The translations under genes were made by a program, and so were the position numbers. A DNA stretch of 64,000 nucleotides. It comes from Oscillospiraceae bacterium. Its GTDB lineage: Bacteria; Bacillota; Clostridia; Oscillospirales; Ruminococcaceae. The stretch is from positions 1 to 64,000 of the forward strand of contig SVMX01000004.1 in assembly GCA_015067175.1 (NCBI GenBank), in the 5' to 3' direction. Positions 1 through 64,000 of this stretch are shown here, piece after piece. Under the pieces are notes generated by a model. That model was not told the origin of the DNA. It saw only the letters and a list, made by a program, of their open reading frames with translations, and searched no databases. Every line of letters begins with the position of its first letter. Position 1 is the stretch's first letter.

Positions 1-172
1 AACTATTTCATAAACGCAATCTGTTTATCCAGAATCATCTTTCATCTCTTCGTACCGTTTCCGGTACAGAATCGACAAGGTAATGTTAATTCGTTTATTC
101 TTACTGTTCAATTTTCAAGGAGCTTGTCTTCGGAACGCCTTGTCAAGCGGTCCTCTAAAATACCCTTACGGG
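1..172. other. left-edge flank without a gene; rRNA-leader-like motif
   Basis: No credible coding sequence is visible. A small hairpin (GTACCG/CGGTAC) lies at 52-67. On the minus strand, 104-119 reads CTTGAAAATTGAACAG. That resembles the conserved leader and spacer motif found next to rRNA genes in Firmicutes. The tRNA operon to the right is transcribed toward this edge, so an rRNA gene may lie just outside the window. This last step is inference. Confidence 0.4.
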
Positions 173-246
173 TGGAGGCGCCACCCAGATTTGAACTGGG
201 GATCAGGGTGTTGCAGACCCATGCCTTACCACTTGGCTATAGCGCC
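173..246 (-). tRNA. tRNA-Cys (GCA)
   Basis: A complete 74-nt cloverleaf can be folded. The acceptor pairs GGCGCTA with TGGCGCC, the anticodon loop is CTGCAAC (anticodon GCA), and the T-loop is TTCAAAT. CCA is encoded. It is the last of five tRNAs in one minus-strand operon. Confidence 0.97.
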
Positions 247-251
247 GAAAT

Positions 252-327
252 TGGAGCGGATTACGAGGCTCGAACTCGCTACCTCCACCTTGGCAAGGTG
301 GCGCTCTACCAGATGAGCTAAATCCGC
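252..327 (-). tRNA. tRNA-Gly (GCC)
   Basis: A 76-nt cloverleaf with acceptor stem starting GCGGATT, anticodon loop TTGCCAA (anticodon GCC) and encoded CCA. It is separated from tRNA-Cys by only 5 nt, as expected for co-transcribed and processed tRNAs. Confidence 0.97.
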
Positions 328-330
328 ATT

Positions 331-406
<76 letters not shown>

Positions 407-426
407 ACAACCGCTTTAAAAGCGAT

Positions 427-503
427 TGGCGACCCGGATGGGACTCGAACCCACGACCTCCGCCGTGACAGGGCGGCGTTCTAACCAACTGAACTACCGG
501 GCC
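427..503 (-). tRNA. tRNA-Asp (GTC)
   Basis: A 77-nt cloverleaf with acceptor GGCCCGG, anticodon loop CTGTCAC (anticodon GTC), discriminator G and encoded CCA. Confidence 0.97.
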
Positions 504-506
504 ATG

Positions 507-582
507 TGGTGGGAGTTACAGGGCTCGAACCTGTGACCCTCTGCTTGTAAGGCAGATGCTCTCCCAGCTGAGCTAAACTCCC
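507..582 (-). tRNA. tRNA-Val (TAC)
   Basis: A 76-nt cloverleaf with acceptor GGGAGTT pairing to AACTCCC, anticodon TAC and encoded CCA. It is the first tRNA of the operon, about 50 nt downstream of the promoter. Confidence 0.97.
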
Positions 583-636
583 ATCATAGCTGTCATTCGC
601 TTGGGTTTTTGTTCCCTCGTTCCTGACGACTATTAT

Positions 637-665
637 ATTATACACGTTTCAATCTCTTTTGTCAA
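637..665 (-). promoter_or_regulatory. promoter of the five-tRNA operon
   Basis: On the minus strand TTGACA (660-665) and TATAAT (637-642) are separated by exactly 17 bp. This is a consensus housekeeping promoter, as expected for a strongly expressed stable-RNA operon. Confidence 0.9.
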
Positions 666-690
666 GCGTTTTTTAAAAATTTTTTCAAAA

Positions 691-1566
691 TTATTTTTCT
701 TTGAGCAAGTTCAACATTTCCTCCGTTGAAAACTCATACTTCTTATTGCAGAAATGACAACAAACCTCCGTTTTTTGCTCCTCTGCAGCAAGTTTTTCTA
801 TTTCTTCCCTGCCCATGCTGATAAGAACTCTTTCCGTTCTTTCTCTGGAGCAGTCACAGTGATAAACAGCCTCCCAGCTATCGAGCACTTCTGCATTCAG
901 ACCGGTGAGCGCCATCATAGCGTACTCCTCGGGCTGCATTCCCTTTTCGAGCATTGCCGAGATGGACTCCATATTGCCGAGATTTCTTTCGATAACATCG
1001 ACCGCCGTATCCATTACAGGCGGAACGAGCTGTACCATATAACCACCTGCCGCCTTTACAGTAGCGTCGTCATTGAACACGATACCGAGAGCGCACACAG
1101 TCGGTATCTGCTCACTTATAGAATAGTATGCCGTGATATCCTCTGCAATATTCCCCGAAACCAAAGGAATTTGACCGACATACGGCTCTTTCAGCCCCAT
1201 ATCTTTAACTACAGTGAGAAATCCGTCCCTGCCAACGCAAGCCGAAACATCAAGACCGCCGTCCTCTCTGAGAGGTATCTGCACCTTGTCGTCGCCTGCA
1301 CAGCATTTTACGTTGCCCCAGTTATCCGCAACCACCATCAAAGTTCCCACAGGACCGCCGCCGTTTACGCGAAGTGTCAATGTATCACCGTCACTTTTGA
1401 GCATTGCACCCATGATAGAGCCTGCTGTTACCATTCGTCCAAGCGCCGCAGTAACCACAGGTGTGCTTTCATGCAGACGCTGGAGCTCTCTTACCATATC
1501 GGTAGAATCTATCGCCGAGCATAATACGCTGCCGTCCTCGGACAGCGTTCTTACTATCTTTCCCAT
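691..1566 (-). CDS. hslO: Hsp33 redox-regulated chaperone
   Basis: This 291-aa cytoplasmic holdase is normally activated by oxidative unfolding, when its four zinc-binding cysteines form disulfides. The family N-terminus (MGKIVRTLSEDGSV) is present. The C-terminal zinc centre is visible as a CDC pair followed by a CHFC pair. The open frame runs further upstream, but the ATG at 1566 has a GGAGATAT ribosome site and matches the family start. It has its own promoter and lies downstream of yebC on the same strand. Confidence 0.95.
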   Translation of the reverse strand: MGKIVRTLSEDGSVLCSAIDSTDMVRELQRLHESTPVVTAALGRMVTAGSIMGAMLKSDGDTLTLRVNGGGPVGTLMVVADNWGNVKCCAGDDKVQIPLREDGGLDVSACVGRDGFLTVVKDMGLKEPYVGQIPLVSGNIAEDITAYYSISEQIPTVCALGIVFNDDATVKAAGGYMVQLVPPVMDTAVDVIERNLGNMESISAMLEKGMQPEEYAMMALTGLNAEVLDSWEAVYHCDCSRERTERVLISMGREEIEKLAAEEQKTEVCCHFCNKKYEFSTEEMLNLLKEK

Positions 1567-1614
1567 CGCTATATCTCCATTATATGTTGCTTTTGATTTT
1601 TTGTGAATACCATT

Positions 1615-1643
1615 ATAATAGCACACTTTTAATATATTTGCAA
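1615..1643 (-). promoter_or_regulatory. promoter of hslO
   Basis: TTGCAA (1638-1643) and TATTAT (1615-1620) on the minus strand are 17 bp apart, about 50 nt before the hslO ATG. Confidence 0.7.
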
Positions 1644-1677
1644 GCGCTCGCAAAAATATTGCCGCTCCCTATATAAA

Positions 1678-1717
1678 AGCACCTCTCAAATGCTTTCACA
1701 TTCAAGAGGCGTTTTGT
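1678..1717 (-). terminator. terminator after yebC
   Basis: An imperfect hairpin (CCTCT...AATG arms with wobble pairs) immediately follows the yebC stop and is followed by TTTTATAT on the minus strand. Confidence 0.55.
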
Positions 1718-1718
1718 A

Positions 1719-2450
1719 TTACTCTTCCCAGTTGTGCCAAACGTTCTGCACGTCGTCGTTATCTTCGAGCAGCTCCAGCAGAAGATTCATTTTCTTCAGG
1801 TGATCCTCATCGGTGAGCATGGTGTATGTAGAGGGCACCTGCTCAGCCTCAGCGGAAACCACGTTGTAGCCCATGCCGCGCAGCGCGTCTGCAACCGCGC
1901 CTACCTCAGCAGGGTCAGTTGTTATCTCAATGCAGCCTTCCTCAAAGCTAAAGTCATCAGCACCGCTTTCGAGGATATCCTCCATAGCCTTGTCCTCGTC
2001 GATATCTCCGTCCTCGTTGTCGATGATGATGATACCCTTGAGCGAGAACATAAAGCTTACGCAGCCACTTGTGCCCATGTTGCCGCCGCACTTATCGAAA
2101 TAGTGGCGCACCTCACCTGCGGTTCTGTTTCTGTTGTCGGTGAGGCAGTCAACTATGACCGCAACACCATTGGGACCATAGCCCTCGTATACGCAGTTCT
2201 CATAGTCGTTCTTCTCACTGCCGCCAGCCGCCTTTTTCAACAGACGGTCGATGTTATCGTTAGGAATGTTGTTGGACTTAGCCTTCTGGATAAGCGTTGC
2301 AAGCTTCGCGTTGTTAGCGGGGTCTGCGCTGCCTGTTTCCTTGATACAAACAAGGATCTCACGGCTGATCTTTGTAAAGACCTTAGCTCTTGCACCGTCC
2401 TTTTCGCCCTTCTTACGCTTGATGGTACTCCATTTAGAATGTCCTGACAT
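1719..2450 (-). CDS. yebC: YebC/PmpR (TACO1) family protein
   Basis: This 243-aa protein starts with the diagnostic family N-terminus MSGHSKWSTIKRKKGEKD and keeps the family length and acidic C-terminal domain. Members act as DNA-binding regulators or, by more recent work, as ribosome-associated factors that relieve stalling at proline-rich stretches. The ATG is preceded by AAGGAGATATAAGCT. yitT lies 55 nt upstream on the same strand, so limited read-through is possible. Confidence 0.95.
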   Translation of the reverse strand: MSGHSKWSTIKRKKGEKDGARAKVFTKISREILVCIKETGSADPANNAKLATLIQKAKSNNIPNDNIDRLLKKAAGGSEKNDYENCVYEGYGPNGVAVIVDCLTDNRNRTAGEVRHYFDKCGGNMGTSGCVSFMFSLKGIIIIDNEDGDIDEDKAMEDILESGADDFSFEEGCIEITTDPAEVGAVADALRGMGYNVVSAEAEQVPSTYTMLTDEDHLKKMNLLLELLEDNDDVQNVWHNWEE

Positions 2451-2505
2451 AGCTTATATCTCCTTCTTTAAAATGCATTATTGAATGCCCTAGGGCAATT
2501 ATTAA

Positions 2506-3378
2506 CTAATTTAAAGGCTGAAAACCCTTTCCAAACACTTCGCCCGCGCTTGTAACTATCACAAACGCCAACGGGTCGGTATCTCTTATCATGCGTCTTA
2601 TCTTGGTGTAATCACTCTTATACACCGCCGTCACTATGACGTGCCTGTGCGTTCCGCTGTAAGCACCCTCACCCTGAAGCAGTGTAACTCCGCGGTCTGC
2701 CTCGACCAGCCTTTTTGAGATCTCGTGTGGTATCTCGGAAAAAACCATCAGCAAGCGGCTTTCCTGACCGCCGTAGACCAGCATATCCACAAGCTTCGAC
2801 TGAACAAACACCGATATCACAGCATACAGCGCAGCGTCAAGATCACGGAACACCGCAAGACCCAGCAGTATTATCACCGCGTCGGAGAAAAACTGTATCT
2901 GCCCTAGCTTTAGATCGGGGTAAAAACGGCTCACTATCTTAGCGATAATATCCGTGCCGCCCGATGTCGCGCCCCTTGCATAGGTAAGCCCTATACCAGC
3001 GCCCATCAGCACACCGCCGAACACCGCCGCAAGTATGCCATTTCCGCCGTCAGCATTATAAAGCGGCATATCCGCGAACACAAAGTCCGTCATAAGCGTT
3101 ATCACCGCAACAGAAACAAGGGTCTTTACCATTATCTTTTTATTAAGCAGCACAAAACCCGCAACGATAAGCGGAATATTCACCGCCGCTATCAGCAGTC
3201 CCAGTGGAAGCGATGTCAGCTCCGACAGGATTATCGCAATACCTGTGCCACCGCCTGGCGCAATATCATTCGGCGAAATAAAACACACTATTCCAACCGA
3301 AAATATCGCCGCTGCAAGCACTATCACCGCAATATCTATCGTCCACTCAACCAAAGCCGAACGCTGTTTTCTGCTCAT
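2506..3378 (-). CDS. yitT: YitT family membrane protein
   Basis: This 290-aa protein has about five or six hydrophobic segments in the first 200 residues. They include the family pattern with PGGGTGIAI near residue 41 and RGATSGGTDII near residue 137. A soluble C-terminal domain (residues about 205-290) of the DUF2179 type follows. The substrate is unknown for the family. The start codon sits directly after a large hairpin (3379-3414) whose 3' arm includes the GGAGCGTAT ribosome site. Confidence 0.9.
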   Translation of the reverse strand: MSRKQRSALVEWTIDIAVIVLAAAIFSVGIVCFISPNDIAPGGGTGIAIILSELTSLPLGLLIAAVNIPLIVAGFVLLNKKIMVKTLVSVAVITLMTDFVFADMPLYNADGGNGILAAVFGGVLMGAGIGLTYARGATSGGTDIIAKIVSRFYPDLKLGQIQFFSDAVIILLGLAVFRDLDAALYAVISVFVQSKLVDMLVYGGQESRLLMVFSEIPHEISKRLVEADRGVTLLQGEGAYSGTHRHVIVTAVYKSDYTKIRRMIRDTDPLAFVIVTSAGEVFGKGFQPLN

Positions 3379-3414
3379 ATACGCTCCGTTCTGCCGCTTA
3401 TCGGCAGAGCGTAT
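3379..3414 (-). terminator. hairpin between mrnC and yitT, overlapping the yitT ribosome site
   Basis: The arms ATACGCT...AGCGTAT enclose CTGCCG...CGGCAG. On the minus strand it follows mrnC. It lacks a strong T tract, and its 3' arm runs up to the yitT ATG, so it could be an attenuator or a translational mask as easily as a terminator. Confidence 0.5.
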
Positions 3415-3423
3415 TACTCTAGA

Positions 3424-3822
3424 TCAATCACCGACAGGCAGCGCTTTACAAATTTCATTGAAAAGCTGCTCTACCCTGTCATGCTGTCCTGTGATGCTCA
3501 AAAATCCGAACAGTGTTTCCAGCGCGGTCGCTCTGCGGTATTCCGAGGGCTTGGCGCTTTTGGGAACGGATATTCCGCCTGCGTTTCTGCCTCTGCGAAG
3601 GATATCCGCCTCTTTTTCGGTGAGCATCGGCTCTATCACCGATACCGCCTCACACTGATACGAAGCGCGCACCTGCTTTACTGCAAGGTCGTGAAGTCTG
3701 CCCGCATTCGTACTTCCGCGAAGCACGACCTCCCTGCGCACAAGCTGCTCGTAAACGCTGTCGCCGTAAAAAGCGAGAACATTCGGGCTGTATTGGGACG
3801 CTTCCTTTTCGGTAAGAGCCAT
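3424..3822 (-). CDS. mrnC: Mini-ribonuclease III
   Basis: This 132-aa RNase III-like nuclease lacks the double-stranded-RNA-binding domain. In Bacillus it matures 23S rRNA. The family signature LAFYGDSVYEQLVR is visible near the N-terminus, and the length is typical. The ATG at 3822 is chosen because AAAGG sits 9 nt before it; the in-frame TTG at 3831 directly abuts that site. It is the third gene of the obgE operon. Confidence 0.92.
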   Translation of the reverse strand: MALTEKEASQYSPNVLAFYGDSVYEQLVRREVVLRGSTNAGRLHDLAVKQVRASYQCEAVSVIEPMLTEKEADILRRGRNAGGISVPKSAKPSEYRRATALETLFGFLSITGQHDRVEQLFNEICKALPVGD

Positions 3823-3827
3823 TAGAT

Positions 3828-4502
3828 TCAACCTTTCAATATGTAGTAAACGTAGCTGTATTCCTCGCAGTGAAGCTCGAACATATCCGCTTCTTTCTGA
3901 AGCTCACGCATTCCGACCGAAGAAGCTTCCTCCTCGTGCAGACAGATAAAGTCCTCCGCAGCTTTCAGCAGCGGTCTGTAAAATCCGTCTGTCCAGTCGC
4001 TTCTCGGAGAGATGTAGAAATCCTGCACCGCAAAGCCTGCCTGTTTTGCCGCAAGCAGCACCTTGTCAAGTGGTGTGATAATGCCGAAACGTTTCTTGCA
4101 GAAGCTCACTGTATCGGGTGATGGCTCGATAAGCCAACAAAGCGTGCGGTAAACCACCACGCCGCCCTTTTTGCAGCGCTCTTTAAGTTGAGAAAGTCTT
4201 ACAGCGGGAGCTTCAACCTCTGCCGCGCTTGCGCACCAGAAAACGTCACATTCAGCCGCACTTTCGGGAATTTCGTAGCTTTTCACAAACTGAGCACCCG
4301 CTTTTTCGGCGCGGTTCTCATCAGTTATCAGCGCAGTAACATCGTAACCCGCCTCACGAAGAACAGCGGGAGTCACCGCCTCGTCGCCGAAATAAAGCGC
4401 TTTCTTTCCGCCCGAAAGCATCGAGAGCACCTGCCGCGAGGTCTGCTCGCTGCCCGCCGAGGAGCGCTCCATATTGCCGAACAAAACACCCGTGAAATTC
4501 AT
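3828..4502 (-). CDS. methyltransferase-like protein of unknown function
   Basis: This 224-aa soluble protein lies between obgE and mrnC, 18 nt after obgE and a few nt before the mrnC start, so the three genes are very likely one transcript. Its fold looks like a class I SAM-dependent methyltransferase, with a glycine-containing strand-loop near residues 30-45 (KKALYFGDEAVTP) and an aromatic C-terminal half. The glycine-rich SAM loop is poor, so catalysis is not assured. The position suggests a ribosome or RNA role, by inference only. Confidence 0.55.
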   Translation of the reverse strand: MNFTGVLFGNMERSSAGSEQTSRQVLSMLSGGKKALYFGDEAVTPAVLREAGYDVTALITDENRAEKAGAQFVKSYEIPESAAECDVFWCASAAEVEAPAVRLSQLKERCKKGGVVVYRTLCWLIEPSPDTVSFCKKRFGIITPLDKVLLAAKQAGFAVQDFYISPRSDWTDGFYRPLLKAAEDFICLHEEEASSVGMRELQKEADMFELHCEEYSYVYYILKG

Positions 4503-4520
4503 ATCATCGCCCCCGAAGCT

Positions 4521-5819
<1,299 letters not shown>

Positions 5820-5821
5820 CT

Positions 5822-5827
5822 ATTATA
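5822..5827 (-). promoter_or_regulatory. possible -10 box of the obgE operon
   Basis: TATAAT on the minus strand lies about 27 nt before the obgE start. No good -35 hexamer is seen 17 bp upstream, so this is a weak call. Confidence 0.4.
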
Positions 5828-5871
5828 CCGCAATGCCGCCAAAGAATACGGCACGCTCTCAAAAACGACAA

Positions 5872-5900
5872 ATAAGGCGGATCACTGCAATCCGCCTTAT
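5872..5900 (-). terminator. terminator of the rplU-prp-rpmA operon
   Basis: The perfect 11-bp arms ATAAGGCGGAT/ATCCGCCTTAT have a 7-nt loop. On the minus strand TTTGTCGTTTTTG follows. It lies 20 nt past the rpmA stop. Confidence 0.9.
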
Positions 5901-5919
5901 GATGTTACCGTAAAGGTGA

Positions 5920-6198
5920 TCAGTCAGCGTATACGCTAACCTGCTTTCTGTCTCTGCCAACGCGCTCAAACTTTACTGTGCCGTCTGTCAGAGCAAATAA
6001 TGTATCATCGGAACCGATACCTACATTGTTTCCGGGGTGAATGTGTGTGCCACGCTGTCTAACGAGAATGTTGCCGGCCAGAACGAACTGACCGTCAGCG
6101 CGCTTTACACCAAGTCTCTTGGACTCGGAGTCACGACCGTTCTTTGTAGAACCTGCACCCTTTTTATGTGCAAAATACTGTAAACCTAATCTAATCAT
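5920..6198 (-). CDS. rpmA: 50S ribosomal protein L27 with cleavable N-terminus
   Basis: This 92-aa L27 carries the Firmicute N-terminal extension MIRLGLQYF ahead of [15 protein letters not shown]. In Staphylococcus this extension must be cut off by the Prp protease so that the mature N-terminus can reach the peptidyl-transferase centre. The predicted cut is after Phe9. prp is the adjacent upstream gene. A strong AGGAGG ribosome site precedes the ATG. Confidence 0.98.
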
Positions 6199-6213
6199 TG
6201 TGTTATCCTCCTG

Positions 6214-6519
6214 TTATTTGATCTCAAGCTTTATCTTCTTGTGCTCAGATGCGATATACTCGATATGCGCACAGAGCGACGCTATAAGCTGCTGCGAAGG
6301 CTGATGCTGCTGTGTGAGAGCAAGGCGAACCTCGTTCTCCATCACATCGACCTTTGCCTGCGCACCGAAAAACTCTGTTATGGTGTTGCAGGTAAGCTCT
6401 ACCGCAGAGGTGATAGCCGCACAGACTATGTCGTTGCCCTCTGTTCCGTAGCCCGCATGACCCGAAACACTAAAACCTGCAAATCGGTCGTTTTCCTTAT
6501 AGAAAACCGCTTTAAGCAT
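6214..6519 (-). CDS. prp: ribosomal-processing cysteine protease Prp
   Basis: This 101-aa protease removes the N-terminal extension of L27. The catalytic pair is visible as His21 (SGHAGYG) and Cys33 (DIVCAAITS). Its ATG overlaps the rplU stop in TAATG, indicating translational coupling, and rpmA follows 15 nt later. The L21-Prp-L27 order is the standard Firmicute arrangement. Confidence 0.95.
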   Translation of the reverse strand: MLKAVFYKENDRFAGFSVSGHAGYGTEGNDIVCAAITSAVELTCNTITEFFGAQAKVDVMENEVRLALTQQHQPSQQLIASLCAHIEYIASEHKKIKLEIK

Positions 6520-6824
6520 TATGCGTTGATAGCTTCAATTCTTACCTGGCTGTAAGGCTGTCTGTGACCCATCTTTCTCTTGATGTGCTTCTTGGGCTTG
6601 TAAGTGAAGACTGTGATCTTCTTAGCCTTGCCGTTCTTCAGGAGAGTAGCCTTAACGCTTGCGCCGTCAACATAGGGAGCGCCAACGGTAACGCCGTCGT
6701 CCTTGCCTACCATGATAACCTTGTCGAATGTGATCTCGCCCTCAGCTTCGAGCTTCTCGATGAAGAGGATATCGCCCTCTTTAACCTGGTACTGCTTTCC
6801 GCCTGTTTCGATTACTGCGTACAT
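6519..6824 (-). CDS. rplU: 50S ribosomal protein L21
   Basis: This 101-aa L21 has the family N-terminus [14 protein letters not shown] and the C-terminal [20 protein letters not shown] segment. It is the first gene of the L21-Prp-L27 operon and is preceded by a consensus promoter and a structured leader. Confidence 0.98.
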
Positions 6825-6835
6825 AATTTTTTACC

Positions 6836-6897
6836 TCATTTTTATCAGACTCGCTGCGTCAGGGCGCAATAATGCTTAAAACCCTGCACATGCGGCT
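6836..6897 (-). promoter_or_regulatory. putative L21 leader RNA
   Basis: The roughly 60-nt untranslated leader between the rplU promoter and its ribosome site can form a hairpin with CAGGG (about 6883-6887 on minus) pairing to CCCTG (6860-6864). It ends with CTGATAAAAATGAGG just before the start. Firmicute rplU leaders of this kind are proposed to bind L21 for feedback control. The assignment rests on position and rough likeness only. Confidence 0.5.
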
Positions 6898-6902
6898 TAA
6901 TA

Positions 6903-6931
6903 AGTATATCACAATTAAAATGATTTGTCAA
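6903..6931 (-). promoter_or_regulatory. promoter of rplU-prp-rpmA
   Basis: TTGACA (6926-6931) and TATACT (6903-6908) on the minus strand are 17 bp apart. Confidence 0.88.
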
Positions 6932-7042
6932 GCATTACAACAAAAAATTCTGCACATTCTGTTATTTTAATTAAAATGCTTGGCACAAAGCGTCATTTCG
7001 GTACACTAAATCCACAAAAATTCGACGCGGGTTGTATTGTTA

Positions 7043-7071
7043 TTGACTAAACACGCATTTTATGCTATAAT
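7043..7071 (+). promoter_or_regulatory. promoter of the chemoreceptor-like gene
   Basis: TTGACT (7043-7048) and TATAAT (7066-7071) are 17 bp apart, about 44 nt before the start codon. Confidence 0.88.
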
Positions 7072-7114
7072 TTGTATATTACAGATTACTTTTATAACCT
7101 TAGGAGGAATAACC

Positions 7115-8479
7115 ATGAGTGCTTCATACAGCGGCAGAGCCGTTATAAATGAAAAGATCGTCACTATCCACACCTTTTTCATCTTAGGTGTATGCCTTAT
7201 CTTCGGCGCGATTAACATTATTCAAAGCGCCATAGTAAACGGTGCTATCATCATGGGCTGCGGTGTTGTTGCAGTCGCTCTTTCATTCATACTGAAAAAG
7301 CGCACAGACCTTGTAACTCGCGGATTCGTGCTTTGCATTACACAGCTGCTTATTATAATTATAATGTCTATAGCGAACCACGCCATGCAGGATATGTTCG
7401 CTCTCATGCTTGGCTCCATGTCCATTGCGGCACTTTATTACAGCAAGCGTTGCCTGTACACACACTGGATAATTATGGACGTTGCAGTAATAGCAGGTCT
7501 TTTCTTTAACGATTTATTCTATGGCGGCACAGAGCTTAGCGGCCTTATCAAAGGCATCGCAGGCATTAACGTCGGCTCTTTCCTTATAGTATATCTCGTA
7601 AAATGCACTCTGAATTATATCACCGAGGCACAGAATGCTAAGCGCGAGGCTGATTCCCTGCTTGAAACAGTACAGAACAACATGGCTCACACCGAGCAGC
7701 TTGTAGAGCAGCAGCGCAGCGTAGTTGCCCGTATCGCAGAAGTCTCCGAAACTCTTAGCGCTTCCGGACAGAAGATGCACATTGTAGCAGATAACATCAA
7801 CGAAGCTGCCGAAAAGCAGCAGTCCACCATTGAGGAGATATCCAGCGATATCACCGCCATCACCATTGAAACACACAATAGTCTTGACGCAGCAAAGAAC
7901 GCTTCCAAATCAGCTGCCAACAGCACAACGCTTCTTAACGAGAGCAACAGCGAGATGAACAAGATGATCGACGCCATGTCCGAGATCGAGGATTCCTCCG
8001 CAAAGATTCAAGATATCGTTAAAACGATCGAAGATATCGCATTCCAGACCAATATACTCGCGCTGAATGCTTCTATCGAGGCAGCAAGAGCAGGCGCGGC
8101 AGGCAAAGGCTTTGCGGTTGTTGCTGATGAAGTGCGCAACCTCGCAGGAAAGAGCCAGGACGCAGTTCAGAACACAGCAGAGCTTATCGACGCTTCCATC
8201 AGAGCAGTACACCGCGGAAGAGAGGTCGCAGACAATGTTGCCGAGCGCATGAATACAGTAATAACCACAGCCGAGGAAAGCGCAGCTTATTCCGACAGCA
8301 TTGCTAAGCTCACCGAAAAACAGGCAGCTGCGATCGACGCCGTAAAGGAACGTATCGCGCAGATTTCCGATATCATTTCCGAGACCTCACACACCGCAGT
8401 ACAGAGTGCCGAGATCGCAAGCTCTGTTGCAGAGGATACAAGAAAGATGGAAGACATCGTAAGCGAATATAGACAATAA
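7115..8479 (+). CDS. methyl-accepting chemotaxis-type sensor protein
   Basis: This 454-aa protein has five or six closely spaced membrane segments in residues about 15-190 and no large extracellular loop, so the sensing region is probably the membrane bundle itself. A coiled coil and an MCP signalling domain follow. The conserved tip reads [20 protein letters not shown], then [14 protein letters not shown]. The ATG at 7115 follows TAGGAGGAATAACC and is preferred over an upstream in-frame start without a ribosome site. No flagellar or che genes are nearby, so the output partner is unknown. Confidence 0.9.
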
Positions 8480-8497
8480 TCAAATACACAACGAAGA

Positions 8498-8530
8498 AGC
8501 AGGTGCCCCAAAAGCACCTGCTGTTTTTTA
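8498..8530 (+). terminator. terminator of the chemoreceptor gene
   Basis: The 9-bp arms AGCAGGTGC/GCACCTGCT are followed by GTTTTTTAT. It reaches the convergent lacI-type gene end and may serve both strands. Confidence 0.88.
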
Positions 8531-9547
8531 TATTTCGTTAAGGTTTTTCACGCTCTCGCGGCGCACAAGCTTTCCTGTGACCAATGTTCTTCCGCGCTTA
8601 TAGCTGCCATCGCGTATCTTATGCAGGATTATATCCACCGCTTCTGCCGACATCACACGGCTGTTTACATCAATGGTCGTTATCCTCGGCATACTTATGG
8701 TAGAATAAATATGATTGTCATAGCCTACCACCGAAACATCATCAGGAATAGAATACCCCGCAGCTTTAAGCTGATTTACAAGCTTATACGCTGTTTCATC
8801 GCAGTTGCACACAAACGCCGTAGGCATATCCGCCGGAAGCGTGAACTCAGGGAAAATATCGCTTTCGTTCGAACGATCACTGATTATCCAGTCCTGTCTC
8901 AGCGGTATCCTGTTCTCAAGCAGCGCCTTGTAGTATCCGAGATATCTGTCCTGTATGCTTGAAGTGGAGCTTATACTTCCCAGAAATCCGATCTTTCTGT
9001 GGCCGTTTGCAACAAGGTGACTGGTCAGCATATACGCGCCGTAAAAATTATCCGAAAGCACCGACTCCACGTCCTCACGGCTGCCGTAGAAATCAAGGAA
9101 CACTGTAGGAAGCCCAAAAGACATCAGTCTTTCAACATAGCTGTCAGCAAACTGCCCCAGCACTATAAGTCCATCAACCTTTTTGTCAAGCACCGAATTA
9201 GGTATCTCGCCCATTCCGCTGTCAGCGTCATTGACTACCTCCAGCATACCGTAAAAGTTCTGCGTCTGAAGCAGCTCGATAATATGACGATACACTACCC
9301 AGTAAAACGAGCTTGCGTCACCGATAAAATGCCGCGCAACAACAATACCTATGTTATAACTTAAACCGTCATGAGCGCCTCTGCCGCCCGAATGCATACG
9401 ATATCCCATCTCTGTAGCCTTTTGCTTGATGCGCTCGCGAAGCTCATCACTCACACCATCGCGATCGCCAAGCGCCTTTGATACCGTAACAGTGCTGACA
9501 TTCATCACCTTAGCAATATCGCTCATTGTTACCGATTTTTTTATCAT
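8528..9547 (-). CDS. LacI/GalR family transcriptional regulator
   Basis: This 339-aa regulator has an N-terminal LacI helix-turn-helix (VTMSDIAKVMNVSTVTVSKALGDRDGVSDELR) and a periplasmic-binding-protein-like sugar domain. DGLIVLGQ, GHRKIGFLGS and DVSVVGYDN are characteristic. The ATG at 9547 lies 9-10 nt after AAAGGAG; an upstream in-frame GTG is too close to the site. No adjacent sugar operon indicates its ligand. Its promoter region has AT-rich symmetric sequence but no clear operator. Confidence 0.92.
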   Translation of the reverse strand: MIKKSVTMSDIAKVMNVSTVTVSKALGDRDGVSDELRERIKQKATEMGYRMHSGGRGAHDGLSYNIGIVVARHFIGDASSFYWVVYRHIIELLQTQNFYGMLEVVNDADSGMGEIPNSVLDKKVDGLIVLGQFADSYVERLMSFGLPTVFLDFYGSREDVESVLSDNFYGAYMLTSHLVANGHRKIGFLGSISSTSSIQDRYLGYYKALLENRIPLRQDWIISDRSNESDIFPEFTLPADMPTAFVCNCDETAYKLVNQLKAAGYSIPDDVSVVGYDNHIYSTISMPRITTIDVNSRVMSAEAVDIILHKIRDGSYKRGRTLVTGKLVRRESVKNLNEI

Positions 9548-9604
9548 GATCACACTCTCCTTTATTTCTATAGTCCGCTGCCGAAAACTTAATCCTTAAT
9601 TAAT

Positions 9605-9633
9605 ATTTTAAGTAAAAATTTCGTTTTTGTAAA
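9605..9633 (-). promoter_or_regulatory. promoter of the LacI-type gene
   Basis: TTTACA (9628-9633) and TAAAAT (9605-9610) on the minus strand are 17 bp apart. Confidence 0.65.
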
Positions 9634-9680
9634 GTAATATTTTTCACGAAATTCCAGTAATTTTTTTGTGCAAAAAAGCA

Positions 9681-9714
9681 AAAACCGCTTTCGAATAACA
9701 CCGAAAGCGGTTTT
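9681..9714 (-). terminator. terminator of surface protein A
   Basis: The arms AAAACCGCTTTCG/CGAAAGCGGTTTT are followed on the minus strand by TGCTTTTTTG. It sits between surface protein A and the LacI-type gene promoter. Confidence 0.85.
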
Positions 9715-9763
9715 ATGTTAGCTATTAAGCCCCGAAAAGTCGGAACATCAAAACGCTATGTAA

Positions 9764-10486
9764 TTACTTTCTCTTGCGGGAAGCGATTACAGCAGCGCCT
9801 GCGAGTGCAGCAGCACCTGCAGCAACAGCGATACCCTCAACGCCTGTGTCAGCGGAGTTCTTGTTCTCGTCTGTATTGCCCTCTGTGCTACCTGCAGAGT
9901 CGCCGCCCTCAGCGGAATCACCCTCAGCAGCGTTGCCAACATTTACGGTCTCAATAACAGAACCGTCAGCAGCATAGAGAACTATATCAGAAACGATCCA
10001 GTTGTACTCCTTGAATGTAGAGTAATCCTGGAAGAAGAAGAAAGCATACTCTTCATCAGCTGTGAAGATGGGAGCGTCAGCCATGTATGTGCAGGTGTAA
10101 ACGCCATCTGTGCCTGTGGATTCCCACAGAACATCCTCAGAGCCGCCCTCGTGACCCCATGTAGCGAGATCCTTCCAGCTTGTAGAGGGAGAGTTTACGC
10201 CGATAGCACCGCCGAACCAAGCGTCAGCCATCTCAGCCTTTACCCAAAGGTAATCCTCGAGCTGTGCATCGTCAAGTGTAAGAGTTACAGAGAAACCTGC
10301 AACATTTGCGAGATCAGCTTCGTTAGCGAGTATATCCTCGTGCCAGTCATTGGACTGCAGGCAAGCAAACTGAAGCTGGTCGTCATCGCCGTAAGCTGTA
10401 ACGAACTGTGCGGAAGCAGCAACGGACATAGCTGCAGTTGTGATTGCAGCAGCTGCAGTAGCAGCAAGAATTCTTCTTAACTTCAT
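9764..10486 (-). CDS. secreted cell-surface protein A with sorting-signal-like tail
   Basis: This 240-aa protein has a signal peptide (MKLRRILAATAAAAITTAAMS, predicted cut after ASA). A unique domain of about 150 residues rich in Trp, Asp and aromatic residues follows, then a Glu/Gly/Ser linker. The tail is typical of cell-wall sorting: SADTG, a hydrophobic helix and a final RKRK. The motif replaces the proline of LPxTG/NPxTG with alanine. It shares signal peptide, linker and tail almost exactly with surface proteins B and C next door. The middle domain differs, and I do not recognise it; a glycan-binding role is a guess. Confidence 0.8.
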   Translation of the reverse strand: MKLRRILAATAAAAITTAAMSVAASAQFVTAYGDDDQLQFACLQSNDWHEDILANEADLANVAGFSVTLTLDDAQLEDYLWVKAEMADAWFGGAIGVNSPSTSWKDLATWGHEGGSEDVLWESTGTDGVYTCTYMADAPIFTADEEYAFFFFQDYSTFKEYNWIVSDIVLYAADGSVIETVNVGNAAEGDSAEGGDSAGSTEGNTDENKNSADTGVEGIAVAAGAAALAGAAVIASRKRK

Positions 10487-10581
10487 AAGAAATTCCTCCT
10501 AAAAATCTTTTTGGTAAAGCTTAGCTTGTACCGTTTTATTCCCTATGCTCTCTCAACACAAAAGCATAGATTTACAATATA

Positions 10582-10610
10582 ATTATACTCTCTTTTTCCT
10601 CTTTTGTCAA
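10582..10610 (-). promoter_or_regulatory. promoter of surface protein A
   Basis: TTGACA (10605-10610) and TATAAT (10582-10587) on the minus strand are 17 bp apart. Confidence 0.9.
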
Positions 10611-10632
10611 TAAGCAAATAATAAAAATCAAA

Positions 10633-10654
10633 CGCTCCCGAAAAATCGGGAGCG
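10633..10654 (-). terminator. terminator of surface protein B
   Basis: The arms CGCTCCCGA/TCGGGAGCG are followed on the minus strand by TTTGATTTTTATT. Each of the three paralogues therefore has its own promoter and terminator. Confidence 0.88.
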
Positions 10655-10688
10655 CTGTTAGTGTTATTCTATCAAAAACAAAGTTTAA

Positions 10689-11354
10689 TTACTTTCTCTT
10701 GCGAGAAGCGATTACAGCAGCGCCTGCGAGTGCAACTGCACCTGCAGCAACTGCGATACCCTCAACGCCTGTGTCAGCGGAGTTCTTGTTCTCGTCTGTA
10801 GCGCCGTCTGTGCTGCCTGCAGAGTCGCCGCCCTCAGCGTCGCCACCCTCAGCGTCGCCACCCTCAGCAGCGGGAGCATAGTCCTCGAGAGTTACGGATG
10901 TGATATCAACACCGTAGATCTGGAACAGCATACCGCCGTACCAGCCGCCATCCTCTGTAGGAGTCATATTAGCTTCCATAGAAGCGATATCGTCCTGATC
11001 GAGAATGAACTGGATAGATGTAAGAGTGCTGTCTGTTACATTGATGAAGCCATCGGGCTGCTGATAATATAATGTATCATCAATGATATCAACAGTCAGC
11101 TTGCCCCAACCATTGCAGTCAGCGGGAGCGAGCAGCCAGTATGTATGAGCATCATCAACTGTTGTTGTGAAGTCAACTGTTACCAGTACATCACCCTCAA
11201 ATCCCTCAAAATTAGAGAAATCAACGGTAGCCTCGCCACCCCAGTCGCCACCAACGGTATCATCGGTAACAGTAACTGCGGAAGCAGCAACGGACATAGC
11301 AGCAGTAGCAATAGCAGCAGCTGCTGTAGTAGCTAAAATTCTTCTGAACTTCAT
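10689..11354 (-). CDS. secreted cell-surface protein B with sorting-signal-like tail
   Basis: This 221-aa paralogue of surface proteins A and C has a signal peptide starting MKFRRILATTAAAA. One domain of about 130 residues begins GGDWGGEATVDFSNFEGFEGDVLV, and an acidic GGDAEGGDAEGG linker follows. The tail is SADTG, hydrophobic helix, RKRK. The domain is the same as the second domain of protein C. The ATG at 11354 follows AGGAGGAAATTTCTT; the frame extends upstream but that part has no ribosome site and includes the promoter region. Confidence 0.82.
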   Translation of the reverse strand: MKFRRILATTAAAAIATAAMSVAASAVTVTDDTVGGDWGGEATVDFSNFEGFEGDVLVTVDFTTTVDDAHTYWLLAPADCNGWGKLTVDIIDDTLYYQQPDGFINVTDSTLTSIQFILDQDDIASMEANMTPTEDGGWYGGMLFQIYGVDITSVTLEDYAPAAEGGDAEGGDAEGGDSAGSTDGATDENKNSADTGVEGIAVAAGAVALAGAAVIASRKRK

Positions 11355-11465
11355 AAGAAATTTCCTCCTAAAAAAATTACTTAAAGATAGATAACACTGG
11401 TTTCTCTTTGCCAAAAACCTTGACCAAATGTTTTGTACATAACAGGGCAAAGCTTTCCATTAGTA

Positions 11466-11494
11466 ATTATACACCAGTTTTTTGCGTTTGTCAA
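11466..11494 (-). promoter_or_regulatory. promoter of surface protein B
   Basis: TTGACA (11489-11494) and TATAAT (11466-11471) on the minus strand are 17 bp apart. Confidence 0.9.
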
Positions 11495-11517
11495 TACCCA
11501 AAATCGCCAAAAACAAA

Positions 11518-11539
11518 CACCCCCGAAGGCTCGGGGGTG
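11518..11539 (-). terminator. terminator of surface protein C
   Basis: The arms CACCCCCGA/TCGGGGGTG have a 4-nt loop and are followed on the minus strand by TTTGTTTTTGG. Confidence 0.9.
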
Positions 11540-11573
11540 CAAAAAATATAACATTTTTAATTAGTGAAACTGA

Positions 11574-12644
11574 TTACTTTCTCTTGCGGGAAGCAATTAC
11601 AGCAGCGCCTGCAAGTGCGAGCGCACCGGCAGCAACAGCGATACCCTCAACGCCTGTATCAGCGGAGTTCTTGTTCTCATCGTCAGCGCCATCTGTGTTG
11701 CCTGCAGAGTCGCCGCCCTCAGCAGCGCCGTCATCGGAAGCAGGAACATAATCATCAAGTGTTACGGAAGTAACATCAGCACCGTATACCTGGAACAGCA
11801 GACCACCTGCAAGCTCACCTGTTGTCTCATCAGCAGTTACAGCGGAAAGCAGAGCCTCAACATCAGCAGCGCCGAGAACGAACTGAACCTGTGTAGCAGT
11901 ATTGTCTGTAATATTTATAAAGCCATCAGCCTGCTGGAAATAAGCAGTATCATCAGGGATAGTAACAGCGATCTTCTCCCAGCCCCAGTAGTTAGCAGGA
12001 GCAACCATCCAGTATGTATGAGCATCGTCAACAGTCAGAGCAACATCAAGTGTTACAAGAACATCGCCCTCGAACTGCTCAAGAACAGTGTAATCAATAG
12101 TTGCGTCGCCGCCCCAGTCGCCGCCTACAACATCGTTATCGATAACGATGGGCTTCTCCATAGAGATCACATCATCGCCTGTTGCGTCGTCACCGCCAAC
12201 GATCTCGTCGCCTGTTGTTGTGTCATCGGTATCGTCAGTTGCTGCCTCAGTAGTTGCTGTCCACTGGAAATTTGCAACATAATTAGCGTCATCTGTGGAA
12301 ACTGCAAAAGCACTCCAATAAAAATCAGGATCCCAAAGAACATCTGTTACTGTAATGGTCTCACCTGCAGCAATATCTACTGTTCTTGCATCTTCAGTAG
12401 CAGAAAAGTTGTACAAGAACTTTGCAGCATTATCTGTTGTTATAGAAATTGATGTAACGGAAGCAGGATCAAGGTCACCGATAAGTTCTTCAATAGTGGC
12501 TTCATAAGTGTCCCACCAACTGCCGGTGCTCTTTACGGCAGCTGTACCGCTGAATGTATTGCTTTCTGCAAAAGAAACAATAGACATTGCAGATGCAACG
12601 ATTGCAGCTGCTGTAGAAGCAGCTAAAATTCTTCTTAACTTCAT
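11574..12644 (-). CDS. secreted cell-surface protein C, two-domain paralogue
   Basis: This 356-aa protein has a signal peptide (MKLRRILAASTAAA). An N-terminal domain (about residues 28-135) of a different type is followed by a Thr/Asp linker. A second domain (VVGGDWGGDATIDYTVLEQF onward) is clearly homologous to the single domain of protein B. The tail is a GGDSAGNTDG linker, SADTG, hydrophobic helix, RKRK. The GGDWGG domain is beta-rich with conserved aromatics, as in carbohydrate-binding modules, but I cannot name a family. Confidence 0.82.
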   Translation of the reverse strand: MKLRRILAASTAAAIVASAMSIVSFAESNTFSGTAAVKSTGSWWDTYEATIEELIGDLDPASVTSISITTDNAAKFLYNFSATEDARTVDIAAGETITVTDVLWDPDFYWSAFAVSTDDANYVANFQWTATTEAATDDTDDTTTGDEIVGGDDATGDDVISMEKPIVIDNDVVGGDWGGDATIDYTVLEQFEGDVLVTLDVALTVDDAHTYWMVAPANYWGWEKIAVTIPDDTAYFQQADGFINITDNTATQVQFVLGAADVEALLSAVTADETTGELAGGLLFQVYGADVTSVTLDDYVPASDDGAAEGGDSAGNTDGADDENKNSADTGVEGIAVAAGALALAGAAVIASRKRK

Positions 12645-12700
12645 AAGAAAACTCCTCCCAAAAATTAACATCAGGATCATCAAATTAATCCTCAGAATGT

Positions 12701-12729
12701 ATTATACTATATACTGTAAAAAAATGCAA
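12701..12729 (-). promoter_or_regulatory. promoter of surface protein C
   Basis: TTGCAT (12724-12729) and TATAAT (12701-12706) on the minus strand are 17 bp apart. Confidence 0.75.
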
Positions 12730-12781
12730 CTGGCGTTTTCCACACATTAAAGTACATTTTTTAGGTGATAACGACAACAAG

Positions 12782-12812
12782 AAGCGCCTCCGCTACTACA
12801 CGGAAGCGCTCT
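12782..12812 (-). terminator. hairpin after surface protein D
   Basis: The imperfect arms AGCGCCTCCG/CGGAAGCGCT follow the 12823 stop on the minus strand. The T tract is weak. Confidence 0.5.
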
Positions 12813-12822
12813 TATATCTTAA

Positions 12823-13293
12823 TCAGTCATCTCTGCGCATCGAAACTGCAATACCTGCGCCGCCCACTGCAAGAGCCGCTACCGCAGCAAAAGCAAAAGG
12901 AACGCCTGTGCTGGGGTTTGTTGTACCGCCGCCTGTGATTATATCACCGGCATTGTCTTCGGGCGCGCTGCCTGTGCCGTTTTCGGGCTTAGATGTCGTG
13001 TTATCGCCCGTTGTGCCGTTTCCCGCACCGCCTGTGTTGCCGCTTGTATTACCGTCAGTGTTGCCGCCGCTTGTGCCATTATTAGTGTTACCACCAGTTG
13101 TATCGTCCTCGCCTGTCACAGCGTCAGTCACATCGTCAACTACATTTTCGCCTGCGTCCACAACGTCATTAACTATATTCTCGCCTGCGTCAACTACATT
13201 TCCGACCACGCCGCCGTTTGCCGCAAACGCAGAGGCAGACAGCACCGCAGCCGCAAACACTGCCGCAGCCATGGAAGTAATTCTTCTGAGCAT
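12823..13293 (-). CDS. small cell-wall-anchored protein D (NPSTG tail)
   Basis: This 156-aa protein has a signal peptide. A repeated DAGENxVxDV segment (about residues 33-62) leads into a Gly/Asn/Thr low-complexity stalk. The C-terminal sorting signal is NPSTG, hydrophobic stretch, MRRDD. No globular domain is visible, so it looks like a spacer or stalk protein. The ATG at 13293 lies 7 nt after GGAG; a GTG one codon upstream is less well placed. Unlike proteins A-C it has the canonical proline in the sorting motif. Confidence 0.75.
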   Translation of the reverse strand: MLRRITSMAAAVFAAAVLSASAFAANGGVVGNVVDAGENIVNDVVDAGENVVDDVTDAVTGEDDTTGGNTNNGTSGGNTDGNTSGNTGGAGNGTTGDNTTSKPENGTGSAPEDNAGDIITGGGTTNPSTGVPFAFAAVAALAVGGAGIAVSMRRDD

Positions 13294-13387
13294 CACTATT
13301 CTCCTTATTTCGATATATTGCGTGTTTTCACGCAGGATTATTATCCGCCGCTCAGCTGAAATTATGCTTTTTGGATTTGGAAATTAT

Positions 13388-13720
13388 ACGAAAAACCGCC
13401 TTAGGCAAAGCACCAAAGGCGGTATCAGCTTGTCGAAAAACCTTAATTCCGCCCGCAAAGCGGGCGTTTCTGATAACTTTTTTGACCGAATTCACTTCGG
13501 TCAAAAAACACTTCTATCCGCACCAGTGTGCGAATTGTCGGCATCGCCGACAATGAGTGCGCGCAGGGCGGATGTTTCGGCGGCGACATGGATGTCGCAA
13601 AGTCGAAGCCAAAAGGCGGCATGGACGCCGCCACAAAAGCTTCGACGAGGAAAACTTGTCCCAACGGGACTTTTTCGACGGTTTCAAACCGCCTTTGGAC
13701 AAAGCGTCAAAGGCGGTATA
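13388..13720. repeat. array of about ten closely packed hairpins, 330 bp
   Basis: No gene is seen between 13294 and 13723. Instead the stretch is packed with inverted repeats. They lie at 13395-13423, 13451-13465, 13478-13508 (13-bp arms), 13519-13532, 13535-13553 (8-bp arms, 3-nt loop), 13583-13598, 13602-13646 (8-bp arms enclosing the 6-bp-arm hairpin 13615-13632), 13658-13670 and 13688-13717. The first and last hairpins are near-identical direct copies with ACCGCCTT...AAGGCGGT arms. The last is followed by ATATTTTTATTTG on the plus strand. It may be a structured RNA or a small non-autonomous element. Confidence 0.7.
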
Positions 13721-13723
13721 TTT

Positions 13724-14614
13724 TTATTTGCTTGGATTTAACCAATTCATAAAATCAATGAAATTTTTATCCATCAGTGTATAGCCGTGACGATAAAACT
13801 CCATGATTCTATGGCTGTCGCGCTCAAATTTTGAGATAGACGTATTCTGCGGACGAATTATGTATGCTCTGCCGCTGTCCTTCATCTCCTGCATGAGCCG
13901 CGCTTCCTTTTCATAGCGCTCGGTACGATCCATACACGCCTCAACAAAGGCGGGATATTTGCGGTACATCGTCGAGATCACTCTCTTGTACTTCTTATAA
14001 TCTGTCGGCGGCACGTTGCTCTCGGGCTTTGTAAGCACTATCACAACTCTGTCGCAGCCCTGCTCCAACGCTCTCGCTATCGGTATGGAATCTGCGATGC
14101 TTCCATCAAGGTAGTGCTTACCGTCAAGCTCTACAGGCTCGCACAGCATAGGGATAGAACAAGTAGCCTTGCAGATGGTGAGCAGTCGCTTTTCATCACT
14201 GTTTTCGGAGAAAAACTCAGCTTCGCCTGTTTCACAGCAGGTGCAGGCATATTCTGTAAACACATCACTTGAAAAATATGTTTCAAAATCCAGCGGAAAC
14301 TGATGATACGGGTACTCATAGCACATTTTATTGAGGTCGATAAGCTTATGGCTGCCCCAAAACTGTCTGAAACCGTAATAAGCCTCGGATTTAGGCGCAT
14401 TCATAAGGCGTGCGGTTCTGCCCATCTGCCGCGCACGATAGCTGAGCGCATTGCTTCCGCCTGCTGAAACACCTATTACATAAGGAAGATAAATTCCGTT
14501 CTCCATAAGTCGGTCAAGCACGCCCGCCGTAAAAATGCCGCGGACAGCGCCGCCCTCAAGGATAAGTCCCGTCTTCATATCTTCTGTCACCTGCGTCTTT
14601 CCGAAAACAGTCAT
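13724..14614 (-). CDS. patatin-like phospholipase family protein
   Basis: This 296-aa protein is a predicted serine lipid acyl hydrolase of the bacterial patatin type. It shows the oxyanion-hole segment GGAVRG (residues 21-26), the nucleophile elbow GVSAG with Ser50, and the catalytic Asp170 in DGS. There is no signal peptide, so it should act in the cytoplasm. The ATG follows GGAGCAGT. Its natural substrate is unknown. Confidence 0.9.
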   Translation of the reverse strand: MTVFGKTQVTEDMKTGLILEGGAVRGIFTAGVLDRLMENGIYLPYVIGVSAGGSNALSYRARQMGRTARLMNAPKSEAYYGFRQFWGSHKLIDLNKMCYEYPYHQFPLDFETYFSSDVFTEYACTCCETGEAEFFSENSDEKRLLTICKATCSIPMLCEPVELDGKHYLDGSIADSIPIARALEQGCDRVVIVLTKPESNVPPTDYKKYKRVISTMYRKYPAFVEACMDRTERYEKEARLMQEMKDSGRAYIIRPQNTSISKFERDSHRIMEFYRHGYTLMDKNFIDFMNWLNPSK

Positions 14615-14640
14615 ACTGCTCCATTAAAATCCTTGTTATT

Positions 14641-14669
14641 TTAACACACAAAAATTAATTTTGTGTTAA
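14641..14669. promoter_or_regulatory. inverted repeat upstream of the patatin-like gene
   Basis: TTAACACA and TGTGTTAA are separated by 13 bp of AT-rich DNA, directly upstream of the patatin-like gene. A TAAAAT -10 candidate (14638-14643, minus) overlaps one arm. It could be an operator; no binding factor is suggested by the sequence. Confidence 0.4.
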
Positions 14670-14698
14670 CTTTCATATCGTTTTCAGCACAAAAAACA

Positions 14699-14719
14699 AC
14701 GGCGAGGAAAACTCGCCGT
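14699..14719 (-). terminator. terminator of the beta-helix lipoprotein gene
   Basis: The arms ACGGCGAG/CTCGCCGT are followed on the minus strand by TGTTTTTTGTG. Confidence 0.9.
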
Positions 14720-14730
14720 CATCTGTTTAA

Positions 14731-16548
14731 TTACGCCGCCAATTCATCACGATTGCTGTCATTGTCCGCATCAAGCTCATCAAACACACCCGTGCTTCTG
14801 CCATCGGGGCCGCCGCCGAAAACTCCCTCAGCCGCTGTCAGCGTCATAACTATAGCATCATCTGCATATATCGAATATTCCTTGCCAAGCTCAATCTCAT
14901 CGGATGAGAATATAAACGAGCTTGCATCGTGCGGGATAGTTTCGCTGAAAAGCACGCAGCCGTCTGCACCTTGAACGCTGATGACGCTGCCTTTTGTAAG
15001 CTCCGCAAAAACGGAAAGACACGGACGCGCCACAAGGCTCGGCGCCTTTGTTGCTCCATCAGAGCCGAATGCCGCAAAAGCGCCGCCGCTTAAAGCGAAG
15101 AAATCTCTGTAATCCACCGAGCCGAAACGAGGCTTGTCGCCTGAAAAAACGGTTACCGCGCCGCCGCTTATCATCACCGCACCGCCCGAGTCTACGCCGC
15201 TGCCACCCGTTTTAAGCTCTATACGGCCGTCCGATATGCTGACAAATCGCTGTGTGCTGTCCGTAAGACCTTGCGCAAGATTTGTGCCGCCCGCAGCAAC
15301 AATGCCGCTTCTATAAGCGTTAAGCGAAAGCTCGCCGCCGTTTATCTCAACAAACATTCCTTCGAAGCAGTTGTAGCTATTGTCAACGCTCAGCTTGCCG
15401 CCGTTTATCTGTATACCGCCGTCAGCGTGTATTCCGTCATCTCCTGAGGAAAGCACGACTGTGCCGCCCGAAACGCTGACGCTTCCGCGAGCATTAAAGC
15501 TGTCGTCCGCAGAGGATATCTCCACTGCGCCGCCGCTTATCTCTATACTGCCACCCGACTTTATGCCTTTTTTACTGCCGACAGAGCTTCCGTCACCCGA
15601 CACAAGCTTCGCGAAATCAAAGTCAGACCGTCCATCAGTGCTATAGCCGCCATGTTTGCCGACAGGATACCTCGCACCCGACGCTCTGTAAAGCACCGCA
15701 GAGCTTCCGCCGCCGCAGTTGAGCTTCACCTCGCCGCCGCTTATAAACACCGCCTTATCCACCTGTATTCCGTCACACGCGCCAACGATATCAAGCGCAC
15801 CGCCCGAAATGCTGACATAGCCCATACCGTCCACATCAGAAACCTTTACTCCATCGCCGCCGCACTTTATTTCTGTACTTCCCGCCGCTGACAGCACATA
15901 TTTTTCACCCACGATACCGTCGCCGAGTGACGCTATATCAAGCACGCCTCCGCACAGCTTTACTGCACCGCCGCAGACCGCGCTCTCGCTGCTGCCGCCG
16001 ATGTAAAGACCGCCGCCGCCTTTTATTACGATATCCGAAGCACTGTATATTCCAATCGTGTCAGCACCGCTGCAAATTATACTATTGTCAGCCCCCGCCG
16101 CAAGAGTTACTACAAGTCTGCCCGTGCCGCTGTTTTCTATCACCGCGCCACCCTCGGCGCTAAGCGACAAGCCGTCAAGGATAAGCGAAACGTCCTCGCT
16201 GCTCTGAACGATTATCCTGCCCTGAGCACTTTCACCCGAAAAGGAATACACACCGCCCTCGGTTATTACAGCGTCACTGCCGCTCACCCGCACGCCATCT
16301 CCCTGCACCGCGATACTATCATCGCCGAATTTTACTGTACATTCCGCGTTGGTCGCAGGTGCAAGATCTTCTTCTGCTACCTTATCGGGGACAAAGCTCT
16401 CCTCTGCCTCGACCGTGCCGCCGAGCGCAGCATACTGCGAGGTGCTGTTCTCCACCGAACTATGTGTTATATCATCAGCCTTACAGCCTGTGTTCAGCGA
16501 CACCGCCACCGAGCAAACAGCCGCCAAGGCTCTGAGCATAAGATTCAT
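14731..16548 (-). CDS. Cthe_2159-like beta-helix polysaccharide-binding lipoprotein
   Basis: This 605-aa protein starts with a lipoprotein signal ending in LNTGC. From about residue 70 it is built of many short turns of the type ISGGxxxIxSxxDGI. That is the pattern of the right-handed beta-helix carbohydrate-binding family first described in Clostridium thermocellum (Cthe_2159). It is predicted to sit on the outer membrane face and bind plant polysaccharide. The ATG at 16548 follows AGGAGAATTTCA. The C-terminus is Asp/Asn-rich (DELDADNDSNRDELAA), suggesting calcium binding, by inference. Confidence 0.8.
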   Translation of the reverse strand: MNLMLRALAAVCSVAVSLNTGCKADDITHSSVENSTSQYAALGGTVEAEESFVPDKVAEEDLAPATNAECTVKFGDDSIAVQGDGVRVSGSDAVITEGGVYSFSGESAQGRIIVQSSEDVSLILDGLSLSAEGGAVIENSGTGRLVVTLAAGADNSIICSGADTIGIYSASDIVIKGGGGLYIGGSSESAVCGGAVKLCGGVLDIASLGDGIVGEKYVLSAAGSTEIKCGGDGVKVSDVDGMGYVSISGGALDIVGACDGIQVDKAVFISGGEVKLNCGGGSSAVLYRASGARYPVGKHGGYSTDGRSDFDFAKLVSGDGSSVGSKKGIKSGGSIEISGGAVEISSADDSFNARGSVSVSGGTVVLSSGDDGIHADGGIQINGGKLSVDNSYNCFEGMFVEINGGELSLNAYRSGIVAAGGTNLAQGLTDSTQRFVSISDGRIELKTGGSGVDSGGAVMISGGAVTVFSGDKPRFGSVDYRDFFALSGGAFAAFGSDGATKAPSLVARPCLSVFAELTKGSVISVQGADGCVLFSETIPHDASSFIFSSDEIELGKEYSIYADDAIVMTLTAAEGVFGGGPDGRSTGVFDELDADNDSNRDELAA

Positions 16549-16587
16549 TGAAATTCTCCTAAAAAAACGAAACAAATAGGCTTATCG

Positions 16588-16923
16588 ATGAATAGTATAC
16601 CCTGTCAATGTGATAGCAGTATGAAAATCGGCGCAGATTTAGATAAAATGCCGCGATATTTTCCGCCGCCGAAATTTCTTGTGCAATATATCGTGTATAA
16701 GTCAAACGAGTTGTTTATCAAAAGCAAAAGCAAAACGATATTTCTTTGTACTTTATCAAATGACTATTTAGGCAGAGAAGATTCTAAATTTGAGCAATCG
16801 GTCGCTTTGTTATGTTCGAGTAATATTGATGATCATCAAGCATTTGAGCAAAAGCTAACAAACATTTTCAAAACTGCATTTGGAAAAACCAATCAGACAC
16901 ATGAATTTCTTAGGCTGGAATAG
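16588..16923 (+). pseudogene. hypothetical ORF, possible remnant
   Basis: An open frame of 111 codons without a ribosome site before its ATG; it begins in the divergent promoter region of the lipoprotein gene. The composition is more AT-rich than its neighbours. It resembles nothing I recognise and directly precedes mobile-element remnants, so it is probably a decayed or foreign fragment. Confidence 0.25.
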
Positions 16924-16924
16924 A

Positions 16925-17047
16925 TCTTACGAGCTTATCTGCACGAACACCATACCCGCATTTAAAATAGGACGGGAGTGGAGAGAACAAAAGAGACCCT
17001 CGATAAGCACGTCAAGAGCCTTAAACAGCAACCAAAAGGATAACTGA
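16925..17047 (+). pseudogene. excisionase-like DNA-binding remnant
   Basis: A short frame reads SYELICTNTIPAFKIGREWRE before running into a stop. This matches the wing and helix region of small excisionase-type HTH proteins (pattern IPA-KIGR-WR). It lacks an intact N-terminus and start codon. With the recombinase remnant downstream it marks a decayed integrating element. Confidence 0.55.
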
Positions 17048-17174
17048 GCATTTGGTTTATAATACTATATTATATCTTATTATAGACTTTGTTATTCTGT
17101 GACAAACCATCACCTAATAAATTTGCGGAGGTAAGACCAGATGAAAAATCACAGAATATCAAAAGAACATATGG

Positions 17175-17611
17175 CATAGCTCCCGATACATAATACCGGA
17201 TAAAACAAGGGCAGGAAGCTCTGTGAGAACAAGGACACAAACCGCAATTACATCGAGAAATATGCGCTAAAGCTGTTGGCGGAGGTGCTGTTCGACGAGA
17301 AGCGGCGCGAGCTGGAGATGCGCTCCTCCACCGTTGATGTTGACACCGGCGAGATAACCAAGGCATTCAGAAAAGGCAAGGAGTTGCTAATGTCGGATCA
17401 GCTCCCGAGAATAAAACCGCTTATCGAGTTATACGTCAGCAGAGTTGAGGTCTATCCCGAACATGTGACAGTGAAGCTGAACTACATGTCTGCGTTGCAG
17501 GCGGGCGCATCAGATAGTTCCCTTGGTAGGCTTGACGATACCCACAAAAAGGCTTTGGAGTTCAAGGAGAACATCGACAGGAAGCGGCTTATCCGAGAGG
17601 GGTCAGAGTAA
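17175..17611 (+). pseudogene. C-terminal remnant of a serine recombinase
   Basis: The frame open from about 17220 to 17611 encodes IEKYALKLLAEVLFDEKRR and ends with RIKPLIELYVSRVEVYPEHVTVKL. That is the typical C-terminal strand region of large serine recombinases. The catalytic N-terminal domain is missing, and stop codons interrupt the sequence upstream. It lies just before a hairpin (17614-17643) rich in CCTCGGCGTAATTGCCGAGG. Confidence 0.6.
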
Positions 17612-17615
17612 AAAT

Positions 17616-17650
17616 TATCCCTCGGCGTAATTGCCGAGGGATATTACCAT
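17616..17650 (+). terminator. hairpin after the recombinase remnant
   Basis: ATCCCTCGGC and GCCGAGGGAT form 10-bp arms. The T tract is short, so it is a hairpin of uncertain function. Confidence 0.5.
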
Positions 17651-17721
17651 TTATTACACGATTGACAAAATGGGTATTCTTAACGAGCCTCTGTATTTGC
17701 CGGTCATATACAAGATGTGCA

Positions 17722-19521
17722 TTACTGCTGCTCAGCTGCTACAGCAAAAACCTCACCAATAAAAGAATCCAAGCCTGTGAATTTTATCTTTTCGATATCG
17801 GGGCGGGTCTGCTGGATAACTCTGCACATTATAGCCATTATAAGACCCATCTGACCACTTTCTGCTCCAATACTGGAAAACTGTATGCTGTCGCCGTTTT
17901 TCATCTTGAACGAAAACGTAGAGCTGCTTCCGCCCAGCTTGCTGAACGCCTGAAAATCACGGTAAAAGGCATATTTTACCTTGCCTTTATTGATAAAGAT
18001 AAGCCTTTCGCTGGTGACGAACATACCCACCTTGCCTTTGGCGGTAATGCCGTTGTCCGTGAAGATGTAGACCTGCTCGTCCGGAGCAATGACATTTCTC
18101 ACTGCGTCCATCGCAGTTTCCCAGCGGCTGGTGTTGATGTCGGGCAGCGCAATGGCTCCGACCTTCTCGGCTCCCGCGCCTCGGAATGCGTCGAGTATCT
18201 CCCTTATCGAGTAGTTATTGTTGAGAGCGCTGCACATTGCGCTGAAAATCTCGTAGGAGCCGTCCTTTTTTTTGAACCCCATTCTTGCATAATCGATCTG
18301 CTGATTTGCGAAGTTATCTCCATATTCCACGCCCTTGTTTGTCCATTTGTAGTCAATATCAACAGGACAGGACACAGGTACAGCTACATCAGAATATACT
18401 GGCTGCTGCACGGAGGCAGTAACAGGCTCTGGCTCGGGCTTTTCTATAACCAGCGGACCGACATAGTCTTCCACCTTGAAAGCAGGGCTCTCTTCTATCT
18501 CAAGCAGCATTTTGGCTACCAGCTGATACCTCTCTTCGGTTTCGATATATTCATTAAAAGCCATATTGAATCCACGCTTTTTGTATCTCAATATTGTTAA
18601 AAACAAAAAGCCCAGGAACAGAGCAATTGCGCTTAAGACTGGTATTTCAGAAACTGCGCCAAACAATACCGCAGCCAGAACAAAACATAAAATGGAGATG
18701 ATCAAGAAATATTTATGGCTTTTATTCTTAGGTTTTATTCTTTTGTAGGAGTCCTTCAGCTTCTTGTATTCATCTTTCAGTTGCCTCTCCTCGCGATTAA
18801 GCGGATACTTGCTTGCATATGCAAGCTGAGCGTCTGATATCTCTTGTATTCTCTTTTTACCTACCTCTATGCCAAGCTTGCTTTCCTTGTAGGGGAGCAT
18901 TGTTTCCAGAGTTTCAATGCCCTTTCCGATGGTATATGCATCGTATGAGCCTATCCTTTCAAAGGCCTTTTTATATTCCTCCTCAAACACCGCCTCTGAC
19001 TTAGCCTTGCATTTTTCCGCTAACCGTTCGCTGTCGTTGTAATTGCCAAGCGATCTGAACAGTTGCTCCGCTTCAATAACGTCCTTCATATCCTCAGAAG
19101 CCATAAGCTCGGTCGCATGGCCGTAAACTGGACTCAAAGCGGCATCCGAGACTTTGTTTATAATGGCTTCAAGCGCCTTACACTGCTTATCGTCTGCATA
19201 GCGCAGTGCGCTTTTCATTGTACGACATGACGCAGCGTTAGGATCTGCCTTTACGCAGGTCTCAACAGTTGCCGCTTTATTTTCGGCAAGCAGCTTTCCG
19301 ACATACGCATAGAAGCACTCGGGATTGATGTCAAGTGCCTTTTCACAGTATTCGTCCGCTTTATCCCAGACCTCGTCTTGAATAAAAATGAAAGCTCTTT
19401 TCAGTGTGCTGTGCTCCGCTGAGCCTTCGTCTATCTTTTCCTGCTCGGCCAAGCAGAACGGGCAAAGTCCCTCGGCTTCGCTGTATCTGCCACTGCACAA
19501 ACCGCATTTTACCATAGCCAT
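17722..19521 (-). CDS. zinc-ribbon/TPR membrane protein with PH-like C-terminal domain
   Basis: This 599-aa protein has an N-terminal zinc ribbon (CGLC...CPFC, residues 6-21). TPR-like helices follow (EYCEKALDINPECFYAY) and then coiled-coil regions. A pair of membrane helices lies near residues 270-310. The C-terminal domain of about 130 residues (FVTSERLIFINKGKVKYAFY...) resembles bacterial PH-like domains. It is probably a membrane-associated scaffold. The ATG follows GGAGAGAAAGATC. The gene upstream on the same strand (19607) also encodes a small membrane protein, and the two may work together. Function unknown. Confidence 0.65.
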   Translation of the reverse strand: MAMVKCGLCSGRYSEAEGLCPFCLAEQEKIDEGSAEHSTLKRAFIFIQDEVWDKADEYCEKALDINPECFYAYVGKLLAENKAATVETCVKADPNAASCRTMKSALRYADDKQCKALEAIINKVSDAALSPVYGHATELMASEDMKDVIEAEQLFRSLGNYNDSERLAEKCKAKSEAVFEEEYKKAFERIGSYDAYTIGKGIETLETMLPYKESKLGIEVGKKRIQEISDAQLAYASKYPLNREERQLKDEYKKLKDSYKRIKPKNKSHKYFLIISILCFVLAAVLFGAVSEIPVLSAIALFLGFLFLTILRYKKRGFNMAFNEYIETEERYQLVAKMLLEIEESPAFKVEDYVGPLVIEKPEPEPVTASVQQPVYSDVAVPVSCPVDIDYKWTNKGVEYGDNFANQQIDYARMGFKKKDGSYEIFSAMCSALNNNYSIREILDAFRGAGAEKVGAIALPDINTSRWETAMDAVRNVIAPDEQVYIFTDNGITAKGKVGMFVTSERLIFINKGKVKYAFYRDFQAFSKLGGSSSTFSFKMKNGDSIQFSSIGAESGQMGLIMAIMCRVIQQTRPDIEKIKFTGLDSFIGEVFAVAAEQQ

Positions 19522-19606
19522 GATCTTTCTCTCCTGTTTCTGTTTTTATTATGCATTTCAAGCCCCGCCGTATCAGGCGAGGCTTGGTTTTACGATGTTT
19601 GGCGCT

Positions 19607-20065
19607 TCAGGTTCCATAAACGGCATTGAGTATTATAAGCTGCTCAAGAGCGTTCAATGTCGCACCTTCCATCGTCATTGAGCTGATGCCGAAAGAAGTG
19701 TCATTCACCCAGAATCTTACCCCTATCTCTACTATCTCGCCGTCATACGTACAATTGCCTTTGAATGTCACATACTGCTGATCACCTTTCTTATCAACTC
19801 CCCATTTAGGCGAGTCGAAAAAGTCCTCAAAAGCATCTCCAACAGTAGCTGTTGGATAACCGGAAAGCGTACCGCTCTTTACACACGCCATATTCACATC
19901 GCTGCGAAGCCCCGCTATCACTGCGAGCACCAGTATAACAACGACTGCGATAAGAACGATCTTCAGCACTTTACCCTTTTTTCTTTTTTTCTGAAGCTTC
20001 TGTATGCCTGAATCACCTTCAGCAACCACTTCGCTAAGCTCCTTGATCAGATCTGTATCTGCCAT
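19607..20065 (-). CDS. hypothetical membrane-anchored protein
   Basis: This 152-aa protein has a charged N-terminus, one membrane helix (VLKIVLIAVVVILVLAVIAGL, residues about 33-53) and an external domain. That domain (GYPTATVGDAFEDFFDSPKWG...) resembles small extracytoplasmic domains found in Firmicute membrane proteins of unknown role. The ATG at 20065 follows GGAGGTGATTTT. It lies 85 nt upstream of the zinc-ribbon/TPR gene on the same strand. Confidence 0.6.
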   Translation of the reverse strand: MADTDLIKELSEVVAEGDSGIQKLQKKRKKGKVLKIVLIAVVVILVLAVIAGLRSDVNMACVKSGTLSGYPTATVGDAFEDFFDSPKWGVDKKGDQQYVTFKGNCTYDGEIVEIGVRFWVNDTSFGISSMTMEGATLNALEQLIILNAVYGT

Positions 20066-20220
20066 AAAATCACCTCCATTGTTTGTGAATAAATATATAC
20101 AATAAAATAATATCAATATCACATTTTTGTCAATCCCTTGATATTAATATTATAAAATCGTCAATTTTCTACGTTTAAAAGGTCCTTTTGTATAATATAT
20201 AATAAAAGGAAAGCGCTATA

Positions 20221-20419
20221 GCGATTGGAGAACGTATAGCTCTCCATCGAGAGAAGCTTGATCTGCAGCAGTATCAGCTCGCCTTATAACGAAAAATGGG
20301 TATGTGTCGATAAGACAGACAATCTACGTTATGACAATATACAAAAACTGAATCGTGATAATAAGCTTCGTTTATCGGAACGTGTGAATATAGTGCTTGA
20401 GGAGCAAAAAGATTTATAA
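20221..20419 (+). pseudogene. HTH-like regulator fragments, frameshifted
   Basis: Between 20066 and 20500 no intact gene is seen. On the plus strand IGERIALHREKLDLQQYQLA looks like the first helices of an XRE-type HTH and stops at once. A second frame (from about 20285) reads on to EEQKDL and ends at 20419. The two pieces are one frame apart, consistent with a broken small regulator. Confidence 0.35.
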
Positions 20420-20500
20420 GCAAACAAAAGACCGCAGAAGTAATTCTAGGTTCTTATTTTACCATATTGCGACATAATATTGGTCTGCTGACAGCAGACT

Positions 20501-20938
20501 TTAATCTTTCATCAAAAGCGGCTCGAAATTTTCCATAAGAAGCACATCACAGTCCATCAGTGACATTCCACGCTGAAAGCAGTAAATTATGATGGCATCT
20601 CGCGGAATGCGAGGATATAGCTGTGCAGCGCCTCTGTGCATGAGGAATTCCTGTACTTCGTCAAAACTCATTTCAAAACCAAAGCCAAGCTGTATAAGTA
20701 CATCACGGGAGGGATTATCTCTTGTTCCATTGAACAGCGAATAAAAATACGCTTTTTTAAGTCCCGATCTCCTCATCACATCGGGAAGCTTCGCCTTGCG
20801 TTTTGCTACGAGCGTATTTAGATATTCTGCCAGACTCTCGGTTATCTGTTCTGACTTCAGTTCTTCCTGCACCTCATCATATGAGGATATACTCTTCAAC
20901 ATATCCAGCAATTCGTCTGAGGTCATATTACCTTTCAT
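20501..20938 (-). CDS. HTH domain protein, paralogue 2 of the kinase locus
   Basis: This 145-aa protein is about 70 percent identical by eye to its neighbour 21055-21492. The core LPDVMRRSGLKKAYFYSLFNGTRDNPSRDVLIQLGFGF looks like an XRE-type helix-turn-helix, followed by a conserved tail (FLMHRGAAQLYPRIPRDAIIIYCFQRGMS). The ATG at 20938 is preceded by AAGGGG and gives exactly the same length as the paralogue. It is divergent from two kinases, so it is a candidate partner or output of that system. No DNA target is known. Confidence 0.7.
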   Translation of the reverse strand: MKGNMTSDELLDMLKSISSYDEVQEELKSEQITESLAEYLNTLVAKRKAKLPDVMRRSGLKKAYFYSLFNGTRDNPSRDVLIQLGFGFEMSFDEVQEFLMHRGAAQLYPRIPRDAIIIYCFQRGMSLMDCDVLLMENFEPLLMKD

Positions 20939-20987
20939 TCTGATACCCCTTGTGACAAAATTCGGAACTGCAACCGACAAGAAAGAC

Positions 20988-21013
20988 CGCAGGACAGTCC
21001 CACGGTCTTATTT
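20988..21013 (-). terminator. hairpin after the first HTH gene
   Basis: AAGACCG and CGGTCTT arms enclose a smaller GGAC/GTCC stem between the two HTH genes. A degenerate copy of this 3' flank also follows the second HTH gene (20426-20500), so the tandem duplication included the flank. Confidence 0.6.
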
Positions 21014-21054
21014 TAACATATTACTAAATCCTATCGGTATACTGAAAGCAGACT

Positions 21055-21492
21055 TTATTCTTTCATCAGCAGGGCTTCGCCGTTTTCTTCCAAAAGCATG
21101 TCGCAGTCAATGATGGACATTCCACGCTGAAAGCAATAGATCATTACGCCGTCTCTGGGAATACGGGGATAGAGCTGCGCCGCTCCCCTGTGCTTCAGAA
21201 ATTCCTGCACTTCGTCAAAGCTCATCTCAAAGCCGAAGCCGAGCTGTATAAGCACATCGCGCGAGGGATTCTCTCTGCTGCCATCAAACAGCGAATAAAA
21301 ATACGCCTTTTTAAGCCCCGATCTTCTCATAACATCTGCAAGCTTTACATTTCGCTGTGCAACCAGTGCATTAAGGTAATCGGCAAGACTTTCTTTTATC
21401 TGTTCCGTTTTTATCTCCTCCTGTACGATGTTACAGGAGTTTTTGCTTTTTATGATATCCAGAAGCTCGCCTGTGCTTTTTCGTTTTTCCAT
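21055..21492 (-). CDS. HTH domain protein, paralogue 1 of the kinase locus
   Basis: This 145-aa protein contains the HTH core LADVMRRSGLKKAYFYSLFDGSRENPSRDVLIQLG and a conserved C-terminal part ending in LLEENGEALLMKE. The ATG at 21492 follows GTAGGTGATAATT; an in-frame GTG upstream lies in the ribosome site. About 100 bp separate it from the divergent kinase gene, so the two share a control region. Confidence 0.72.
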   Translation of the reverse strand: MEKRKSTGELLDIIKSKNSCNIVQEEIKTEQIKESLADYLNALVAQRNVKLADVMRRSGLKKAYFYSLFDGSRENPSRDVLIQLGFGFEMSFDEVQEFLKHRGAAQLYPRIPRDGVMIYCFQRGMSIIDCDMLLEENGEALLMKE

Positions 21493-21531
21493 AATTATCA
21501 CCTACAATATATACCGCCGTGCATACATTCG

Positions 21532-21560
21532 TTGACATTTTGCGACTTTTATGTTACCAT
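21532..21560 (+). promoter_or_regulatory. promoter of the kinase operon
   Basis: TTGACA (21532-21537) and TACCAT (21555-21560) are 17 bp apart, 34 nt before the proposed TTG start. The -10 is weak, which fits a regulated promoter. Confidence 0.65.
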
Positions 21561-21594
21561 ATATTCAGTGATCTTGTCAAGAGGGGTGAATAGC

Positions 21595-23205
21595 TTGCCA
21601 TCGGAAGAATACAAAATACTTCGGTCGCTGAACACAAAGGAAACGGTACACCTTGCATCTGATAAAGACGGGAAAAAAGTCGTACTAAAAACGCTTGCCG
21701 CTGACAGCGCTTCAATATATAAGCGTATAGCGGAGCTGCCATCGCACGAAAACTCCGAAAAGATATTCGAATGCTTTGAGCAGGGCGAAAACACCATTGC
21801 TGTCTGTGAATATATTGACGGAATAACTCTGCACGAGCTTCTCGAAAGCGGAAGTTTTTTTCCCCTGAAGGACATTAAAAAAATAATATGTTCCCTGTGC
21901 GATGCAGTGGAGCATTTACACAAAAACAATATTATTCACCGCGACATAAACCCAAACAATATAATGCTTGACGATATGATAGATCTAACGCTTATCGATT
22001 ACAGCATTGCACGTCTATACAGAGGCGGACGTGATAAGGACACCACCATTCTCGGCACGCAGGGATTTTCTGCTCCCGAGCAATACGGCTTCAAGGAAAC
22101 TCGATTCACTGCAGATGTTTATTCAATAGGCATGGTGCTGAAAGTGCTGCTGAACTGCTGCGCAGGAGGCTACGCTACACAAGAGGTGTATTTGAGGAAG
22201 ATAGCCGCCAAATGCACGGCGTTTGACCCCAACAATAGATATCGCAGCGCGACGGCAATAAAAAGCGCTGTAAAGCGCTCGAGACTCGTGATTCCTGCAA
22301 TCGGCGCAGGTGCTGCATTATCTTTAGTGGCTGTGTTTGCTCTGGCTATGCTGATGCAAGCGCGTGACGCAGATGACAGCGCAACATACGGCAGCTCACA
22401 TCAGACCACCTCTGCTGCGGCAACAACATCAGCGACCACTACCGTTACCGCCGACTCTGCACCGCCCGAAGCAGCCACTTCTGCAGTTGCATCTACAACT
22501 GCCGCTGCAGATACTACGATAGCCGCAACGACAACAACGGCGGCAACACCGGAAACAACTACTACCTCAGCTACAACTGCGACTGCTGCGACCATATCCA
22601 CAACAACTACACGTTCAACCACTACTGCCACAACTCCACATACGACGACTGCAACATCTCCCGTTACCACTACTACATCGGCAACAACACCTGTCACAAC
22701 GCCCGAAGATTCATCTATATATCTTGATATCAACACACTGGTTGGCTCGGATCAGAACAATCCGAACAAGATAGAGGTCACCTCTGTACACGTTGGAGAA
22801 GGAAACTACTATGACGACTTTGAGTACAAGTTTTATGACGACCCTACTGTTCACGGAAAATGGGAATACTGCTATTGTTGGAATCTTCGTGGATTGCCAT
22901 TGCTTGCCACGGCTGATGGCATCATTAACGCTACGGAATGGCTCTCATCGCCTCTATACAAATGGTTGTCTTTCTCAGCAGACGGAACTGCTACGGTATG
23001 CAACAAAAATGACCCAAGCCCCGTATCGGATAAATGGACAAACGGCTATTGTATAGAGAGTAACGGCGATGGTATATTTGCCAGTAGACTGTTCACAGTA
23101 GTTATTGATGATGTGGAATTTTTGTTTCTTGAGCACAAATCAGGAGATTATGTACGCAAAGGTGAGGTATACTGCTATTATATTTTCACTCGTGTGGAAG
23201 AATAA
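21595..23205 (+). CDS. transmembrane Ser/Thr protein kinase 1
   Basis: This 536-aa protein has a Hanks-type kinase domain (residues about 5-225) with Lys32 in VVLK, His115-Arg116-Asp117 and Asn122. One membrane helix follows (231-254), then a Thr/Ala/Ser-rich stalk of about 110 residues. A C-terminal extracellular domain (about 385-536) is shared with kinase 2. Two motifs deviate: the HRDxK lysine is Asn119, and DFG reads DYS (135-137). The start is TTG at 21595 after AGGGGTGAATAGC; the frame continues upstream through sequence antisense to the HTH gene. The second kinase starts 14 nt after the stop. Confidence 0.85.
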   Translation: MPSEEYKILRSLNTKETVHLASDKDGKKVVLKTLAADSASIYKRIAELPSHENSEKIFECFEQGENTIAVCEYIDGITLHELLESGSFFPLKDIKKIICSLCDAVEHLHKNNIIHRDINPNNIMLDDMIDLTLIDYSIARLYRGGRDKDTTILGTQGFSAPEQYGFKETRFTADVYSIGMVLKVLLNCCAGGYATQEVYLRKIAAKCTAFDPNNRYRSATAIKSAVKRSRLVIPAIGAGAALSLVAVFALAMLMQARDADDSATYGSSHQTTSAAATTSATTTVTADSAPPEAATSAVASTTAAADTTIAATTTTAATPETTTTSATTATAATISTTTTRSTTTATTPHTTTATSPVTTTTSATTPVTTPEDSSIYLDINTLVGSDQNNPNKIEVTSVHVGEGNYYDDFEYKFYDDPTVHGKWEYCYCWNLRGLPLLATADGIINATEWLSSPLYKWLSFSADGTATVCNKNDPSPVSDKWTNGYCIESNGDGIFASRLFTVVIDDVEFLFLEHKSGDYVRKGEVYCYYIFTRVEE

Positions 23206-23219
23206 GAGGCGATGCAGAT

Positions 23220-24878
23220 TTGAAGTACGAATATATATCAACTCTGAAAGCTTCTGAACGGGGAGATATCCTCCTTGTACGGGACGAGTGCGGCACGCTT
23301 TTTATAAAACGGCAAAGAGAGCTTGAAAAAGAACTTTTAAAGAAGCTTATTCAGTTGGAAAGCCCGTATATCGCGAAAACACTCACCTTCGGCGAAGACG
23401 AGCACGGATTCTTCACGATAGAGGAGTATATAAAAGGAAAGCCCGCTTCGGAAACGGTTTTTTCAAAAGAACAGGTTGTTAGTATTCTTATGGAGCTGTG
23501 CGAGGCGGTTAAAACCCTGCACAGGTCGGGTATAGTACACCGTGACATAAAGCCGTCAAATATCATTGTTGACGATAATGGACATATCCGCCTTATCGAC
23601 TTTGATACCGCAAGGCTAATGAAAGAGTATCAGAGCCATGACACAGGCTATCTCGGAACGATCGGATACGCGCCGCCCGAGCAATATGGCTTTATGCAGA
23701 CCGATGTACGCTCGGACATCTACGCATTCGGTATAACAATGGACGAGTTTCTCGGAAAGTCAGCGGATAAGCTGAAATTCCGACGCATCATAAAGAAATG
23801 TACTGCGTTTGACCCCGAAAAGAGATACAGCGACATGGCTCTTGTAGAATGGGCGTTGAAATGTCGATTTCCCATAATTCCCGTTTTTGTGATAGCTTGC
23901 ATTGCGCTAACAGCTTGGGGAATGCTGTGGCTTGTGAAACACGAACAGCCACAGAAGCAATATTTAGTTGACGCTGAAGCTACCGATACAGCCGATTCAA
24001 CCTTGGAAAGCTTATCAACTTCTGAGCCTGTTATCTCTGCAGAAGAAACATCAGAAATCGCAGAAACATCGGAGCCTATAGAAATCATTCATACGGAGGA
24101 GCAGACAGCAGAAGCTGACACTTCGGAAACAACCGAGGTCACATTGCCTGAAGCAACTGAACATACAACAATGCAAACGCAGCCTCCCGAAGCACCGACA
24201 GAAGAAGCTGTCCCCGAAGAAACGACAGAAGCTGACACATCTGCAACAACTGAGGTTACATTGCCTGAAGCAACTGAACATACAACAATGCAAACTCAGC
24301 CTTCCGAAGCCCCTGCAGAAGAAGCTGTCCCCGAAGAAACGGCAGAGGCTGTCTCAGAAGAAACAGAAGAAGCTGACGATAACGGTATTATGACCTCTGA
24401 TAAGGTAAATCCCAATAAAATGAGCTACACAACAGTGCAGGACGAAAACGGGAAGATCCATCATAAGTTTGATTATATTTTCTACGACGACCCTGCCGTA
24501 TATGGTCGTTGGCAAGTGTGTGGCTATTGTAGTGTCGATGCTGACCTTTCATTGCTCACAGCAGAAACACTAACAAGTTACGAAGATAACACGGAGCAAG
24601 TATATTGGCAATTTATGGAGTTTCAACCCGAGGGTACATTTCAAATGTGCACTCCTGTTGGAAGCCTTATTTACAATGATCGTTGGACTAACGGGTATAT
24701 TATTACGGAATCCAAATATGGCCCGATAGTCAAAAGAATATTCGTAATAACGCTTGATGACGGCGAAGATTATCTTTTCTATGAACAGAAGCCCACAGGG
24801 AATTTTGATGACGATACACCGCACAGATACCTTGTGTACAAAAGAACCACTACCATAAACGGCATAGCTCCCGTGTGA
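23220..24878 (+). CDS. transmembrane Ser/Thr protein kinase 2
   Basis: This 552-aa paralogue of kinase 1 has Lys30, the catalytic loop HRDIKPSN (107-114) and DFD in place of DFG (127-129). A membrane helix lies at about 217-238. The external Thr/Glu stalk contains two tandem 39-residue repeats. A C-terminal domain is homologous to that of kinase 1 (pattern FYDDP-GRW...RWTNGYI). The start is TTG at 23220 after AAGAGGCGATGCAGA. It is co-transcribed with kinase 1. The shared external domain should be the sensor, by inference. Confidence 0.85.
   Translation: MKYEYISTLKASERGDILLVRDECGTLFIKRQRELEKELLKKLIQLESPYIAKTLTFGEDEHGFFTIEEYIKGKPASETVFSKEQVVSILMELCEAVKTLHRSGIVHRDIKPSNIIVDDNGHIRLIDFDTARLMKEYQSHDTGYLGTIGYAPPEQYGFMQTDVRSDIYAFGITMDEFLGKSADKLKFRRIIKKCTAFDPEKRYSDMALVEWALKCRFPIIPVFVIACIALTAWGMLWLVKHEQPQKQYLVDAEATDTADSTLESLSTSEPVISAEETSEIAETSEPIEIIHTEEQTAEADTSETTEVTLPEATEHTTMQTQPPEAPTEEAVPEETTEADTSATTEVTLPEATEHTTMQTQPSEAPAEEAVPEETAEAVSEETEEADDNGIMTSDKVNPNKMSYTTVQDENGKIHHKFDYIFYDDPAVYGRWQVCGYCSVDADLSLLTAETLTSYEDNTEQVYWQFMEFQPEGTFQMCTPVGSLIYNDRWTNGYIITESKYGPIVKRIFVITLDDGEDYLFYEQKPTGNFDDDTPHRYLVYKRTTTINGIAPV
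24115..24348 (+). repeat. tandem 117-bp repeat in the kinase 2 stalk
   Basis: Two consecutive copies of a 39-codon unit encode the motif EVTLPEATEHTTMQTQP followed by EAPxEEAVPEET. The DNA copies differ at few positions, indicating a recent duplication that lengthens the extracellular stalk. Confidence 0.85.
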
Positions 24879-24881
24879 TTT

Positions 24882-25449
24882 TGAAGCGAACCCCAAAGAT
24901 TAGACAGAACAATTAAATAATATGAAAATGAGTTCGGTATTGCACCAGGCTCATTTTTAGTCTAAAAGAAATTCTTTCGTGATTGTAATAATGAATGTAT
25001 TCATTCAGTTCATCAATGAAAGCGTTAACGCTTTCAAATTTCTCACCATAGAACATTTCAACCTTGAGCCTGCCGAAGAAGTTTTCCATAGCACCGTTGT
25101 CCATACAGTTTCCTTTTCTGGACATACTTTGCGTAATGTTGTGTTCAGCCAATAAGCGTTGGTATTCTGCATGTTGGTACTGCCAGCCTTGATCCGAATG
25201 GAACTCATCAGGCAGCTTGTCAAACAAACCGTTCAACATTTCCCTTATCTGATCAAGATTAGGACTTAAAGATATCGAATATGACACAATTTCTCGGTTG
25301 AACAAATCCATAACAGGAGATAAATAAACCTTTGTGTTGCCAACTTTGAATTGTGTTACATCTGTTGTCAACTTCTCGAAAGGCCTTTCAGCTTTGAAAT
25401 CTCTTTTTAATGGTAATGCACTGTTGTCAGTTCGTTTATCACTACTTTG
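24882..25449 (-). mobile_element. truncated IS3-family insertion sequence
   Basis: The remnant has one terminal inverted repeat at 24882-24906 (TGAAGCGAACCCCAAAGATT...), of the IS3/IS150 type. It also has the C-terminal half of the orfB transposase (stop at 24913), with DDE residues in TTDVTQF, FHSDQG and MENFFG. The left end, orfA and the start of orfB are missing. It begins within a few bases of the kinase 2 stop codon. On the other side it abuts the stop codon of the 56-aa ORF. It cannot transpose by itself. Confidence 0.85.
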
Positions 25450-25620
25450 TTAGACTCCAAATAATATACTGATATCATCTTGTGAGCCACAACTTATTGC
25501 TGCCTCAATTATTTTTCGGCAGGTTAATTCAGAGATCTTCTGTCCCGACAAGAGATACGCCATAGTAGGAAAAGGGATACGCTGTACCGCTGTAAACTGA
25601 GCAATCTCATCTGCGTTCAT
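25450..25620 (-). CDS. 56-aa ORF overlapping the truncated helicase gene
   Basis: This small frame starts MNADEIAQFTAVQRIPFPTM and ends DDISILFGV. Its ATG overlaps the TGA of the upstream helicase fragment (ATGA), so it is translationally coupled. It is intact although the helicase is truncated and an IS remnant starts right after its stop codon. The sequence looks globular and conserved rather than random, with alternating hydrophobic positions and a GQKISELTxRKIIEAAI helix, but I cannot name a family. Confidence 0.55.
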   Translation of the reverse strand: MNADEIAQFTAVQRIPFPTMAYLLSGQKISELTCRKIIEAAISCGSQDDISILFGV

Positions 25621-26273
25621 GTTCTTATAAGGAGTATACTCTCGCTGATCTCATGCACATCTGCATCATCCTTTTCACTGAGCGAGTTCAGGAAATCCAA
25701 TAATGATTGCTTTTCAGTTACTGGATCACGATGCCATTCTGACGACCATACTCGATACATATTCCATCCCATGTTCTGGAGAACAGATCTTCTGAGATGA
25801 TCTCTGTCACGGGCTGTTCTCGCCTGCATGTAAGAATTGCCATCGCATTCTATACCTGCAATATAATCACCAGCATGCTCAGGATCCTCAACAGCAATGT
25901 CTATCTTATAATCTGAACATCCAACCTGTCGATGTATCTTATAGCCTTCGCTCTCAAGATAGTCTGCAACGATATCGCAGAACTCATCTGTAGAGTCAAA
26001 TACTTCCGAGCTTGCAGCAGACCTTAAAGCTGCTACACCATTTCTTGCATACTCAATATAGGAACGCAGCATACGTACACCTTCAGAATTCGTTCTACTA
26101 AGATCAATATCTGATGGAAGGATCGAGCCCACAAGCTTAACATTACACTTCGCTCTTGTAACTGCTACGTTCAAACGACGCTCTCCGCCAGCATTGCCAA
26201 GCGGACCAAACATACCGTATACAGCGGAAGATGAACGATATCGTCGCGTACCATACCTGTACGGAACAAACAA
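25617..26273 (-). pseudogene. C-terminal fragment of a superfamily I helicase with nuclease-like domain
   Basis: The 218-aa frame begins inside helicase motifs (GERRLNVAVTRAKCNVKLVGS is the motif VI region). A C-terminal PD-(D/E)xK-like nuclease domain follows (YKIDIAVEDPE...GIECDGNSYMQA). This is the tail architecture of large DUF4011-type helicases, which are often found in defence islands. The N-terminal helicase core is missing, and no ribosome site precedes the first Met, so it is a truncated gene. The downstream 56-aa ORF overlaps its stop. Confidence 0.75.
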
Positions 26274-26488
26274 TTGTTTAGTTCTTTTATTTTGCTCTAA
26301 ACGGCTCTACAGAATGATTTACAAGCATTAAACACCCCCGCCGCGATATTTCCGTAGCGGGGTTAGTGTATTTGCAAAAATACAATAGCAAAAATACAAA
26401 ACCGACACTCATATTGCCATTATTTAGCCGATAGCCGTTAAAAGCGCCGTTTCTCCTTGATTATTGGAAGATATGCAAGGACAACATT
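26274..26488. other. intergenic region left of the GH5 gene
   Basis: No gene is seen. An imperfect G/C-rich hairpin at about 26332-26362 (CCCCGC/GCGGGG arms) could terminate GH5 transcription. The breakpoint of the truncated helicase lies at its left edge. Confidence 0.4.
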
Positions 26489-27448
26489 TTAAAGATATTT
26501 CAAAAGCTCATCGCGAACATCATCAAGCCGGCTGTCCGAGATACCGAAATCCATCTGCTTATAGTTCCATGCGCTACGGGCAATACCGTATTTTTCAAAT
26601 ACGCTGTTAATGCATTTATACCATTTCAAAGTATCCTCAGGAGAAACACAGCTGATAACACCATATTCACCGCAGTAGAGAGAGGTGTTATTGAGCTTTG
26701 CGGCTTCCAACGCAGGTTTGAACAGCTCCTCAAAGTATTCGGCGGTGATATTGCTTTCCTCAAAAGTAAAGCGCTCATCTTTATTTATTGCCTCAGTCCA
26801 GTAAGCGCCTTGATGCGTGAATTTCAGCGGGTCATAGCAGTGGAAGTTATACACTACCTTATCATCATAAGGCTTCGCAAGGTCTGCTACTGCTGTAACG
26901 CTGTTGTTCCAGTAGCTTCCGACCAAGATTATACTGTCGGGAGCATACTGTCTTATGCGACGTATACACTCGTTCGATATCCTGTTCCAAGCGTCAATGA
27001 AGCCCTTGTCGGTAACTTCGTTAAGCAGTTCAAAAGCCACCGTGTCACTGAATTTACCGTACCGCTCAGCAAACTGCTCCCACAGACGATAAAAGCGCTC
27101 CTGAAGCTCCTCGCTTTCAAAAAAGCCGCTCTCATTCTCGCCGTAGTTATCAAAAGAGAAGCCTGCGGTCTTGTGGAGATCAAGCACTATGCGCAGCCCA
27201 TGCTTTTTGCACTGCTCAATTACCTTGTCTATACGCTGAAAACCATCTTCTTTATATGTGCCGTCCTCGTTTTCAAACACATTGTAATCAACGGGTATGC
27301 GCACATGGTCAAGTCCCCATGATGCGATCGTTGCAAGATCCTGCTCCGTGACAAAATTGTCCAACCTGTCCTTGCTGTAATCGCACTGGGAAAACCAGCC
27401 GCCAAGATCAACACCTTTATAAAAACCTTTGTTCTTTAACATATTCAT
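26489..27448 (-). CDS. GH5 family glycoside hydrolase (beta-glucanase type)
   Basis: This 319-aa enzyme has the GH5 fold markers Arg50, His203-x-Tyr205, acid/base Glu144 in LLNEV and nucleophile Glu261 in CGEYG. It has no signal peptide, membrane helix or binding module, so it should act in the cytoplasm on imported oligosaccharides. It is divergent from a GH16 lipoprotein gene and shares with it the 27-bp regulatory motif. The exact substrate (cello- or mixed-linkage oligosaccharide) is not decided by sequence alone. Confidence 0.9.
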   Translation of the reverse strand: MNMLKNKGFYKGVDLGGWFSQCDYSKDRLDNFVTEQDLATIASWGLDHVRIPVDYNVFENEDGTYKEDGFQRIDKVIEQCKKHGLRIVLDLHKTAGFSFDNYGENESGFFESEELQERFYRLWEQFAERYGKFSDTVAFELLNEVTDKGFIDAWNRISNECIRRIRQYAPDSIILVGSYWNNSVTAVADLAKPYDDKVVYNFHCYDPLKFTHQGAYWTEAINKDERFTFEESNITAEYFEELFKPALEAAKLNNTSLYCGEYGVISCVSPEDTLKWYKCINSVFEKYGIARSAWNYKQMDFGISDSRLDDVRDELLKYL

Positions 27449-27477
27449 TCAACCTTTCTGTTTTATTTGTTGATGAT

Positions 27478-27530
27478 ATCATAACACATATTGCGAAAAC
27501 CGCATATCAAAATCACGCTCTTTATATCAC
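27478..27530 (-). promoter_or_regulatory. GH5 promoter with 27-bp activator-type site
   Basis: On the minus strand the site at 27504-27530 begins GTGATATAAAGAGC and ends TGATAT. It is followed after exactly 20 bp by the -10 box TATGAT (27478-27483). Two TGATAT half-sites in direct orientation 20 bp apart are typical for AraC-type activators. Confidence 0.8.
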
Positions 27531-27568
27531 AATTTTGCAGTATTGTATTAACATTTTATAGCAATTTC

Positions 27569-27621
27569 GTGATATAAACAGCATAATTCTGATATCACAA
27601 AAGTGATATAAATGATAAAAT
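27569..27621 (+). promoter_or_regulatory. GH16 promoter with 27-bp activator-type site
   Basis: The site at 27569-27595 begins GTGATATAAACAGC and ends TGATAT. It is followed after exactly 20 bp by TAAAAT (27616-27621). An extra half-site GTGATATAAA follows at 27603-27612 between the site and the -10 box. Confidence 0.8.
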
Positions 27622-27658
27622 CATATCAACAAAGCAACACAAAGTGGAGGAGAAAACT

Positions 27659-28492
27659 ATGAAATATTTCAATAAGACCTTATCATTATTAATAGCGGCA
27701 GCTCTTCTTACAGGCTGTGCAAACAATGCGACCACGTCTGTTTCAGAGCAGCAGACTTCAGCTTCCACTGCTGACACAAGCTCTACGGAAGCCACAACAG
27801 CTTCTGTTCCTGAAGAAGCTCCCGTGCAATCCATACCGGAAGGACACGCCTATGCGCAGTTTGCTGACGGTATGCCCGAGGGCTGGGAATGTGCCGACGG
27901 CTGGACTAACGGAAGTATGTTCAATGTAACATGGCGCAAGCGCAACGTTACCTTTGATGATGGCAAGATGCAGCTTATCATTAACAACGATATCACACCG
28001 ACAGTCGGAATACCGTATGCAGGCGGCGAGTTCAGAAGCCGCGAATTCTACGGCTACGGAAGATATGAAGTCAGCATGAAGCCGATAAAAAATGACGGAG
28101 TTGTATCCTCGTTCTTCACCTACACAGGCCCCTCCGATAACAATCCCTGGGACGAGATAGATATTGAATTTCTCGGAAAGGATACCACAATAGTACAGTT
28201 TAATTACTTCACCGACAGCCGCGGAAATCATGAGTATATACATGAGCTTGGATTTGACGCAGCAGAGGATTTTCACACCTACGCATTCGAATGGCACGAG
28301 GACAAGATCGTATGGTATGTTGACGGCGAAGAAGTGTACACCGCCACGGAAAATATCCCTGTCACCGAAAGCAAGATCATGATGAACGCTTGGTGCGGCA
28401 AGGGTGTTGACGGTTGGCTGAACGCCTTTGACGATACAAGTATGCCGCTTACAGCAGAATACGAATGGGTTAGATTTACACCGTTCGAATAA
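27659..28492 (+). CDS. GH16 family beta-glucanase lipoprotein
   Basis: This 277-aa lipoprotein has lipobox LLTGC with Cys20, a Ser/Thr-rich spacer and a GH16 domain from about residue 65. The catalytic motif DEIDIE has Glu166 as nucleophile, Asp168, and Glu170 as acid/base, the arrangement of lichenases. It should cut mixed-linkage or beta-1,3-glucan at the outer membrane face. The ATG at 27659 follows GGAGGAGAAAACT. It is controlled by the 27-bp motif upstream. Confidence 0.93.
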   Translation: MKYFNKTLSLLIAAALLTGCANNATTSVSEQQTSASTADTSSTEATTASVPEEAPVQSIPEGHAYAQFADGMPEGWECADGWTNGSMFNVTWRKRNVTFDDGKMQLIINNDITPTVGIPYAGGEFRSREFYGYGRYEVSMKPIKNDGVVSSFFTYTGPSDNNPWDEIDIEFLGKDTTIVQFNYFTDSRGNHEYIHELGFDAAEDFHTYAFEWHEDKIVWYVDGEEVYTATENIPVTESKIMMNAWCGKGVDGWLNAFDDTSMPLTAEYEWVRFTPFE

Positions 28493-28503
28493 AAAGCAGG
28501 ACA

Positions 28504-28527
28504 GTCTGCGGCTTTTTAGCCGCAGAC
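28504..28527 (+). terminator. hairpin after the GH16 gene
   Basis: The perfect 10-bp arms GTCTGCGGCT/AGCCGCAGAC have a TTTT loop. No T tract follows, so termination may be partial. Confidence 0.55.
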
Positions 28528-28561
28528 TCTATGTGAATTTTGAAGCTTTGCCATATTTAAG

Positions 28562-28590
28562 TTGCTTTTCCTGAGAAAATATAGTAAAAT
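28562..28590 (+). promoter_or_regulatory. promoter of the AraC-type gene
   Basis: TTGCTT (28562-28567) and TAAAAT (28585-28590) are 17 bp apart. The 27-bp motif is absent here, so the regulator itself does not seem to be part of its own regulon. Confidence 0.7.
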
Positions 28591-28608
28591 AAACTTTGAG
28601 GTGATGAT

Positions 28609-29355
28609 ATGGACATACAAAAAAAGCTTTCTCATGTGGAATTTCTGAATAGAGAATACAATGTTTCACATTTATCATACGAGCGGGAGATGGCGTTTTT
28701 TCAGAGCATAAAAGACGGCGATCCCGAGGAAGCCAAGCGCCTTTTCAAGCCTTTCAACAGCGAGGATATGGGCAAGCTCAGTGACGACAGCCTGCGAAAT
28801 CTTAAATATCACCTTACGATCACTGTGGCATTTATAACGCGATATTGCATAGAGGGCGGCATGGAGATGGAAGCGGCATATAATCTCAGTGATATATACA
28901 TACGCAGCATCGACAAATGCCGCACAGAGGACGAGATAAATCTTCTGCACCGCGAAGTGGTGGACGACTACGCGCAGCGTATGCAGCTTATTCGCAAGCA
29001 GAACCGCTACCCGAGATCTGTCACAGTCTGCCTTGATTACATCTACGACAATCTTCACACAAAGATTTCTCTTGAAAAGCTTGCTGAGATAACGGCGTTA
29101 AGTCCTGCATATCTTTCAAAGCTATTCCATAAAGAGGTCGGAATGACCGTTTCGGCTTACATCACCAAAAAACGCATAGAAGCCGCCGAAAACATGCTGA
29201 AGTTCTCTGAATATTCTTGTCTTGAGATATCGGATTATCTCTGTTTCAGCTCCGAAAGCCATTTTATTCAGGTGTTCAGAAAGCACACTGGCTACACTCC
29301 CAAAAGCTTCAGGGAGCGATTTTTCCGAACCCGAAAGCCTGATGTATTTTGTTGA
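28609..29355 (+). CDS. AraC family transcriptional regulator
   Basis: This 248-aa protein has a C-terminal double helix-turn-helix of the AraC family, residues about 145-245 (KISLEKLAEITALSPAYLSKLFHKEVGMTVSAYI and the second helix pair ending GYTPKSFRERF). The N-terminal 140 residues are helical and lack the cupin sugar pocket; the ligand is unknown. It lies between genes whose promoters carry the shared 27-bp direct-repeat motif and is the obvious candidate to bind it. That link is inference. Confidence 0.9.
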   Translation: MDIQKKLSHVEFLNREYNVSHLSYEREMAFFQSIKDGDPEEAKRLFKPFNSEDMGKLSDDSLRNLKYHLTITVAFITRYCIEGGMEMEAAYNLSDIYIRSIDKCRTEDEINLLHREVVDDYAQRMQLIRKQNRYPRSVTVCLDYIYDNLHTKISLEKLAEITALSPAYLSKLFHKEVGMTVSAYITKKRIEAAENMLKFSEYSCLEISDYLCFSSESHFIQVFRKHTGYTPKSFRERFFRTRKPDVFC

Positions 29356-29371
29356 TTTTTATACAGAAACG

Positions 29372-29394
29372 CCCCCGAACTTACTGTTCGGGGG
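29372..29394. terminator. bidirectional terminator between araC-type gene and surface protein E
   Basis: The arms CCCCCGAAC/GTTCGGGGG lie between two convergent genes. No long T tract is present on either side. Confidence 0.65.
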
Positions 29395-29439
29395 TATCTC
29401 TTAGGTTATTTTATTAGGAGTTTCCATGAAGCTTATTGA

Positions 29440-30030
29440 TTACTTTCTTTTTCTACTAATTATCAAAGCACCTGCGGCAACAGTTGCAGCAGCAGCGGCT
29501 GCTGCAACGCCCTCAACGCCTGTATCGGGATTTCCCTTATTGTCTTCTGTGGGAGCAGATGTATCGCCTGCGTCGTCAGCGGGAGCTTCATTAGAAACAG
29601 TCAGTGTTTCCAATTTGATACCATGTCCCATAAACGCAAGACCTGCGATCTCAACGTGCTCAGCATGAGCCTCGGGGATAGTGAATGTGATGGAGGTAGT
29701 ATCTGGATCAATAACGTATGAGTCGCCTGCCTCAGAGGTAGTAAGCTCTGTGATACCATCAACCAAGGGCCAGCCGGCGTCATTGATCATGGGCTTAATG
29801 CACCAGTAGTTATGACCTTCCATATCTGCAAGAGACTGATCCACAGTGTAAGTGATGGTAACATACGCGCCGTCCTGAACGCCGATAAATTCAGTTCCGG
29901 GTACTGTTATGTTCGCGCTCCAGAAAATGTTGAGATCGGTATTCAGATCATAAGCGGAAGCGCCAACTGCGAGAACTGCTGCAGCACATGCGGAAGCTGC
30001 GATGCCTGTTATAAGCTTTCTGAGTTTCAT
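29440..30030 (-). CDS. cell-wall-anchored surface protein E (NPDTG tail)
   Basis: This 196-aa protein has a signal peptide (MKLRKLITGIAASACAAAV), a beta-rich domain of about 120 residues with conserved aromatics, and an acidic linker. The sorting signal is NPDTG, Ala-rich helix, RKRK. Overall design and tail match surface proteins A-C at 9.7-12.7 kb, but the motif keeps proline. It is under the 27-bp motif of the glucan regulon, so a role in holding glucan at the cell surface is plausible but unproven. Confidence 0.8.
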   Translation of the reverse strand: MKLRKLITGIAASACAAAVLAVGASAYDLNTDLNIFWSANITVPGTEFIGVQDGAYVTITYTVDQSLADMEGHNYWCIKPMINDAGWPLVDGITELTTSEAGDSYVIDPDTTSITFTIPEAHAEHVEIAGLAFMGHGIKLETLTVSNEAPADDAGDTSAPTEDNKGNPDTGVEGVAAAAAAATVAAGALIISRKRK

Positions 30031-30087
30031 AATGTAAGATCCTTTCGTTCGTTTTTTCGGATAACGCCGTATCCTTTCTGTGATTAC

Positions 30088-30140
30088 ATGATAGCAGAAA
30101 AAACGTCTTGCTTATATCATAAAAATGATGTTTTTATCAC
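30088..30140 (-). promoter_or_regulatory. surface protein E promoter with 27-bp activator-type site
   Basis: On the minus strand the site at 30114-30140 begins GTGATAAAAACA and ends TGATAT. It is followed after exactly 20 bp by TATCAT (30088-30093). Confidence 0.72.
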
Positions 30141-30183
30141 GATTTTAACCCAAAATGCAGAGATGCTCAATTGGGTTAAAAAT

Positions 30184-30236
30184 GTGATATAAAGAGCATG
30201 ATTATGTTATTTCCAAGGCGCCGTTTGGTGTATCAT
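30184..30236 (+). promoter_or_regulatory. solute-binding protein promoter with 27-bp activator-type site
   Basis: The site at 30184-30210 begins GTGATATAAAGAGC and ends TGTTAT. It is followed after exactly 20 bp by TATCAT (30231-30236). The sequence after the -10 box (GTGATTACAG) also resembles that of surface protein E (GTAATCACAG). Confidence 0.78.
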
Positions 30237-30279
30237 GTGATTACAGCAAACGACAACAACTGAAAGGACGGTTTACGAT

Positions 30280-31698
30280 ATGAAAACATTTAAGAAGATC
30301 ACATCTGCGGTACTCGCAATCGCCAGTGTTCTGACTATTACCGCGTGCGAAGACACCCCTGCTGTAAGCACTGCTCCAAGCGGAACATCAAGCGCACCTG
30401 TTACTACCGCCTCCACAACTAAGGCTACCATGAACGAGGAGGACGCTTCCAAGGTCGCAGAGATCGACATCGGCGCCAAGAAGCTTGAAAACGGTACTGT
30501 AAAGTTTCTTTCCTCATGGGACATAAATCCCACAGAGGGCAATCCTGTTCCCGTGTCGCTTGAGATGTTCCAGACTCAGTTCGGCGGAAATATCGAGCTG
30601 GTCCACACTGCATGGGAAGAACGCTATTCAAAGCTTGCCATTCTTGTTCAGGCTGACGATTCTCCCGATATGTTCAGCGCGGCAGATATGGATATATTCC
30701 CCAAGGGCGCTATCAATGGTATGTTTGATCCGCTCGACGACTATGTTGATTTTGACTCCGAGCTGTGGGCACCCATGAAAGCCGTAAACGATCAGTTTGC
30801 TTTCAAGGGCAAGCATTATGTCGGAGCATACGATACAGATTCGCAGTGCCTGATGTTCTACAACAAAAACACCATTGCCTCCAATGGACTGCCCGACCCC
30901 GTGCAGCTTCTTGAAGAAGGCAACTGGACATGGGACACATTCAACGACATGATGATGCGTTTCTGCGACAGAGAGCAGGGCAAGTTTGCGGTTGACGGCT
31001 GGTGGTTTGAGGGCGCATTCTCGCTCACAACAGGCGTTCCGTATATCGGCATGGCCGATGGCAAGATCGTGCATAATCTCGATGATGCAATGCTCGAAAA
31101 AGCTCAGGATTTCATGTACAACATGAACAAGAACGATCTTCCCTTCCCCAAGGCTGAAAACGCATGGACCATCGTTCCCTCTAACATCGGAGCGGGCAAA
31201 ACACTGTTCTATCCCATAGGCACATACGCGCTGTATCCCTACAACAATATCATTCAGGAATTCGGCAACATGGAGGACGTAATGTTCGTTCCCATGCCCA
31301 AATGTCCTTATACAGAGAAGTATTACCTGCCTTCTATCGTTGACGGCTTCGCTCTTTGCAAGGGCGCAAAGAATCCCGAGGGTGTAGGCGCATATCTCAA
31401 CTGCTGTATGGCAAGCCGCGACAGCGAGATAGCTAAGGAGATCGGCAAGAGACAAGCTTTTGATGAGCACGGCTGGACACAGGAGCAGTACGATATGTAC
31501 CAGAAAGTTCGCGATATGACAGCTGAGGCACCTGTTATCGAGCTGTACAATGCTGTAAACGACGCAGTTGCAGGTTATATCAACAACCCCATGAAGGAAG
31601 GCTACAACAACGGTATTTCCTGGACACAGACACGTGAGCAGATACGCGCTGCCGTTCAGTCGGAGCTTGACGGCGCTAACGAAAAGCTTGGCGAATAA
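30280..31698 (+). CDS. extracellular solute-binding lipoprotein (sugar ABC type)
   Basis: This 472-aa lipoprotein has lipobox TITAC and a Thr/Ser spacer. A family 1 solute-binding fold follows (WEERYSKLAILVQADDSPDMFSA; GKHYVGAYDTDSQCLMFYN; GNWTWDTFNDM). It should deliver oligosaccharides to an ABC importer. No permease or ATPase genes follow it; the next features are a terminator and tRNAs. Partner permeases must lie elsewhere. The regulatory site ties it to the GH5/GH16 genes. Confidence 0.9.
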   Translation: MKTFKKITSAVLAIASVLTITACEDTPAVSTAPSGTSSAPVTTASTTKATMNEEDASKVAEIDIGAKKLENGTVKFLSSWDINPTEGNPVPVSLEMFQTQFGGNIELVHTAWEERYSKLAILVQADDSPDMFSAADMDIFPKGAINGMFDPLDDYVDFDSELWAPMKAVNDQFAFKGKHYVGAYDTDSQCLMFYNKNTIASNGLPDPVQLLEEGNWTWDTFNDMMMRFCDREQGKFAVDGWWFEGAFSLTTGVPYIGMADGKIVHNLDDAMLEKAQDFMYNMNKNDLPFPKAENAWTIVPSNIGAGKTLFYPIGTYALYPYNNIIQEFGNMEDVMFVPMPKCPYTEKYYLPSIVDGFALCKGAKNPEGVGAYLNCCMASRDSEIAKEIGKRQAFDEHGWTQEQYDMYQKVRDMTAEAPVIELYNAVNDAVAGYINNPMKEGYNNGISWTQTREQIRAAVQSELDGANEKLGE

Positions 31699-31720
31699 TC
31701 ATTTTCTCCCTATATTATCT

Positions 31721-31745
31721 GACCCCGCCATAGTATGGCGGGGTC
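31721..31745 (+). terminator. terminator of the solute-binding protein gene
   Basis: The 12-bp arms GACCCCGCCATA/TATGGCGGGGTC are separated by one base and followed by AAATAATT. The inverted repeat is strong, but the T tract is poor. Confidence 0.75.
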
Positions 31746-31768
31746 AAATAATTGCAATTATGCAAAAC

Positions 31769-31792
31769 GACCCCGCACACAAGTGCGAGGTC
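31769..31792 (-). terminator. terminator after tRNA-Pro
   Basis: On the minus strand GACCTCGCAC/GTGCGGGGTC arms are followed by GTTTTGC, 11 nt past tRNA-Pro. Confidence 0.7.
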
Positions 31793-31803
31793 GCAAGTTA
31801 TCG

Positions 31804-31880
31804 TGGTCGAGATGACAGGATTTGAACCTGCGACCTCTGCGTCCCGAACGCAGCGCTCTACCAAACTGAGCCACATCTCG
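31804..31880 (-). tRNA. tRNA-Pro (CGG)
   Basis: A 77-nt cloverleaf with acceptor CGAGATG, anticodon stem CTGCG/CGCAG, loop TTCGGGA (anticodon CGG) and encoded CCA. It lies downstream of tRNA-Gln on the same strand without a separate promoter. Confidence 0.96.
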
Positions 31881-31913
31881 AAATATACGGCGGCTATGTC
31901 GCCGTATCAAAAA

Positions 31914-31936
31914 ACCGCCGAGAACTATCGGCGGCT
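31914..31936 (-). terminator. terminator-like hairpin between tRNA-Gln and tRNA-Pro
   Basis: On the minus strand GCCGCCGATAG/CTCGGCGG arms are followed by TTTTTTG, 4 nt after tRNA-Gln. A second hairpin (TACGGCG/CGCCGTA, 31887-31908) follows before tRNA-Pro. Confidence 0.65.
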
Positions 31937-31940
31937 TGAT

Positions 31941-32016
31941 TGGTTGGGGTGGAAGGATTTGAACCCTCGAAATGGTGGAGTCAGAATCCACTGCCTTACC
32001 GCTTGGCTACACCCCA
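31941..32016 (-). tRNA. tRNA-Gln (CTG)
   Basis: A 76-nt cloverleaf with the weak first pair U1-A72 typical for glutamine tRNA, anticodon stem GTGGA/TCCAC, loop TTCTGAC (anticodon CTG) and encoded CCA. Confidence 0.96.
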
Positions 32017-32033
32017 GTGACTTAACGAAATAT

Positions 32034-32062
32034 ATTATATCACAGGTGTATCGTTTTGTCAA
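32034..32062 (-). promoter_or_regulatory. promoter of tRNA-Gln/tRNA-Pro
   Basis: TTGACA (32057-32062) and TATAAT (32034-32039) on the minus strand are 17 bp apart. Confidence 0.9.
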
Positions 32063-32118
32063 TAGTTTTTGAAAATTTTTTTGATTTTTTTGTGACAGAT
32101 TTCGCCTTAAAGACTATT

Positions 32119-32145
32119 GGCGGCTGCTAAACAAAAACAGCCGCC
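32119..32145 (-). terminator. hairpin after copA
   Basis: GGCGGCTG/CAGCCGCC arms with an 11-nt loop lie 14 nt past the copA stop. The T tract is weak. Confidence 0.6.
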
Positions 32146-32159
32146 GATGCATAAATACA

Positions 32160-34721
32160 CTATTCGATTGAAACTACCTCATAGCCTGCTTCGGTAATCG
32201 CATTTTTAAGCACCTCGTCCGAAACATCGGCAGTCAGCGTAAGCACTGCTTTTTTCTCCGCAAGAAAAGCCTTTGCACTTACTCCGTCAATGGCGTTCAG
32301 CGCTTTTTCAACGTGCGCTGTGCAGTGACCGCACATCATTCCATTTATGAAGATGATTCTCGATGTCTCGGCACTTTTTACAGTAGCTTCACAAACAGCG
32401 TCAACCGCATCGATCATCGACACATTACAATCTGCTGCAATATGCTCTGTCTGCTGAACATTTTCAACGCCCTTGACCTTGAAAAATCGCAATCTCAGTG
32501 CGTTTGTTACAACGCAGACCGAGCTAAGGCTCATTGCCGCTGCCGCTATCATAGGATTGAGCCTGATACCGAACGGCAGAAACAGCGCACCCGCCGCAAG
32601 AGGAATACCAACCGCATTGTAAAAGAATGCCCAGAACAAATTCTGCTTTATGTTCCTTATAGTAGCGCGACCCAGTGAAAGCGCTGCGGCAGCGTCACAA
32701 AGGTCGCTTTTCATCAGTACTATATCGGCGCTGTCAATAGCGATATCCGTGCCCGCACCGATTGCAATTCCCACATCTGCACACGCGAGGGCGGGCGCAT
32801 CATTTATGCCGTCACCTATCATTGCTACGCGCTTGCCCTGCTGCATAAGCTCTGTGATATATTCCGCCTTGCCCGTAGGAAGCACCTCGGCGACTGCCTC
32901 GTCAACTCCCGCCTGCTTGCCGATAACTTCAGCAGTGCGCTTATTGTCGCCTGTCAGCATGACCACACGTGCGCCCAGCTGCTTCAAGCGCTTTACAGCC
33001 TCATGACTGGAGGATTTTATCACGTCAGCCGCGGCAATCACTCCAACCACAACAGTCGAGTTGGCAATATACATTACAGTTTTGCCCTCACCCGAAAGCT
33101 TCTCAAAATCCTTTTCTGCGGCAGTACAGTCAATGCCCTTTTCAAGCATAAGATGCTTGTTTCCTATATACCATCGCTCGCCGTTAAGCTTTGCGGTAAC
33201 TCCCCTGCCAAACAGCGCCTCAAACTCCTCTGCGTTTTGTGCAGTAAGCCCCATCTTCTCGCCCTGCGCCACTATCGCGGCAGAAACAGGGTGCTCCGAC
33301 AGCTTTTCAATTGAATAAGCCGCCGCAAAAGCGCCGCTTTCATATTCTATAATATCGGTGCAACGAGGGTTGCCCTCCGTGATAGTGCCTGTCTTATCAA
33401 GCACAACTGTGTCTATCTTATGCAAAGCCTCCAATGCAGACGCAGATTTGATCAGAATACCGTTTTCCGCACCCTTGCCAGTTCCTGCCATGATAGCCAC
33501 GGGAGTTGCAAGTCCCAGCGCACACGGACAGGAAATGACAAGCACCGAAATTCCCATTGACAGCGCCAACGTAAAGCTTTCGCCAAGCAGCAGCCACACT
33601 GCAAATGTTATAACCGCAATACTCATTACGATAGGCACGAAAATTCCGCTTATCTTATCCGCAATGCGCGCAATCGGTGCTTTTGACGCGGACGCGTCGC
33701 TCACAAGCTCGATTATATGCGAAAGAGTGGTATCGCCGCCAACCTTTTCGGCGCGGAATTTGATAAATCCACTGCCGTTTACAGACGCGGCAAGCACCGT
33801 ATCTCCAACAGTTTTTTCATTGGGAACGCTCTCGCCTGTTAGCGCTGATTCGTCGATAGCGGCATTACCCTCGATGATAACGCCGTCTGCCGGAATACGC
33901 TGTCCGGGGCGCACTATGCAGATATCGCCCTCGACAAGCTCCTCAGTGCGAAGAGTAAGCTCCTCGCCGCCGCGCTCCACTACAGCGGTTTCTGGGGCAA
34001 GGTCTATAAGCTTGTTCAGTGCCTCAGCAGTTTTAGCTTTTGAGCGGCTTTCAAGGTATTTGCCTACTGTTATGAGCGTCAGTATAGTGCCCGCACCCTC
34101 AAAGTAAAGGTCGTGACGGAACTGCTCCACAAGCTCCGTATCGCCGTTTCCCATACCCCAACACATCATATATACCGCAAAAATTCCGTATATCACCGAC
34201 GCCGCAGAGCCTACCGCGATAAGCGTGTCCATATTCGGTGAGCGGTGTATCAGCGCCTTAAAGCCTTTGGAATAATACGCGCGGTTAAGGTACATTATCG
34301 GGAGCGTCAGCAAAAACTGCGTAAATCCGAATGCCACAGCGCCCTTAACTCCGCACATAAAATCGGGCAGCGGCGCGCCAAGCATATGACCCATCGAAAC
34401 ATACATCAGCACCGCAAGAAAGCCTATCGAAAGGAATAGCCTGCGCTTCATTGAAGCCGCTTCTCTGTTTCTTTCTTCAACTGCGCTTTGCTGCGGCTGA
34501 GCCTTTTCGGCAGTATCACCCTTTACAGTGCAGCCGTAGCCCGCGCCGATCACCGCGTTTATAATATCCTGCTCGGTGAGGTCGGAATATTCAACTGTCA
34601 TGCTTGCCGTCATAAGACTTACGCTTACATCAGTCACTCCGTCAAGTTTTTTTACCGCCTTTTCTACATGGGCAGAGCAGGCGGAGCAGCTCATACCCGT
34701 AACATTGAATTTGCTTTTCAT
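32160..34721 (-). CDS. copA: copper-translocating P-type ATPase with N- and C-terminal metal-binding domains
   Basis: This 853-aa P1B-type ATPase exports Cu(I). It shows an N-terminal HMA domain (GMSCSAC), TGES, the intramembrane metal site SCPC, the phosphorylated Asp in DKTGT and GDGINDAP. Unusually, a second HMA domain with GMMCGHC forms the last 70 residues, like a CopZ chaperone fused to the C-terminus; most CopA proteins carry such domains only at the N-terminus. The ATG follows AAAGGCGTTCT. A palindrome lies between promoter and start. Confidence 0.94.
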   Translation of the reverse strand: MKSKFNVTGMSCSACSAHVEKAVKKLDGVTDVSVSLMTASMTVEYSDLTEQDIINAVIGAGYGCTVKGDTAEKAQPQQSAVEERNREAASMKRRLFLSIGFLAVLMYVSMGHMLGAPLPDFMCGVKGAVAFGFTQFLLTLPIMYLNRAYYSKGFKALIHRSPNMDTLIAVGSAASVIYGIFAVYMMCWGMGNGDTELVEQFRHDLYFEGAGTILTLITVGKYLESRSKAKTAEALNKLIDLAPETAVVERGGEELTLRTEELVEGDICIVRPGQRIPADGVIIEGNAAIDESALTGESVPNEKTVGDTVLAASVNGSGFIKFRAEKVGGDTTLSHIIELVSDASASKAPIARIADKISGIFVPIVMSIAVITFAVWLLLGESFTLALSMGISVLVISCPCALGLATPVAIMAGTGKGAENGILIKSASALEALHKIDTVVLDKTGTITEGNPRCTDIIEYESGAFAAAYSIEKLSEHPVSAAIVAQGEKMGLTAQNAEEFEALFGRGVTAKLNGERWYIGNKHLMLEKGIDCTAAEKDFEKLSGEGKTVMYIANSTVVVGVIAAADVIKSSSHEAVKRLKQLGARVVMLTGDNKRTAEVIGKQAGVDEAVAEVLPTGKAEYITELMQQGKRVAMIGDGINDAPALACADVGIAIGAGTDIAIDSADIVLMKSDLCDAAAALSLGRATIRNIKQNLFWAFFYNAVGIPLAAGALFLPFGIRLNPMIAAAAMSLSSVCVVTNALRLRFFKVKGVENVQQTEHIAADCNVSMIDAVDAVCEATVKSAETSRIIFINGMMCGHCTAHVEKALNAIDGVSAKAFLAEKKAVLTLTADVSDEVLKNAITEAGYEVVSIE

Positions 34722-34740
34722 AGAACGCCTTTCTATAGGG

Positions 34741-34754
34741 TTAGTTGAAACTAA
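34741..34754. promoter_or_regulatory. palindrome in the copA leader (candidate operator)
   Basis: TTAGTT-GA-AACTAA is a perfect 6+6 inverted repeat 15-28 bp downstream of the -10 box of copA. A repressor bound there would block transcription. It does not match the CopY box or CsoR sites that I know. Confidence 0.55.
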
Positions 34755-34768
34755 TATTACACTTATTA

Positions 34769-34797
34769 ATTATACCGCTTACAAGTATTTTTGTCAA
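34769..34797 (-). promoter_or_regulatory. promoter of copA
   Basis: TTGACA (34792-34797) and TATAAT (34769-34774) on the minus strand are 17 bp apart. Confidence 0.9.
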
Positions 34798-34880
34798 GCA
34801 TACTGCATTTTCACAGTATACTGTATAAATAGTACACAAAAAGCGAGAAGAATGGCGAAAAAATCTGTCACTCTCGGCGA

Positions 34881-34909
34881 TTGACAGCAGAAGAAAACAG
34901 GCGTATAAT
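34881..34909 (+). promoter_or_regulatory. promoter of the SulP transporter gene
   Basis: TTGACA (34881-34886) and TATAAT (34904-34909) are 17 bp apart. Confidence 0.9.
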
Positions 34910-34955
34910 TAAATCGTTTGAATATTTGCTTTTAATAAGAAAAGAGGTAATCGGA

Positions 34956-36611
34956 ATGTTAAAGAAATATGCCGCAGACCTGAAAACGGAATTCAGCGGC
35001 TACAACGGAAAGCGTCTTGCAAAAGACATGATGGCAGGACTTACAGTTGCGGCAGTCGCACTGCCGCTTGCACTTGCTTTCGGCGTAAGCTCGGGCGCTG
35101 ACGCGGCGGCGGGTATGATAACCGCGATAGTTGCAGGTATCGTTATTGCGATACTCGGCGGCGCTTCATATCAGATATCGGGTCCTACAGGCGCAATGGC
35201 TGCGATACTTCTGTCGGTATCCGCACAGTTCGGCGTATCGGGCGTGCTTACAGCAGGATTTATATCGGGCGCTATCTTGATTTTAGCCGCAATATGCAAG
35301 GTAGGAAAGCTTGTATCATATCTCCCCTCGCCTGTTATCACGGGCTTCACCTCGGGTATTGCAATAATCATTGCGCTCGGTCAGATAGACAACTTTTTCG
35401 GAACTAAATCAGTGGGCGAGAATGCCGTTTCAAAAATAATCTCCTATTTTAACGGCGAGGGCAGCTTTGACCCCAATTGGTATGCAGTGATGTTCGGCGG
35501 CATAGTAATGCTGATAATGATAATCTATCCCAAAAAGTGGAACGGCATAGTTCCCTCCTCCCTTGTAGGTATTATCGTCGCACTGGTTGTGAATATGATC
35601 TGCTTTGCAGAGCCTGTCGTTGCCGAGGTCGGAGCTATCCCCGGCAGCCTTGTTACAGAGCAGAGCATCATCATGAGCGGTTTTGACTTCTCTCATATCA
35701 CCGACCTCATAATGCCCGCTGTTTCCGTTGCAGCGCTCGGTATGATAGAGAGCCTTCTCTGCGGCGCTTCCGCAGGAAAAATGAAAGGCGAACGCCTTGA
35801 CGCAGACCGCGAGCTTGTTGCACAGGGCATCGGAAATATGGTTATCCCGCTACTTGGCGGCGTTCCCGCAACAGCCGCTATCGCGCGTACCTCCGTTGCG
35901 ATCAAATCGGGCGGTCAGACAAGACTTGTAAGCATATTCCACTCGGTAGTGTTGATACTTTCTATGTTCCTTTTGGGCGGCGTTATGAGCCGTATTCCGC
36001 TGTCTGCGCTTGCGGGCGTGCTGATGGTTACCGCTTTCCGCATGAACGAGTGGCACTCCATAAAGAGCATATTCAGAAAGAAGTTCAAATCCTCCATCGC
36101 GCAGTATCTTATCACAATGCTTGCGACCGTAGTATTCGACCTCACCATTGCTATCATTATCGGCGTGGTTGCGGCTATGCTGGTATTCGTAGTAAAAAGC
36201 TGCGAGCTTACCGTCAGCGTCAGCGAGGTTGACGAAAGCAAGCTTAAAGGCAAAACAGTTGCAGACGACCACAAGGAATGCAAGGTTGTATACCTTGCAG
36301 GACCGCTGTTTTTCGGCACCCAGGAAAAGCTTATATCTGCTTTGACTGCGTTAAAGGACAGTCAGCAGATAATAATCTCAATGCGCGGCGTGCCCAGCAT
36401 TGACGATATCGCACTCGGCGAGCTTGAAGCGCTGTATAAGCAGCTCCACGACAACGGAACACACGTTGTTTTCTGCGGCATACAGGACAGTGTATCCGAA
36501 ATGATGGACAGAGCGGGCTTCCGCGAGCGCATCGGCGACTATCACTTCTACTGGGACGCAGTTGCTGCGATAAAGGCGCTTGAGCAGACAAAGCCTGAGA
36601 TATACGAATAA
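34956..36611 (+). CDS. SulP family anion transporter with STAS domain
   Basis: This 551-aa membrane protein has 10 to 14 hydrophobic segments, the SulP signature region (PLALAFGVSSGADAAAGMITAIVAG) and a C-terminal cytoplasmic STAS domain from about residue 440 (VVYLAGPLFFGTQEKL...). It imports sulfate, bicarbonate or dicarboxylate; the sequence does not decide which. The ATG at 34956 follows GAGGTAATCGGA. An earlier in-frame start would overlap the promoter. Confidence 0.88.
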   Translation: MLKKYAADLKTEFSGYNGKRLAKDMMAGLTVAAVALPLALAFGVSSGADAAAGMITAIVAGIVIAILGGASYQISGPTGAMAAILLSVSAQFGVSGVLTAGFISGAILILAAICKVGKLVSYLPSPVITGFTSGIAIIIALGQIDNFFGTKSVGENAVSKIISYFNGEGSFDPNWYAVMFGGIVMLIMIIYPKKWNGIVPSSLVGIIVALVVNMICFAEPVVAEVGAIPGSLVTEQSIIMSGFDFSHITDLIMPAVSVAALGMIESLLCGASAGKMKGERLDADRELVAQGIGNMVIPLLGGVPATAAIARTSVAIKSGGQTRLVSIFHSVVLILSMFLLGGVMSRIPLSALAGVLMVTAFRMNEWHSIKSIFRKKFKSSIAQYLITMLATVVFDLTIAIIIGVVAAMLVFVVKSCELTVSVSEVDESKLKGKTVADDHKECKVVYLAGPLFFGTQEKLISALTALKDSQQIIISMRGVPSIDDIALGELEALYKQLHDNGTHVVFCGIQDSVSEMMDRAGFRERIGDYHFYWDAVAAIKALEQTKPEIYE

Positions 36612-36616
36612 ACATC

Positions 36617-36643
36617 TTCGGGGAAGCATTTAGTTTCCCCGAA
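36617..36643 (+). terminator. terminator of the SulP gene
   Basis: TTCGGGGAA and TTTCCCCGAA arms are followed by TTTTTTG. Confidence 0.9.
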
Positions 36644-36708
36644 TTTTTTGCCCAAAACAACTGTACACTTTTTAGAGCATACGCATCACCGTTTTTTATA
36701 AAAACCTG

Positions 36709-36737
36709 TTGCTTTTCGCGCAAAAAAGGGATATAAT
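36709..36737 (+). promoter_or_regulatory. promoter of ppa-maf
   Basis: TTGCTT (36709-36714) and TATAAT (36732-36737) are 17 bp apart. Confidence 0.82.
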
Positions 36738-36767
36738 ATAGCTAACGAAAATAAAAGGAGCAGTATT

Positions 36768-37340
36768 ATGAACATCTGGCATGACGTAGACCCCGCACGT
36801 ATCACTCCCAACGACTTTTTGGCAGTTATTGAGATAGAAAAAGGCAGCAAGAAAAAGTACGAGCTTGACAAGCAGACTGGACTTATCATACTCGACCGTA
36901 TTCTGTACACCTCAACGCATTACCCCGCAAACTACGGCTTTATTCCGCGCACACTTGCAGATGACGGCGACCCGCTGGACGTGCTTCTGCTGTGCAACGA
37001 GCCTATCGACCCGCTAGTGCTTGTACAGTGCTACCCCATCGGCGTTATTACTATGCTTGACAACGGCAAGAATGACGAGAAGATCATCGCGATCCCGTTC
37101 GAAGACCCCAATTACAACGCTTACCGCGGAATTGAGGCGCTTCCCAGTCATATATTTGAGGAAATGCGCCACTTCTTCTCCGTTTATAAGCAGCTTGAGG
37201 GTAAGACCACAGCGGTAAATGAAGTAATGGGACAGAAAGCTGCGGTCGATGTAATCAAGCAGTGCATACAGAACTACAACGACGTTTACGGCGAGCAGCA
37301 CCCATTTAAGGCACAGCACACCGTTGCCGAGAAAAAGTGA
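36768..37340 (+). CDS. ppa: inorganic pyrophosphatase (family I)
   Basis: This 190-aa enzyme hydrolyses diphosphate. The family I residues are visible: EIEKGSKKKYELDK, the YGFIPRT strand and the DGDPLDVL metal site. The ATG follows AAAGGAGCAGTATT. maf starts 7 nt after its stop, so the two form an operon. Confidence 0.95.
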   Translation: MNIWHDVDPARITPNDFLAVIEIEKGSKKKYELDKQTGLIILDRILYTSTHYPANYGFIPRTLADDGDPLDVLLLCNEPIDPLVLVQCYPIGVITMLDNGKNDEKIIAIPFEDPNYNAYRGIEALPSHIFEEMRHFFSVYKQLEGKTTAVNEVMGQKAAVDVIKQCIQNYNDVYGEQHPFKAQHTVAEKK

Positions 37341-37347
37341 GCACGAT

Positions 37348-37899
37348 ATGATACTTGCAAGTCAGTCGCCGCGCAGACGTGAGCTTTTGGCGCTCATTAC
37401 AGAGGACTTTAAGGTAATTCCCGCAAAGGGCGAGGAAATGCTGCCTGACGGCATCTCTCCAAAGGACGCTGTTATATTACTATCTCGACAAAAAGCAGCA
37501 GAAATATACAAAGAGTATAAAAAAGAGACGATAATCGCTTCCGATACAGTGGTTGCAATTGACGGAAAAATTCTCGGCAAGCCCAAGGACAAAGCCGACG
37601 CCGCAGAGATGCTGCGGCTGCTTTCGGGCAGAAGACACAGCGTTTTTACAGGCGTGTGCATAATTTCCGCTGACGGCAGCGAAAAAAGCTTTGCCGAAGA
37701 AACCAATGTGGAATTCTGGGAGCTTTCCGAGCAGCTTATCGAGCAGTATGTTGCCTCGGGCGAGCCTATGGATAAAGCAGGAGCCTACGGCATACAGGGC
37801 GCAGGCGCACTGCTTGTGAAATGCATAGATGGCGACTATTATAATGTTATGGGGCTGCCTGTAGGACATTTATACCGCGAACTTTCTGATACATTCTGA
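37348..37899 (+). CDS. maf: Maf family nucleotide pyrophosphatase
   Basis: This 183-aa protein has the Maf motifs LASQSPRRRELL at the N-terminus, ASDTVV and KAGAYGIQG. Maf enzymes hydrolyse (modified) nucleoside triphosphates and influence septum formation. The start at 37348 (MILASQSPRR) fits the family better than the earlier in-frame ATG, which would overlap ppa. Confidence 0.93.
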   Translation: MILASQSPRRRELLALITEDFKVIPAKGEEMLPDGISPKDAVILLSRQKAAEIYKEYKKETIIASDTVVAIDGKILGKPKDKADAAEMLRLLSGRRHSVFTGVCIISADGSEKSFAEETNVEFWELSEQLIEQYVASGEPMDKAGAYGIQGAGALLVKCIDGDYYNVMGLPVGHLYRELSDTF

Positions 37900-37991
37900 A
37901 ATATCCGCGCAAAATATTACAAAAAGTATTGAATTTCTTTAGTTTTAACCGAAAATACGTCATATAAACAGATAAAAATTTCAAAAAGCTA

Positions 37992-38020
37992 TTGCTTTTT
38001 TTGAAATGTTATGGTATACT
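37992..38020 (+). promoter_or_regulatory. promoter of secG
   Basis: TTGCTT (37992-37997) and TATACT (38015-38020) are 17 bp apart. An untranslated leader of about 80 nt follows. Confidence 0.8.
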
Positions 38021-38106
38021 TTTAAGGTGCGATATAATTTAGTCTGAGCGGACAGGCGTTCCGTTCGGAATTTAATGTAGATAATAAATTTTAAGGAGAT
38101 AATACT

Positions 38107-38577
38107 ATGAATATTTTTGAAATAGTAAGCGCGATCGCTTTGCTCGTTGCTTGCGTATTTATCGTTATCGTCGTACTTATGAAAGAGACCAAATCCAATA
38201 TGTCGCAGGCTATCAGCGGCGGCAGCAGCGATAACTTCTATGAAAAGAATGCAGGTCGCTCCAAGGAGGCAAAGCTCAACCGCACCGCGGTCGTTGCAAC
38301 ATTTGTTTTCTTCGTGCTTGCGCTTGCAGTTAATATTATCAACGTGCATTCAGCTCCCGCTGAAGATGCCGAGGGCACATCAAGCTCGGTAGAATCGACA
38401 GACAGCACAGCTTCCGATGATCTTGAGGATATCGAGATTGAAAGCGGCGCTTCCGATAACTCCGAAGCTGAGGACACCACAACATCTGCAACAAGCGGAG
38501 CAGACGATACTTCTTCTGAGACCACATCGACAGAAAGCATTGCCGGTGAGACTTCTTCAGAGAGCGCAGCAGAATAA
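38107..38577 (+). CDS. secG: SecG translocase subunit with long acidic tail
   Basis: This 156-aa protein has two membrane helices (residues about 5-25 and 58-78) with the SecG loop between them (SNMSQAISGGSSDNFYEKN). It completes the SecYEG channel. The C-terminal 70 residues are almost only Ser, Thr, Glu, Asp and Ala (ESTDSTASDDLEDIEIESG...). This makes it nearly twice the usual length of SecG. It has its own terminator before rnr. Confidence 0.88.
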   Translation: MNIFEIVSAIALLVACVFIVIVVLMKETKSNMSQAISGGSSDNFYEKNAGRSKEAKLNRTAVVATFVFFVLALAVNIINVHSAPAEDAEGTSSSVESTDSTASDDLEDIEIESGASDNSEAEDTTTSATSGADDTSSETTSTESIAGETSSESAAE

Positions 38578-38584
38578 AATGCAC

Positions 38585-38611
38585 GGACAGACTTTCGGGT
38601 CTGTCCTTTTT
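38585..38611 (+). terminator. terminator of secG
   Basis: The arms GGACAGAC/GTCTGTCC are followed by TTTTT. Confidence 0.9.
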
Positions 38612-38647
38612 GTTAAGTCTTACTTAAGTAATGAAAGGAGAGATATC

Positions 38648-40762
38648 ATGAACTCTTTCAAACAGACTATCATATCCGAGCTGTACAGTATGGGCGAAAA
38701 GGGACTTACCGTAAAAGCACTCGCGTCCCGCCTCGGCATAACCAAAAAGGGCATGAAAAAACTTGATACCGCCCTTAAAGAAATGAAAAACCACGGCGAT
38801 CTCACCATAAAAAAAGAGGTGCTTTACCTCAGAAACGCAGGTCAGTATTTCGAAGCTACCATCACTCGCGTGACCCCGAAATCCGGCTTTATGACCGCGT
38901 GTGATGTTCCCGTGGAGTATTTCGTGCGCGGCCGTGACATGATGGGTGCGATACCGGGCGATGTTGTGCTTGCAAGAAAGATTGCCGACGCAGATGAGTA
39001 TAACCGCTCCCCCGTTGCCGTTGTAATGGGTATAATCAGTGAGAGCGACATGCTGCTGACAGGCGTTATAGTTCCCGATGGAAACAAGCTCAAGGTGCTG
39101 CCCGATAAGCTTTGTGACGAGCCGCTTACTATCTCCAAAACGGGCAAAAATCTGCTTCGTGTCGGTGATAAGGTGGTATTCGCCATAAAAAAGCGCGGCG
39201 ACCGCCATTTTGACCACACAGTCAGCATTGTCGGCGGCTTCGGAAGCTGTGACAACGCCAAAAGCGGCGCTGAGGCTTATATGATGGCAAACGGACTGCA
39301 TACGCAGTTCCCCGATAACGTTCTTTTCGAAGCGTCAAAGCTTGACATAGACGAGCCCGAGGAGGACGAGGTAATACGCCGCCTTGATTTAAGAGGCGAA
39401 GCAATCTTCACCATCGACGGCGCCGACACCAAGGATATCGACGACGCAATAAGCATCACCAAGACCGACAAATGCTACAAGCTAGGAGTGCATATCGCCG
39501 ATGTTTCGCACTATGTAAGAAAGGGCAGCGCGCTTGACGAGGAGGCATTTGCACGCGGCACCTCCATCTATTACGCTGACCAAGTTGTGCCTATGCTGCC
39601 AAAGCAGCTTTCAAACGGCATTTGCTCGCTCAATCCGCAGGTAGACAGACTTGCGTTCTCCTGCCTTATGGAGGTAAGCTTTCAGGGCAAGCTGATGTCC
39701 TACAGCTTTAAAAAGAGTGTTATACGCAGCCGCGTAAAGGGTGTGTACACCGAGGTGAACAAGATACTTGACGGCAGCGCAGACGACGAGATAAAAGCAA
39801 AATACGCACAAGTCATCGACAAGATACCTGTTATGCAGGAGCTTGCGGCTATACTTGAGAAAAACCGCGAAAACCGCGGCGCTCCCGAGATAGATACGAT
39901 AGAAAGCAAGATAATCACCGATGAAAACGGAGTCTGCATTGATATTAAGCCCCGCGAGCGCGGCACAGCGGAAAAGATAATCGAGGAGTTTATGCTTATA
40001 GCAAACAACTCTGCCGCCGCACTTGCAATGAAAGAAAGAATACCGTTCGTATATCGTATCCATGAAGCGCCGCCCGCTGAAAAACTGCTCGCGCTCGGTG
40101 ATACGCTTACAGCGCTTGGCATTTCTCCCGACGGAATTTCGGAGCGAAGCACGGCGGCAGACCTTGCAAAAGTGCTGAAAAACAGCGCAGACAGCGATAA
40201 AGCCTCCGTGATAAACAGAATAGTGCTGCGTACTATGATGAAAGCAAAGTACAGCGAGGAGCCTGTCGGCCACTACGGACTTGTAATGCCCGAGTATGCG
40301 CATTACACCTCCCCGATAAGAAGATATTCCGACCTTGCAATACACCGTATCCTTACTGATTACGTTTATGCTCTCGAGCACGAGAAGCTTTGCAAGAAAT
40401 ACGGAGCTTTTGCGGCAAGTGCAGCGCTGCAGGCTTCCAACACTGAGCTTGCGGCGGTACGCTGTGAGCGCGACTGCGAAAATCTCTACATGGCTGAATA
40501 CATGAGAGAGCACATCGACGAGGAATTTGACGGAATGATATCAGGCGTAAGCGCAGGCGGTATCTATGTAGAGCTGCCAAACACCGTTGAGGGAATGGTG
40601 TCTGTGACGGCCCTGCCCGATGGAGATTACGAGGTAGAGCACGGCGTTATACTTACGGGCGCGTGCGACGGAACGGTGTTCACCGTTGGCGATAAGGTGC
40701 GCGTAAAGTGTGTGAACGTTAATGTAAACGGCGGCTTCATAGATTTTGAGCTTGTCCGCTGA
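38648..40762 (+). CDS. rnr: ribonuclease R
   Basis: This 704-aa 3'-5' exoribonuclease has an N-terminal winged helix (residues 1-65), cold-shock domains, and the RNB catalytic domain with DGADTKDIDDAIS, whose Asp residues bind Mg. It ends in an S1 domain (GMISGVSAGGIYVELPNTVEGMV). The usual basic tail is absent. The ATG at 38648 follows AAAGGAGAGATATC. SecG followed by RNase R (and SmpB in many genomes) is a common Firmicute order. Confidence 0.95.
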   Translation: MNSFKQTIISELYSMGEKGLTVKALASRLGITKKGMKKLDTALKEMKNHGDLTIKKEVLYLRNAGQYFEATITRVTPKSGFMTACDVPVEYFVRGRDMMGAIPGDVVLARKIADADEYNRSPVAVVMGIISESDMLLTGVIVPDGNKLKVLPDKLCDEPLTISKTGKNLLRVGDKVVFAIKKRGDRHFDHTVSIVGGFGSCDNAKSGAEAYMMANGLHTQFPDNVLFEASKLDIDEPEEDEVIRRLDLRGEAIFTIDGADTKDIDDAISITKTDKCYKLGVHIADVSHYVRKGSALDEEAFARGTSIYYADQVVPMLPKQLSNGICSLNPQVDRLAFSCLMEVSFQGKLMSYSFKKSVIRSRVKGVYTEVNKILDGSADDEIKAKYAQVIDKIPVMQELAAILEKNRENRGAPEIDTIESKIITDENGVCIDIKPRERGTAEKIIEEFMLIANNSAAALAMKERIPFVYRIHEAPPAEKLLALGDTLTALGISPDGISERSTAADLAKVLKNSADSDKASVINRIVLRTMMKAKYSEEPVGHYGLVMPEYAHYTSPIRRYSDLAIHRILTDYVYALEHEKLCKKYGAFAASAALQASNTELAAVRCERDCENLYMAEYMREHIDEEFDGMISGVSAGGIYVELPNTVEGMVSVTALPDGDYEVEHGVILTGACDGTVFTVGDKVRVKCVNVNVNGGFIDFELVR

Positions 40763-40770
40763 CTGAATAA

Positions 40771-40817
40771 AAAAGCCGCTTCTGACGCGCAGCTGCAAAC
40801 GTCAAAGGCGGCTTTTC
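40771..40817 (+). terminator. terminator of rnr
   Basis: Long arms AAAGCCGC..TGACG and CGTCA..GCGGCTTT flank a 12-nt loop and are followed by T residues. It is also usable for the convergent deacetylase gene. Confidence 0.85.
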
Positions 40818-40833
40818 TGTGTTACCTTAATAA

Positions 40834-41718
40834 TTATCCATACATGCTTTTTTGAAGCACGTTGGTGTAAATCTTTTCATCATCGGGGTCTATCGCGATA
40901 CCCTTGATCTCAAACAGCTCGGATACTGTCACAAATTTATAGCCCTGTGACAGCATTTCGGGGATTATCGTATCCAATGCCTCAACGGTCTGGCTGTTGC
41001 CCTCTGCGTCATGTAACAGTATGATATCTCCGTCCTTAACCTGTCTTAATATCATCTTTGCGCGGCGCTCCGCTGTTATGGAATCCTGCCAATCGTTGCA
41101 GCCGATTCCCGCAATAAACGGAACATCTATGTTATCCGCCATATCGCCGCTCACCGCGATATACGGCGGACGGAAAAACTTGCTGCGCTCGCCTGTTATC
41201 TCATAAATCTTATCGTCGGTGTATGTAAATTCCGCTTCTATTTCTTCGATAGTCAGCTTTGTCATGTCAGGGTGCGAACGCGAATGATTGTTTATCTCGC
41301 AGCCCATGTCATAGGCGCGCTTGACCACCTCGGCGGAAGCATCGCTGATGTTGTTTCCGATGAGGAAAAATGAAGCAACGATATCGTATTTTTCGAGCTT
41401 ATCAAGAACCTCTGCTGTAGTTGTCGTGTTAGGTCCATCGTCAAATGTAAGCGCAACATATTTTGCTTCCACGTTTTCGTCCTCCTGTATTTCGGTTGTA
41501 TCGGCAACGGTTGCAGTGGTAGTTTCAGTAGTGGCAACCGTGGTCGTTGTCGCCGCTGTGGTTTCGGCTTTTTCGGCAGAGGTCGCTGAGGTGCTTTGTG
41601 AAGCGGAGGTTTCAGTGCCTGCGGCTTCGCTGCTCTGTGGCTTGCTGTCTGCGCAGGCTGTAAGCAATACTGCGCCTAGCACAAGCACCGCAAGCCTTGA
41701 AATAAATGCTTTTTTCAT
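40834..41718 (-). CDS. polysaccharide deacetylase lipoprotein (CE4/NodB)
   Basis: This 294-aa lipoprotein has lipobox LLTAC, a Ser/Thr/Ala spacer and a NodB domain from about residue 88. It carries TFDDGP (base and metal Asp), HSRSHP (metal His), RPPY and LLHD. It is predicted to remove N-acetyl groups from peptidoglycan or another cell-surface glycan. The ATG follows a GAGGTAAGACC ribosome site. Confidence 0.93.
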   Translation of the reverse strand: MKKAFISRLAVLVLGAVLLTACADSKPQSSEAAGTETSASQSTSATSAEKAETTAATTTTVATTETTTATVADTTEIQEDENVEAKYVALTFDDGPNTTTTAEVLDKLEKYDIVASFFLIGNNISDASAEVVKRAYDMGCEINNHSRSHPDMTKLTIEEIEAEFTYTDDKIYEITGERSKFFRPPYIAVSGDMADNIDVPFIAGIGCNDWQDSITAERRAKMILRQVKDGDIILLHDAEGNSQTVEALDTIIPEMLSQGYKFVTVSELFEIKGIAIDPDDEKIYTNVLQKSMYG

Positions 41719-41743
41719 GGTCTTACCTCATTAAAAACTTATG

Positions 41744-41774
41744 AAAATGGGCAAACGCAAGGTCTGCCCATTTT
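41744..41774 (-). terminator. terminator of leuS
   Basis: The 10-bp arms AAAATGGGCA/TGCCCATTTT lie 4 nt past the leuS stop. Confidence 0.78.
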
Positions 41775-41777
41775 TTA

Positions 41778-44183
41778 TTACTTAACAACGATATTTACAA
41801 GCTTATTGGGAACAGCTATCTTCTTCACGATAGTCTTGCCATCGGTCAGCTTCTGTACCTCGGGCAGATCAAACGCCATCTTTTCAAGCGCCTCTCTGTC
41901 GGAGTTTACGGGAGCGTCAAAATGCGCCTTTACCTTACCGTTTATCTGAACAACGATCTCAACTGTGTTGTCAATACACTGAGCCTCGTCGTACTCTACC
42001 CACTTCTGCTCGTTCAAAACGCCGCCGAAGCCCATAACTTCAAACAGCTCCTCTGTGATATGGGGAGCAAAGGGGTTCAGCATGATAAGCAGGTCGCGGT
42101 ACTCAGCCTTTGTGAGAGAGCCTATCTCGTCGATCTGATTGATAAGTCCCATCATTGCCGCAATAGCTGTATTGAAGCGCAGATTTTCGATATCCTCGCT
42201 TACCTTCTTGATGGTCTTGTGCATGGAGGAGCGCAGCTTATCACTGTACTCAGCGCCGTCAACTACCTTCTCCTGCAGCTTCCAAACTCTGTCGAGGAAG
42301 CGCTTGCAGCCCTTCATGCTGTTTTCGCTCCAGGGAGCAGCCTGCTCGTAGTCGCCCATAAACAGAACGTACAGTCTGAGTGTATCAGCGCCGTACTCGT
42401 CAACAACGTTGTTGGGGTCAACTACGTTGCCGCGTGACTTACTCATCTTCTGTCCGTCGGGGCCAAGGATAAGACCCTGTGCTGTACGCTTGGAATAAGG
42501 CTCGGAAGTAGTAACCTCGCCGATATCATAAAGGAACTTATGCCAGAAACGGCTGTAGATAAGGTGACGTGTAACGTGCTCCATGCCGCCGTTGTACCAG
42601 TCAACGGGCATCCAGTAGTCCAGCGCTTCCTTGGAAGCAAGGCGCTCTGTATTCTTGTTGTCGCAGTAGCGCAGGAAGTACCAGCTTGAGCCTGCCCACT
42701 GGGGCATTGTATCGGTCTCGCGGCGTGCGTCCTTGCCGCACTTCGGGCACTTGCAGTTTACGAAGCTTTCGATCTTTGCAAGAGGCGATTCGCCATCGGA
42801 GCCGGGCTGGAAGTTGTCAACAGGAGGCAGTCTGAGCGGAAGCTCCTCATAAGGAACAGCCACCATACCGCAGTCAGCACAGTGAACAATCGGAATAGGC
42901 TCGCCCCAGTATCTCTGACGGTTAAATGCCCAGTCCTTCATCTTGAACTGAACGCCCTTCTCGCCGATACCCTTTTCGCCGAGGAATGCGAGCATCTTAT
43001 CGATAGCGTCCTTTTTATTTGTTATACCGTTCAGCACGCCGCTGTTTACCATCTCGCCGTCGCCTGTGTAAGCTTCAACGGAGATGTCACCGCCCTTGAT
43101 AACTTCGATGATGTCAATACCGAACTTCTTTGCAAAGTCGTAGTCACGTGTATCGTGCGCAGGAACAGCCATGATAGCGCCTGTGCCGTAGCCCATCATT
43201 ACATAATCCGCAACGTAGATCGGAATTTCCTTTTCGGTGATGGGGTTGATAGCTGTAAGGCCCTCGATCTTAACGCCTGTCTTGTCCTTTACGAGCTGTG
43301 TACGCTCAAATTCGCTCTTCTTTGCGCACTCTGCCTTGTAAGCGTCAAGTGCGTCAATGTTTGCGATGGAGTCGCGGTACTTCTCGATGATGGGGTGCTC
43401 TGGAGCGATTACCATGAATGTAACGCCATAGAGCGTATCAGGGCGTGTTGTATAAATTCTGAGCTGCTCGTCCTGCTCCTTGATTGAAAAGTTCACGAAC
43501 GCACCTGTGGACTTGCCTATCCAGTTCTCCTGCTGAAGTCTGATGTTGGGCAGATAGTCTACCTCGTCAAGACCCTGCAGCAGCTTGTCAGCGTACTCTG
43601 TAATGCGGAGGTACCATACCTCCTTGTCCTTCTGAACTATATCACTGTGGCAGATATCGCACTTGCCGCCCTGAGAGTCCTCGTTGGAGAGAACTACCTT
43701 GCAGCTGGGGCAGTAGTTTACAAGAGTCTTGTCACGGAAAACAAGACCGTTCTCAAACATCTTCAGGAATATCCACTGAGTCCACTTGTAGTAGTCCTCC
43801 TCAGTAGTGTCAACAACTCTGTCCCAGTCAAAGGAAAAGCCTACACGCTTTAACTGCTGAGTGAACTTCTTGATGTTGTTGTCGGTAACCTGTCTGGGGT
43901 GAACGCCTGTCTTGATGGCGGTGTTCTCTGTCGGCAGACCATATGCGTCAAAGCCGATAGGGAACAGCACGTTGTAGCCCTGAAGTCTGCGCTTGCGGCT
44001 TACTACCTCAAGACCCGAATAAGCCTTGATATGGCCTACGTGCATACCTGCACCGGAGGGATAAGGGAACTCTACCAGAGCATAGAATTTCTCCTTGCTG
44101 CGGTCGTCTGTTGCACGGAAAGTACCGTGCTCGTCCCAATATTTCTGCCATTTGCTTTCAATGGCACTGAAATCGTACTTCAT
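41778..44183 (-). CDS. leuS: leucyl-tRNA synthetase
   Basis: This 801-aa class Ia synthetase has the HIGH-type motif GMHVGHIK near residue 46, a CP1 editing domain (with ARG/TxRPDTLYG region) and KMSKS (GQKMSKSRGNVVDP). Length and order match bacterial LeuRS. No T-box leader is seen; a consensus promoter lies about 47 nt upstream of the start. Confidence 0.97.
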   Translation of the reverse strand: MKYDFSAIESKWQKYWDEHGTFRATDDRSKEKFYALVEFPYPSGAGMHVGHIKAYSGLEVVSRKRRLQGYNVLFPIGFDAYGLPTENTAIKTGVHPRQVTDNNIKKFTQQLKRVGFSFDWDRVVDTTEEDYYKWTQWIFLKMFENGLVFRDKTLVNYCPSCKVVLSNEDSQGGKCDICHSDIVQKDKEVWYLRITEYADKLLQGLDEVDYLPNIRLQQENWIGKSTGAFVNFSIKEQDEQLRIYTTRPDTLYGVTFMVIAPEHPIIEKYRDSIANIDALDAYKAECAKKSEFERTQLVKDKTGVKIEGLTAINPITEKEIPIYVADYVMMGYGTGAIMAVPAHDTRDYDFAKKFGIDIIEVIKGGDISVEAYTGDGEMVNSGVLNGITNKKDAIDKMLAFLGEKGIGEKGVQFKMKDWAFNRQRYWGEPIPIVHCADCGMVAVPYEELPLRLPPVDNFQPGSDGESPLAKIESFVNCKCPKCGKDARRETDTMPQWAGSSWYFLRYCDNKNTERLASKEALDYWMPVDWYNGGMEHVTRHLIYSRFWHKFLYDIGEVTTSEPYSKRTAQGLILGPDGQKMSKSRGNVVDPNNVVDEYGADTLRLYVLFMGDYEQAAPWSENSMKGCKRFLDRVWKLQEKVVDGAEYSDKLRSSMHKTIKKVSEDIENLRFNTAIAAMMGLINQIDEIGSLTKAEYRDLLIMLNPFAPHITEELFEVMGFGGVLNEQKWVEYDEAQCIDNTVEIVVQINGKVKAHFDAPVNSDREALEKMAFDLPEVQKLTDGKTIVKKIAVPNKLVNIVVK

Positions 44184-44229
44184 TGTTTTGCTGTCCTTTC
44201 CTTTTGAAAATACATAATTCCAACTATAT

Positions 44230-44258
44230 ATTATACTATATTTTTATATGCTTGTCAA
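44230..44258 (-). promoter_or_regulatory. promoter of leuS
   Basis: TTGACA (44253-44258) and TATAAT (44230-44235) on the minus strand are 17 bp apart. The transcript leader would be only about 40 nt, too short for a T-box. Confidence 0.9.
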
Positions 44259-44319
44259 CGGTTTTTAACAATTGCTCGTCATACCCCTCAGAAATGTTAT
44301 CGAACAAGTCCAAATCCGC

Positions 44320-44348
44320 TTGACAAGGCGCATTAAGTTTGTTATAAT
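44320..44348 (+). promoter_or_regulatory. promoter of ilvB-ilvN
   Basis: TTGACA (44320-44325) and TATAAT (44343-44348) are 17 bp apart. The leader of about 45 nt holds no recognisable attenuator. Confidence 0.9.
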
Positions 44349-44400
44349 TAATAGGTATAGCGTTTTATGACGTTTCAACTACCCCGAGAGGACGAGATAT

Positions 44401-46029
44401 ATGAGCACTACGCGCATGACAGTCGCAAAAGCGATGACGGAATGCCTCAAAGCGGAGGGTATCGCAACAGTTTTCGGCTACCCCGGCGCTGCGATCTGCC
44501 CGTTTTATGATGAGCTTTTAAATACCGATATAAGGCACGTCCTCGTTCGCCATGAGGTAAACGGAGGTCATGCCGCAAGCGGCTACGCAAGAATGACAGG
44601 AAAGCCCGCCGTTGCGATCGCAACAAGCGGCCCCGGCGCGCTTAATCTTATAACCGCCATCGCCACAGCCTATATGGACAGTATCCCGATGGTGCTGATA
44701 ACAGGACAGGTAAACACCGAGCAGATAGGCCGCGACGTGTTTCAGGAGGCGGACATCACAGGCTCAGCCGAGCCTTTTGTAAAGCACAGCTATCTGCTGA
44801 AAGACCCAAAAGACACCGCAAGAGTGTTTAAAGAAGCATTTTACATCGCAGGCAGCGGCAGACGCGGTCCTGTTCTGATAGATATTCCGTTTGACGTTCA
44901 GAAAGCGGAGATAGATTTTGAATATCCCGAAGCTGCCGATATCCGCAGCTACCGTCCTAGCAGTCTTGGCAACGGTCAGCAGATAAAGCGTGCGATAAAT
45001 GCGCTGACAGAGGCAAAAAAGCCCCTTATCTGTGCAGGCGGCGGACTTTTCACAGGCAACGGCGCAGAGCTTATGCGCAAGTTCTCGGAGATCACCGATA
45101 TTCCCGTGGTTTCAACCATGATGGGACTTGGCGCGATGCCGACCGACAGCCCGCGCTATTACGGAATGCTCGGTATGCACGGCTGCAAGAGCGCAAATTA
45201 TGCAGTAAATCACTGCGATACACTTGTGCTTCTCGGTGCGAGAGTAGGCGACCGTGCAATATCCGCAATGAAGCCGCGCGAGGACTTCACTGTAATACAT
45301 ATTGATATCGACCCCGCAGAGATAGGAAAAAATCTCGCGGTGCATATCCCGATAGTAGGCGATATAACACTTGTGCTCAGTCAGCTTTTAGAAGCTGTTA
45401 AAGAGCCGATGGTTCACGCAGAATGGAAAGCAGAGCTTGACGAGATGCGCGGCGAAAGCCCGATAATTCTCGCTAAAGATGGATATATAAATCCGAAGCA
45501 GTTTATGAAGATACTTGACGAAGCGCTCCCCGATGATTCGGTGGTAGTTGCCGATGTCGGGCAAAATCAGATATGGGCTGCGGCAAATATCACTTTCCAC
45601 AGCGGTCGTTTCCTCACATCGGGCGGCATGGGCACGATGGGATATTCCGTTCCTGCAGCGCTCGGCGCAAAATCCGCGACACCCGACAGAGAGGTCATTG
45701 CGATATGCGGCGACGGCTCATTTCAAATGCAGATGATGGAGCTTGCGACAGCGCTCCAACACGATATCAACATCAAAATCGTGGTCATGCGTAACAACTA
45801 CCTCGGCATGGTGCGAGAGCTGCAAGAGCGCGGCTACAACAACCGTCTGACCGCAGTTTCGCTTGACGGAAGCCCGTGCTTCACAAAAATAGCCGAGGCA
45901 TACGGCATAGAAAGCGTGCTTGTTGACAGCCCCGAAAAGGCTAAGGACGCAGTAGAGCGAATGATAAAGTCGGAAAGACCGTTTCTTATCGAAGTTGCGG
46001 TGGAGGACTTGGAAAAGACTATTCTTTAA
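44401..46029 (+). CDS. ilvB: acetolactate synthase large subunit
   Basis: This 542-aa TPP enzyme catalyses the first common step of valine and leucine synthesis and the matching step for isoleucine. The catalytic Glu lies in RHEVNGGHAASGYAR. TPP binding is shown by GDGSFQMQMME...NNYLGM. The family FGYPGAAI motif is near the start. ilvN follows 12 nt later and ilvC after it. Confidence 0.97.
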   Translation: MSTTRMTVAKAMTECLKAEGIATVFGYPGAAICPFYDELLNTDIRHVLVRHEVNGGHAASGYARMTGKPAVAIATSGPGALNLITAIATAYMDSIPMVLITGQVNTEQIGRDVFQEADITGSAEPFVKHSYLLKDPKDTARVFKEAFYIAGSGRRGPVLIDIPFDVQKAEIDFEYPEAADIRSYRPSSLGNGQQIKRAINALTEAKKPLICAGGGLFTGNGAELMRKFSEITDIPVVSTMMGLGAMPTDSPRYYGMLGMHGCKSANYAVNHCDTLVLLGARVGDRAISAMKPREDFTVIHIDIDPAEIGKNLAVHIPIVGDITLVLSQLLEAVKEPMVHAEWKAELDEMRGESPIILAKDGYINPKQFMKILDEALPDDSVVVADVGQNQIWAAANITFHSGRFLTSGGMGTMGYSVPAALGAKSATPDREVIAICGDGSFQMQMMELATALQHDINIKIVVMRNNYLGMVRELQERGYNNRLTAVSLDGSPCFTKIAEAYGIESVLVDSPEKAKDAVERMIKSERPFLIEVAVEDLEKTIL

Positions 46030-46041
46030 TGGGAGGTCCGC

Positions 46042-46533
46042 ATGAAGCATACTATTTCAGTGCTTGTTGAAAACCAAGCGGGCGTTCTTGCAAGAATCGC
46101 AGGTCTGTTCGCGCGGCGCGGCTTCAATATCGACAGCCTTGCGGTGGGAGTTACCGACGACGAGCGTGTATCTCGCATAACTATCGTTGCTGACGGCGAC
46201 GACTACACCTTAGAACAGATCGAAAAGCAGCTCAACAAGCTTATTGACGTTATCAAGGTAAAGACCCTGCAAAGCGACAGCGTTGTTTCGCGCGAGCTTG
46301 TGCTGATAAAGGTGGGCTGCACCTCGAAGCAGCGCGCCGAGATAATGAGTATAGTCGAGATAGCGAATGGAAAAATATCCGATATCTCGCAGAACACCAT
46401 GACGATCGAGCTTTCCGACAGCAAAGAGAACCTCCGCAATTACGAAGAGCTTCTTCGCCCCTACGGAATAAAAGAGATCGTCAGAACAGGCACCATCGCG
46501 CTGCAAAAGGGCGACGCCACAGTAAAAGTATAA
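46042..46533 (+). CDS. ilvN: acetolactate synthase small (regulatory) subunit
   Basis: This 163-aa protein has an N-terminal ACT domain (ISVLVENQAGVLARIAGLFARRGFNIDSL), which binds valine for feedback inhibition, and the conserved C-terminal domain. A strong ribosome site (GGGAGGTCCGC) lies in the 12-nt gap after ilvB. Confidence 0.97.
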   Translation: MKHTISVLVENQAGVLARIAGLFARRGFNIDSLAVGVTDDERVSRITIVADGDDYTLEQIEKQLNKLIDVIKVKTLQSDSVVSRELVLIKVGCTSKQRAEIMSIVEIANGKISDISQNTMTIELSDSKENLRNYEELLRPYGIKEIVRTGTIALQKGDATVKV

Positions 46534-46600
46534 CCTCGCTGAGAATTGCGCAGCCAAGATTTGCGGCGCCGTTCATAAAAGCGTTGAATAATTTTTTTAA

Positions 46601-47611
<1,011 letters not shown>

Positions 47612-47632
47612 TTCCGTTATCATGCAGTTTTT

Positions 47633-47659
47633 CATAAGGCGGCAGCTTGCCGCCTTATG
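47633..47659 (+). terminator. terminator of the ilv genes
   Basis: The 11-bp arms CATAAGGCGGC/GCCGCCTTATG are followed by TTTTAG. The rest of 47660-47852 is AT-rich, with no gene and no clear consensus promoter for apbE. Confidence 0.85.
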
Positions 47660-47852
47660 TTTTAGTGAAATTACGACACTACAAGTATAATTTTGCTGAT
47701 ATTATACATAAAGTTTTGAAATTGCGCGTGTTTTCACATAATTTCTCTACATATAGCGAGGTTTTGTCTAGAATTTATACACCAATCGCGCCATTTCCAA
47801 ATCGTAATATATAGCAAATTATATACAATTAGTATAGAAAAGAGGTGAAGCT

Positions 47853-48866
47853 GTGCGAAAAATAATACTTTTTCTGATGTGTGTGCTCATGCTTTCGAGC
47901 TGCTCAGGCGAAGCGAAAAAAGCGGAGCAGACGATATTCGCAATGGATACAGCGATGAGCATTACGGTCTACGGCGACAATGCAGAGCTGCTTGCCGCAA
48001 ACGCTGCGCACAAGGTAAACGAGCTTTCAGCAAAGTGGTCGGTCACAGACCAAAACAGCGAGATAGGCAATGCCAACAGTATCGGCGCACATATCTCAAC
48101 GGCGCACATATCCGATGAGACCGCCGAGCTTATTAAATTCTCCCTTGAATTGACAGAGCAAACAGGCGGCGCTTTTGACATAACGATATATCCCGTGCTG
48201 CGCGAATGGGGATTTACTACGGGTGAGTACAATATCCCAAGCGAGAAACGCATAGCAGAACTGCTGCGAAAAACAGGAAGCGACAAAATACAGCTAAGCG
48301 GTAATACAATAACGCTTCTCGGCGGCGCACAGCTTGACTTGGGCGCAGTTGCTAAGGGCTACACAGGCGATATTCTGTGCGAATATCTCAAATCCGAGGG
48401 TGTTACCAGCGCACTGCTTGACCTCGGCGGCAACATTCACGCGCTCGGCACAAAGCCTGACGGTACTCCGTGGCGTGTGGGCGTAAAAGCTCCCGATGGC
48501 AGCGGCAATGTCGCAGTGCTTGAGATGGCAGATAGCGCGGCGGTTACATCAGGCGGCTATGAGCGCTATTTTGTAGGCGAGGACGGCAAGCGCTACTGCC
48601 ATATTCTAGACCCCGAAACAGGATATCCTGCCGACAGCGGGCTTGCTTCTGTAACAATAATCGGACGTGAGGGCAAGCTTTGCGACGCACTGTCTACTGC
48701 GGTATACGTCATGGGCGCTTCAGAAGCCGAAGAACTTTGGCGCAGCCGCGGCGACTTTGAAATGCTGCTGCTGACAAACAACGGCGATATGCTTGTAACC
48801 GCAGGACTTCAAGAGAGGCTCAGCGTAGACGAAAGCTTCAGCGGTGAACTAAAGATCATAAAATAA
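47853..48866 (+). CDS. apbE: FAD:protein FMN transferase, lipoprotein
   Basis: This 337-aa ApbE-type flavinyltransferase attaches FMN to Thr residues of membrane redox proteins such as Rnf/Nqr subunits. It has lipobox LSSC, the family motif LGAVAKGYTGD, the LLDLGGNIHALG strand and the metal site HILDPETGYP. The start is GTG at 47853 after AGAGGTGAAGCT. No Rnf genes are in the window. Confidence 0.93.
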   Translation: MRKIILFLMCVLMLSSCSGEAKKAEQTIFAMDTAMSITVYGDNAELLAANAAHKVNELSAKWSVTDQNSEIGNANSIGAHISTAHISDETAELIKFSLELTEQTGGAFDITIYPVLREWGFTTGEYNIPSEKRIAELLRKTGSDKIQLSGNTITLLGGAQLDLGAVAKGYTGDILCEYLKSEGVTSALLDLGGNIHALGTKPDGTPWRVGVKAPDGSGNVAVLEMADSAAVTSGGYERYFVGEDGKRYCHILDPETGYPADSGLASVTIIGREGKLCDALSTAVYVMGASEAEELWRSRGDFEMLLLTNNGDMLVTAGLQERLSVDESFSGELKIIK

Positions 48867-48869
48867 AAA

Positions 48870-48894
48870 ATCAGACGGCTTTTCAGTCGTCTGA
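48870..48894. terminator. bidirectional terminator between apbE and zinc-ribbon gene
   Basis: ATCAGACG and CGTCTGAT arms are followed on the plus strand by CTCTTTTT. Confidence 0.85.
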
Positions 48895-48941
48895 TCTCTT
48901 TTTAAATGATAACCGGAACGTTGTTGCGGGTTATGGGAGAA

Positions 48942-49217
48942 TTACTCGCCTCTCTGCTTTGCGAAGCACTCGCTGCAAAGAACGGGTCTGTCCTCCTTGG
49001 GCTCAAAGGGAACTCTAGCTACGCCGCCGCATACTGCGCAGGTAGCGTCATAGAATGTTCTTGCGCCCTTGCCGGAATTCTTTCTTGCATCGCGGCAAGC
49101 CTTGCATCTCTGGGGCTCGTTTACGAAGCCCTTCTCTGCGTAGAACTCCTGTTCGCCTGCGGTGAATACGAAATCAGCGCCGCAGTCCTTGCACTTTAAA
49201 GTCTTGTCTGTGTACAT
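48942..49217 (-). CDS. small zinc-binding protein with four CxxC motifs
   Basis: This 91-aa protein has the zinc-ribbon pattern CKDCGADFVFTAGEQEFYAEKGF, then CKAC, and a second pair CAVC...CSEC. This is the widespread probable zinc-binding domain of small bacterial proteins with no assigned function. The ATG at 49217 follows AAGAGGTATTACT; the frame upstream runs into a tRNA-like sequence. Confidence 0.85.
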   Translation of the reverse strand: MYTDKTLKCKDCGADFVFTAGEQEFYAEKGFVNEPQRCKACRDARKNSGKGARTFYDATCAVCGGVARVPFEPKEDRPVLCSECFAKQRGE

Positions 49218-49241
49218 AGTAATACCTCTTAAAAATTTTTT

Positions 49242-49309
49242 CGCCCTGGGTCGGATTTGCACCGACACCTTTGTAAAACAACGCTCTGGTGAATTAAGCT
49301 ACCGGGTCG
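49242..49309 (-). other. degenerate tRNA-like sequence
   Basis: On the minus strand a D-arm (GCTT/GAGC) and a perfect T-arm (GTCGG-TGCAAAT-CCGAC) are in the right order, flanked by broken acceptor strands (CGACCCGG/CCAGGGCG with two mismatches). The region between D- and T-arms is only 16 nt, too short for a normal anticodon arm. There is no CCA. It is probably a decayed tRNA gene in front of the zinc-binding protein gene. Confidence 0.45.
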
Positions 49310-49353
49310 TATATAATGACGCCCACGCAGGCGCGGATAACAAATATATATGC

Positions 49354-49908
49354 TCAAAAGTCGGGAAACACAGCCTTCAGCTTTGCCCTTGCTCTTGCGA
49401 CCGCATTATCTACAGACTTTTTTTCGATACCAAGCCTTTTTGCTATCTCCGAATAAGACAAGCCCAGAATAACACCGTCAAGGCAACGCTTTTCAAGCGG
49501 ACTTAGCAAAAGTCGCATCTGCACGCTCATCTCATTGGTGCTCTCGCGGAGAATAACAAGCTCCTCTGGGGTCGGAGCGGTATCGGTAAGCGTTTCAAGC
49601 TCAGCGTCTGCGTCAAGCCGTGCCGCTCTGCGCACTGCACGGTCAACAGTATTTTTCATGCGGTTTGTGATACACACCGAAGCAAACGCAGAAAAGCTGC
49701 CCTTGCTTTCGTCAAAGCAGGAGATCGCGTTGAGCAGCGCCTCCATACCGTCGGACACAAGCTCTTCATAATCGGCGTTAGCAGAGTATTTTGCGGCGGT
49801 CGAAAAGACCAACGCACTGTATCGTGAGATAAGCTCTGCTGACTCTCCGTCGGCTGTAAGACCTGCATTAGCAAGCTGCTCATCTGACATTGAAGAATAA
49901 TCTGCCAT
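49354..49908 (-). CDS. sigma-70 family RNA polymerase sigma factor (SigH-like)
   Basis: This 184-aa protein has sigma region 2 (DYEELVSDGMEALLNAISCFDESKGSFSAFASVCITNRM) and region 4 with an HTH (LSPLEKRCLDGVILGLSYSEIAKRLGIEKKSVDNAVARARAKL). Regions 1 and 3 are reduced, as in SigH-type alternative factors. The ATG at 49908 follows GGTGAGT. The regulon cannot be read from this window. Confidence 0.87.
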   Translation of the reverse strand: MADYSSMSDEQLANAGLTADGESAELISRYSALVFSTAAKYSANADYEELVSDGMEALLNAISCFDESKGSFSAFASVCITNRMKNTVDRAVRRAARLDADAELETLTDTAPTPEELVILRESTNEMSVQMRLLLSPLEKRCLDGVILGLSYSEIAKRLGIEKKSVDNAVARARAKLKAVFPDF

Positions 49909-49963
49909 ACTCACCACAACAAAAACCATAATGGTTTAAACGCTAAACTTTTGGATATGAGTT

Positions 49964-49992
49964 ATTATAACACGACAGGCGTTTTTTGTCAA
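49964..49992 (-). promoter_or_regulatory. promoter of the sigma factor gene
   Basis: TTGACA (49987-49992) and TATAAT (49964-49969) on the minus strand are 17 bp apart, so the gene is read by the main sigma factor. Confidence 0.9.
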
Positions 49993-50120
49993 CAAAAAAC
50001 GGGCAAATCAGAAAAAGACTTACGTTTTACATGAAATGGTTATCCCTCATTTATGCAAAAAAGCAATAAAAAAACGGCAAAAAACAATTACTTTATCATG
50101 AAAACGATACCAGTAAAAAA

Positions 50121-50145
50121 GCCCGTTCTAATGCCAAGAACGGGC
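50121..50145 (-). terminator. terminator of the fumarase-type gene
   Basis: The arms GCCCGTTCT/AGAACGGGC are followed on the minus strand by TTTTTTACTGG. Confidence 0.9.
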
Positions 50146-50154
50146 GCATTTTAA

Positions 50155-50700
50155 TTATCTTGCATATTCTGCTCTTCCCGATTTGAAAAGGTCACCGCCA
50201 ACGCAGTCGATAGCCACTATCAACGGAAATTTGTCGAATTTCAGACGCTTGACGCTTTCACAGCCTAGATCTTCGAATGCGATCACCTCGCACTCGGTTA
50301 TACACTTACACGCGAGTGCGCCCGCACCGCCGATAGCACAAAAATACACTGCGCCATTACGTTTTATTGCCTCGCACACTTCGGCGGAGCGCTCGCCCTT
50401 TCCTATCATCGCAGACAATCCCATATCAAGAAAAAGCGGAGAATACACGTCCATTCTTCCCGACGTGGTAGGACCGCAGGAGCCTATTGCCATGCCGTCC
50501 TTTGCGCCTGTAGGACCTGCATAGTATATCGCCGCACCATCAAGCTCATAGGGCAGCGCCTCACCGTTATCTATACACGCCTTTATGCGTTTGTGCGCCG
50601 CGTCGCGCGAGGTGTAAACAGTACCGCTGAGCAGCACCTTATCGCCTGCACGGAGCGTTTTTGCTTTTTCTTTAAGCTGACTTGTATTGAGTTCTATCAT
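50155..50700 (-). CDS. fumarate hydratase class I beta subunit type (Fe-S hydro-lyase C-terminal domain)
   Basis: This 181-aa protein matches the beta subunit of two-subunit class I fumarase/tartrate dehydratase. The markers are LSGTVYTSRDAAHKRI, YYAGPTGAKDGMAIGSCGPTTSGRMD and the GAVYFCAIGGAGAL segment. The alpha subunit that binds the 4Fe-4S cluster is not adjacent; the upstream neighbour is a DivIVA-like gene. The ATG at 50700 follows GAGGATACTTAGA. Confidence 0.88.
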   Translation of the reverse strand: MIELNTSQLKEKAKTLRAGDKVLLSGTVYTSRDAAHKRIKACIDNGEALPYELDGAAIYYAGPTGAKDGMAIGSCGPTTSGRMDVYSPLFLDMGLSAMIGKGERSAEVCEAIKRNGAVYFCAIGGAGALACKCITECEVIAFEDLGCESVKRLKFDKFPLIVAIDCVGGDLFKSGRAEYAR

Positions 50701-50763
50701 TCTAAGTATCCTCATTAATTTAATCGGCGGACCGAAACAGCCCGCCGTAATGTTTTGTTGAAA

Positions 50764-52374
50764 TCAGAAGCCGCCAAAGCCGCCGAACATATCGGAGCTC
50801 ATATCGTCATCAGAGTCAGAATCGGAGCTTGCTGAGCCGAAATCCCATATTGCGGAATCGTCGGCAGAGGGAGTTGCGGGTTCAGCAGGCTTTTCTTCCT
50901 GCTGATATGTGCTTTCATCAGCACCGAAGTTGCCTGACTGCTCCATAGCCTCAAACTGCTTTTGCAGATCTGCCCACGGATCGCCTGCGGAAGAATCAGC
51001 CGACGAATCAGAAACAGTCGTATCTGTGCTGTCATCGCCCATATCTGCGGGAGCGAGATTGTTTAGTGCTGCTTCTGCTTCGCGAAGCGCTTTCATAAGC
51101 TCGTCCTCGGAGTTGCCTACAGGCTCTTCATCGTGTTCGTCCATATCAAGATCGGCAATATTGTTGGGCTGAACTGCGAATGCTTCTTCAGCAGCCTTAA
51201 CGGCCTCAAGCAACGCCTCGTCAACATCTCCAAGAGATCCTGAAGGCATTGTCTGAGCAAGCAGATCGTTGTCAAAGCTGTTATCAAACGCAGGATCAGC
51301 AACATCGGAAACATCGAGCGGCTTTATCTCAGTAACGATCTCATCGTCCTTGGGCTGCTCAAATGTGTTGCTCATATCATCACTGTCGTCCTGTGTGCCA
51401 AACAGATCCTGACCAAACAGATTTTTCGCGTCGGGATTAACAAGAGGAACAGCATCCTTCTTTTCGTTGTTGTAGATAGTCTGAGCAAGCTCGCTGCCGC
51501 CCCAAACATCATCAAAGGAAGCAAGCTCATCACCTGCATTCTTGTCCTCTTCGGTGATAGCGGGCATATCAGTGCTGTCGGACTTAACTTCCATTACTTC
51601 TGTAGAAGCTTCGATCTCGGTTACGATCTCCTCTTCTGCTTCTTCAATTACAGGCTCGGGCTCAGCAGCAATAACGGGAGCCTCTTCAACGGCAGCAACA
51701 GCAACTGCTGCGGCTGCAATTTCAACCTCTGCCTTGGGTGCGGGAGCTGCAACAGGGGCAGTCACGGGTGCAGCAACGGAAACAGCGGGTACTTCTCCGA
51801 GCATTTCAGCAGCGGAAAGATTTACTGTGTTGTAGCCTGCGGTAATGATGTCAAGCTGCTCTTTGAGAACCTTGAGGAAATCAGCTGACTTAGCGCCGAT
51901 CTCAACATTTCTCTGGGAAGCCGCTGCAGTGATCTCGGCAGCCTTTGCGTTAGCCTCATCAATGATGCCCTTTGCGTCTGCATTAGCCTTGTCGATGATC
52001 TCAGTGTACGCCTTGCTTGCTTCAGCATTGACGCCCTTGCCGCTGCGCAGCATATCGGACATCTTTTTGCGCTCCTGCTCGACCTCGCCCTTAAGCTTTT
52101 TGATCTCGCTTTCAAGGCTGCTGACCTTATCCTTCTGGGAAGAAAGCTCTTTTTCAAGCTGCTCGCACTTCTCCTTGCCCTCTTTTTCAGCGGCCTTTAT
52201 GCGCTCGTCAGCTTCTTCGGCAAGCTTTTCCGCCTCGGCGGTCTTCTTGTCGTTTGCTTTCATATCTTCTTCCATTGACTTCATTTTTTTACGAAGATCG
52301 CTTATGTAGGTGTTTACCTCGTTTTTATCAAAACCAAAAGCGACCTGCTTGAAACCACCGTCACCAACAGCCAT
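50764..52374 (-). CDS. DivIVA-like coiled-coil protein with acidic C-terminal extension
   Basis: This 536-aa protein starts with a DivIVA-type segment (FKQVAFGFDKNEVNTYISDLRKK). Coiled coil covers about residues 25-175, with a lysine/glutamate heptad pattern. An Ala/Val/Pro-rich hinge is followed by about 300 residues of low-complexity, strongly acidic sequence ending in SDMFGGFGGF. DivIVA proteins mark curved membrane and poles in cell division. The long acidic tail is unusual; half of the protein is probably disordered. The ATG follows AGGAGGACATTCAG. Confidence 0.75.
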   Translation of the reverse strand: MAVGDGGFKQVAFGFDKNEVNTYISDLRKKMKSMEEDMKANDKKTAEAEKLAEEADERIKAAEKEGKEKCEQLEKELSSQKDKVSSLESEIKKLKGEVEQERKKMSDMLRSGKGVNAEASKAYTEIIDKANADAKGIIDEANAKAAEITAAASQRNVEIGAKSADFLKVLKEQLDIITAGYNTVNLSAAEMLGEVPAVSVAAPVTAPVAAPAPKAEVEIAAAAVAVAAVEEAPVIAAEPEPVIEEAEEEIVTEIEASTEVMEVKSDSTDMPAITEEDKNAGDELASFDDVWGGSELAQTIYNNEKKDAVPLVNPDAKNLFGQDLFGTQDDSDDMSNTFEQPKDDEIVTEIKPLDVSDVADPAFDNSFDNDLLAQTMPSGSLGDVDEALLEAVKAAEEAFAVQPNNIADLDMDEHDEEPVGNSEDELMKALREAEAALNNLAPADMGDDSTDTTVSDSSADSSAGDPWADLQKQFEAMEQSGNFGADESTYQQEEKPAEPATPSADDSAIWDFGSASSDSDSDDDMSSDMFGGFGGF

Positions 52375-52720
52375 ATCTGAATGTCCTCCTGATAATAATC
52401 ATACTATAAATGCTTTTCAGCAATTTTTACAATCTTACTTTATAATTATAACATAAAAAAGACATCTATACAAGAGGTTTAGCAAATTTTATAAATATGT
52501 AGATTTTTTAACGCTGTTTTTGTAAGAATATCCAAACGCCGAAAGTTTTTTTTGTGATATTTATAGATTTTAAGCGCTATTAAGCTATAATATCTGAAAG
52601 TATGTTGTAATTTTTGAAAATAAAGTGTATAATATGGTTAGGCGTTATAGGCAGAGTAGGCTTTTGTGCTGCCGCAGCCCGCATATTACCGCGCCTGCGG
52701 ACAAGGAGGATTTGATAAAT
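52375..52720. other. divergent intergenic region between DivIVA-like gene and ireB
   Basis: This 346-bp AT-rich region contains no gene. The ireB promoter lies at 52605-52633. On the divIVA-like side only poor -10 candidates are seen near 52405-52430. Confidence 0.6.
52605..52633 (+). promoter_or_regulatory. promoter of ireB
   Basis: TTGTAA (52605-52610) and TATAAT (52628-52633) are 17 bp apart, with an 87-nt leader. Confidence 0.75.
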
Positions 52721-52966
52721 ATGATCGATAAGACCATGACATTCTCTGTGCACGACGACAGAGAAAACGAAATGAAAGAGATACTCACCACAGTATACGA
52801 CGCGCTTAAGCAGAAGGGTTATAATCCTATCAATCAGCTTGTCGGATATATCCTTTCCGAGGATCCTACATACATCACAACTTTCAACAACGCAAGAGGT
52901 CTGATCCGTCACATCGACCGTGACGAGCTGCTTCAGGTGCTTGTAAAATCCTATCTTGCAGATTGA
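52721..52966 (+). CDS. ireB: IreB family regulatory phosphoprotein
   Basis: This 81-aa protein of the UPF0297/IreB family has the signature [24 protein letters not shown]. In Enterococcus IreB is phosphorylated on Thr by the PASTA kinase IreK and affects cephalosporin resistance. The N-terminal Thr residues ([13 protein letters not shown]) are retained. The ATG at 52721 follows AAGGAGGATTTGATAAAT. The usual neighbours (alaS, ruvX/yqgF) are absent. Kinases are encoded elsewhere in this window, but they lack PASTA domains. Confidence 0.93.
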
Positions 52967-53010
52967 CTTACGCCCTGTCCGTAAGACTCGGGGCGATATA
53001 GAAGTATTAC

Positions 53011-53048
53011 AAAGGTGCTTTTGACGGTCATGTCAAAGGTGCCTTTAT
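53011..53048 (+). terminator. terminator of ireB
   Basis: A long imperfect hairpin (AAAGGTGCTTTTGAC against GTCAAAGGTGCCTTT, with G-U pairs) is followed by ATGTTTCTT. Confidence 0.65.
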
Positions 53049-53101
53049 GTTTCTTATAATACGTTTTTCAACGTTACAAAACAAATTAGGAGGACAGTTC
53101 A

Positions 53102-53791
53102 ATGGAATACATCGTAAAATGCAGATATTGCGGCGGAACATACTTTGTAAACTCAGATGCAAGCAACGCTAAATTTTCATGCGATAACTGCGGCGCTTCA
53201 AACTGCACAGACGATATTATAGAAGCAGTTGCGTCAGGCGCTAAGACAATTACCGACGCAAAAGATGACGATGTACATTTCGAATATTACTTAAACGCCG
53301 CAGAACAAGGCGACGCCCACGCACAGTTTAAAATAGGCGTATACTACGACAACGGCAAAGGCGTTGCGCAGGATTTGGAGAAAGCGGCAGAATGGTATAC
53401 CAAAGCCGCCGAACAGGGATACGCCAAGGCGCAGTACAATCTCGGCAACAGCTACTACAAGGGCGAAGGTGTTAAAAAAGACGAAACTACCGCAGTATAT
53501 TGGTACACAAAAGCCGCAATGCAGGGTCATGCAAAGGCACAGTTTAAGCTGGGCGTTTGTTATGATAAGGGAATCGGTATTTCAAACGATGAAGCGAAAG
53601 CTATAAGCTGGTATATGAAAGCTGCCGAACAAGGTCACGCAAAAGCGCAGTTCAATCTCGGAAATAGCTATTTCAAGGGAGAGGGCGTAAAAAAAGACAT
53701 AAAAAAAGCAGCAAGCTGGTACGCTAAGGCTGCAGCGCAAGGACATGAAAAAGCAAAAGCAAAGCTTATAGAATGCGGAAATATGATTTGA
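53102..53791 (+). CDS. Sel1-repeat protein with N-terminal zinc ribbon
   Basis: This 229-aa protein has an N-terminal zinc ribbon (CRYCGG...CDNCGA, residues 6-31). Four Sel1-like repeats of 36 residues follow (pattern GDAHAQFKIGVYYDNGKGV / AEWYTKAAEQGYAKAQYNLG). Such proteins are adaptors. There is no signal peptide or membrane helix. The ATG follows AGGAGGACAGTTCA. Function unknown. Confidence 0.85.
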   Translation: MEYIVKCRYCGGTYFVNSDASNAKFSCDNCGASNCTDDIIEAVASGAKTITDAKDDDVHFEYYLNAAEQGDAHAQFKIGVYYDNGKGVAQDLEKAAEWYTKAAEQGYAKAQYNLGNSYYKGEGVKKDETTAVYWYTKAAMQGHAKAQFKLGVCYDKGIGISNDEAKAISWYMKAAEQGHAKAQFNLGNSYFKGEGVKKDIKKAASWYAKAAAQGHEKAKAKLIECGNMI

Positions 53792-53866
53792 ATGGTTATT
53801 GGAGCCTAGGAAGCAACGATTCTTCTTAGGCTTTGCTTCTGTGCAGTTCATGAGCAGCAAAAGCAG

Positions 53867-53895
53867 TTGACACAGCAGGATTATTATGGTACAAT
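53867..53895 (+). promoter_or_regulatory. promoter of the AI-2E family gene
   Basis: TTGACA (53867-53872) and TACAAT (53890-53895) are 17 bp apart. Confidence 0.82.
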
Positions 53896-53920
53896 AATTA
53901 AACAAATAACTGTTTAGGAG

Positions 53921-55249
53921 ATGATTCGTATAAAACTCAACTGGAACAAAAAGTACACGACCATTGCAGTATACAGCCTGCTCGTAATTGCGGCTGCTAT
54001 ACTGTTCGTTGTGTTTATATTCAAGTATGACTCCATAGCAAGCGGCTTTTCCTGGGTAGGAGAAGTGCTTGCGCCGATACTTATTGGTATAATGGCGGCG
54101 TATATTATAAATCCGCTCGTTGTGCTGTTTGACAACAAGGTGTTTAAAAAGATACGCGACGGCGAGATAAAACTAAAGCCCGAAGCCAAAGACTACGAAA
54201 AGCGATACGCAAAAGCAAAAAGCCGCAGAAAGAATTTTGCTCGTGCATTATCCATAATCTGCTCGTTTATCCTTGTGCTTGCGCTGCTTGCAGGTATCTT
54301 TATCGCGGTAGTTCCGAACGTTGCAAAGAGCCTTGTCGACCTTGCAAATCAGATGCCGACTTATGTTGAGAATGTTGAAACGTTCCTGCATGATACATTT
54401 GAAAACAACCCCGAGCTTGCAGACGTTATTTCCGATGAGTTCAGCGAGCTTAGCGGCATATTCAACTATATTGCAGATATGGTCGAGCCTATGGCAGGCG
54501 ATATCGTAGGCGATGTTACAACAAGCGTCGTAAGCTTTGTTTCGGGCGTTCTCACAGTTCTGAAAAATGCAATAATCGGCGTTATCATCTCCATCTATCT
54601 GCTTTGCAGCAAGGAACGCCTCATGGCTCAAATGAAAAAGGCAGGCTTTGCACTTTTCAAGAACGACAAATGCCAAAAGTTCTTTGCTACCTGCAGCAGA
54701 GTTCATGTGATCTTCACACAGTATATCATATCAAATCTGCTGGACTGTGCGATCGTGTTCACTTCGATGGCTATAGGTCTTACCCTCATGGATATGCCGT
54801 ATGCGCTGCTTATCGCTGCGGTATGCTCGGTAACAGACCTTATCCCGTTCTTCGGGCCGTTCATCGGTGCTATCCCCTGCGGCTTCCTGATACTGCTCGT
54901 AGATCCCATCAAGGTCATCTGGTTCGGTATATTCGTACTGGTGCTTCAGCAGATCGACGGCAACATCATCAGACCGTTCCTGCTTGAAGAAACTATGGGG
55001 CTTCCCGCAACATGGGCGCTCATCTCCATTATCGCAGGCGGCGGACTCTTCGGTATCCCCGGTATGCTGCTGGGCGTTCCGATCTTCACAGTTATCTATA
55101 TGCTGTTCAGCGAGTTCCTTTCCAATAAACTTAAAGCGAAAAAGCTTCCCATATCGACCGAGGACTACTACGACATAAAGAAGTACGACGTCGATTACGG
55201 AGCAGAGCCTCCTACGGAGTCGTCCGAGGAGCTTGCAAAAACCGAATAA
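53921..55249 (+). CDS. AI-2E family transporter
   Basis: This 442-aa membrane protein (PF01594 type) has about eight helices, with the typical GPFIGAIPCGFLIL and GNIIRPFLLEETMGLPATWALISIIAGG segments near the C-terminus. Family members include transporters for autoinducer-2 and Na/H exchangers; the substrate here is unknown. The start is uncertain: the ATG at 53921 lies inside the ribosome site TAGGAGATGATT, so an unusual ATT or ATA codon a few bases downstream may be the true start. Confidence 0.85.
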   Translation: MIRIKLNWNKKYTTIAVYSLLVIAAAILFVVFIFKYDSIASGFSWVGEVLAPILIGIMAAYIINPLVVLFDNKVFKKIRDGEIKLKPEAKDYEKRYAKAKSRRKNFARALSIICSFILVLALLAGIFIAVVPNVAKSLVDLANQMPTYVENVETFLHDTFENNPELADVISDEFSELSGIFNYIADMVEPMAGDIVGDVTTSVVSFVSGVLTVLKNAIIGVIISIYLLCSKERLMAQMKKAGFALFKNDKCQKFFATCSRVHVIFTQYIISNLLDCAIVFTSMAIGLTLMDMPYALLIAAVCSVTDLIPFFGPFIGAIPCGFLILLVDPIKVIWFGIFVLVLQQIDGNIIRPFLLEETMGLPATWALISIIAGGGLFGIPGMLLGVPIFTVIYMLFSEFLSNKLKAKKLPISTEDYYDIKKYDVDYGAEPPTESSEELAKTE

Positions 55250-55261
55250 GACCACATACCA

Positions 55262-55287
55262 AAAGCCCGACTGCAAGGTCGGGCTTT
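55262..55287. terminator. bidirectional terminator between AI-2E gene and ptsI
   Basis: The arms AAAGCCCGAC/GTCGGGCTTT are followed by TTCATTT on plus and preceded by AAAA, so it works on both strands. Confidence 0.88.
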
Positions 55288-55292
55288 TTCAT

Positions 55293-56969
55293 TTAATTAT
55301 TTGCTGTCACACTGCCTATCGCGTCAAGAATAAGCTCCTTGCGGCTGAGGTCGAGCGAAAGCACCTTTTCTCTCAGCGGAAGTATCGACGTAGGCGTTAC
55401 CGAAAGCTCGTCCACGCCCATCGCAAGGAAAGCCTCTGTAAGCTCCTCATCTGCGCCTATCTCGCCGCATATTCCTATCCACGCGCCGTTAGCGTGCGCA
55501 TTTTCAGCGGCGATCTTGATCATTCTCAGCACCGCGGTATGCCTTGCATTGTGGTACTGTTCAAGACTTGGATTGAGCCTGTCTGCGGCAAGCGCATACT
55601 GCGCAAGATCGTTTGAGCCAATGCTGAAAAAGTCCACCTCCTGCGCAAGCATGTCACTTATCATGACAGCCGCAGGGGTCTCTATCATAACACCTATCTC
55701 TATCTCGTTGCTGTATGCGATTTTTTTCTCGTCTAGCTCGCTCTTTATTTCGGAAATGATGCACTTTATCTCATGCACCTCTTCAAGCGATGTTATCATC
55801 GGGAACATTATACCCAGCCTGCCATGCACAGACGCTCTTAGAAGCGCTCTAAGCTGTGTTCTGAACACCTCGGGATTTGCAAAGCAAAAGCGTATTCCTC
55901 GAACACCCAGCGCAGGGTTTTCCTCTCTAGGGAGAATGAAGCAGCTCGCCTGCTTGTCCGCTCCTATATCCAAAGTGCGGATTATCACACGCTTTCCTTT
56001 CATGCGCGATAAAGCCTGCTGGTATATACCGTATTGCAGCTCCTCAGAGGGCGGCTCACTGCTGTCAAGATACAAAAATTCGCTTCTGAACAGACCTATG
56101 CCGCCACAGTCGTTTAAGATTGCCGCGTCGATATCCTCAAGCCCGCCAATATTGGCATAAAGACCGATGCGATGACCGTCACGCGTGATGTTATCTCTGC
56201 CGCGAAGCTCATTAAGACGGCGGCGGTGAAGCAGCTCCTCCGCCTGTCTGCGCTGCATTCTTTCCTTGGTTTCCTCATCGGGGTCTACATACAGCAGACC
56301 ACTTCCGCCGTCAACGATTATCTCGTCACCGTCACAAATCTCATAAAACTCGTCGCGAAGTCCCACAACAGCAGGAATACCGAGCGTGCGCGCAAGTATA
56401 GCCGTGTGCGAAGTGGCAGAGCCTCTGGAAGTACACAGCGACACCACCGAATCTCTGTCCATCTGCGCGGTCTCGGACGGTGAAAAATCGTCTGCACAGA
56501 CAACGCATTTTCCCCTGTTATCCTGCTGCGAAGCCTGTTTATTCATTAGGCAGCGCACAAGGCGGTTGGATACGTCCTGCACATCTGCAACGCGCTCGCG
56601 CATAAAGTCGTCCTCGATTATCGAAAACATCTCCGCGAAATTTCTCGATGTCATAGCGACAGCGTATTCGGCATTGATGTTTTGTCTGCGGATTATGCGC
56701 TCAACTGAGCTATTGAAATCAGGGTCCTCAATCATCATGCGATGCACGGAAAATATCTCTGCTTCCTGCTTTCCCGCTTCGGAAAGAGTGCGCGTATAAA
56801 GCTCGTCAAGCTGCGCCAAAGCAGCACGCTTTGCGTTGAGATAGCGCACAAGCTCCGCGTCGGCGTCCTCAACTCTGCCGCGCTTTACGCTGACTTCATC
56901 TCGTCTGAAAAACTTAACTTTTCCGAACGCAATACCCTGTGATACGCCTTTTCCCTGTAATATCTTCAT
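55293..56969 (-). CDS. ptsI: PTS enzyme I (phosphoenolpyruvate-protein phosphotransferase)
   Basis: This 558-aa enzyme transfers phosphate from PEP to HPr. The phosphorylated His lies in GSATSHTAILARTLGIPA. The PEP-binding domain has LFRSEFLYLD, GIRFCFANPEVF and ICGEIGADEE. Length is near the family norm (570). fruK lies upstream on the same strand, 33 bp away. HPr and sugar-specific PTS genes are not in the window. Confidence 0.96.
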   Translation of the reverse strand: MKILQGKGVSQGIAFGKVKFFRRDEVSVKRGRVEDADAELVRYLNAKRAALAQLDELYTRTLSEAGKQEAEIFSVHRMMIEDPDFNSSVERIIRRQNINAEYAVAMTSRNFAEMFSIIEDDFMRERVADVQDVSNRLVRCLMNKQASQQDNRGKCVVCADDFSPSETAQMDRDSVVSLCTSRGSATSHTAILARTLGIPAVVGLRDEFYEICDGDEIIVDGGSGLLYVDPDEETKERMQRRQAEELLHRRRLNELRGRDNITRDGHRIGLYANIGGLEDIDAAILNDCGGIGLFRSEFLYLDSSEPPSEELQYGIYQQALSRMKGKRVIIRTLDIGADKQASCFILPREENPALGVRGIRFCFANPEVFRTQLRALLRASVHGRLGIMFPMITSLEEVHEIKCIISEIKSELDEKKIAYSNEIEIGVMIETPAAVMISDMLAQEVDFFSIGSNDLAQYALAADRLNPSLEQYHNARHTAVLRMIKIAAENAHANGAWIGICGEIGADEELTEAFLAMGVDELSVTPTSILPLREKVLSLDLSRKELILDAIGSVTANN

Positions 56970-57002
56970 AAATCCGCCTCCCTTCAGTTTAAGGGGTGTT
57001 TA

Positions 57003-57899
57003 TCAAAGCTCCGACAGGAGCCTTTCTATCTCGTCCTTTTCGGCAAGTCCGTCAGAAAACGCCGTAGCGCCGCCGCAGGCTGTACCAAGCTTCAATGCAT
57101 TATCATAGCCCTTGTCAATGCCTGCGATAAAGCCAGCAAGCATCGAGTCGCCTGCACCTACGGAGTTACGCACTTTGCCGCTGCAAACGCCGCAGCGATA
57201 CAAATTTCCGTCCTCTGCAAGCAGCAGCGCTCCGTCGCCCGCCATGGAAACAAGCACGTTACGCACACCCATTTTTTGCAGCTTTTCGGCATATTCCGCA
57301 GCCTGCTCAATAGTTGTAAGCTTCACGCCGAACATATCGCCAAGCTCATGTATATTAGGTTTAACAAGAAACGGTCTGTATTCCGCGGTATTTAGCAGCA
57401 GCTCTCCGTAAGCGTCAACAACAACGCGGATATCCCTGTCCGACAGCCTTTTCATTATCTGTCTGTAGATATCGCGCGGCACGGACGCAGGAACACTTCC
57501 CGCAAGCACCAGCACATCACCGTCGGACAATCCGTCAAGCCTCTGCATAAGCTTATCGAGATCGCTCTCGGAAATATCGGGACCCTGACCGTTTATCTCG
57601 GTTTCAGTCTCCGACCTTATCTTCATATTTATTCTTGAAAATCCGCGCTCTGCGTGAACAAAATCCGTTTCAACACCTGCGGCGGCAACGCCTTTTTCTA
57701 TAGCCTCGCCCGTAAATCCCGCGACAAAACCAAGCGCGCATGACCTTACGCCAAGCTGCGCCAAAACCAGCGAAACATTGATACCCTTTCCGCCGAAAAA
57801 TATCTCCTCGCCCGATGTGCGGTTTACCTCGCCGAGCTTTATTTCACCGCAGCTTGCAACAAGGTCAATTGCGGGATTTAATGTAACGGTATATATCAT
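57003..57899 (-). CDS. fruK: 1-phosphofructokinase
   Basis: This 298-aa PfkB-family kinase has MIYTVTLNPAIDL at the start, FGGKGINVS, and the catalytic GAGDSMLAGF near the C-terminus. It phosphorylates fructose-1-phosphate made by the fructose PTS. The ATG at 57899 follows GGAGAATGAA and matches the family; further upstream in-frame Mets lack ribosome sites. ptsI follows, so PTS enzyme I and fructose metabolism are co-transcribed. Confidence 0.93.
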   Translation of the reverse strand: MIYTVTLNPAIDLVASCGEIKLGEVNRTSGEEIFFGGKGINVSLVLAQLGVRSCALGFVAGFTGEAIEKGVAAAGVETDFVHAERGFSRINMKIRSETETEINGQGPDISESDLDKLMQRLDGLSDGDVLVLAGSVPASVPRDIYRQIMKRLSDRDIRVVVDAYGELLLNTAEYRPFLVKPNIHELGDMFGVKLTTIEQAAEYAEKLQKMGVRNVLVSMAGDGALLLAEDGNLYRCGVCSGKVRNSVGAGDSMLAGFIAGIDKGYDNALKLGTACGGATAFSDGLAEKDEIERLLSEL

Positions 57900-57927
57900 T
57901 TCATTCTCCATATTTTTGTATATTTTT

Positions 57928-57956
57928 ATTATACCATTATATACTGCGAATTTCAA
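57928..57956 (-). promoter_or_regulatory. promoter of fruK-ptsI
   Basis: TTGAAA (57951-57956) and TATAAT (57928-57933) on the minus strand are 17 bp apart. Confidence 0.82.
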
Positions 57957-58035
57957 GTGATGTCACGCGTCAAATTCCATTTTTCGGATAACCACACAGA
58001 AAAACGTTATCGGTCTTGTACAAAATAGCACAAAT

Positions 58036-58071
58036 GGAAAAGCCCCTCGAAATAGATCAAGGAGCTTTTCC
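58036..58071. terminator. isolated hairpin in the fruK/58290 intergenic region
   Basis: GGAAAAGC and GCTTTTCC arms enclose CCT/AGG and a 12-nt loop. No T tract follows on either strand and no gene ends here. The 390-bp gap 57900-58289 holds otherwise only the promoters and repeats listed separately. Confidence 0.45.
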
Positions 58072-58189
58072 GGCACTATTATATGAAAGGTAATCGGGTG
58101 TCGTCAAAATAAGCAAAGCGATTCATGCTCTGCTTTCTTTTGTTCGATTTGAGTATAGCAAATCAGAGTTCAAAAGTCAATGAAAAGTG

Positions 58190-58225
58190 CGCGAAAATCA
58201 ATTTTATGTCGCGAAAATCAATTTT
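58190..58225 (+). repeat. direct repeat upstream of the 58290 promoter
   Basis: CGCGAAAATCAATTTT occurs twice, at 58190-58205 and 58210-58225, a period of 20 bp. A partial inverted copy (TTTTTCGTGCGC) follows and abuts the -35 box. The arrangement suggests an activator or repressor binding tandem sites on one DNA face. Confidence 0.7.
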
Positions 58226-58233
58226 TCGTGCGC

Positions 58234-58262
58234 TTGCATTTCAAACAGTGATATGGTAAAAT
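58234..58262 (+). promoter_or_regulatory. promoter of the 58290-59358 genes
   Basis: TTGCAT (58234-58239) and TAAAAT (58257-58262) are 17 bp apart, immediately after the direct repeats. Confidence 0.75.
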
Positions 58263-58289
58263 AAAATAAAAAATTGAAAGGAGCAGGAT

Positions 58290-58643
58290 ATGTTCGGTCT
58301 TTTCGGCAAAAAGAAGCTTGGCAAAAGCGAGGAAGAAAAGCGCGCAGAGGCTATGCCTCGCACCAAAAAGGTGCAGTTTGAGCCAATGAAGCTTTCAGAG
58401 GCACAGGCGGCACTTGAAGATGATATCCGCGCGATATTGAGCTTTACGCCCGTGAATTATTACGCTACAAAAAACAGCTATCTGCTGTGTACGTTTTTTT
58501 ATGAGGAGGACTACTCCGAAATATATATGCAGCTTGAATACCGCGTAGATGATCTCGGACGCGGCAAGAGCGGAATGTATACTATAGATAAAATACTTAT
58601 GCGCGATATTCTTAGAAAATTCGGCGTGAATATAAACATTTGA
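58290..58643 (+). CDS. hypothetical protein
   Basis: This 117-aa protein has a positively charged N-terminus (MFGLFGKKKLGKSEEEKR). A compact alpha/beta domain with many Tyr/Phe follows (FTPVNYYATKNSYLLCTFFYEEDYSEIYMQLEYRVDD). No signal peptide or membrane helix is present. It has a clear ribosome site (GAAAGGAGCAGGAT) and is coupled to the next gene by a 16-bp gap. I do not recognise the family. Confidence 0.6.
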   Translation: MFGLFGKKKLGKSEEEKRAEAMPRTKKVQFEPMKLSEAQAALEDDIRAILSFTPVNYYATKNSYLLCTFFYEEDYSEIYMQLEYRVDDLGRGKSGMYTIDKILMRDILRKFGVNINI

Positions 58644-58659
58644 ACGAGGTGACACACAT

Positions 58660-59358
58660 ATGAAAAGATCTGTACTCGACTGCCCCATCGAATTTGATAA
58701 AAGTGACTTTTTGAGCCTGCTTTCGCTTTCGGCGGGTTATTCCATCGCCTGTCAGAACAAGATGGGCGAGCTTGTTATCGGCGACAACGGCTGGAACGTT
58801 GACATAAAAGGCGGAACTATACGCTTCGGCGAACGCGTCTTCAAGTCGGGTGTGCTTGGCTCCGAGTCGCACGAGAGCGGCACATGGCTGTGGGGCTGGG
58901 CAAACACCGAGGGAGGACTTCCCGAGATAGCAAGCGCCCCCTCTCGCAGGGCAAAAAAGCTGCTGCCCAATGTTGCGGAGTTTATAAACGGCAAATTCAT
59001 GCTGGACGAGCTGCACACAGGTCACAATCTTGCGATGGTATGCTGTGGTATCTCAGAAGATGCGATGTGCTACTACCGCTGCCCCTACAACGGCGGCGCA
59101 GCTTTCGTCACAGTGAGCGGACTCCCCGAGGAAGTGTTTTCGCCGCTGCCGATACAGGAATTCGTAAACCAATATATGCAGATAGTCAGCTCGCTCTACT
59201 GCGATCACCGACTGCTTGCGGCAGGATTTTTGTTTCAGAACGGCAACGATTTTCAGATTGAACGCGATAGTATAGCGGCAAAATTTGAAAATATCACATT
59301 AAGATTTGATTTCGAAACGATAGACGGAATGTCAAGGGTGGTTAACATCTCGTCATAA
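58660..59358 (+). CDS. DUF6882-like protein of unknown function
   Basis: This 232-aa soluble protein has the pattern ESGTWLWGWANTEGGLPE, which I associate with the DUF6882 family. A second domain follows (HNLAMVCCGISEDAMCYYRCPYNGGAAFVTV...). It follows the 58290 gene with its own GAACGAGGTGACACACAT ribosome site, so both are one operon controlled by the direct-repeat promoter. No function is known. Confidence 0.65.
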   Translation: MKRSVLDCPIEFDKSDFLSLLSLSAGYSIACQNKMGELVIGDNGWNVDIKGGTIRFGERVFKSGVLGSESHESGTWLWGWANTEGGLPEIASAPSRRAKKLLPNVAEFINGKFMLDELHTGHNLAMVCCGISEDAMCYYRCPYNGGAAFVTVSGLPEEVFSPLPIQEFVNQYMQIVSSLYCDHRLLAAGFLFQNGNDFQIERDSIAAKFENITLRFDFETIDGMSRVVNISS

Positions 59359-59455
59359 TTTTAACATTTTCCACAAACAACCATGTTAAATAAGTATCAC
59401 ACGCAAGAATTGTTTGTCTAAAACGCCGAAAATAATCAACTTATGTCGTGAAATA

Positions 59456-59484
59456 TTGACATTTAAACGACATTATGCTATAAT
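59456..59484 (+). promoter_or_regulatory. promoter of the hydrogenase-like sensor gene
   Basis: TTGACA (59456-59461) and TATAAT (59479-59484) are 17 bp apart. The leader of about 125 nt contains a hairpin (AAAGCCG/CGGCTT, 59553-59581) before the ribosome site. Confidence 0.85.
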
Positions 59485-59616
59485 TTCTACAAAACAGCAC
59501 CATAATTAGCATCTGCTTCAATACAGCGCGTGATATGGAGCTATAAGAGCAAAAAGCCGACATTTTTCTAACGTGCGGCTTGGTTACGATTTTGTTATAA
59601 TGTGAGAGGTAACAAC

Positions 59617-61479
59617 ATGGTAAAGGTAATTCCCGATAAATGTACAGGCTGTAACGCTTGTATCCGAAACTGTCCTGTACCTAATGCCAACAGATACGAC
59701 GGAAGTGTCGTACATATCAACACAAATGAATGTATCCAGTGCGGCGAATGTATAAAGAGCTGCACACACGGCGCAAGAGATTATGAGGACGATATTGAGA
59801 TATTCCTCAAGGAGATAAAGCGCGGAAATGTGTCGCTTATCGTTGCGCCCGCTATCAAGACCGCATTCGACGGAAGCTGGCGTCATGTGCTGCAGTGGCT
59901 TAAAAACCAAGGCGTTAAGGAAGTATACGACGTTTCTTTCGGTGCGGATATCTGTACATATCTCCATATCGAGTATGTAAAGCAGCATCCCAATGCAAAG
60001 ATCATTTCTCAGCCCTGCGCAGCTATCATAAACTATGCTGAAAAGCACAAGACTGAGCTGTTCAGCAGCCTTTCTCCCATTCAGAGCCCGATGATGTGCA
60101 GCGCTATCTATGTTAAGAAATATCTCGGCAACAACGATACACTGGTAGGCCTTTCTCCCTGTATCGCAAAGGGCGACGAGTTCAGAAACACAGGTATCAT
60201 CAAGTATAACGTTACTTTCCGCAAGCTTGCTGATTACATTAAGCAACATGATATCCACTTCAAGGGCGGACGAAGCGAATTTGAGTGGTCTGACGCACGT
60301 GGATTTGACGGTGCATTCTATCCTATCCCCGGCGGTCTGAAAGAATGTTTGAGAGAGTATATGCCGCTGCTCAGCGTTACCACATCTGAGGGCGCACAGA
60401 AGGTATACGAGGATCTCGACCACTATCTGAACACAAGCAAGGATAAGCTTCCTACAGTTTACGACGTTCTTTCCTGCGAATTCGGCTGTAACTCGGGCGT
60501 AGGCGCTACCGCAGACTTTAACAGCTTCAATGCTTATGACATCATGACAAATGCAAAGCAGTGGGCTAAGGGTCAGAGCGGCGCAAAGCGTTTCCATCGT
60601 GCTACATTCAAAAAGCTTGACATGAACGACTTCCTGCGTGAATACGTTGACAGACGCAATACTATCCAGCCCACCGAAAAGGAGATCAACGAAGTATTCG
60701 CGCAGATGGGCAAGCACACACAGCTTGAGCGTGAGTTTGACTGTCATGCCTGCGGATACAAGTCCTGCCGTCACATGGTACTTTCCATACTCGCAGGCAA
60801 CAATACGCCTATGAACTGTATCCAGTACGAAAAGGAACACCTCAAGGCACTTCAGGCAAAGACAGAGGAAGAGCACAAGCAGCTTTCTCAGTCCATCTAC
60901 GAGATCAAGGCAGCGCTTTCAAGCCTGCAGGATAAGGTAATGCCTATTGCCGAACACTCCGAGGAGCATCTCACCCGCAACGGCGAGGTCATGGACGAGA
61001 TGCACGCACTCAACGAGCAGATCCAGGGCATCGTAGAGGCTGTAGGCTCCATCGGTACGTCTGTGCGTGATATCAGCACAAACATTGACGCTTACGAGCG
61101 TATGCTCGGCAGCATCAAGGATATCGCAGAACAGACCCATATCCTTGCGATAAACGCTTCTATCGAGGCTGCAAGAGTAGGCGCTGCAGGTAAGGGCTTT
61201 GCAGTAGTTGCAAATGAAGTTCGCTCTCTCGCACTTAAATCCAATGCTACCGTTAAAAAGGCTGAGGTGAATACCGAGGCTATCCTTGACAGCATTAAGC
61301 ATATCCACGAAGTATCGGGTCTTATCAGCGACAAGGTTGAGAGCACCAGAACCAGCGCTGACAACACCGTCACTACCATGGGCAAGATCCGCAATGGATC
61401 CGAGGAGATAAGCGGAAATGTTCAGGAAGTATCCGCTATCGTAGAAGAGCTTAACAGCATGGTAGAATCCTTAGGATAA
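59617..61479 (+). CDS. [FeFe]-hydrogenase-like protein fused to a methyl-accepting signalling domain
   Basis: This 620-aa soluble protein has two 4Fe-4S ferredoxin motifs (Cys9/12/15/19 and 39/42/45/49). An [FeFe]-hydrogenase H-domain follows with all four H-cluster cysteines at Cys134 (SQPC), Cys182 (SPC), Cys287 and Cys291 (CEFGC). A further CxxC-x4-C-x16-C cluster motif (376-401) and an MCP signalling domain ([20 protein letters not shown]) complete it. The residue equal to the proton-shuttling Cys299 of Clostridium hydrogenase is Pro133. A redox or hydrogen sensor is more likely than an enzyme. The ATG at 59617 follows GAGAGGTAACAAC. Confidence 0.88.
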
Positions 61480-61503
61480 TATAACAGTATTTTACACAAA
61501 AAA

Positions 61504-61528
61504 ACCGAGCTTTTCGCTCGGTTTTTTT
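61504..61528 (+). terminator. terminator of the hydrogenase-like sensor gene
   Basis: The arms ACCGAGC/GCTCGGT are followed by TTTTTTT. Confidence 0.93.
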
Positions 61529-61563
61529 GGTAGCACCAAATGTTGCTTTTGTGTGTTAATCCC

Positions 61564-61592
61564 TTGACAATAGGCTATAGCAGTGTTATACT
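61564..61592 (+). promoter_or_regulatory. promoter of the EAL gene
   Basis: TTGACA (61564-61569) and TATACT (61587-61592) are 17 bp apart. Confidence 0.88.
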
Positions 61593-61663
61593 ATATATTA
61601 GGTAATTATATAATAATAGGTGTATGATGTAGACTATGGTCGATAAAGAAACGGAGGATTGTT

Positions 61664-63667
61664 ATGCTTACACCGCTACCGACAAACGGCGCACTTGGTT
61701 TTTATCCACAGCTCATAAAAGGTCCTGATATATTAAAGCTTGCAGCATTCAATTATGCCGCAATAATCCTCATTCTTATACTCTTGTTGTCGATATTCAT
61801 GAGAAAGATGACAAAAGGCATCTCAAACAAAGTCTACCTGTTTGCTATCGGTACAGTTTTGGTTTCCGCTTTGTTCGATACATGGGCAATACATATGGAC
61901 AACACAGGTATGTCCGACCCGACGCTTATGTATATCGCACATTTCGGCTATCTGCTGTTCCACAATCTTACGACCCCCGCATACGTTGCTTACATAATCA
62001 GCACCACAGATTCATGGCGCACAGTCAAGAAAAGCAAGCCGCAGCTTGCGGCATTGTGTCTGCCGTTTGCAGCGATAGTTGTCTGCATGATCGTAAACAC
62101 CTTTACTGACAGCTTCATTTTTTATATTCAGGATAGTGTTTATGTGCGCGGACCATTCATCTTCCTGCTTTATGCATCTGCCGCATATTACGCGCTGCTG
62201 TGTCTGATATATCTTGTGAAATTCAGAAAGCAGATGAAGCTTTCTAAGTTTATTGCTATAGCAATAATACTTCCGCTGGTAGCCATAGCGGTTGTTATTC
62301 AGTTCCTGCACCCCGACATTTCTGTTGAGATGTTCGCCTGCGCGCTTTCACTGCTGTTTATAAGCATGACCGCACAGCGCCCTGAGGATCATATTGATGT
62401 GCTCACAGGTCTTAACAACCACAGCTCATACATCGACAGCATGAAATACAGCTTCAACAGCGGCAAAGAGTTCACAACCATAATAATCAACATGGAGAAC
62501 TACTCCGCGCTTCAGGCTATGCTCGGAATAGACTCGCTGAAAACTCTGCTGATGCGCATTTCCTCGCGTTTGACGAGAATAGATAAAAGCGAAAAGCTGC
62601 ACGCTGATATATATTATCTCGACAGCGGACGCTTCCGCGTTGTTTTAAGAGAGGATACCCGCGAAAAAGCGGAACTTGTAGCTCACAGCATAATAAGTGC
62701 TTTTGAGCGCAATATCATGATAAATGAGCTTACGCTCAACCTCACGGCTTACGTTTGTGTCGTAGACTGCCCCGAGGACGCGGCTGATTTCAAAGCGCTC
62801 TCCTCTTTTGGCTCCAGTTTTCAGGATAATGCGCGTGAGCCGAATGTGGTGCTCTATGCGAAAAATCTTCTGAAAAAAGAAAACTTCGATCTTATGAGCA
62901 ACCTCGACAATATAATCGAGAACGCTCTGCAAAACCACAAATTCAAGGTGTACTATCAGCCGATCTACTCGGTCGAGCAGAAACGCTTTACCACTGCAGA
63001 GGCGTTGCTACGCCTTATAGATGATGATTACGGCTTTATACCGCCTGACATCTTCATAACCGCTGCGGAAAAGAGCGGCGCTATCCACAGGATAGGAGAA
63101 TATGTTCTGGACGAGGTATGCCGCTTCATATCAAGCGACAGATTCAAGCGTCTGGGACTTGATTACATCGAGATAAATCTGTCGGTTGCTCAGTGTATGC
63201 ATGGAAATCTCGCACACGAGGTATTGCAGACGCTCAGAAAGCATGATATCTCCTCCGATAAGATAAACCTCGAGATCACCGAGACTGCCGCAAGCTACTC
63301 ACAGAATACCATGCAGGCAAACATGAATATTCTGAGCAGCGCAGGCATATCATTCTCGCTTGACGATTACGGCACAGGCTACTCCAATATCCGCAGAGTG
63401 GTTCAGCTTCCTCTGAAGATCGTTAAGCTCGACAAGTCCTTTGCGGACGAGCTTAACAACCCGAAGATGTGGGTAGTGCTTAAAAACACCGTAAAGATGC
63501 TCAAGGATATGAATATGGAGATAGTCGTTGAGGGCATCGAAACTCAGGATATGGCAGAGCAGTTCTCCAATCTTAAATGCGATTATATCCAAGGCTATTA
63601 TTTCTCAAAACCCATTCCCGAAAATGATTTCGTGGAATTTATTACAAAATCCCGCGCAAGTGCGTGA
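61664..63667 (+). CDS. membrane-bound EAL domain phosphodiesterase with degenerate GGDEF domain
   Basis: This 667-aa protein has six or seven membrane helices in the first 245 residues. A GGDEF-like domain with a degenerate active site (DSGRFRVVL in place of GGDEF) follows, then a C-terminal EAL domain. The EAL domain keeps its catalytic set: EALLR, INLSV, LEITET, DDYGTGYS, KLDKSF, VVEGIET and QGYYFSKP. It should degrade c-di-GMP to pGpG, with the GGDEF part as a possible GTP sensor. The ATG follows ACGGAGGATTGTT. Confidence 0.93.
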   Translation: MLTPLPTNGALGFYPQLIKGPDILKLAAFNYAAIILILILLLSIFMRKMTKGISNKVYLFAIGTVLVSALFDTWAIHMDNTGMSDPTLMYIAHFGYLLFHNLTTPAYVAYIISTTDSWRTVKKSKPQLAALCLPFAAIVVCMIVNTFTDSFIFYIQDSVYVRGPFIFLLYASAAYYALLCLIYLVKFRKQMKLSKFIAIAIILPLVAIAVVIQFLHPDISVEMFACALSLLFISMTAQRPEDHIDVLTGLNNHSSYIDSMKYSFNSGKEFTTIIINMENYSALQAMLGIDSLKTLLMRISSRLTRIDKSEKLHADIYYLDSGRFRVVLREDTREKAELVAHSIISAFERNIMINELTLNLTAYVCVVDCPEDAADFKALSSFGSSFQDNAREPNVVLYAKNLLKKENFDLMSNLDNIIENALQNHKFKVYYQPIYSVEQKRFTTAEALLRLIDDDYGFIPPDIFITAAEKSGAIHRIGEYVLDEVCRFISSDRFKRLGLDYIEINLSVAQCMHGNLAHEVLQTLRKHDISSDKINLEITETAASYSQNTMQANMNILSSAGISFSLDDYGTGYSNIRRVVQLPLKIVKLDKSFADELNNPKMWVVLKNTVKMLKDMNMEIVVEGIETQDMAEQFSNLKCDYIQGYYFSKPIPENDFVEFITKSRASA

Positions 63668-63688
63668 CCGAAAGGAAGTTTACACCAT

Positions 63689-64000
63689 ATGTCAACAGGA
63701 CGTTACGGCGATTTCGGCGGACAGTATGTTCCCGAAACGCTGATGAGCGAGCTTATCAACCTTGAAAAAGCTTATGAACACTACAAAAACGACCCCGATT
63801 TCAACAGAGAGCTTACACAACTTTTCAACGAATATGCGGGCAGGCCCTCTCTGCTGTACTACGCAGAGAAAATGACAAAAGACCTCGGCGGCGCGAAGAT
63901 ATATTTCAAGCGCGAGGACCTCAACCACACAGGCTCGCACAAGATAAACAACGTGCTTGGTCAGGCTCTGCTTGCAAAGAAGATGGGCAAGACCCGTATC
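63689..64000 (+). CDS. trpB: tryptophan synthase beta chain (partial, runs off the window)
   Basis: The first 104 residues are visible: [19 protein letters not shown], the [19 protein letters not shown] segment with PLP-binding Lys85. TrpB makes tryptophan from indole and serine. AAAGGAAGTTTACACCAT precedes the ATG. The gene starts 21 nt after the EAL gene stop, so the two are probably on one transcript although functionally unrelated. No trpA/trpC is upstream. Confidence 0.95.

Follow-up and report, generated by a model that had tools for sequence, protein, structure and literature searches.

A conserved AraC-type operator at four promoters of a probable mixed-linkage beta-glucan regulon in an Oscillospiraceae bacterium

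Results

Gene content of the locus

The window, a 64,000-nucleotide stretch from an Oscillospiraceae bacterium whose genome assembly is 2.14 Mb in size and 84% complete, contains four target genes arranged around the gene for a proposed regulator. The first (26489–27448, minus strand) encodes a CelC-like GH5 endoglucanase (PF00150; best solved relative CelC, PDB code 1cec, E 1.9e-66), which has no signal peptide evident by eye and is therefore probably cytoplasmic. The second (27659–28492, plus strand) encodes a GH16 lichenase (PF00722) with a lipoprotein-like N-terminus, again judged by eye. As expected of a lichenase, it scores 334 bits against the NCBIfam beta-glucanase BglS model NF047856 (cut-off 300), and it matches the 1,3-1,4-beta-glucanase 3i4i with an E-value of 1.2e-78. 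Surface protein E (29440–30030, minus strand) has a signal-peptide-like start, a beta-sandwich domain and an NPDTG sortase signal (NF033846 NPXTG, 25.8 bits, cut-off 23.5). No PDB sequence was recovered by a profile search with E; its predicted model (mean pLDDT 70.8) matches SGBP-B of the B. ovatus MLGUL, the fold match being to the SGBP-B C-domain, and E is a probable mixed-linkage-glucan-binding module. The fourth gene (30280–31698, plus strand) encodes a solute-binding lipoprotein (SBP; PF13416 and PF01547) with no match among PDB sequences. It has no adjacent permease genes, and none of the 12 permease-domain matches of the genome is located on its contig. A reading of the DNA made from sequence only had assigned these genes to beta-glucan use, and family and fold evidence agrees for three of the four products (GH16, GH5 and surface protein E).

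The proposed regulator (28609–29355, plus strand) belongs to the AraC/XylS family, with Pfam matches to PF12833 and PF00165 and further DNA-binding-domain matches. Its predicted model (pLDDT 87.8, pTM 0.51) consists of a helical N-terminal part (approximately residues 1–130) and a C-terminal domain with the two helix-turn-helix motifs that characterize the family. A cupin-type AraC_binding domain is absent from the Pfam matches, which are to HTH families only, and the N-terminal part of the model contains no strands; the protein thus falls outside the arabinose AraC subfamily with its cupin sensor. A PDB fold search gave no outstanding match to the N-terminal part, which says little because this part was taken within the whole-protein model. 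The nearest NCBIfam model is TIGR04094, the YSIRK-targeted surface antigen regulator (residues 3–235), yet the score of 120.9 bits is below the curated cut-off of 200, and identity as a YSIRK-type regulator was rejected.

Operators and promoter geometry

Each of the four promoters carries an operator and, 20 bp past it, a -10-like hexamer. The GH5 operator (27504–27539, minus strand), recognized in the sequence and by profile, consists of an upstream half, TGCaaaattgTGATAT, and a downstream half, AGCgtgatttTGATAT, and its hexamer is TATGAT (27478–27483, minus strand). The GH16 operator (27560–27595, plus strand) is a full tandem repeat of AGCaatttcgTGATAT (27560–27575) and AGCataattcTGATAT (27580–27595) with a 4-bp spacer, followed by TAAAAT (27616–27621, plus strand). 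The operators of surface protein E (30114–30149, minus strand) and of the SBP gene (30175–30210, plus strand) are both followed by TATCAT (30088–30093, minus strand, and 30231–30236, plus strand, respectively). The operators form two divergent pairs, with gaps between the 36-bp sites of 20 bp (GH5/GH16) and 25 bp (E/SBP).

The sequence-only reading had described a 27-bp site at each promoter (27504–27530 for GH5, 30114–30140 for E and 30184–30210 for SBP). The four sites were placed correctly and on the correct strands, all four agree at 19 of the 27 positions, the AGC-T core is present in three as claimed, and the distance to the -10 hexamer is exactly 20 bp in every case. The conserved unit is longer than had been proposed, at approximately 36 bp with about 9 bp more on the upstream side. 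Each site comprises two complete A-box/B-box half-sites in tandem, of the form AGC-N7-TGATAT, and not two short halves around a core. They are offset by 20 bp, and the second ends 20 bp before the -10 hexamer. When the aligned profile is compared with itself, similarity is highest at a shift of 20 (0.586) and stays at or below 0.41 for every other shift between 8 and 28. The window sites have a weak upstream A-box (TGC, AGC, GTT and GTT).

Such direct A-box/B-box repeats about two turns apart are those of AraC/XylS-type operators, and the placement of the proximal half-site at the -35 region, at a fixed 20 bp from the -10 hexamer in all four window promoters, is that of class II promoters. A simple scan detected no -35 match in three of the four. 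Control at the RNA level was rejected, since the element is upstream of the -10 hexamer and Rfam reports only two tRNAs between 26000 and 32500.

Scans of the window and the genome

A pattern built from the sites, with up to three mismatches allowed, matches eight places in the genome, compared to two for the reversed pattern. The four window sites have no mismatches, one other place has two and three have three, so that the window sites are the sole matches with at most one mismatch. A longer pattern including the -10 hexamer, again with up to three mismatches, matches five places (0 in the control): the four window promoters with 0–2 mismatches and C13:150855–150913 with three. The latter was rejected as an additional member, as it lies inside a long ORF (L134). 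Another candidate, C9:2025–2051, is located upstream of a rimP-like gene (two mismatches, 22.1 bits) and was rejected since it lacks a TATNAT at 20 bp. These pattern scans favored the earlier reading over a motif scattered across the genome. With a profile of 20 sites from other genomes, the four operators rank first in the 64-kb window (35.9–41.0 bits; next 12.5), a test that is not entirely independent, since the window's matrix had served to locate those sites in the first place. Scanning the surroundings of eight of the 12 permease-domain places gave a best score of 9.9 bits, so none of these eight belongs to the regulon by this criterion. More sites could be missing, given that the assembly is about 84% complete.

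Conservation in related loci

Among 75 named loci for which the AraC gene was the sole selection criterion, the element is present at 53 of 88 genes of the target families (ORFs whose match to a window protein reaches at least 35% identity and 80 bits), at 8 of 454 others (ORFs of more than 150 residues without such a match) and at none of 74 araC genes. The observation that the window araC gene lacks a site thus generalizes, as the full profile finds no site directed at any of these 74 homologues. At a threshold of 16 bits or more, the full profile gives 82 matches in 54 of the named loci, compared to three in reversed sequence, and at 28 bits or more 50 compared to none; 21 of the 75 contain no match. 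Loci of Clostridium sp. E02 (L199, 28.5 bits) and Thermoclostridium caenicola DSM 19027 (L197, 18.4 bits), both cultured relatives, have their match upstream of GH5. These full-profile counts omit L148, L186, L195, L196 and L206, which are on duplicate contigs already used. The profile was trained on 24 sites selected by eye from the places that the window's matrix had turned up, omitting an oppositely oriented site in G070, a strong one directed away from its GH16 gene. A matrix-free count of hexamers in the 88 target promoters recovered GATATA (51/88; shuffled mean 9.7) and TGATAT (50/88; 11.1) as the two most over-represented, followed by AAGGAG (20/88; 4.7). Related loci do not count as independent events here, and the near-copies L143 and L144 were retained.

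The window's four-site matrix, applied to relatives at a threshold of at least 12 bits, detects 22 of 53 orthologous target promoters, 2 of 166 other genes, 1 of 28 araC genes and 8 of 1060 shuffles. This count omits L057, an identical locus, and eight loci fetched on other grounds (L084–L088, L134–L136), and includes L125–L133, which were fetched because the full-geometry pattern matched there; without these pattern-fetched loci, the numbers are 17 of 46, 2 of 127 and 1 of 27 for target promoters, other genes and araC. A TATNAT (up to one mismatch) is found exactly 20 bp away for 21 of the 22 sites (16 of 17 without the pattern-chosen loci), and at 19 or 21 bp for none of the 22. The target promoters scoring below 8 bits (24/53) include several that are operon-internal or retain TGATAT-20 bp-TATAAT while their upstream half has diverged, and some with no element at all. 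In the named loci, the window matrix alone reaches 12 bits at 32 of 73 target promoters, with TATNAT at 20 bp in just 18 of the 32, and at 6 of 73 araC promoters, none with a -10 hexamer.

Across 150 genomes, the literal window pattern (up to two mismatches) gave 13 matches outside the genome itself and G008, compared to 12 for the control, and is thus uninformative; the full-geometry pattern used instead gave 57 matches in 31 genomes (including the bacterium's own), compared to seven. Only the full profile or the full geometry discriminates; the literal window pattern does not.

Association of regulator and operator

Of the 26 relatives that have a close AraC, 20 contain the longer pattern, compared to 10 of the 123 that do not (p 1.4e-12); for close-AraC genomes outside the derivation of the pattern, the corresponding numbers are 9 of 15 and 10 of 123 (p 8e-6). 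The E-value limit for a close AraC (1e-50) was set after viewing the matches, and these genomes were counted by hand. A site is located within 4.5 kb of the AraC gene in 77 of 101 AraC loci, a count that includes the training loci and has no control for its threshold. In G077, three of four sites are on three contigs other than that of the AraC gene, upstream of two GH16 genes and of one gene pair with an SBP-like member, so the linkage is not universal.

Six AraCs among the 77 loci with a site have a second recognition helix of the form FP[SNT]QSYF. Their sites contain ACGATA upstream in five of six and CGATAT downstream in three of six, compared to CGATAT in 3 of 71 others. Five of the six proteins are from named loci within one 12-row clade, and the apparent covariation of recognition helix and B-box is suggestive only.

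Discussion

Comparison with known systems

Read by eye with an AGC-N7-N6 rule, the E. coli pBAD promoter consists of AGCATTTTTATCCATA, 4 bp, TAGCGGATCCTACCTGA, 20 bp and TACTGT; the two half-sites are araI1 and araI2. The window promoters resemble pBAD in having two half-sites in direct orientation, whose A-box and B-box follow the AGC-N7 spacing, a 4-bp gap, the second half-site beside the -35 region and 20 bp to the -10 hexamer. They differ in half-site offset (20 compared to 21 at pBAD) and in the B-box (TGATAT compared to TCCATA and ACCTGA). In contrast to E. coli AraC, the window regulator lacks the Pfam AraC_binding (cupin) domain, is all-helical in its modeled N-terminal part and is associated with a different gene set.

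Among Bacillota, PecR, HemR and other AraC-family regulators of polysaccharide genes in Caldicellulosiruptor bescii also have tandem-repeat sites upstream of promoter elements; they are activators predicted by comparative genomics (PMC8579813). Their pathways are those for pectin, xylosides and others; the accessible text names no AraC-type mixed-linkage-glucan regulon, and the glucan degradation locus is said there to have no dedicated regulator (PMC8579813). A mixed-linkage glucan locus of Blautia producta likewise combines a GH16 glucanase, an AraC-type regulator and an SBP, and its enzymes and transporter rise on barley glucan; it differs in containing GH94 and ABC permease genes, and the available portion of that report includes no study of a regulator binding site (PMC10318527). 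In the celC-glyR3-licA cluster of C. thermocellum, CelC and a second hemicellulase, LicA, are under one local regulator, GlyR3, which responds to the beta-glucan disaccharide laminaribiose; GlyR3 differs in being a LacI-family repressor (PMC5483248). The accessible text of two reviews or surveys, PMC10766802 and PMC5320581, contains no competing description.

Proposed mechanism and alternatives

The four promoters very probably constitute one regulon that is activated in class II fashion by the 28609–29355 protein during beta-glucan use. A dimer of the regulator, or two monomers, would bind the two direct 16-bp half-sites AGC-N7-TGATAT, 4 bp apart, and activate with an araI1-I2-like geometry. 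The second half-site reaches as far as the upstream border of the absent -35 element and stops 20 bp ahead of the -10 hexamer, so that the protein could hold sigma-A RNA polymerase without a good -35 box. Beta-glucan oligosaccharides are the predicted inducer. The GH16 lichenase (a lipoprotein), the glucan-binding protein E anchored to the wall, the SBP and the CelC-like GH5 enzyme, which is probably located in the cytoplasm, would together form a mixed-linkage beta-glucan utilization set, and the regulator gene, having no site, would not itself be under this control. Sequence comparison shows the sites, their geometry, their conservation and their association with the gene families and the regulator gene. 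On this comparative evidence, the earlier proposals of a shared regulon, of an AraC-type regulator beside the -35 region and of the neighboring AraC as that regulator are supported.

A different AraC-family regulator, or a YesN-like response regulator, could bind the operators instead, its gene lying in another part of the genome. The genome contains nine AraC-like matches in all, so another family member could bind, and the sites of G077 are off the contig of the close AraC. This alternative is nonetheless unlikely, as this AraC and the sites co-occur among genomes (20/26 compared to 10/123), the AraC gene is within 4.5 kb of sites in 77 of 101 loci, and FP[SNT]QSYF helices tend to accompany ACGATA and CGATAT. 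The neighboring regulator might also bind as proposed and repress, or act in a dual manner by looping between the divergent operator pairs; the members of these pairs are 20 and 25 bp apart, and E. coli AraC itself loops (PMC3711423). We regard this as very unlikely, since the sites are upstream of and beside the -35 region and not over the -10 hexamer or the start, no -35 match is seen in three of the four, as expected of activator-dependent promoters, and AraC-family tandem repeats located ahead of promoter elements in Caldicellulosiruptor have been interpreted as sites for activators (PMC8579813). If there were no dedicated regulator, the similarity could stem from a recent duplication of a single AT-rich promoter region or from promoter structure in general, which would account for the AT-richness and for the common sigma-A-like layout. 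However, the spacers are unrelated in sequence, whereas many genomes conserve the operator and the -10 hexamer at a single fixed distance, and other genes of the same loci mostly lack the element (8/454), which makes such an origin hardly credible.

Beyond the proposed activation of the four promoters by the 28609–29355 protein, it is possible, if doubtful, that the system is a portable mixed-linkage-glucan switch. An AraC subfamily with an all-helical, non-cupin sensor would have spread jointly with its operators across gut Oscillospiraceae and Lachnospiraceae and entered Treponema, and its DNA-recognition helix would have changed together with the B-box (TGATAT to CGATAT); the lone SBP may feed a signal rather than a dedicated transporter.

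Implications

To our knowledge, the switching of polysaccharide genes in fiber-degrading Ruminococcus-like gut bacteria has been little studied. The locus offers a concrete conserved operator with a named candidate for its regulator, together with a fixed promoter geometry and a small number of genes. Two further leads are a family of wall-anchored, probable beta-glucan-binding proteins, represented by E, and an AraC subfamily with a sensor part to which no ligand is assigned. As judged from the related loci, many related gut bacteria have the putative switch next to these genes as well.

Four sites in the window and in its own genome

All four sites proposed in the sequence-only reading were placed correctly: those of the glucan hydrolase genes GH5 (27504-27530, minus strand) and GH16 (27569-27595, plus), of the surface protein E (gene 29440..30030, minus; site 30114-30140, minus) and of the solute-binding protein SBP (gene 30280..31698, plus; site 30184-30210, plus). 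The 20 bp between each site and its -10 hexamer is exact in four of four, and 19 of the 27 positions are identical across all four. Scans of the organism's own assembly (2,144,111 bases, 84% complete), the counts of which are partly circular because the patterns were derived from the sites themselves, returned eight places at up to three mismatches (the four sites with none, one place with two and three with three; two places for the reversed-pattern control) and, with the -10 box added, the four sites (0-2 mismatches) and one three-mismatch place within an ORF (control, 0). With a profile derived from 20 sites in other genomes, the four sites ranked 1-4 in the window, at 41.0, 40.0, 36.6 and 35.9 bits, with rank 5 at 12.5 bits; some circularity is left, since those 20 sites were found with the window's matrix.

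Operator and promoter architecture

When 24 promoter sites of the window and its relatives were aligned, the 27-bp site proved to be part of the conserved unit, but this unit begins about 9 bp further upstream. It consists of tandem 16-bp half-sites (consensus AGCAAAATTnTGATAT), one spanning positions -8 to 7 and the other 12 to 27. Self-similarity of the profile has a sharp peak at a shift of 20 (0.586), with all other shifts from 8 to 28 at 0.41 or below. The operator is weakest in its upstream A-box, and the repeat is clearest, among the window operators, at GH16 (AGCaatttcgTGATAT aaac AGCataattcTGATAT). In the same alignment, the -10 consensus TATnAT occupies positions 48-53, and an A is found at position 60 in 23 of 24 sites, which is likely the transcription start. 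A simple -35 scan gave no match in three of the four window promoters; the GH16 promoter has a 9/12 match with a 16-bp spacer.

AraC-family activators with tandem, promoter-adjacent sites are well known, E. coli being one example. The araBAD promoter of E. coli K-12 (AGC-N7-TCCATA, a 4-bp gap, TAGCGGATCCTACCTGA, 20 bp, TACTGT) is almost identical in layout to the window operators, except that its half-sites are offset by 21 rather than 20.

Conservation at orthologous promoters

The AraC gene (28609-29355, plus) and its neighbors are retained in relatives in several arrangements. Orthologs of GH5, GH16, E and SBP (at least 40% identity, identical locus left out) were scored with a matrix from the window's four sites alone. 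At 12 bits or more, the site was present in 22/53 ortholog promoters, 2/166 other genes, 1/28 araC genes and 8/1060 shuffled promoters; at 8 bits, the counts were 29/53, 6/166, 5/28 and 50/1060. The 53 promoters include some from loci fetched because of a pattern match there, and with these removed the counts at 12 bits were 17/46, 2/127 and 1/27 for ortholog promoters, other genes and araC. TATNAT, with at most one mismatch, lies at 20 bp in 21 of the 22 promoters reaching 12 bits (16/17 after the same removal), and at 19 or 21 bp in none.

The very close relative G008 has two versions of the cluster (loci L057, L058 and L125, on contigs C273, C209 and C55): all five proteins of one are 100% identical to the window's over the parts present, and the other, at roughly 76-90% identity, spans two contigs and has its own sites. 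Locus L060 (G029:C283) retains an AraC 83-84% identical, with no adjoining target cluster within 10 kb; its sole similar neighbor is a short SBP-like ORF.

Conservation in loci selected by AraC

A second set, retrieved via the AraC protein, comprised 80 named loci, or 75 once five duplicates were removed; counts over these loci are not independent events, because the loci are related. The full profile, which includes the relatives' sites, gave 82 matches of at least 16 bits in 54/75 loci (three in reversed sequences), 50 matches at 28 bits versus 0 reversed, and no match in 21/75. Sites precede 53/88 target-family genes (GH5 16/32, GH16 16/24, SBP 14/24, E 7/8), 8/454 other ORFs and 0/74 araC genes. 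Among the eight other ORFs are a GH3 enzyme (L159) and proteins that look secreted and have no Pfam match above cut-off (L162, L167, L172, L177, L207). The picture is less clean when only the window's 27-bp matrix is used: 12 bits are reached by 32/73 target promoters (18/32 with the -10 at 20 bp), 4/339 other genes and 6/73 araC genes, 0/6 of the latter with the -10.

A matrix-free hexamer count over the 88 target-family promoters of these 75 loci, picked by the AraC gene only, placed GATATA (51/88; shuffled mean 9.7) and TGATAT (50/88; 11.1) on top, above the ribosome-binding-site words AAGGAG (20; 4.7) and AGGAGG (15; 2.8). A strong site at L076:8528-8554 (G070) lies between AraC and GH16, oriented away from the GH16 gene, and in genome G019, outside the named set, a site is upstream of a MatE-family gene.

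The candidate regulator

The 28609-29355 protein contains the AraC double-HTH domain; its N-terminal part is modeled as all-helical (mean pLDDT 87.8, pTM 0.51), and Pfam reported no cupin-type sensor domain. Close AraC homologs (E ≤ 1e-50) are present in 26 of 149 relatives. The full-geometry pattern, which includes the -10, occurred in 20/26 of these versus 10/123 others (p 1.4e-12), and in 9/15 versus 10/123 (p 8e-6) when only close-AraC genomes unused in deriving the pattern were counted; a control pattern gave seven matches over all 150 genomes. In genome G077, three of four sites were inspected; they lie upstream of two GH16 genes and of a gene pair of which one member is SBP-like. The three contigs concerned all differ from the one carrying the close AraC gene of that genome, which means that the element can act in trans.

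This protein would be the one that binds the sites; less probably, the binder is another of the AraC-like proteins of the window's genome, which has nine AraC-like matches in total. Among 77 AraC loci with a nearby site, six proteins have the second recognition helix FP[SNT]QSYF; five of the six loci carry ACGATA upstream and three carry CGATAT downstream, as compared with CGATAT in 3/71 others. This pairing of helix and operator, mainly due to one clade, fits direct recognition.

Between GH16 and araC, a long hairpin without a clear T-run (AGTCTGCGGCT-tttt-AGCCGCAGACT, about 28503-28528, plus) was noted by eye, as was a possible araC promoter past it (TTGCTT-17 bp-TAAAAT), absent from the list of the simple promoter scan. 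Two tRNA genes (Rfam; 31807-31880 and 31944-32016, minus) follow directly past the SBP gene, and the ORF at 24913-25371 (minus), not far from the cluster, resembles a fragment of an IS3-type transposase.

Treponema homologs

The 27-row clade to which the window's protein belongs (support 100/99; midpoint root) contains three Treponema proteins, including one of Treponema sp. JC4; two other Treponema proteins are placed elsewhere in the tree, with a Herbinix row. Sites score 22-33 bits in loci L159 and L162, with poorer -10 boxes, and 19-20 bits in L163 and L191. These sequences suggest that regulator and operators were transferred together; the Treponema cases may also reflect contamination of metagenome bins. 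In L163, from a Treponema MAG, the AraC homolog adjoins a 1017-aa protein (3325-6378) with Reg_prop repeats, Y_Y_Y and a guanylate/adenylate cyclase domain.

Relation to published systems

In the accessible text of the respective reports, AraC-family activators with tandem sites beside promoters are predicted in Caldicellulosiruptor (PMC8579813), a LacI repressor controls CelC and LicA in C. thermocellum (PMC5483248), and the glucan locus of B. producta includes an AraC gene, the binding site of which is not covered there (PMC10318527). Searches of the open-licence literature turned up no published account of the motif or regulon. As a new case of a known type of system, the regulon is well supported.
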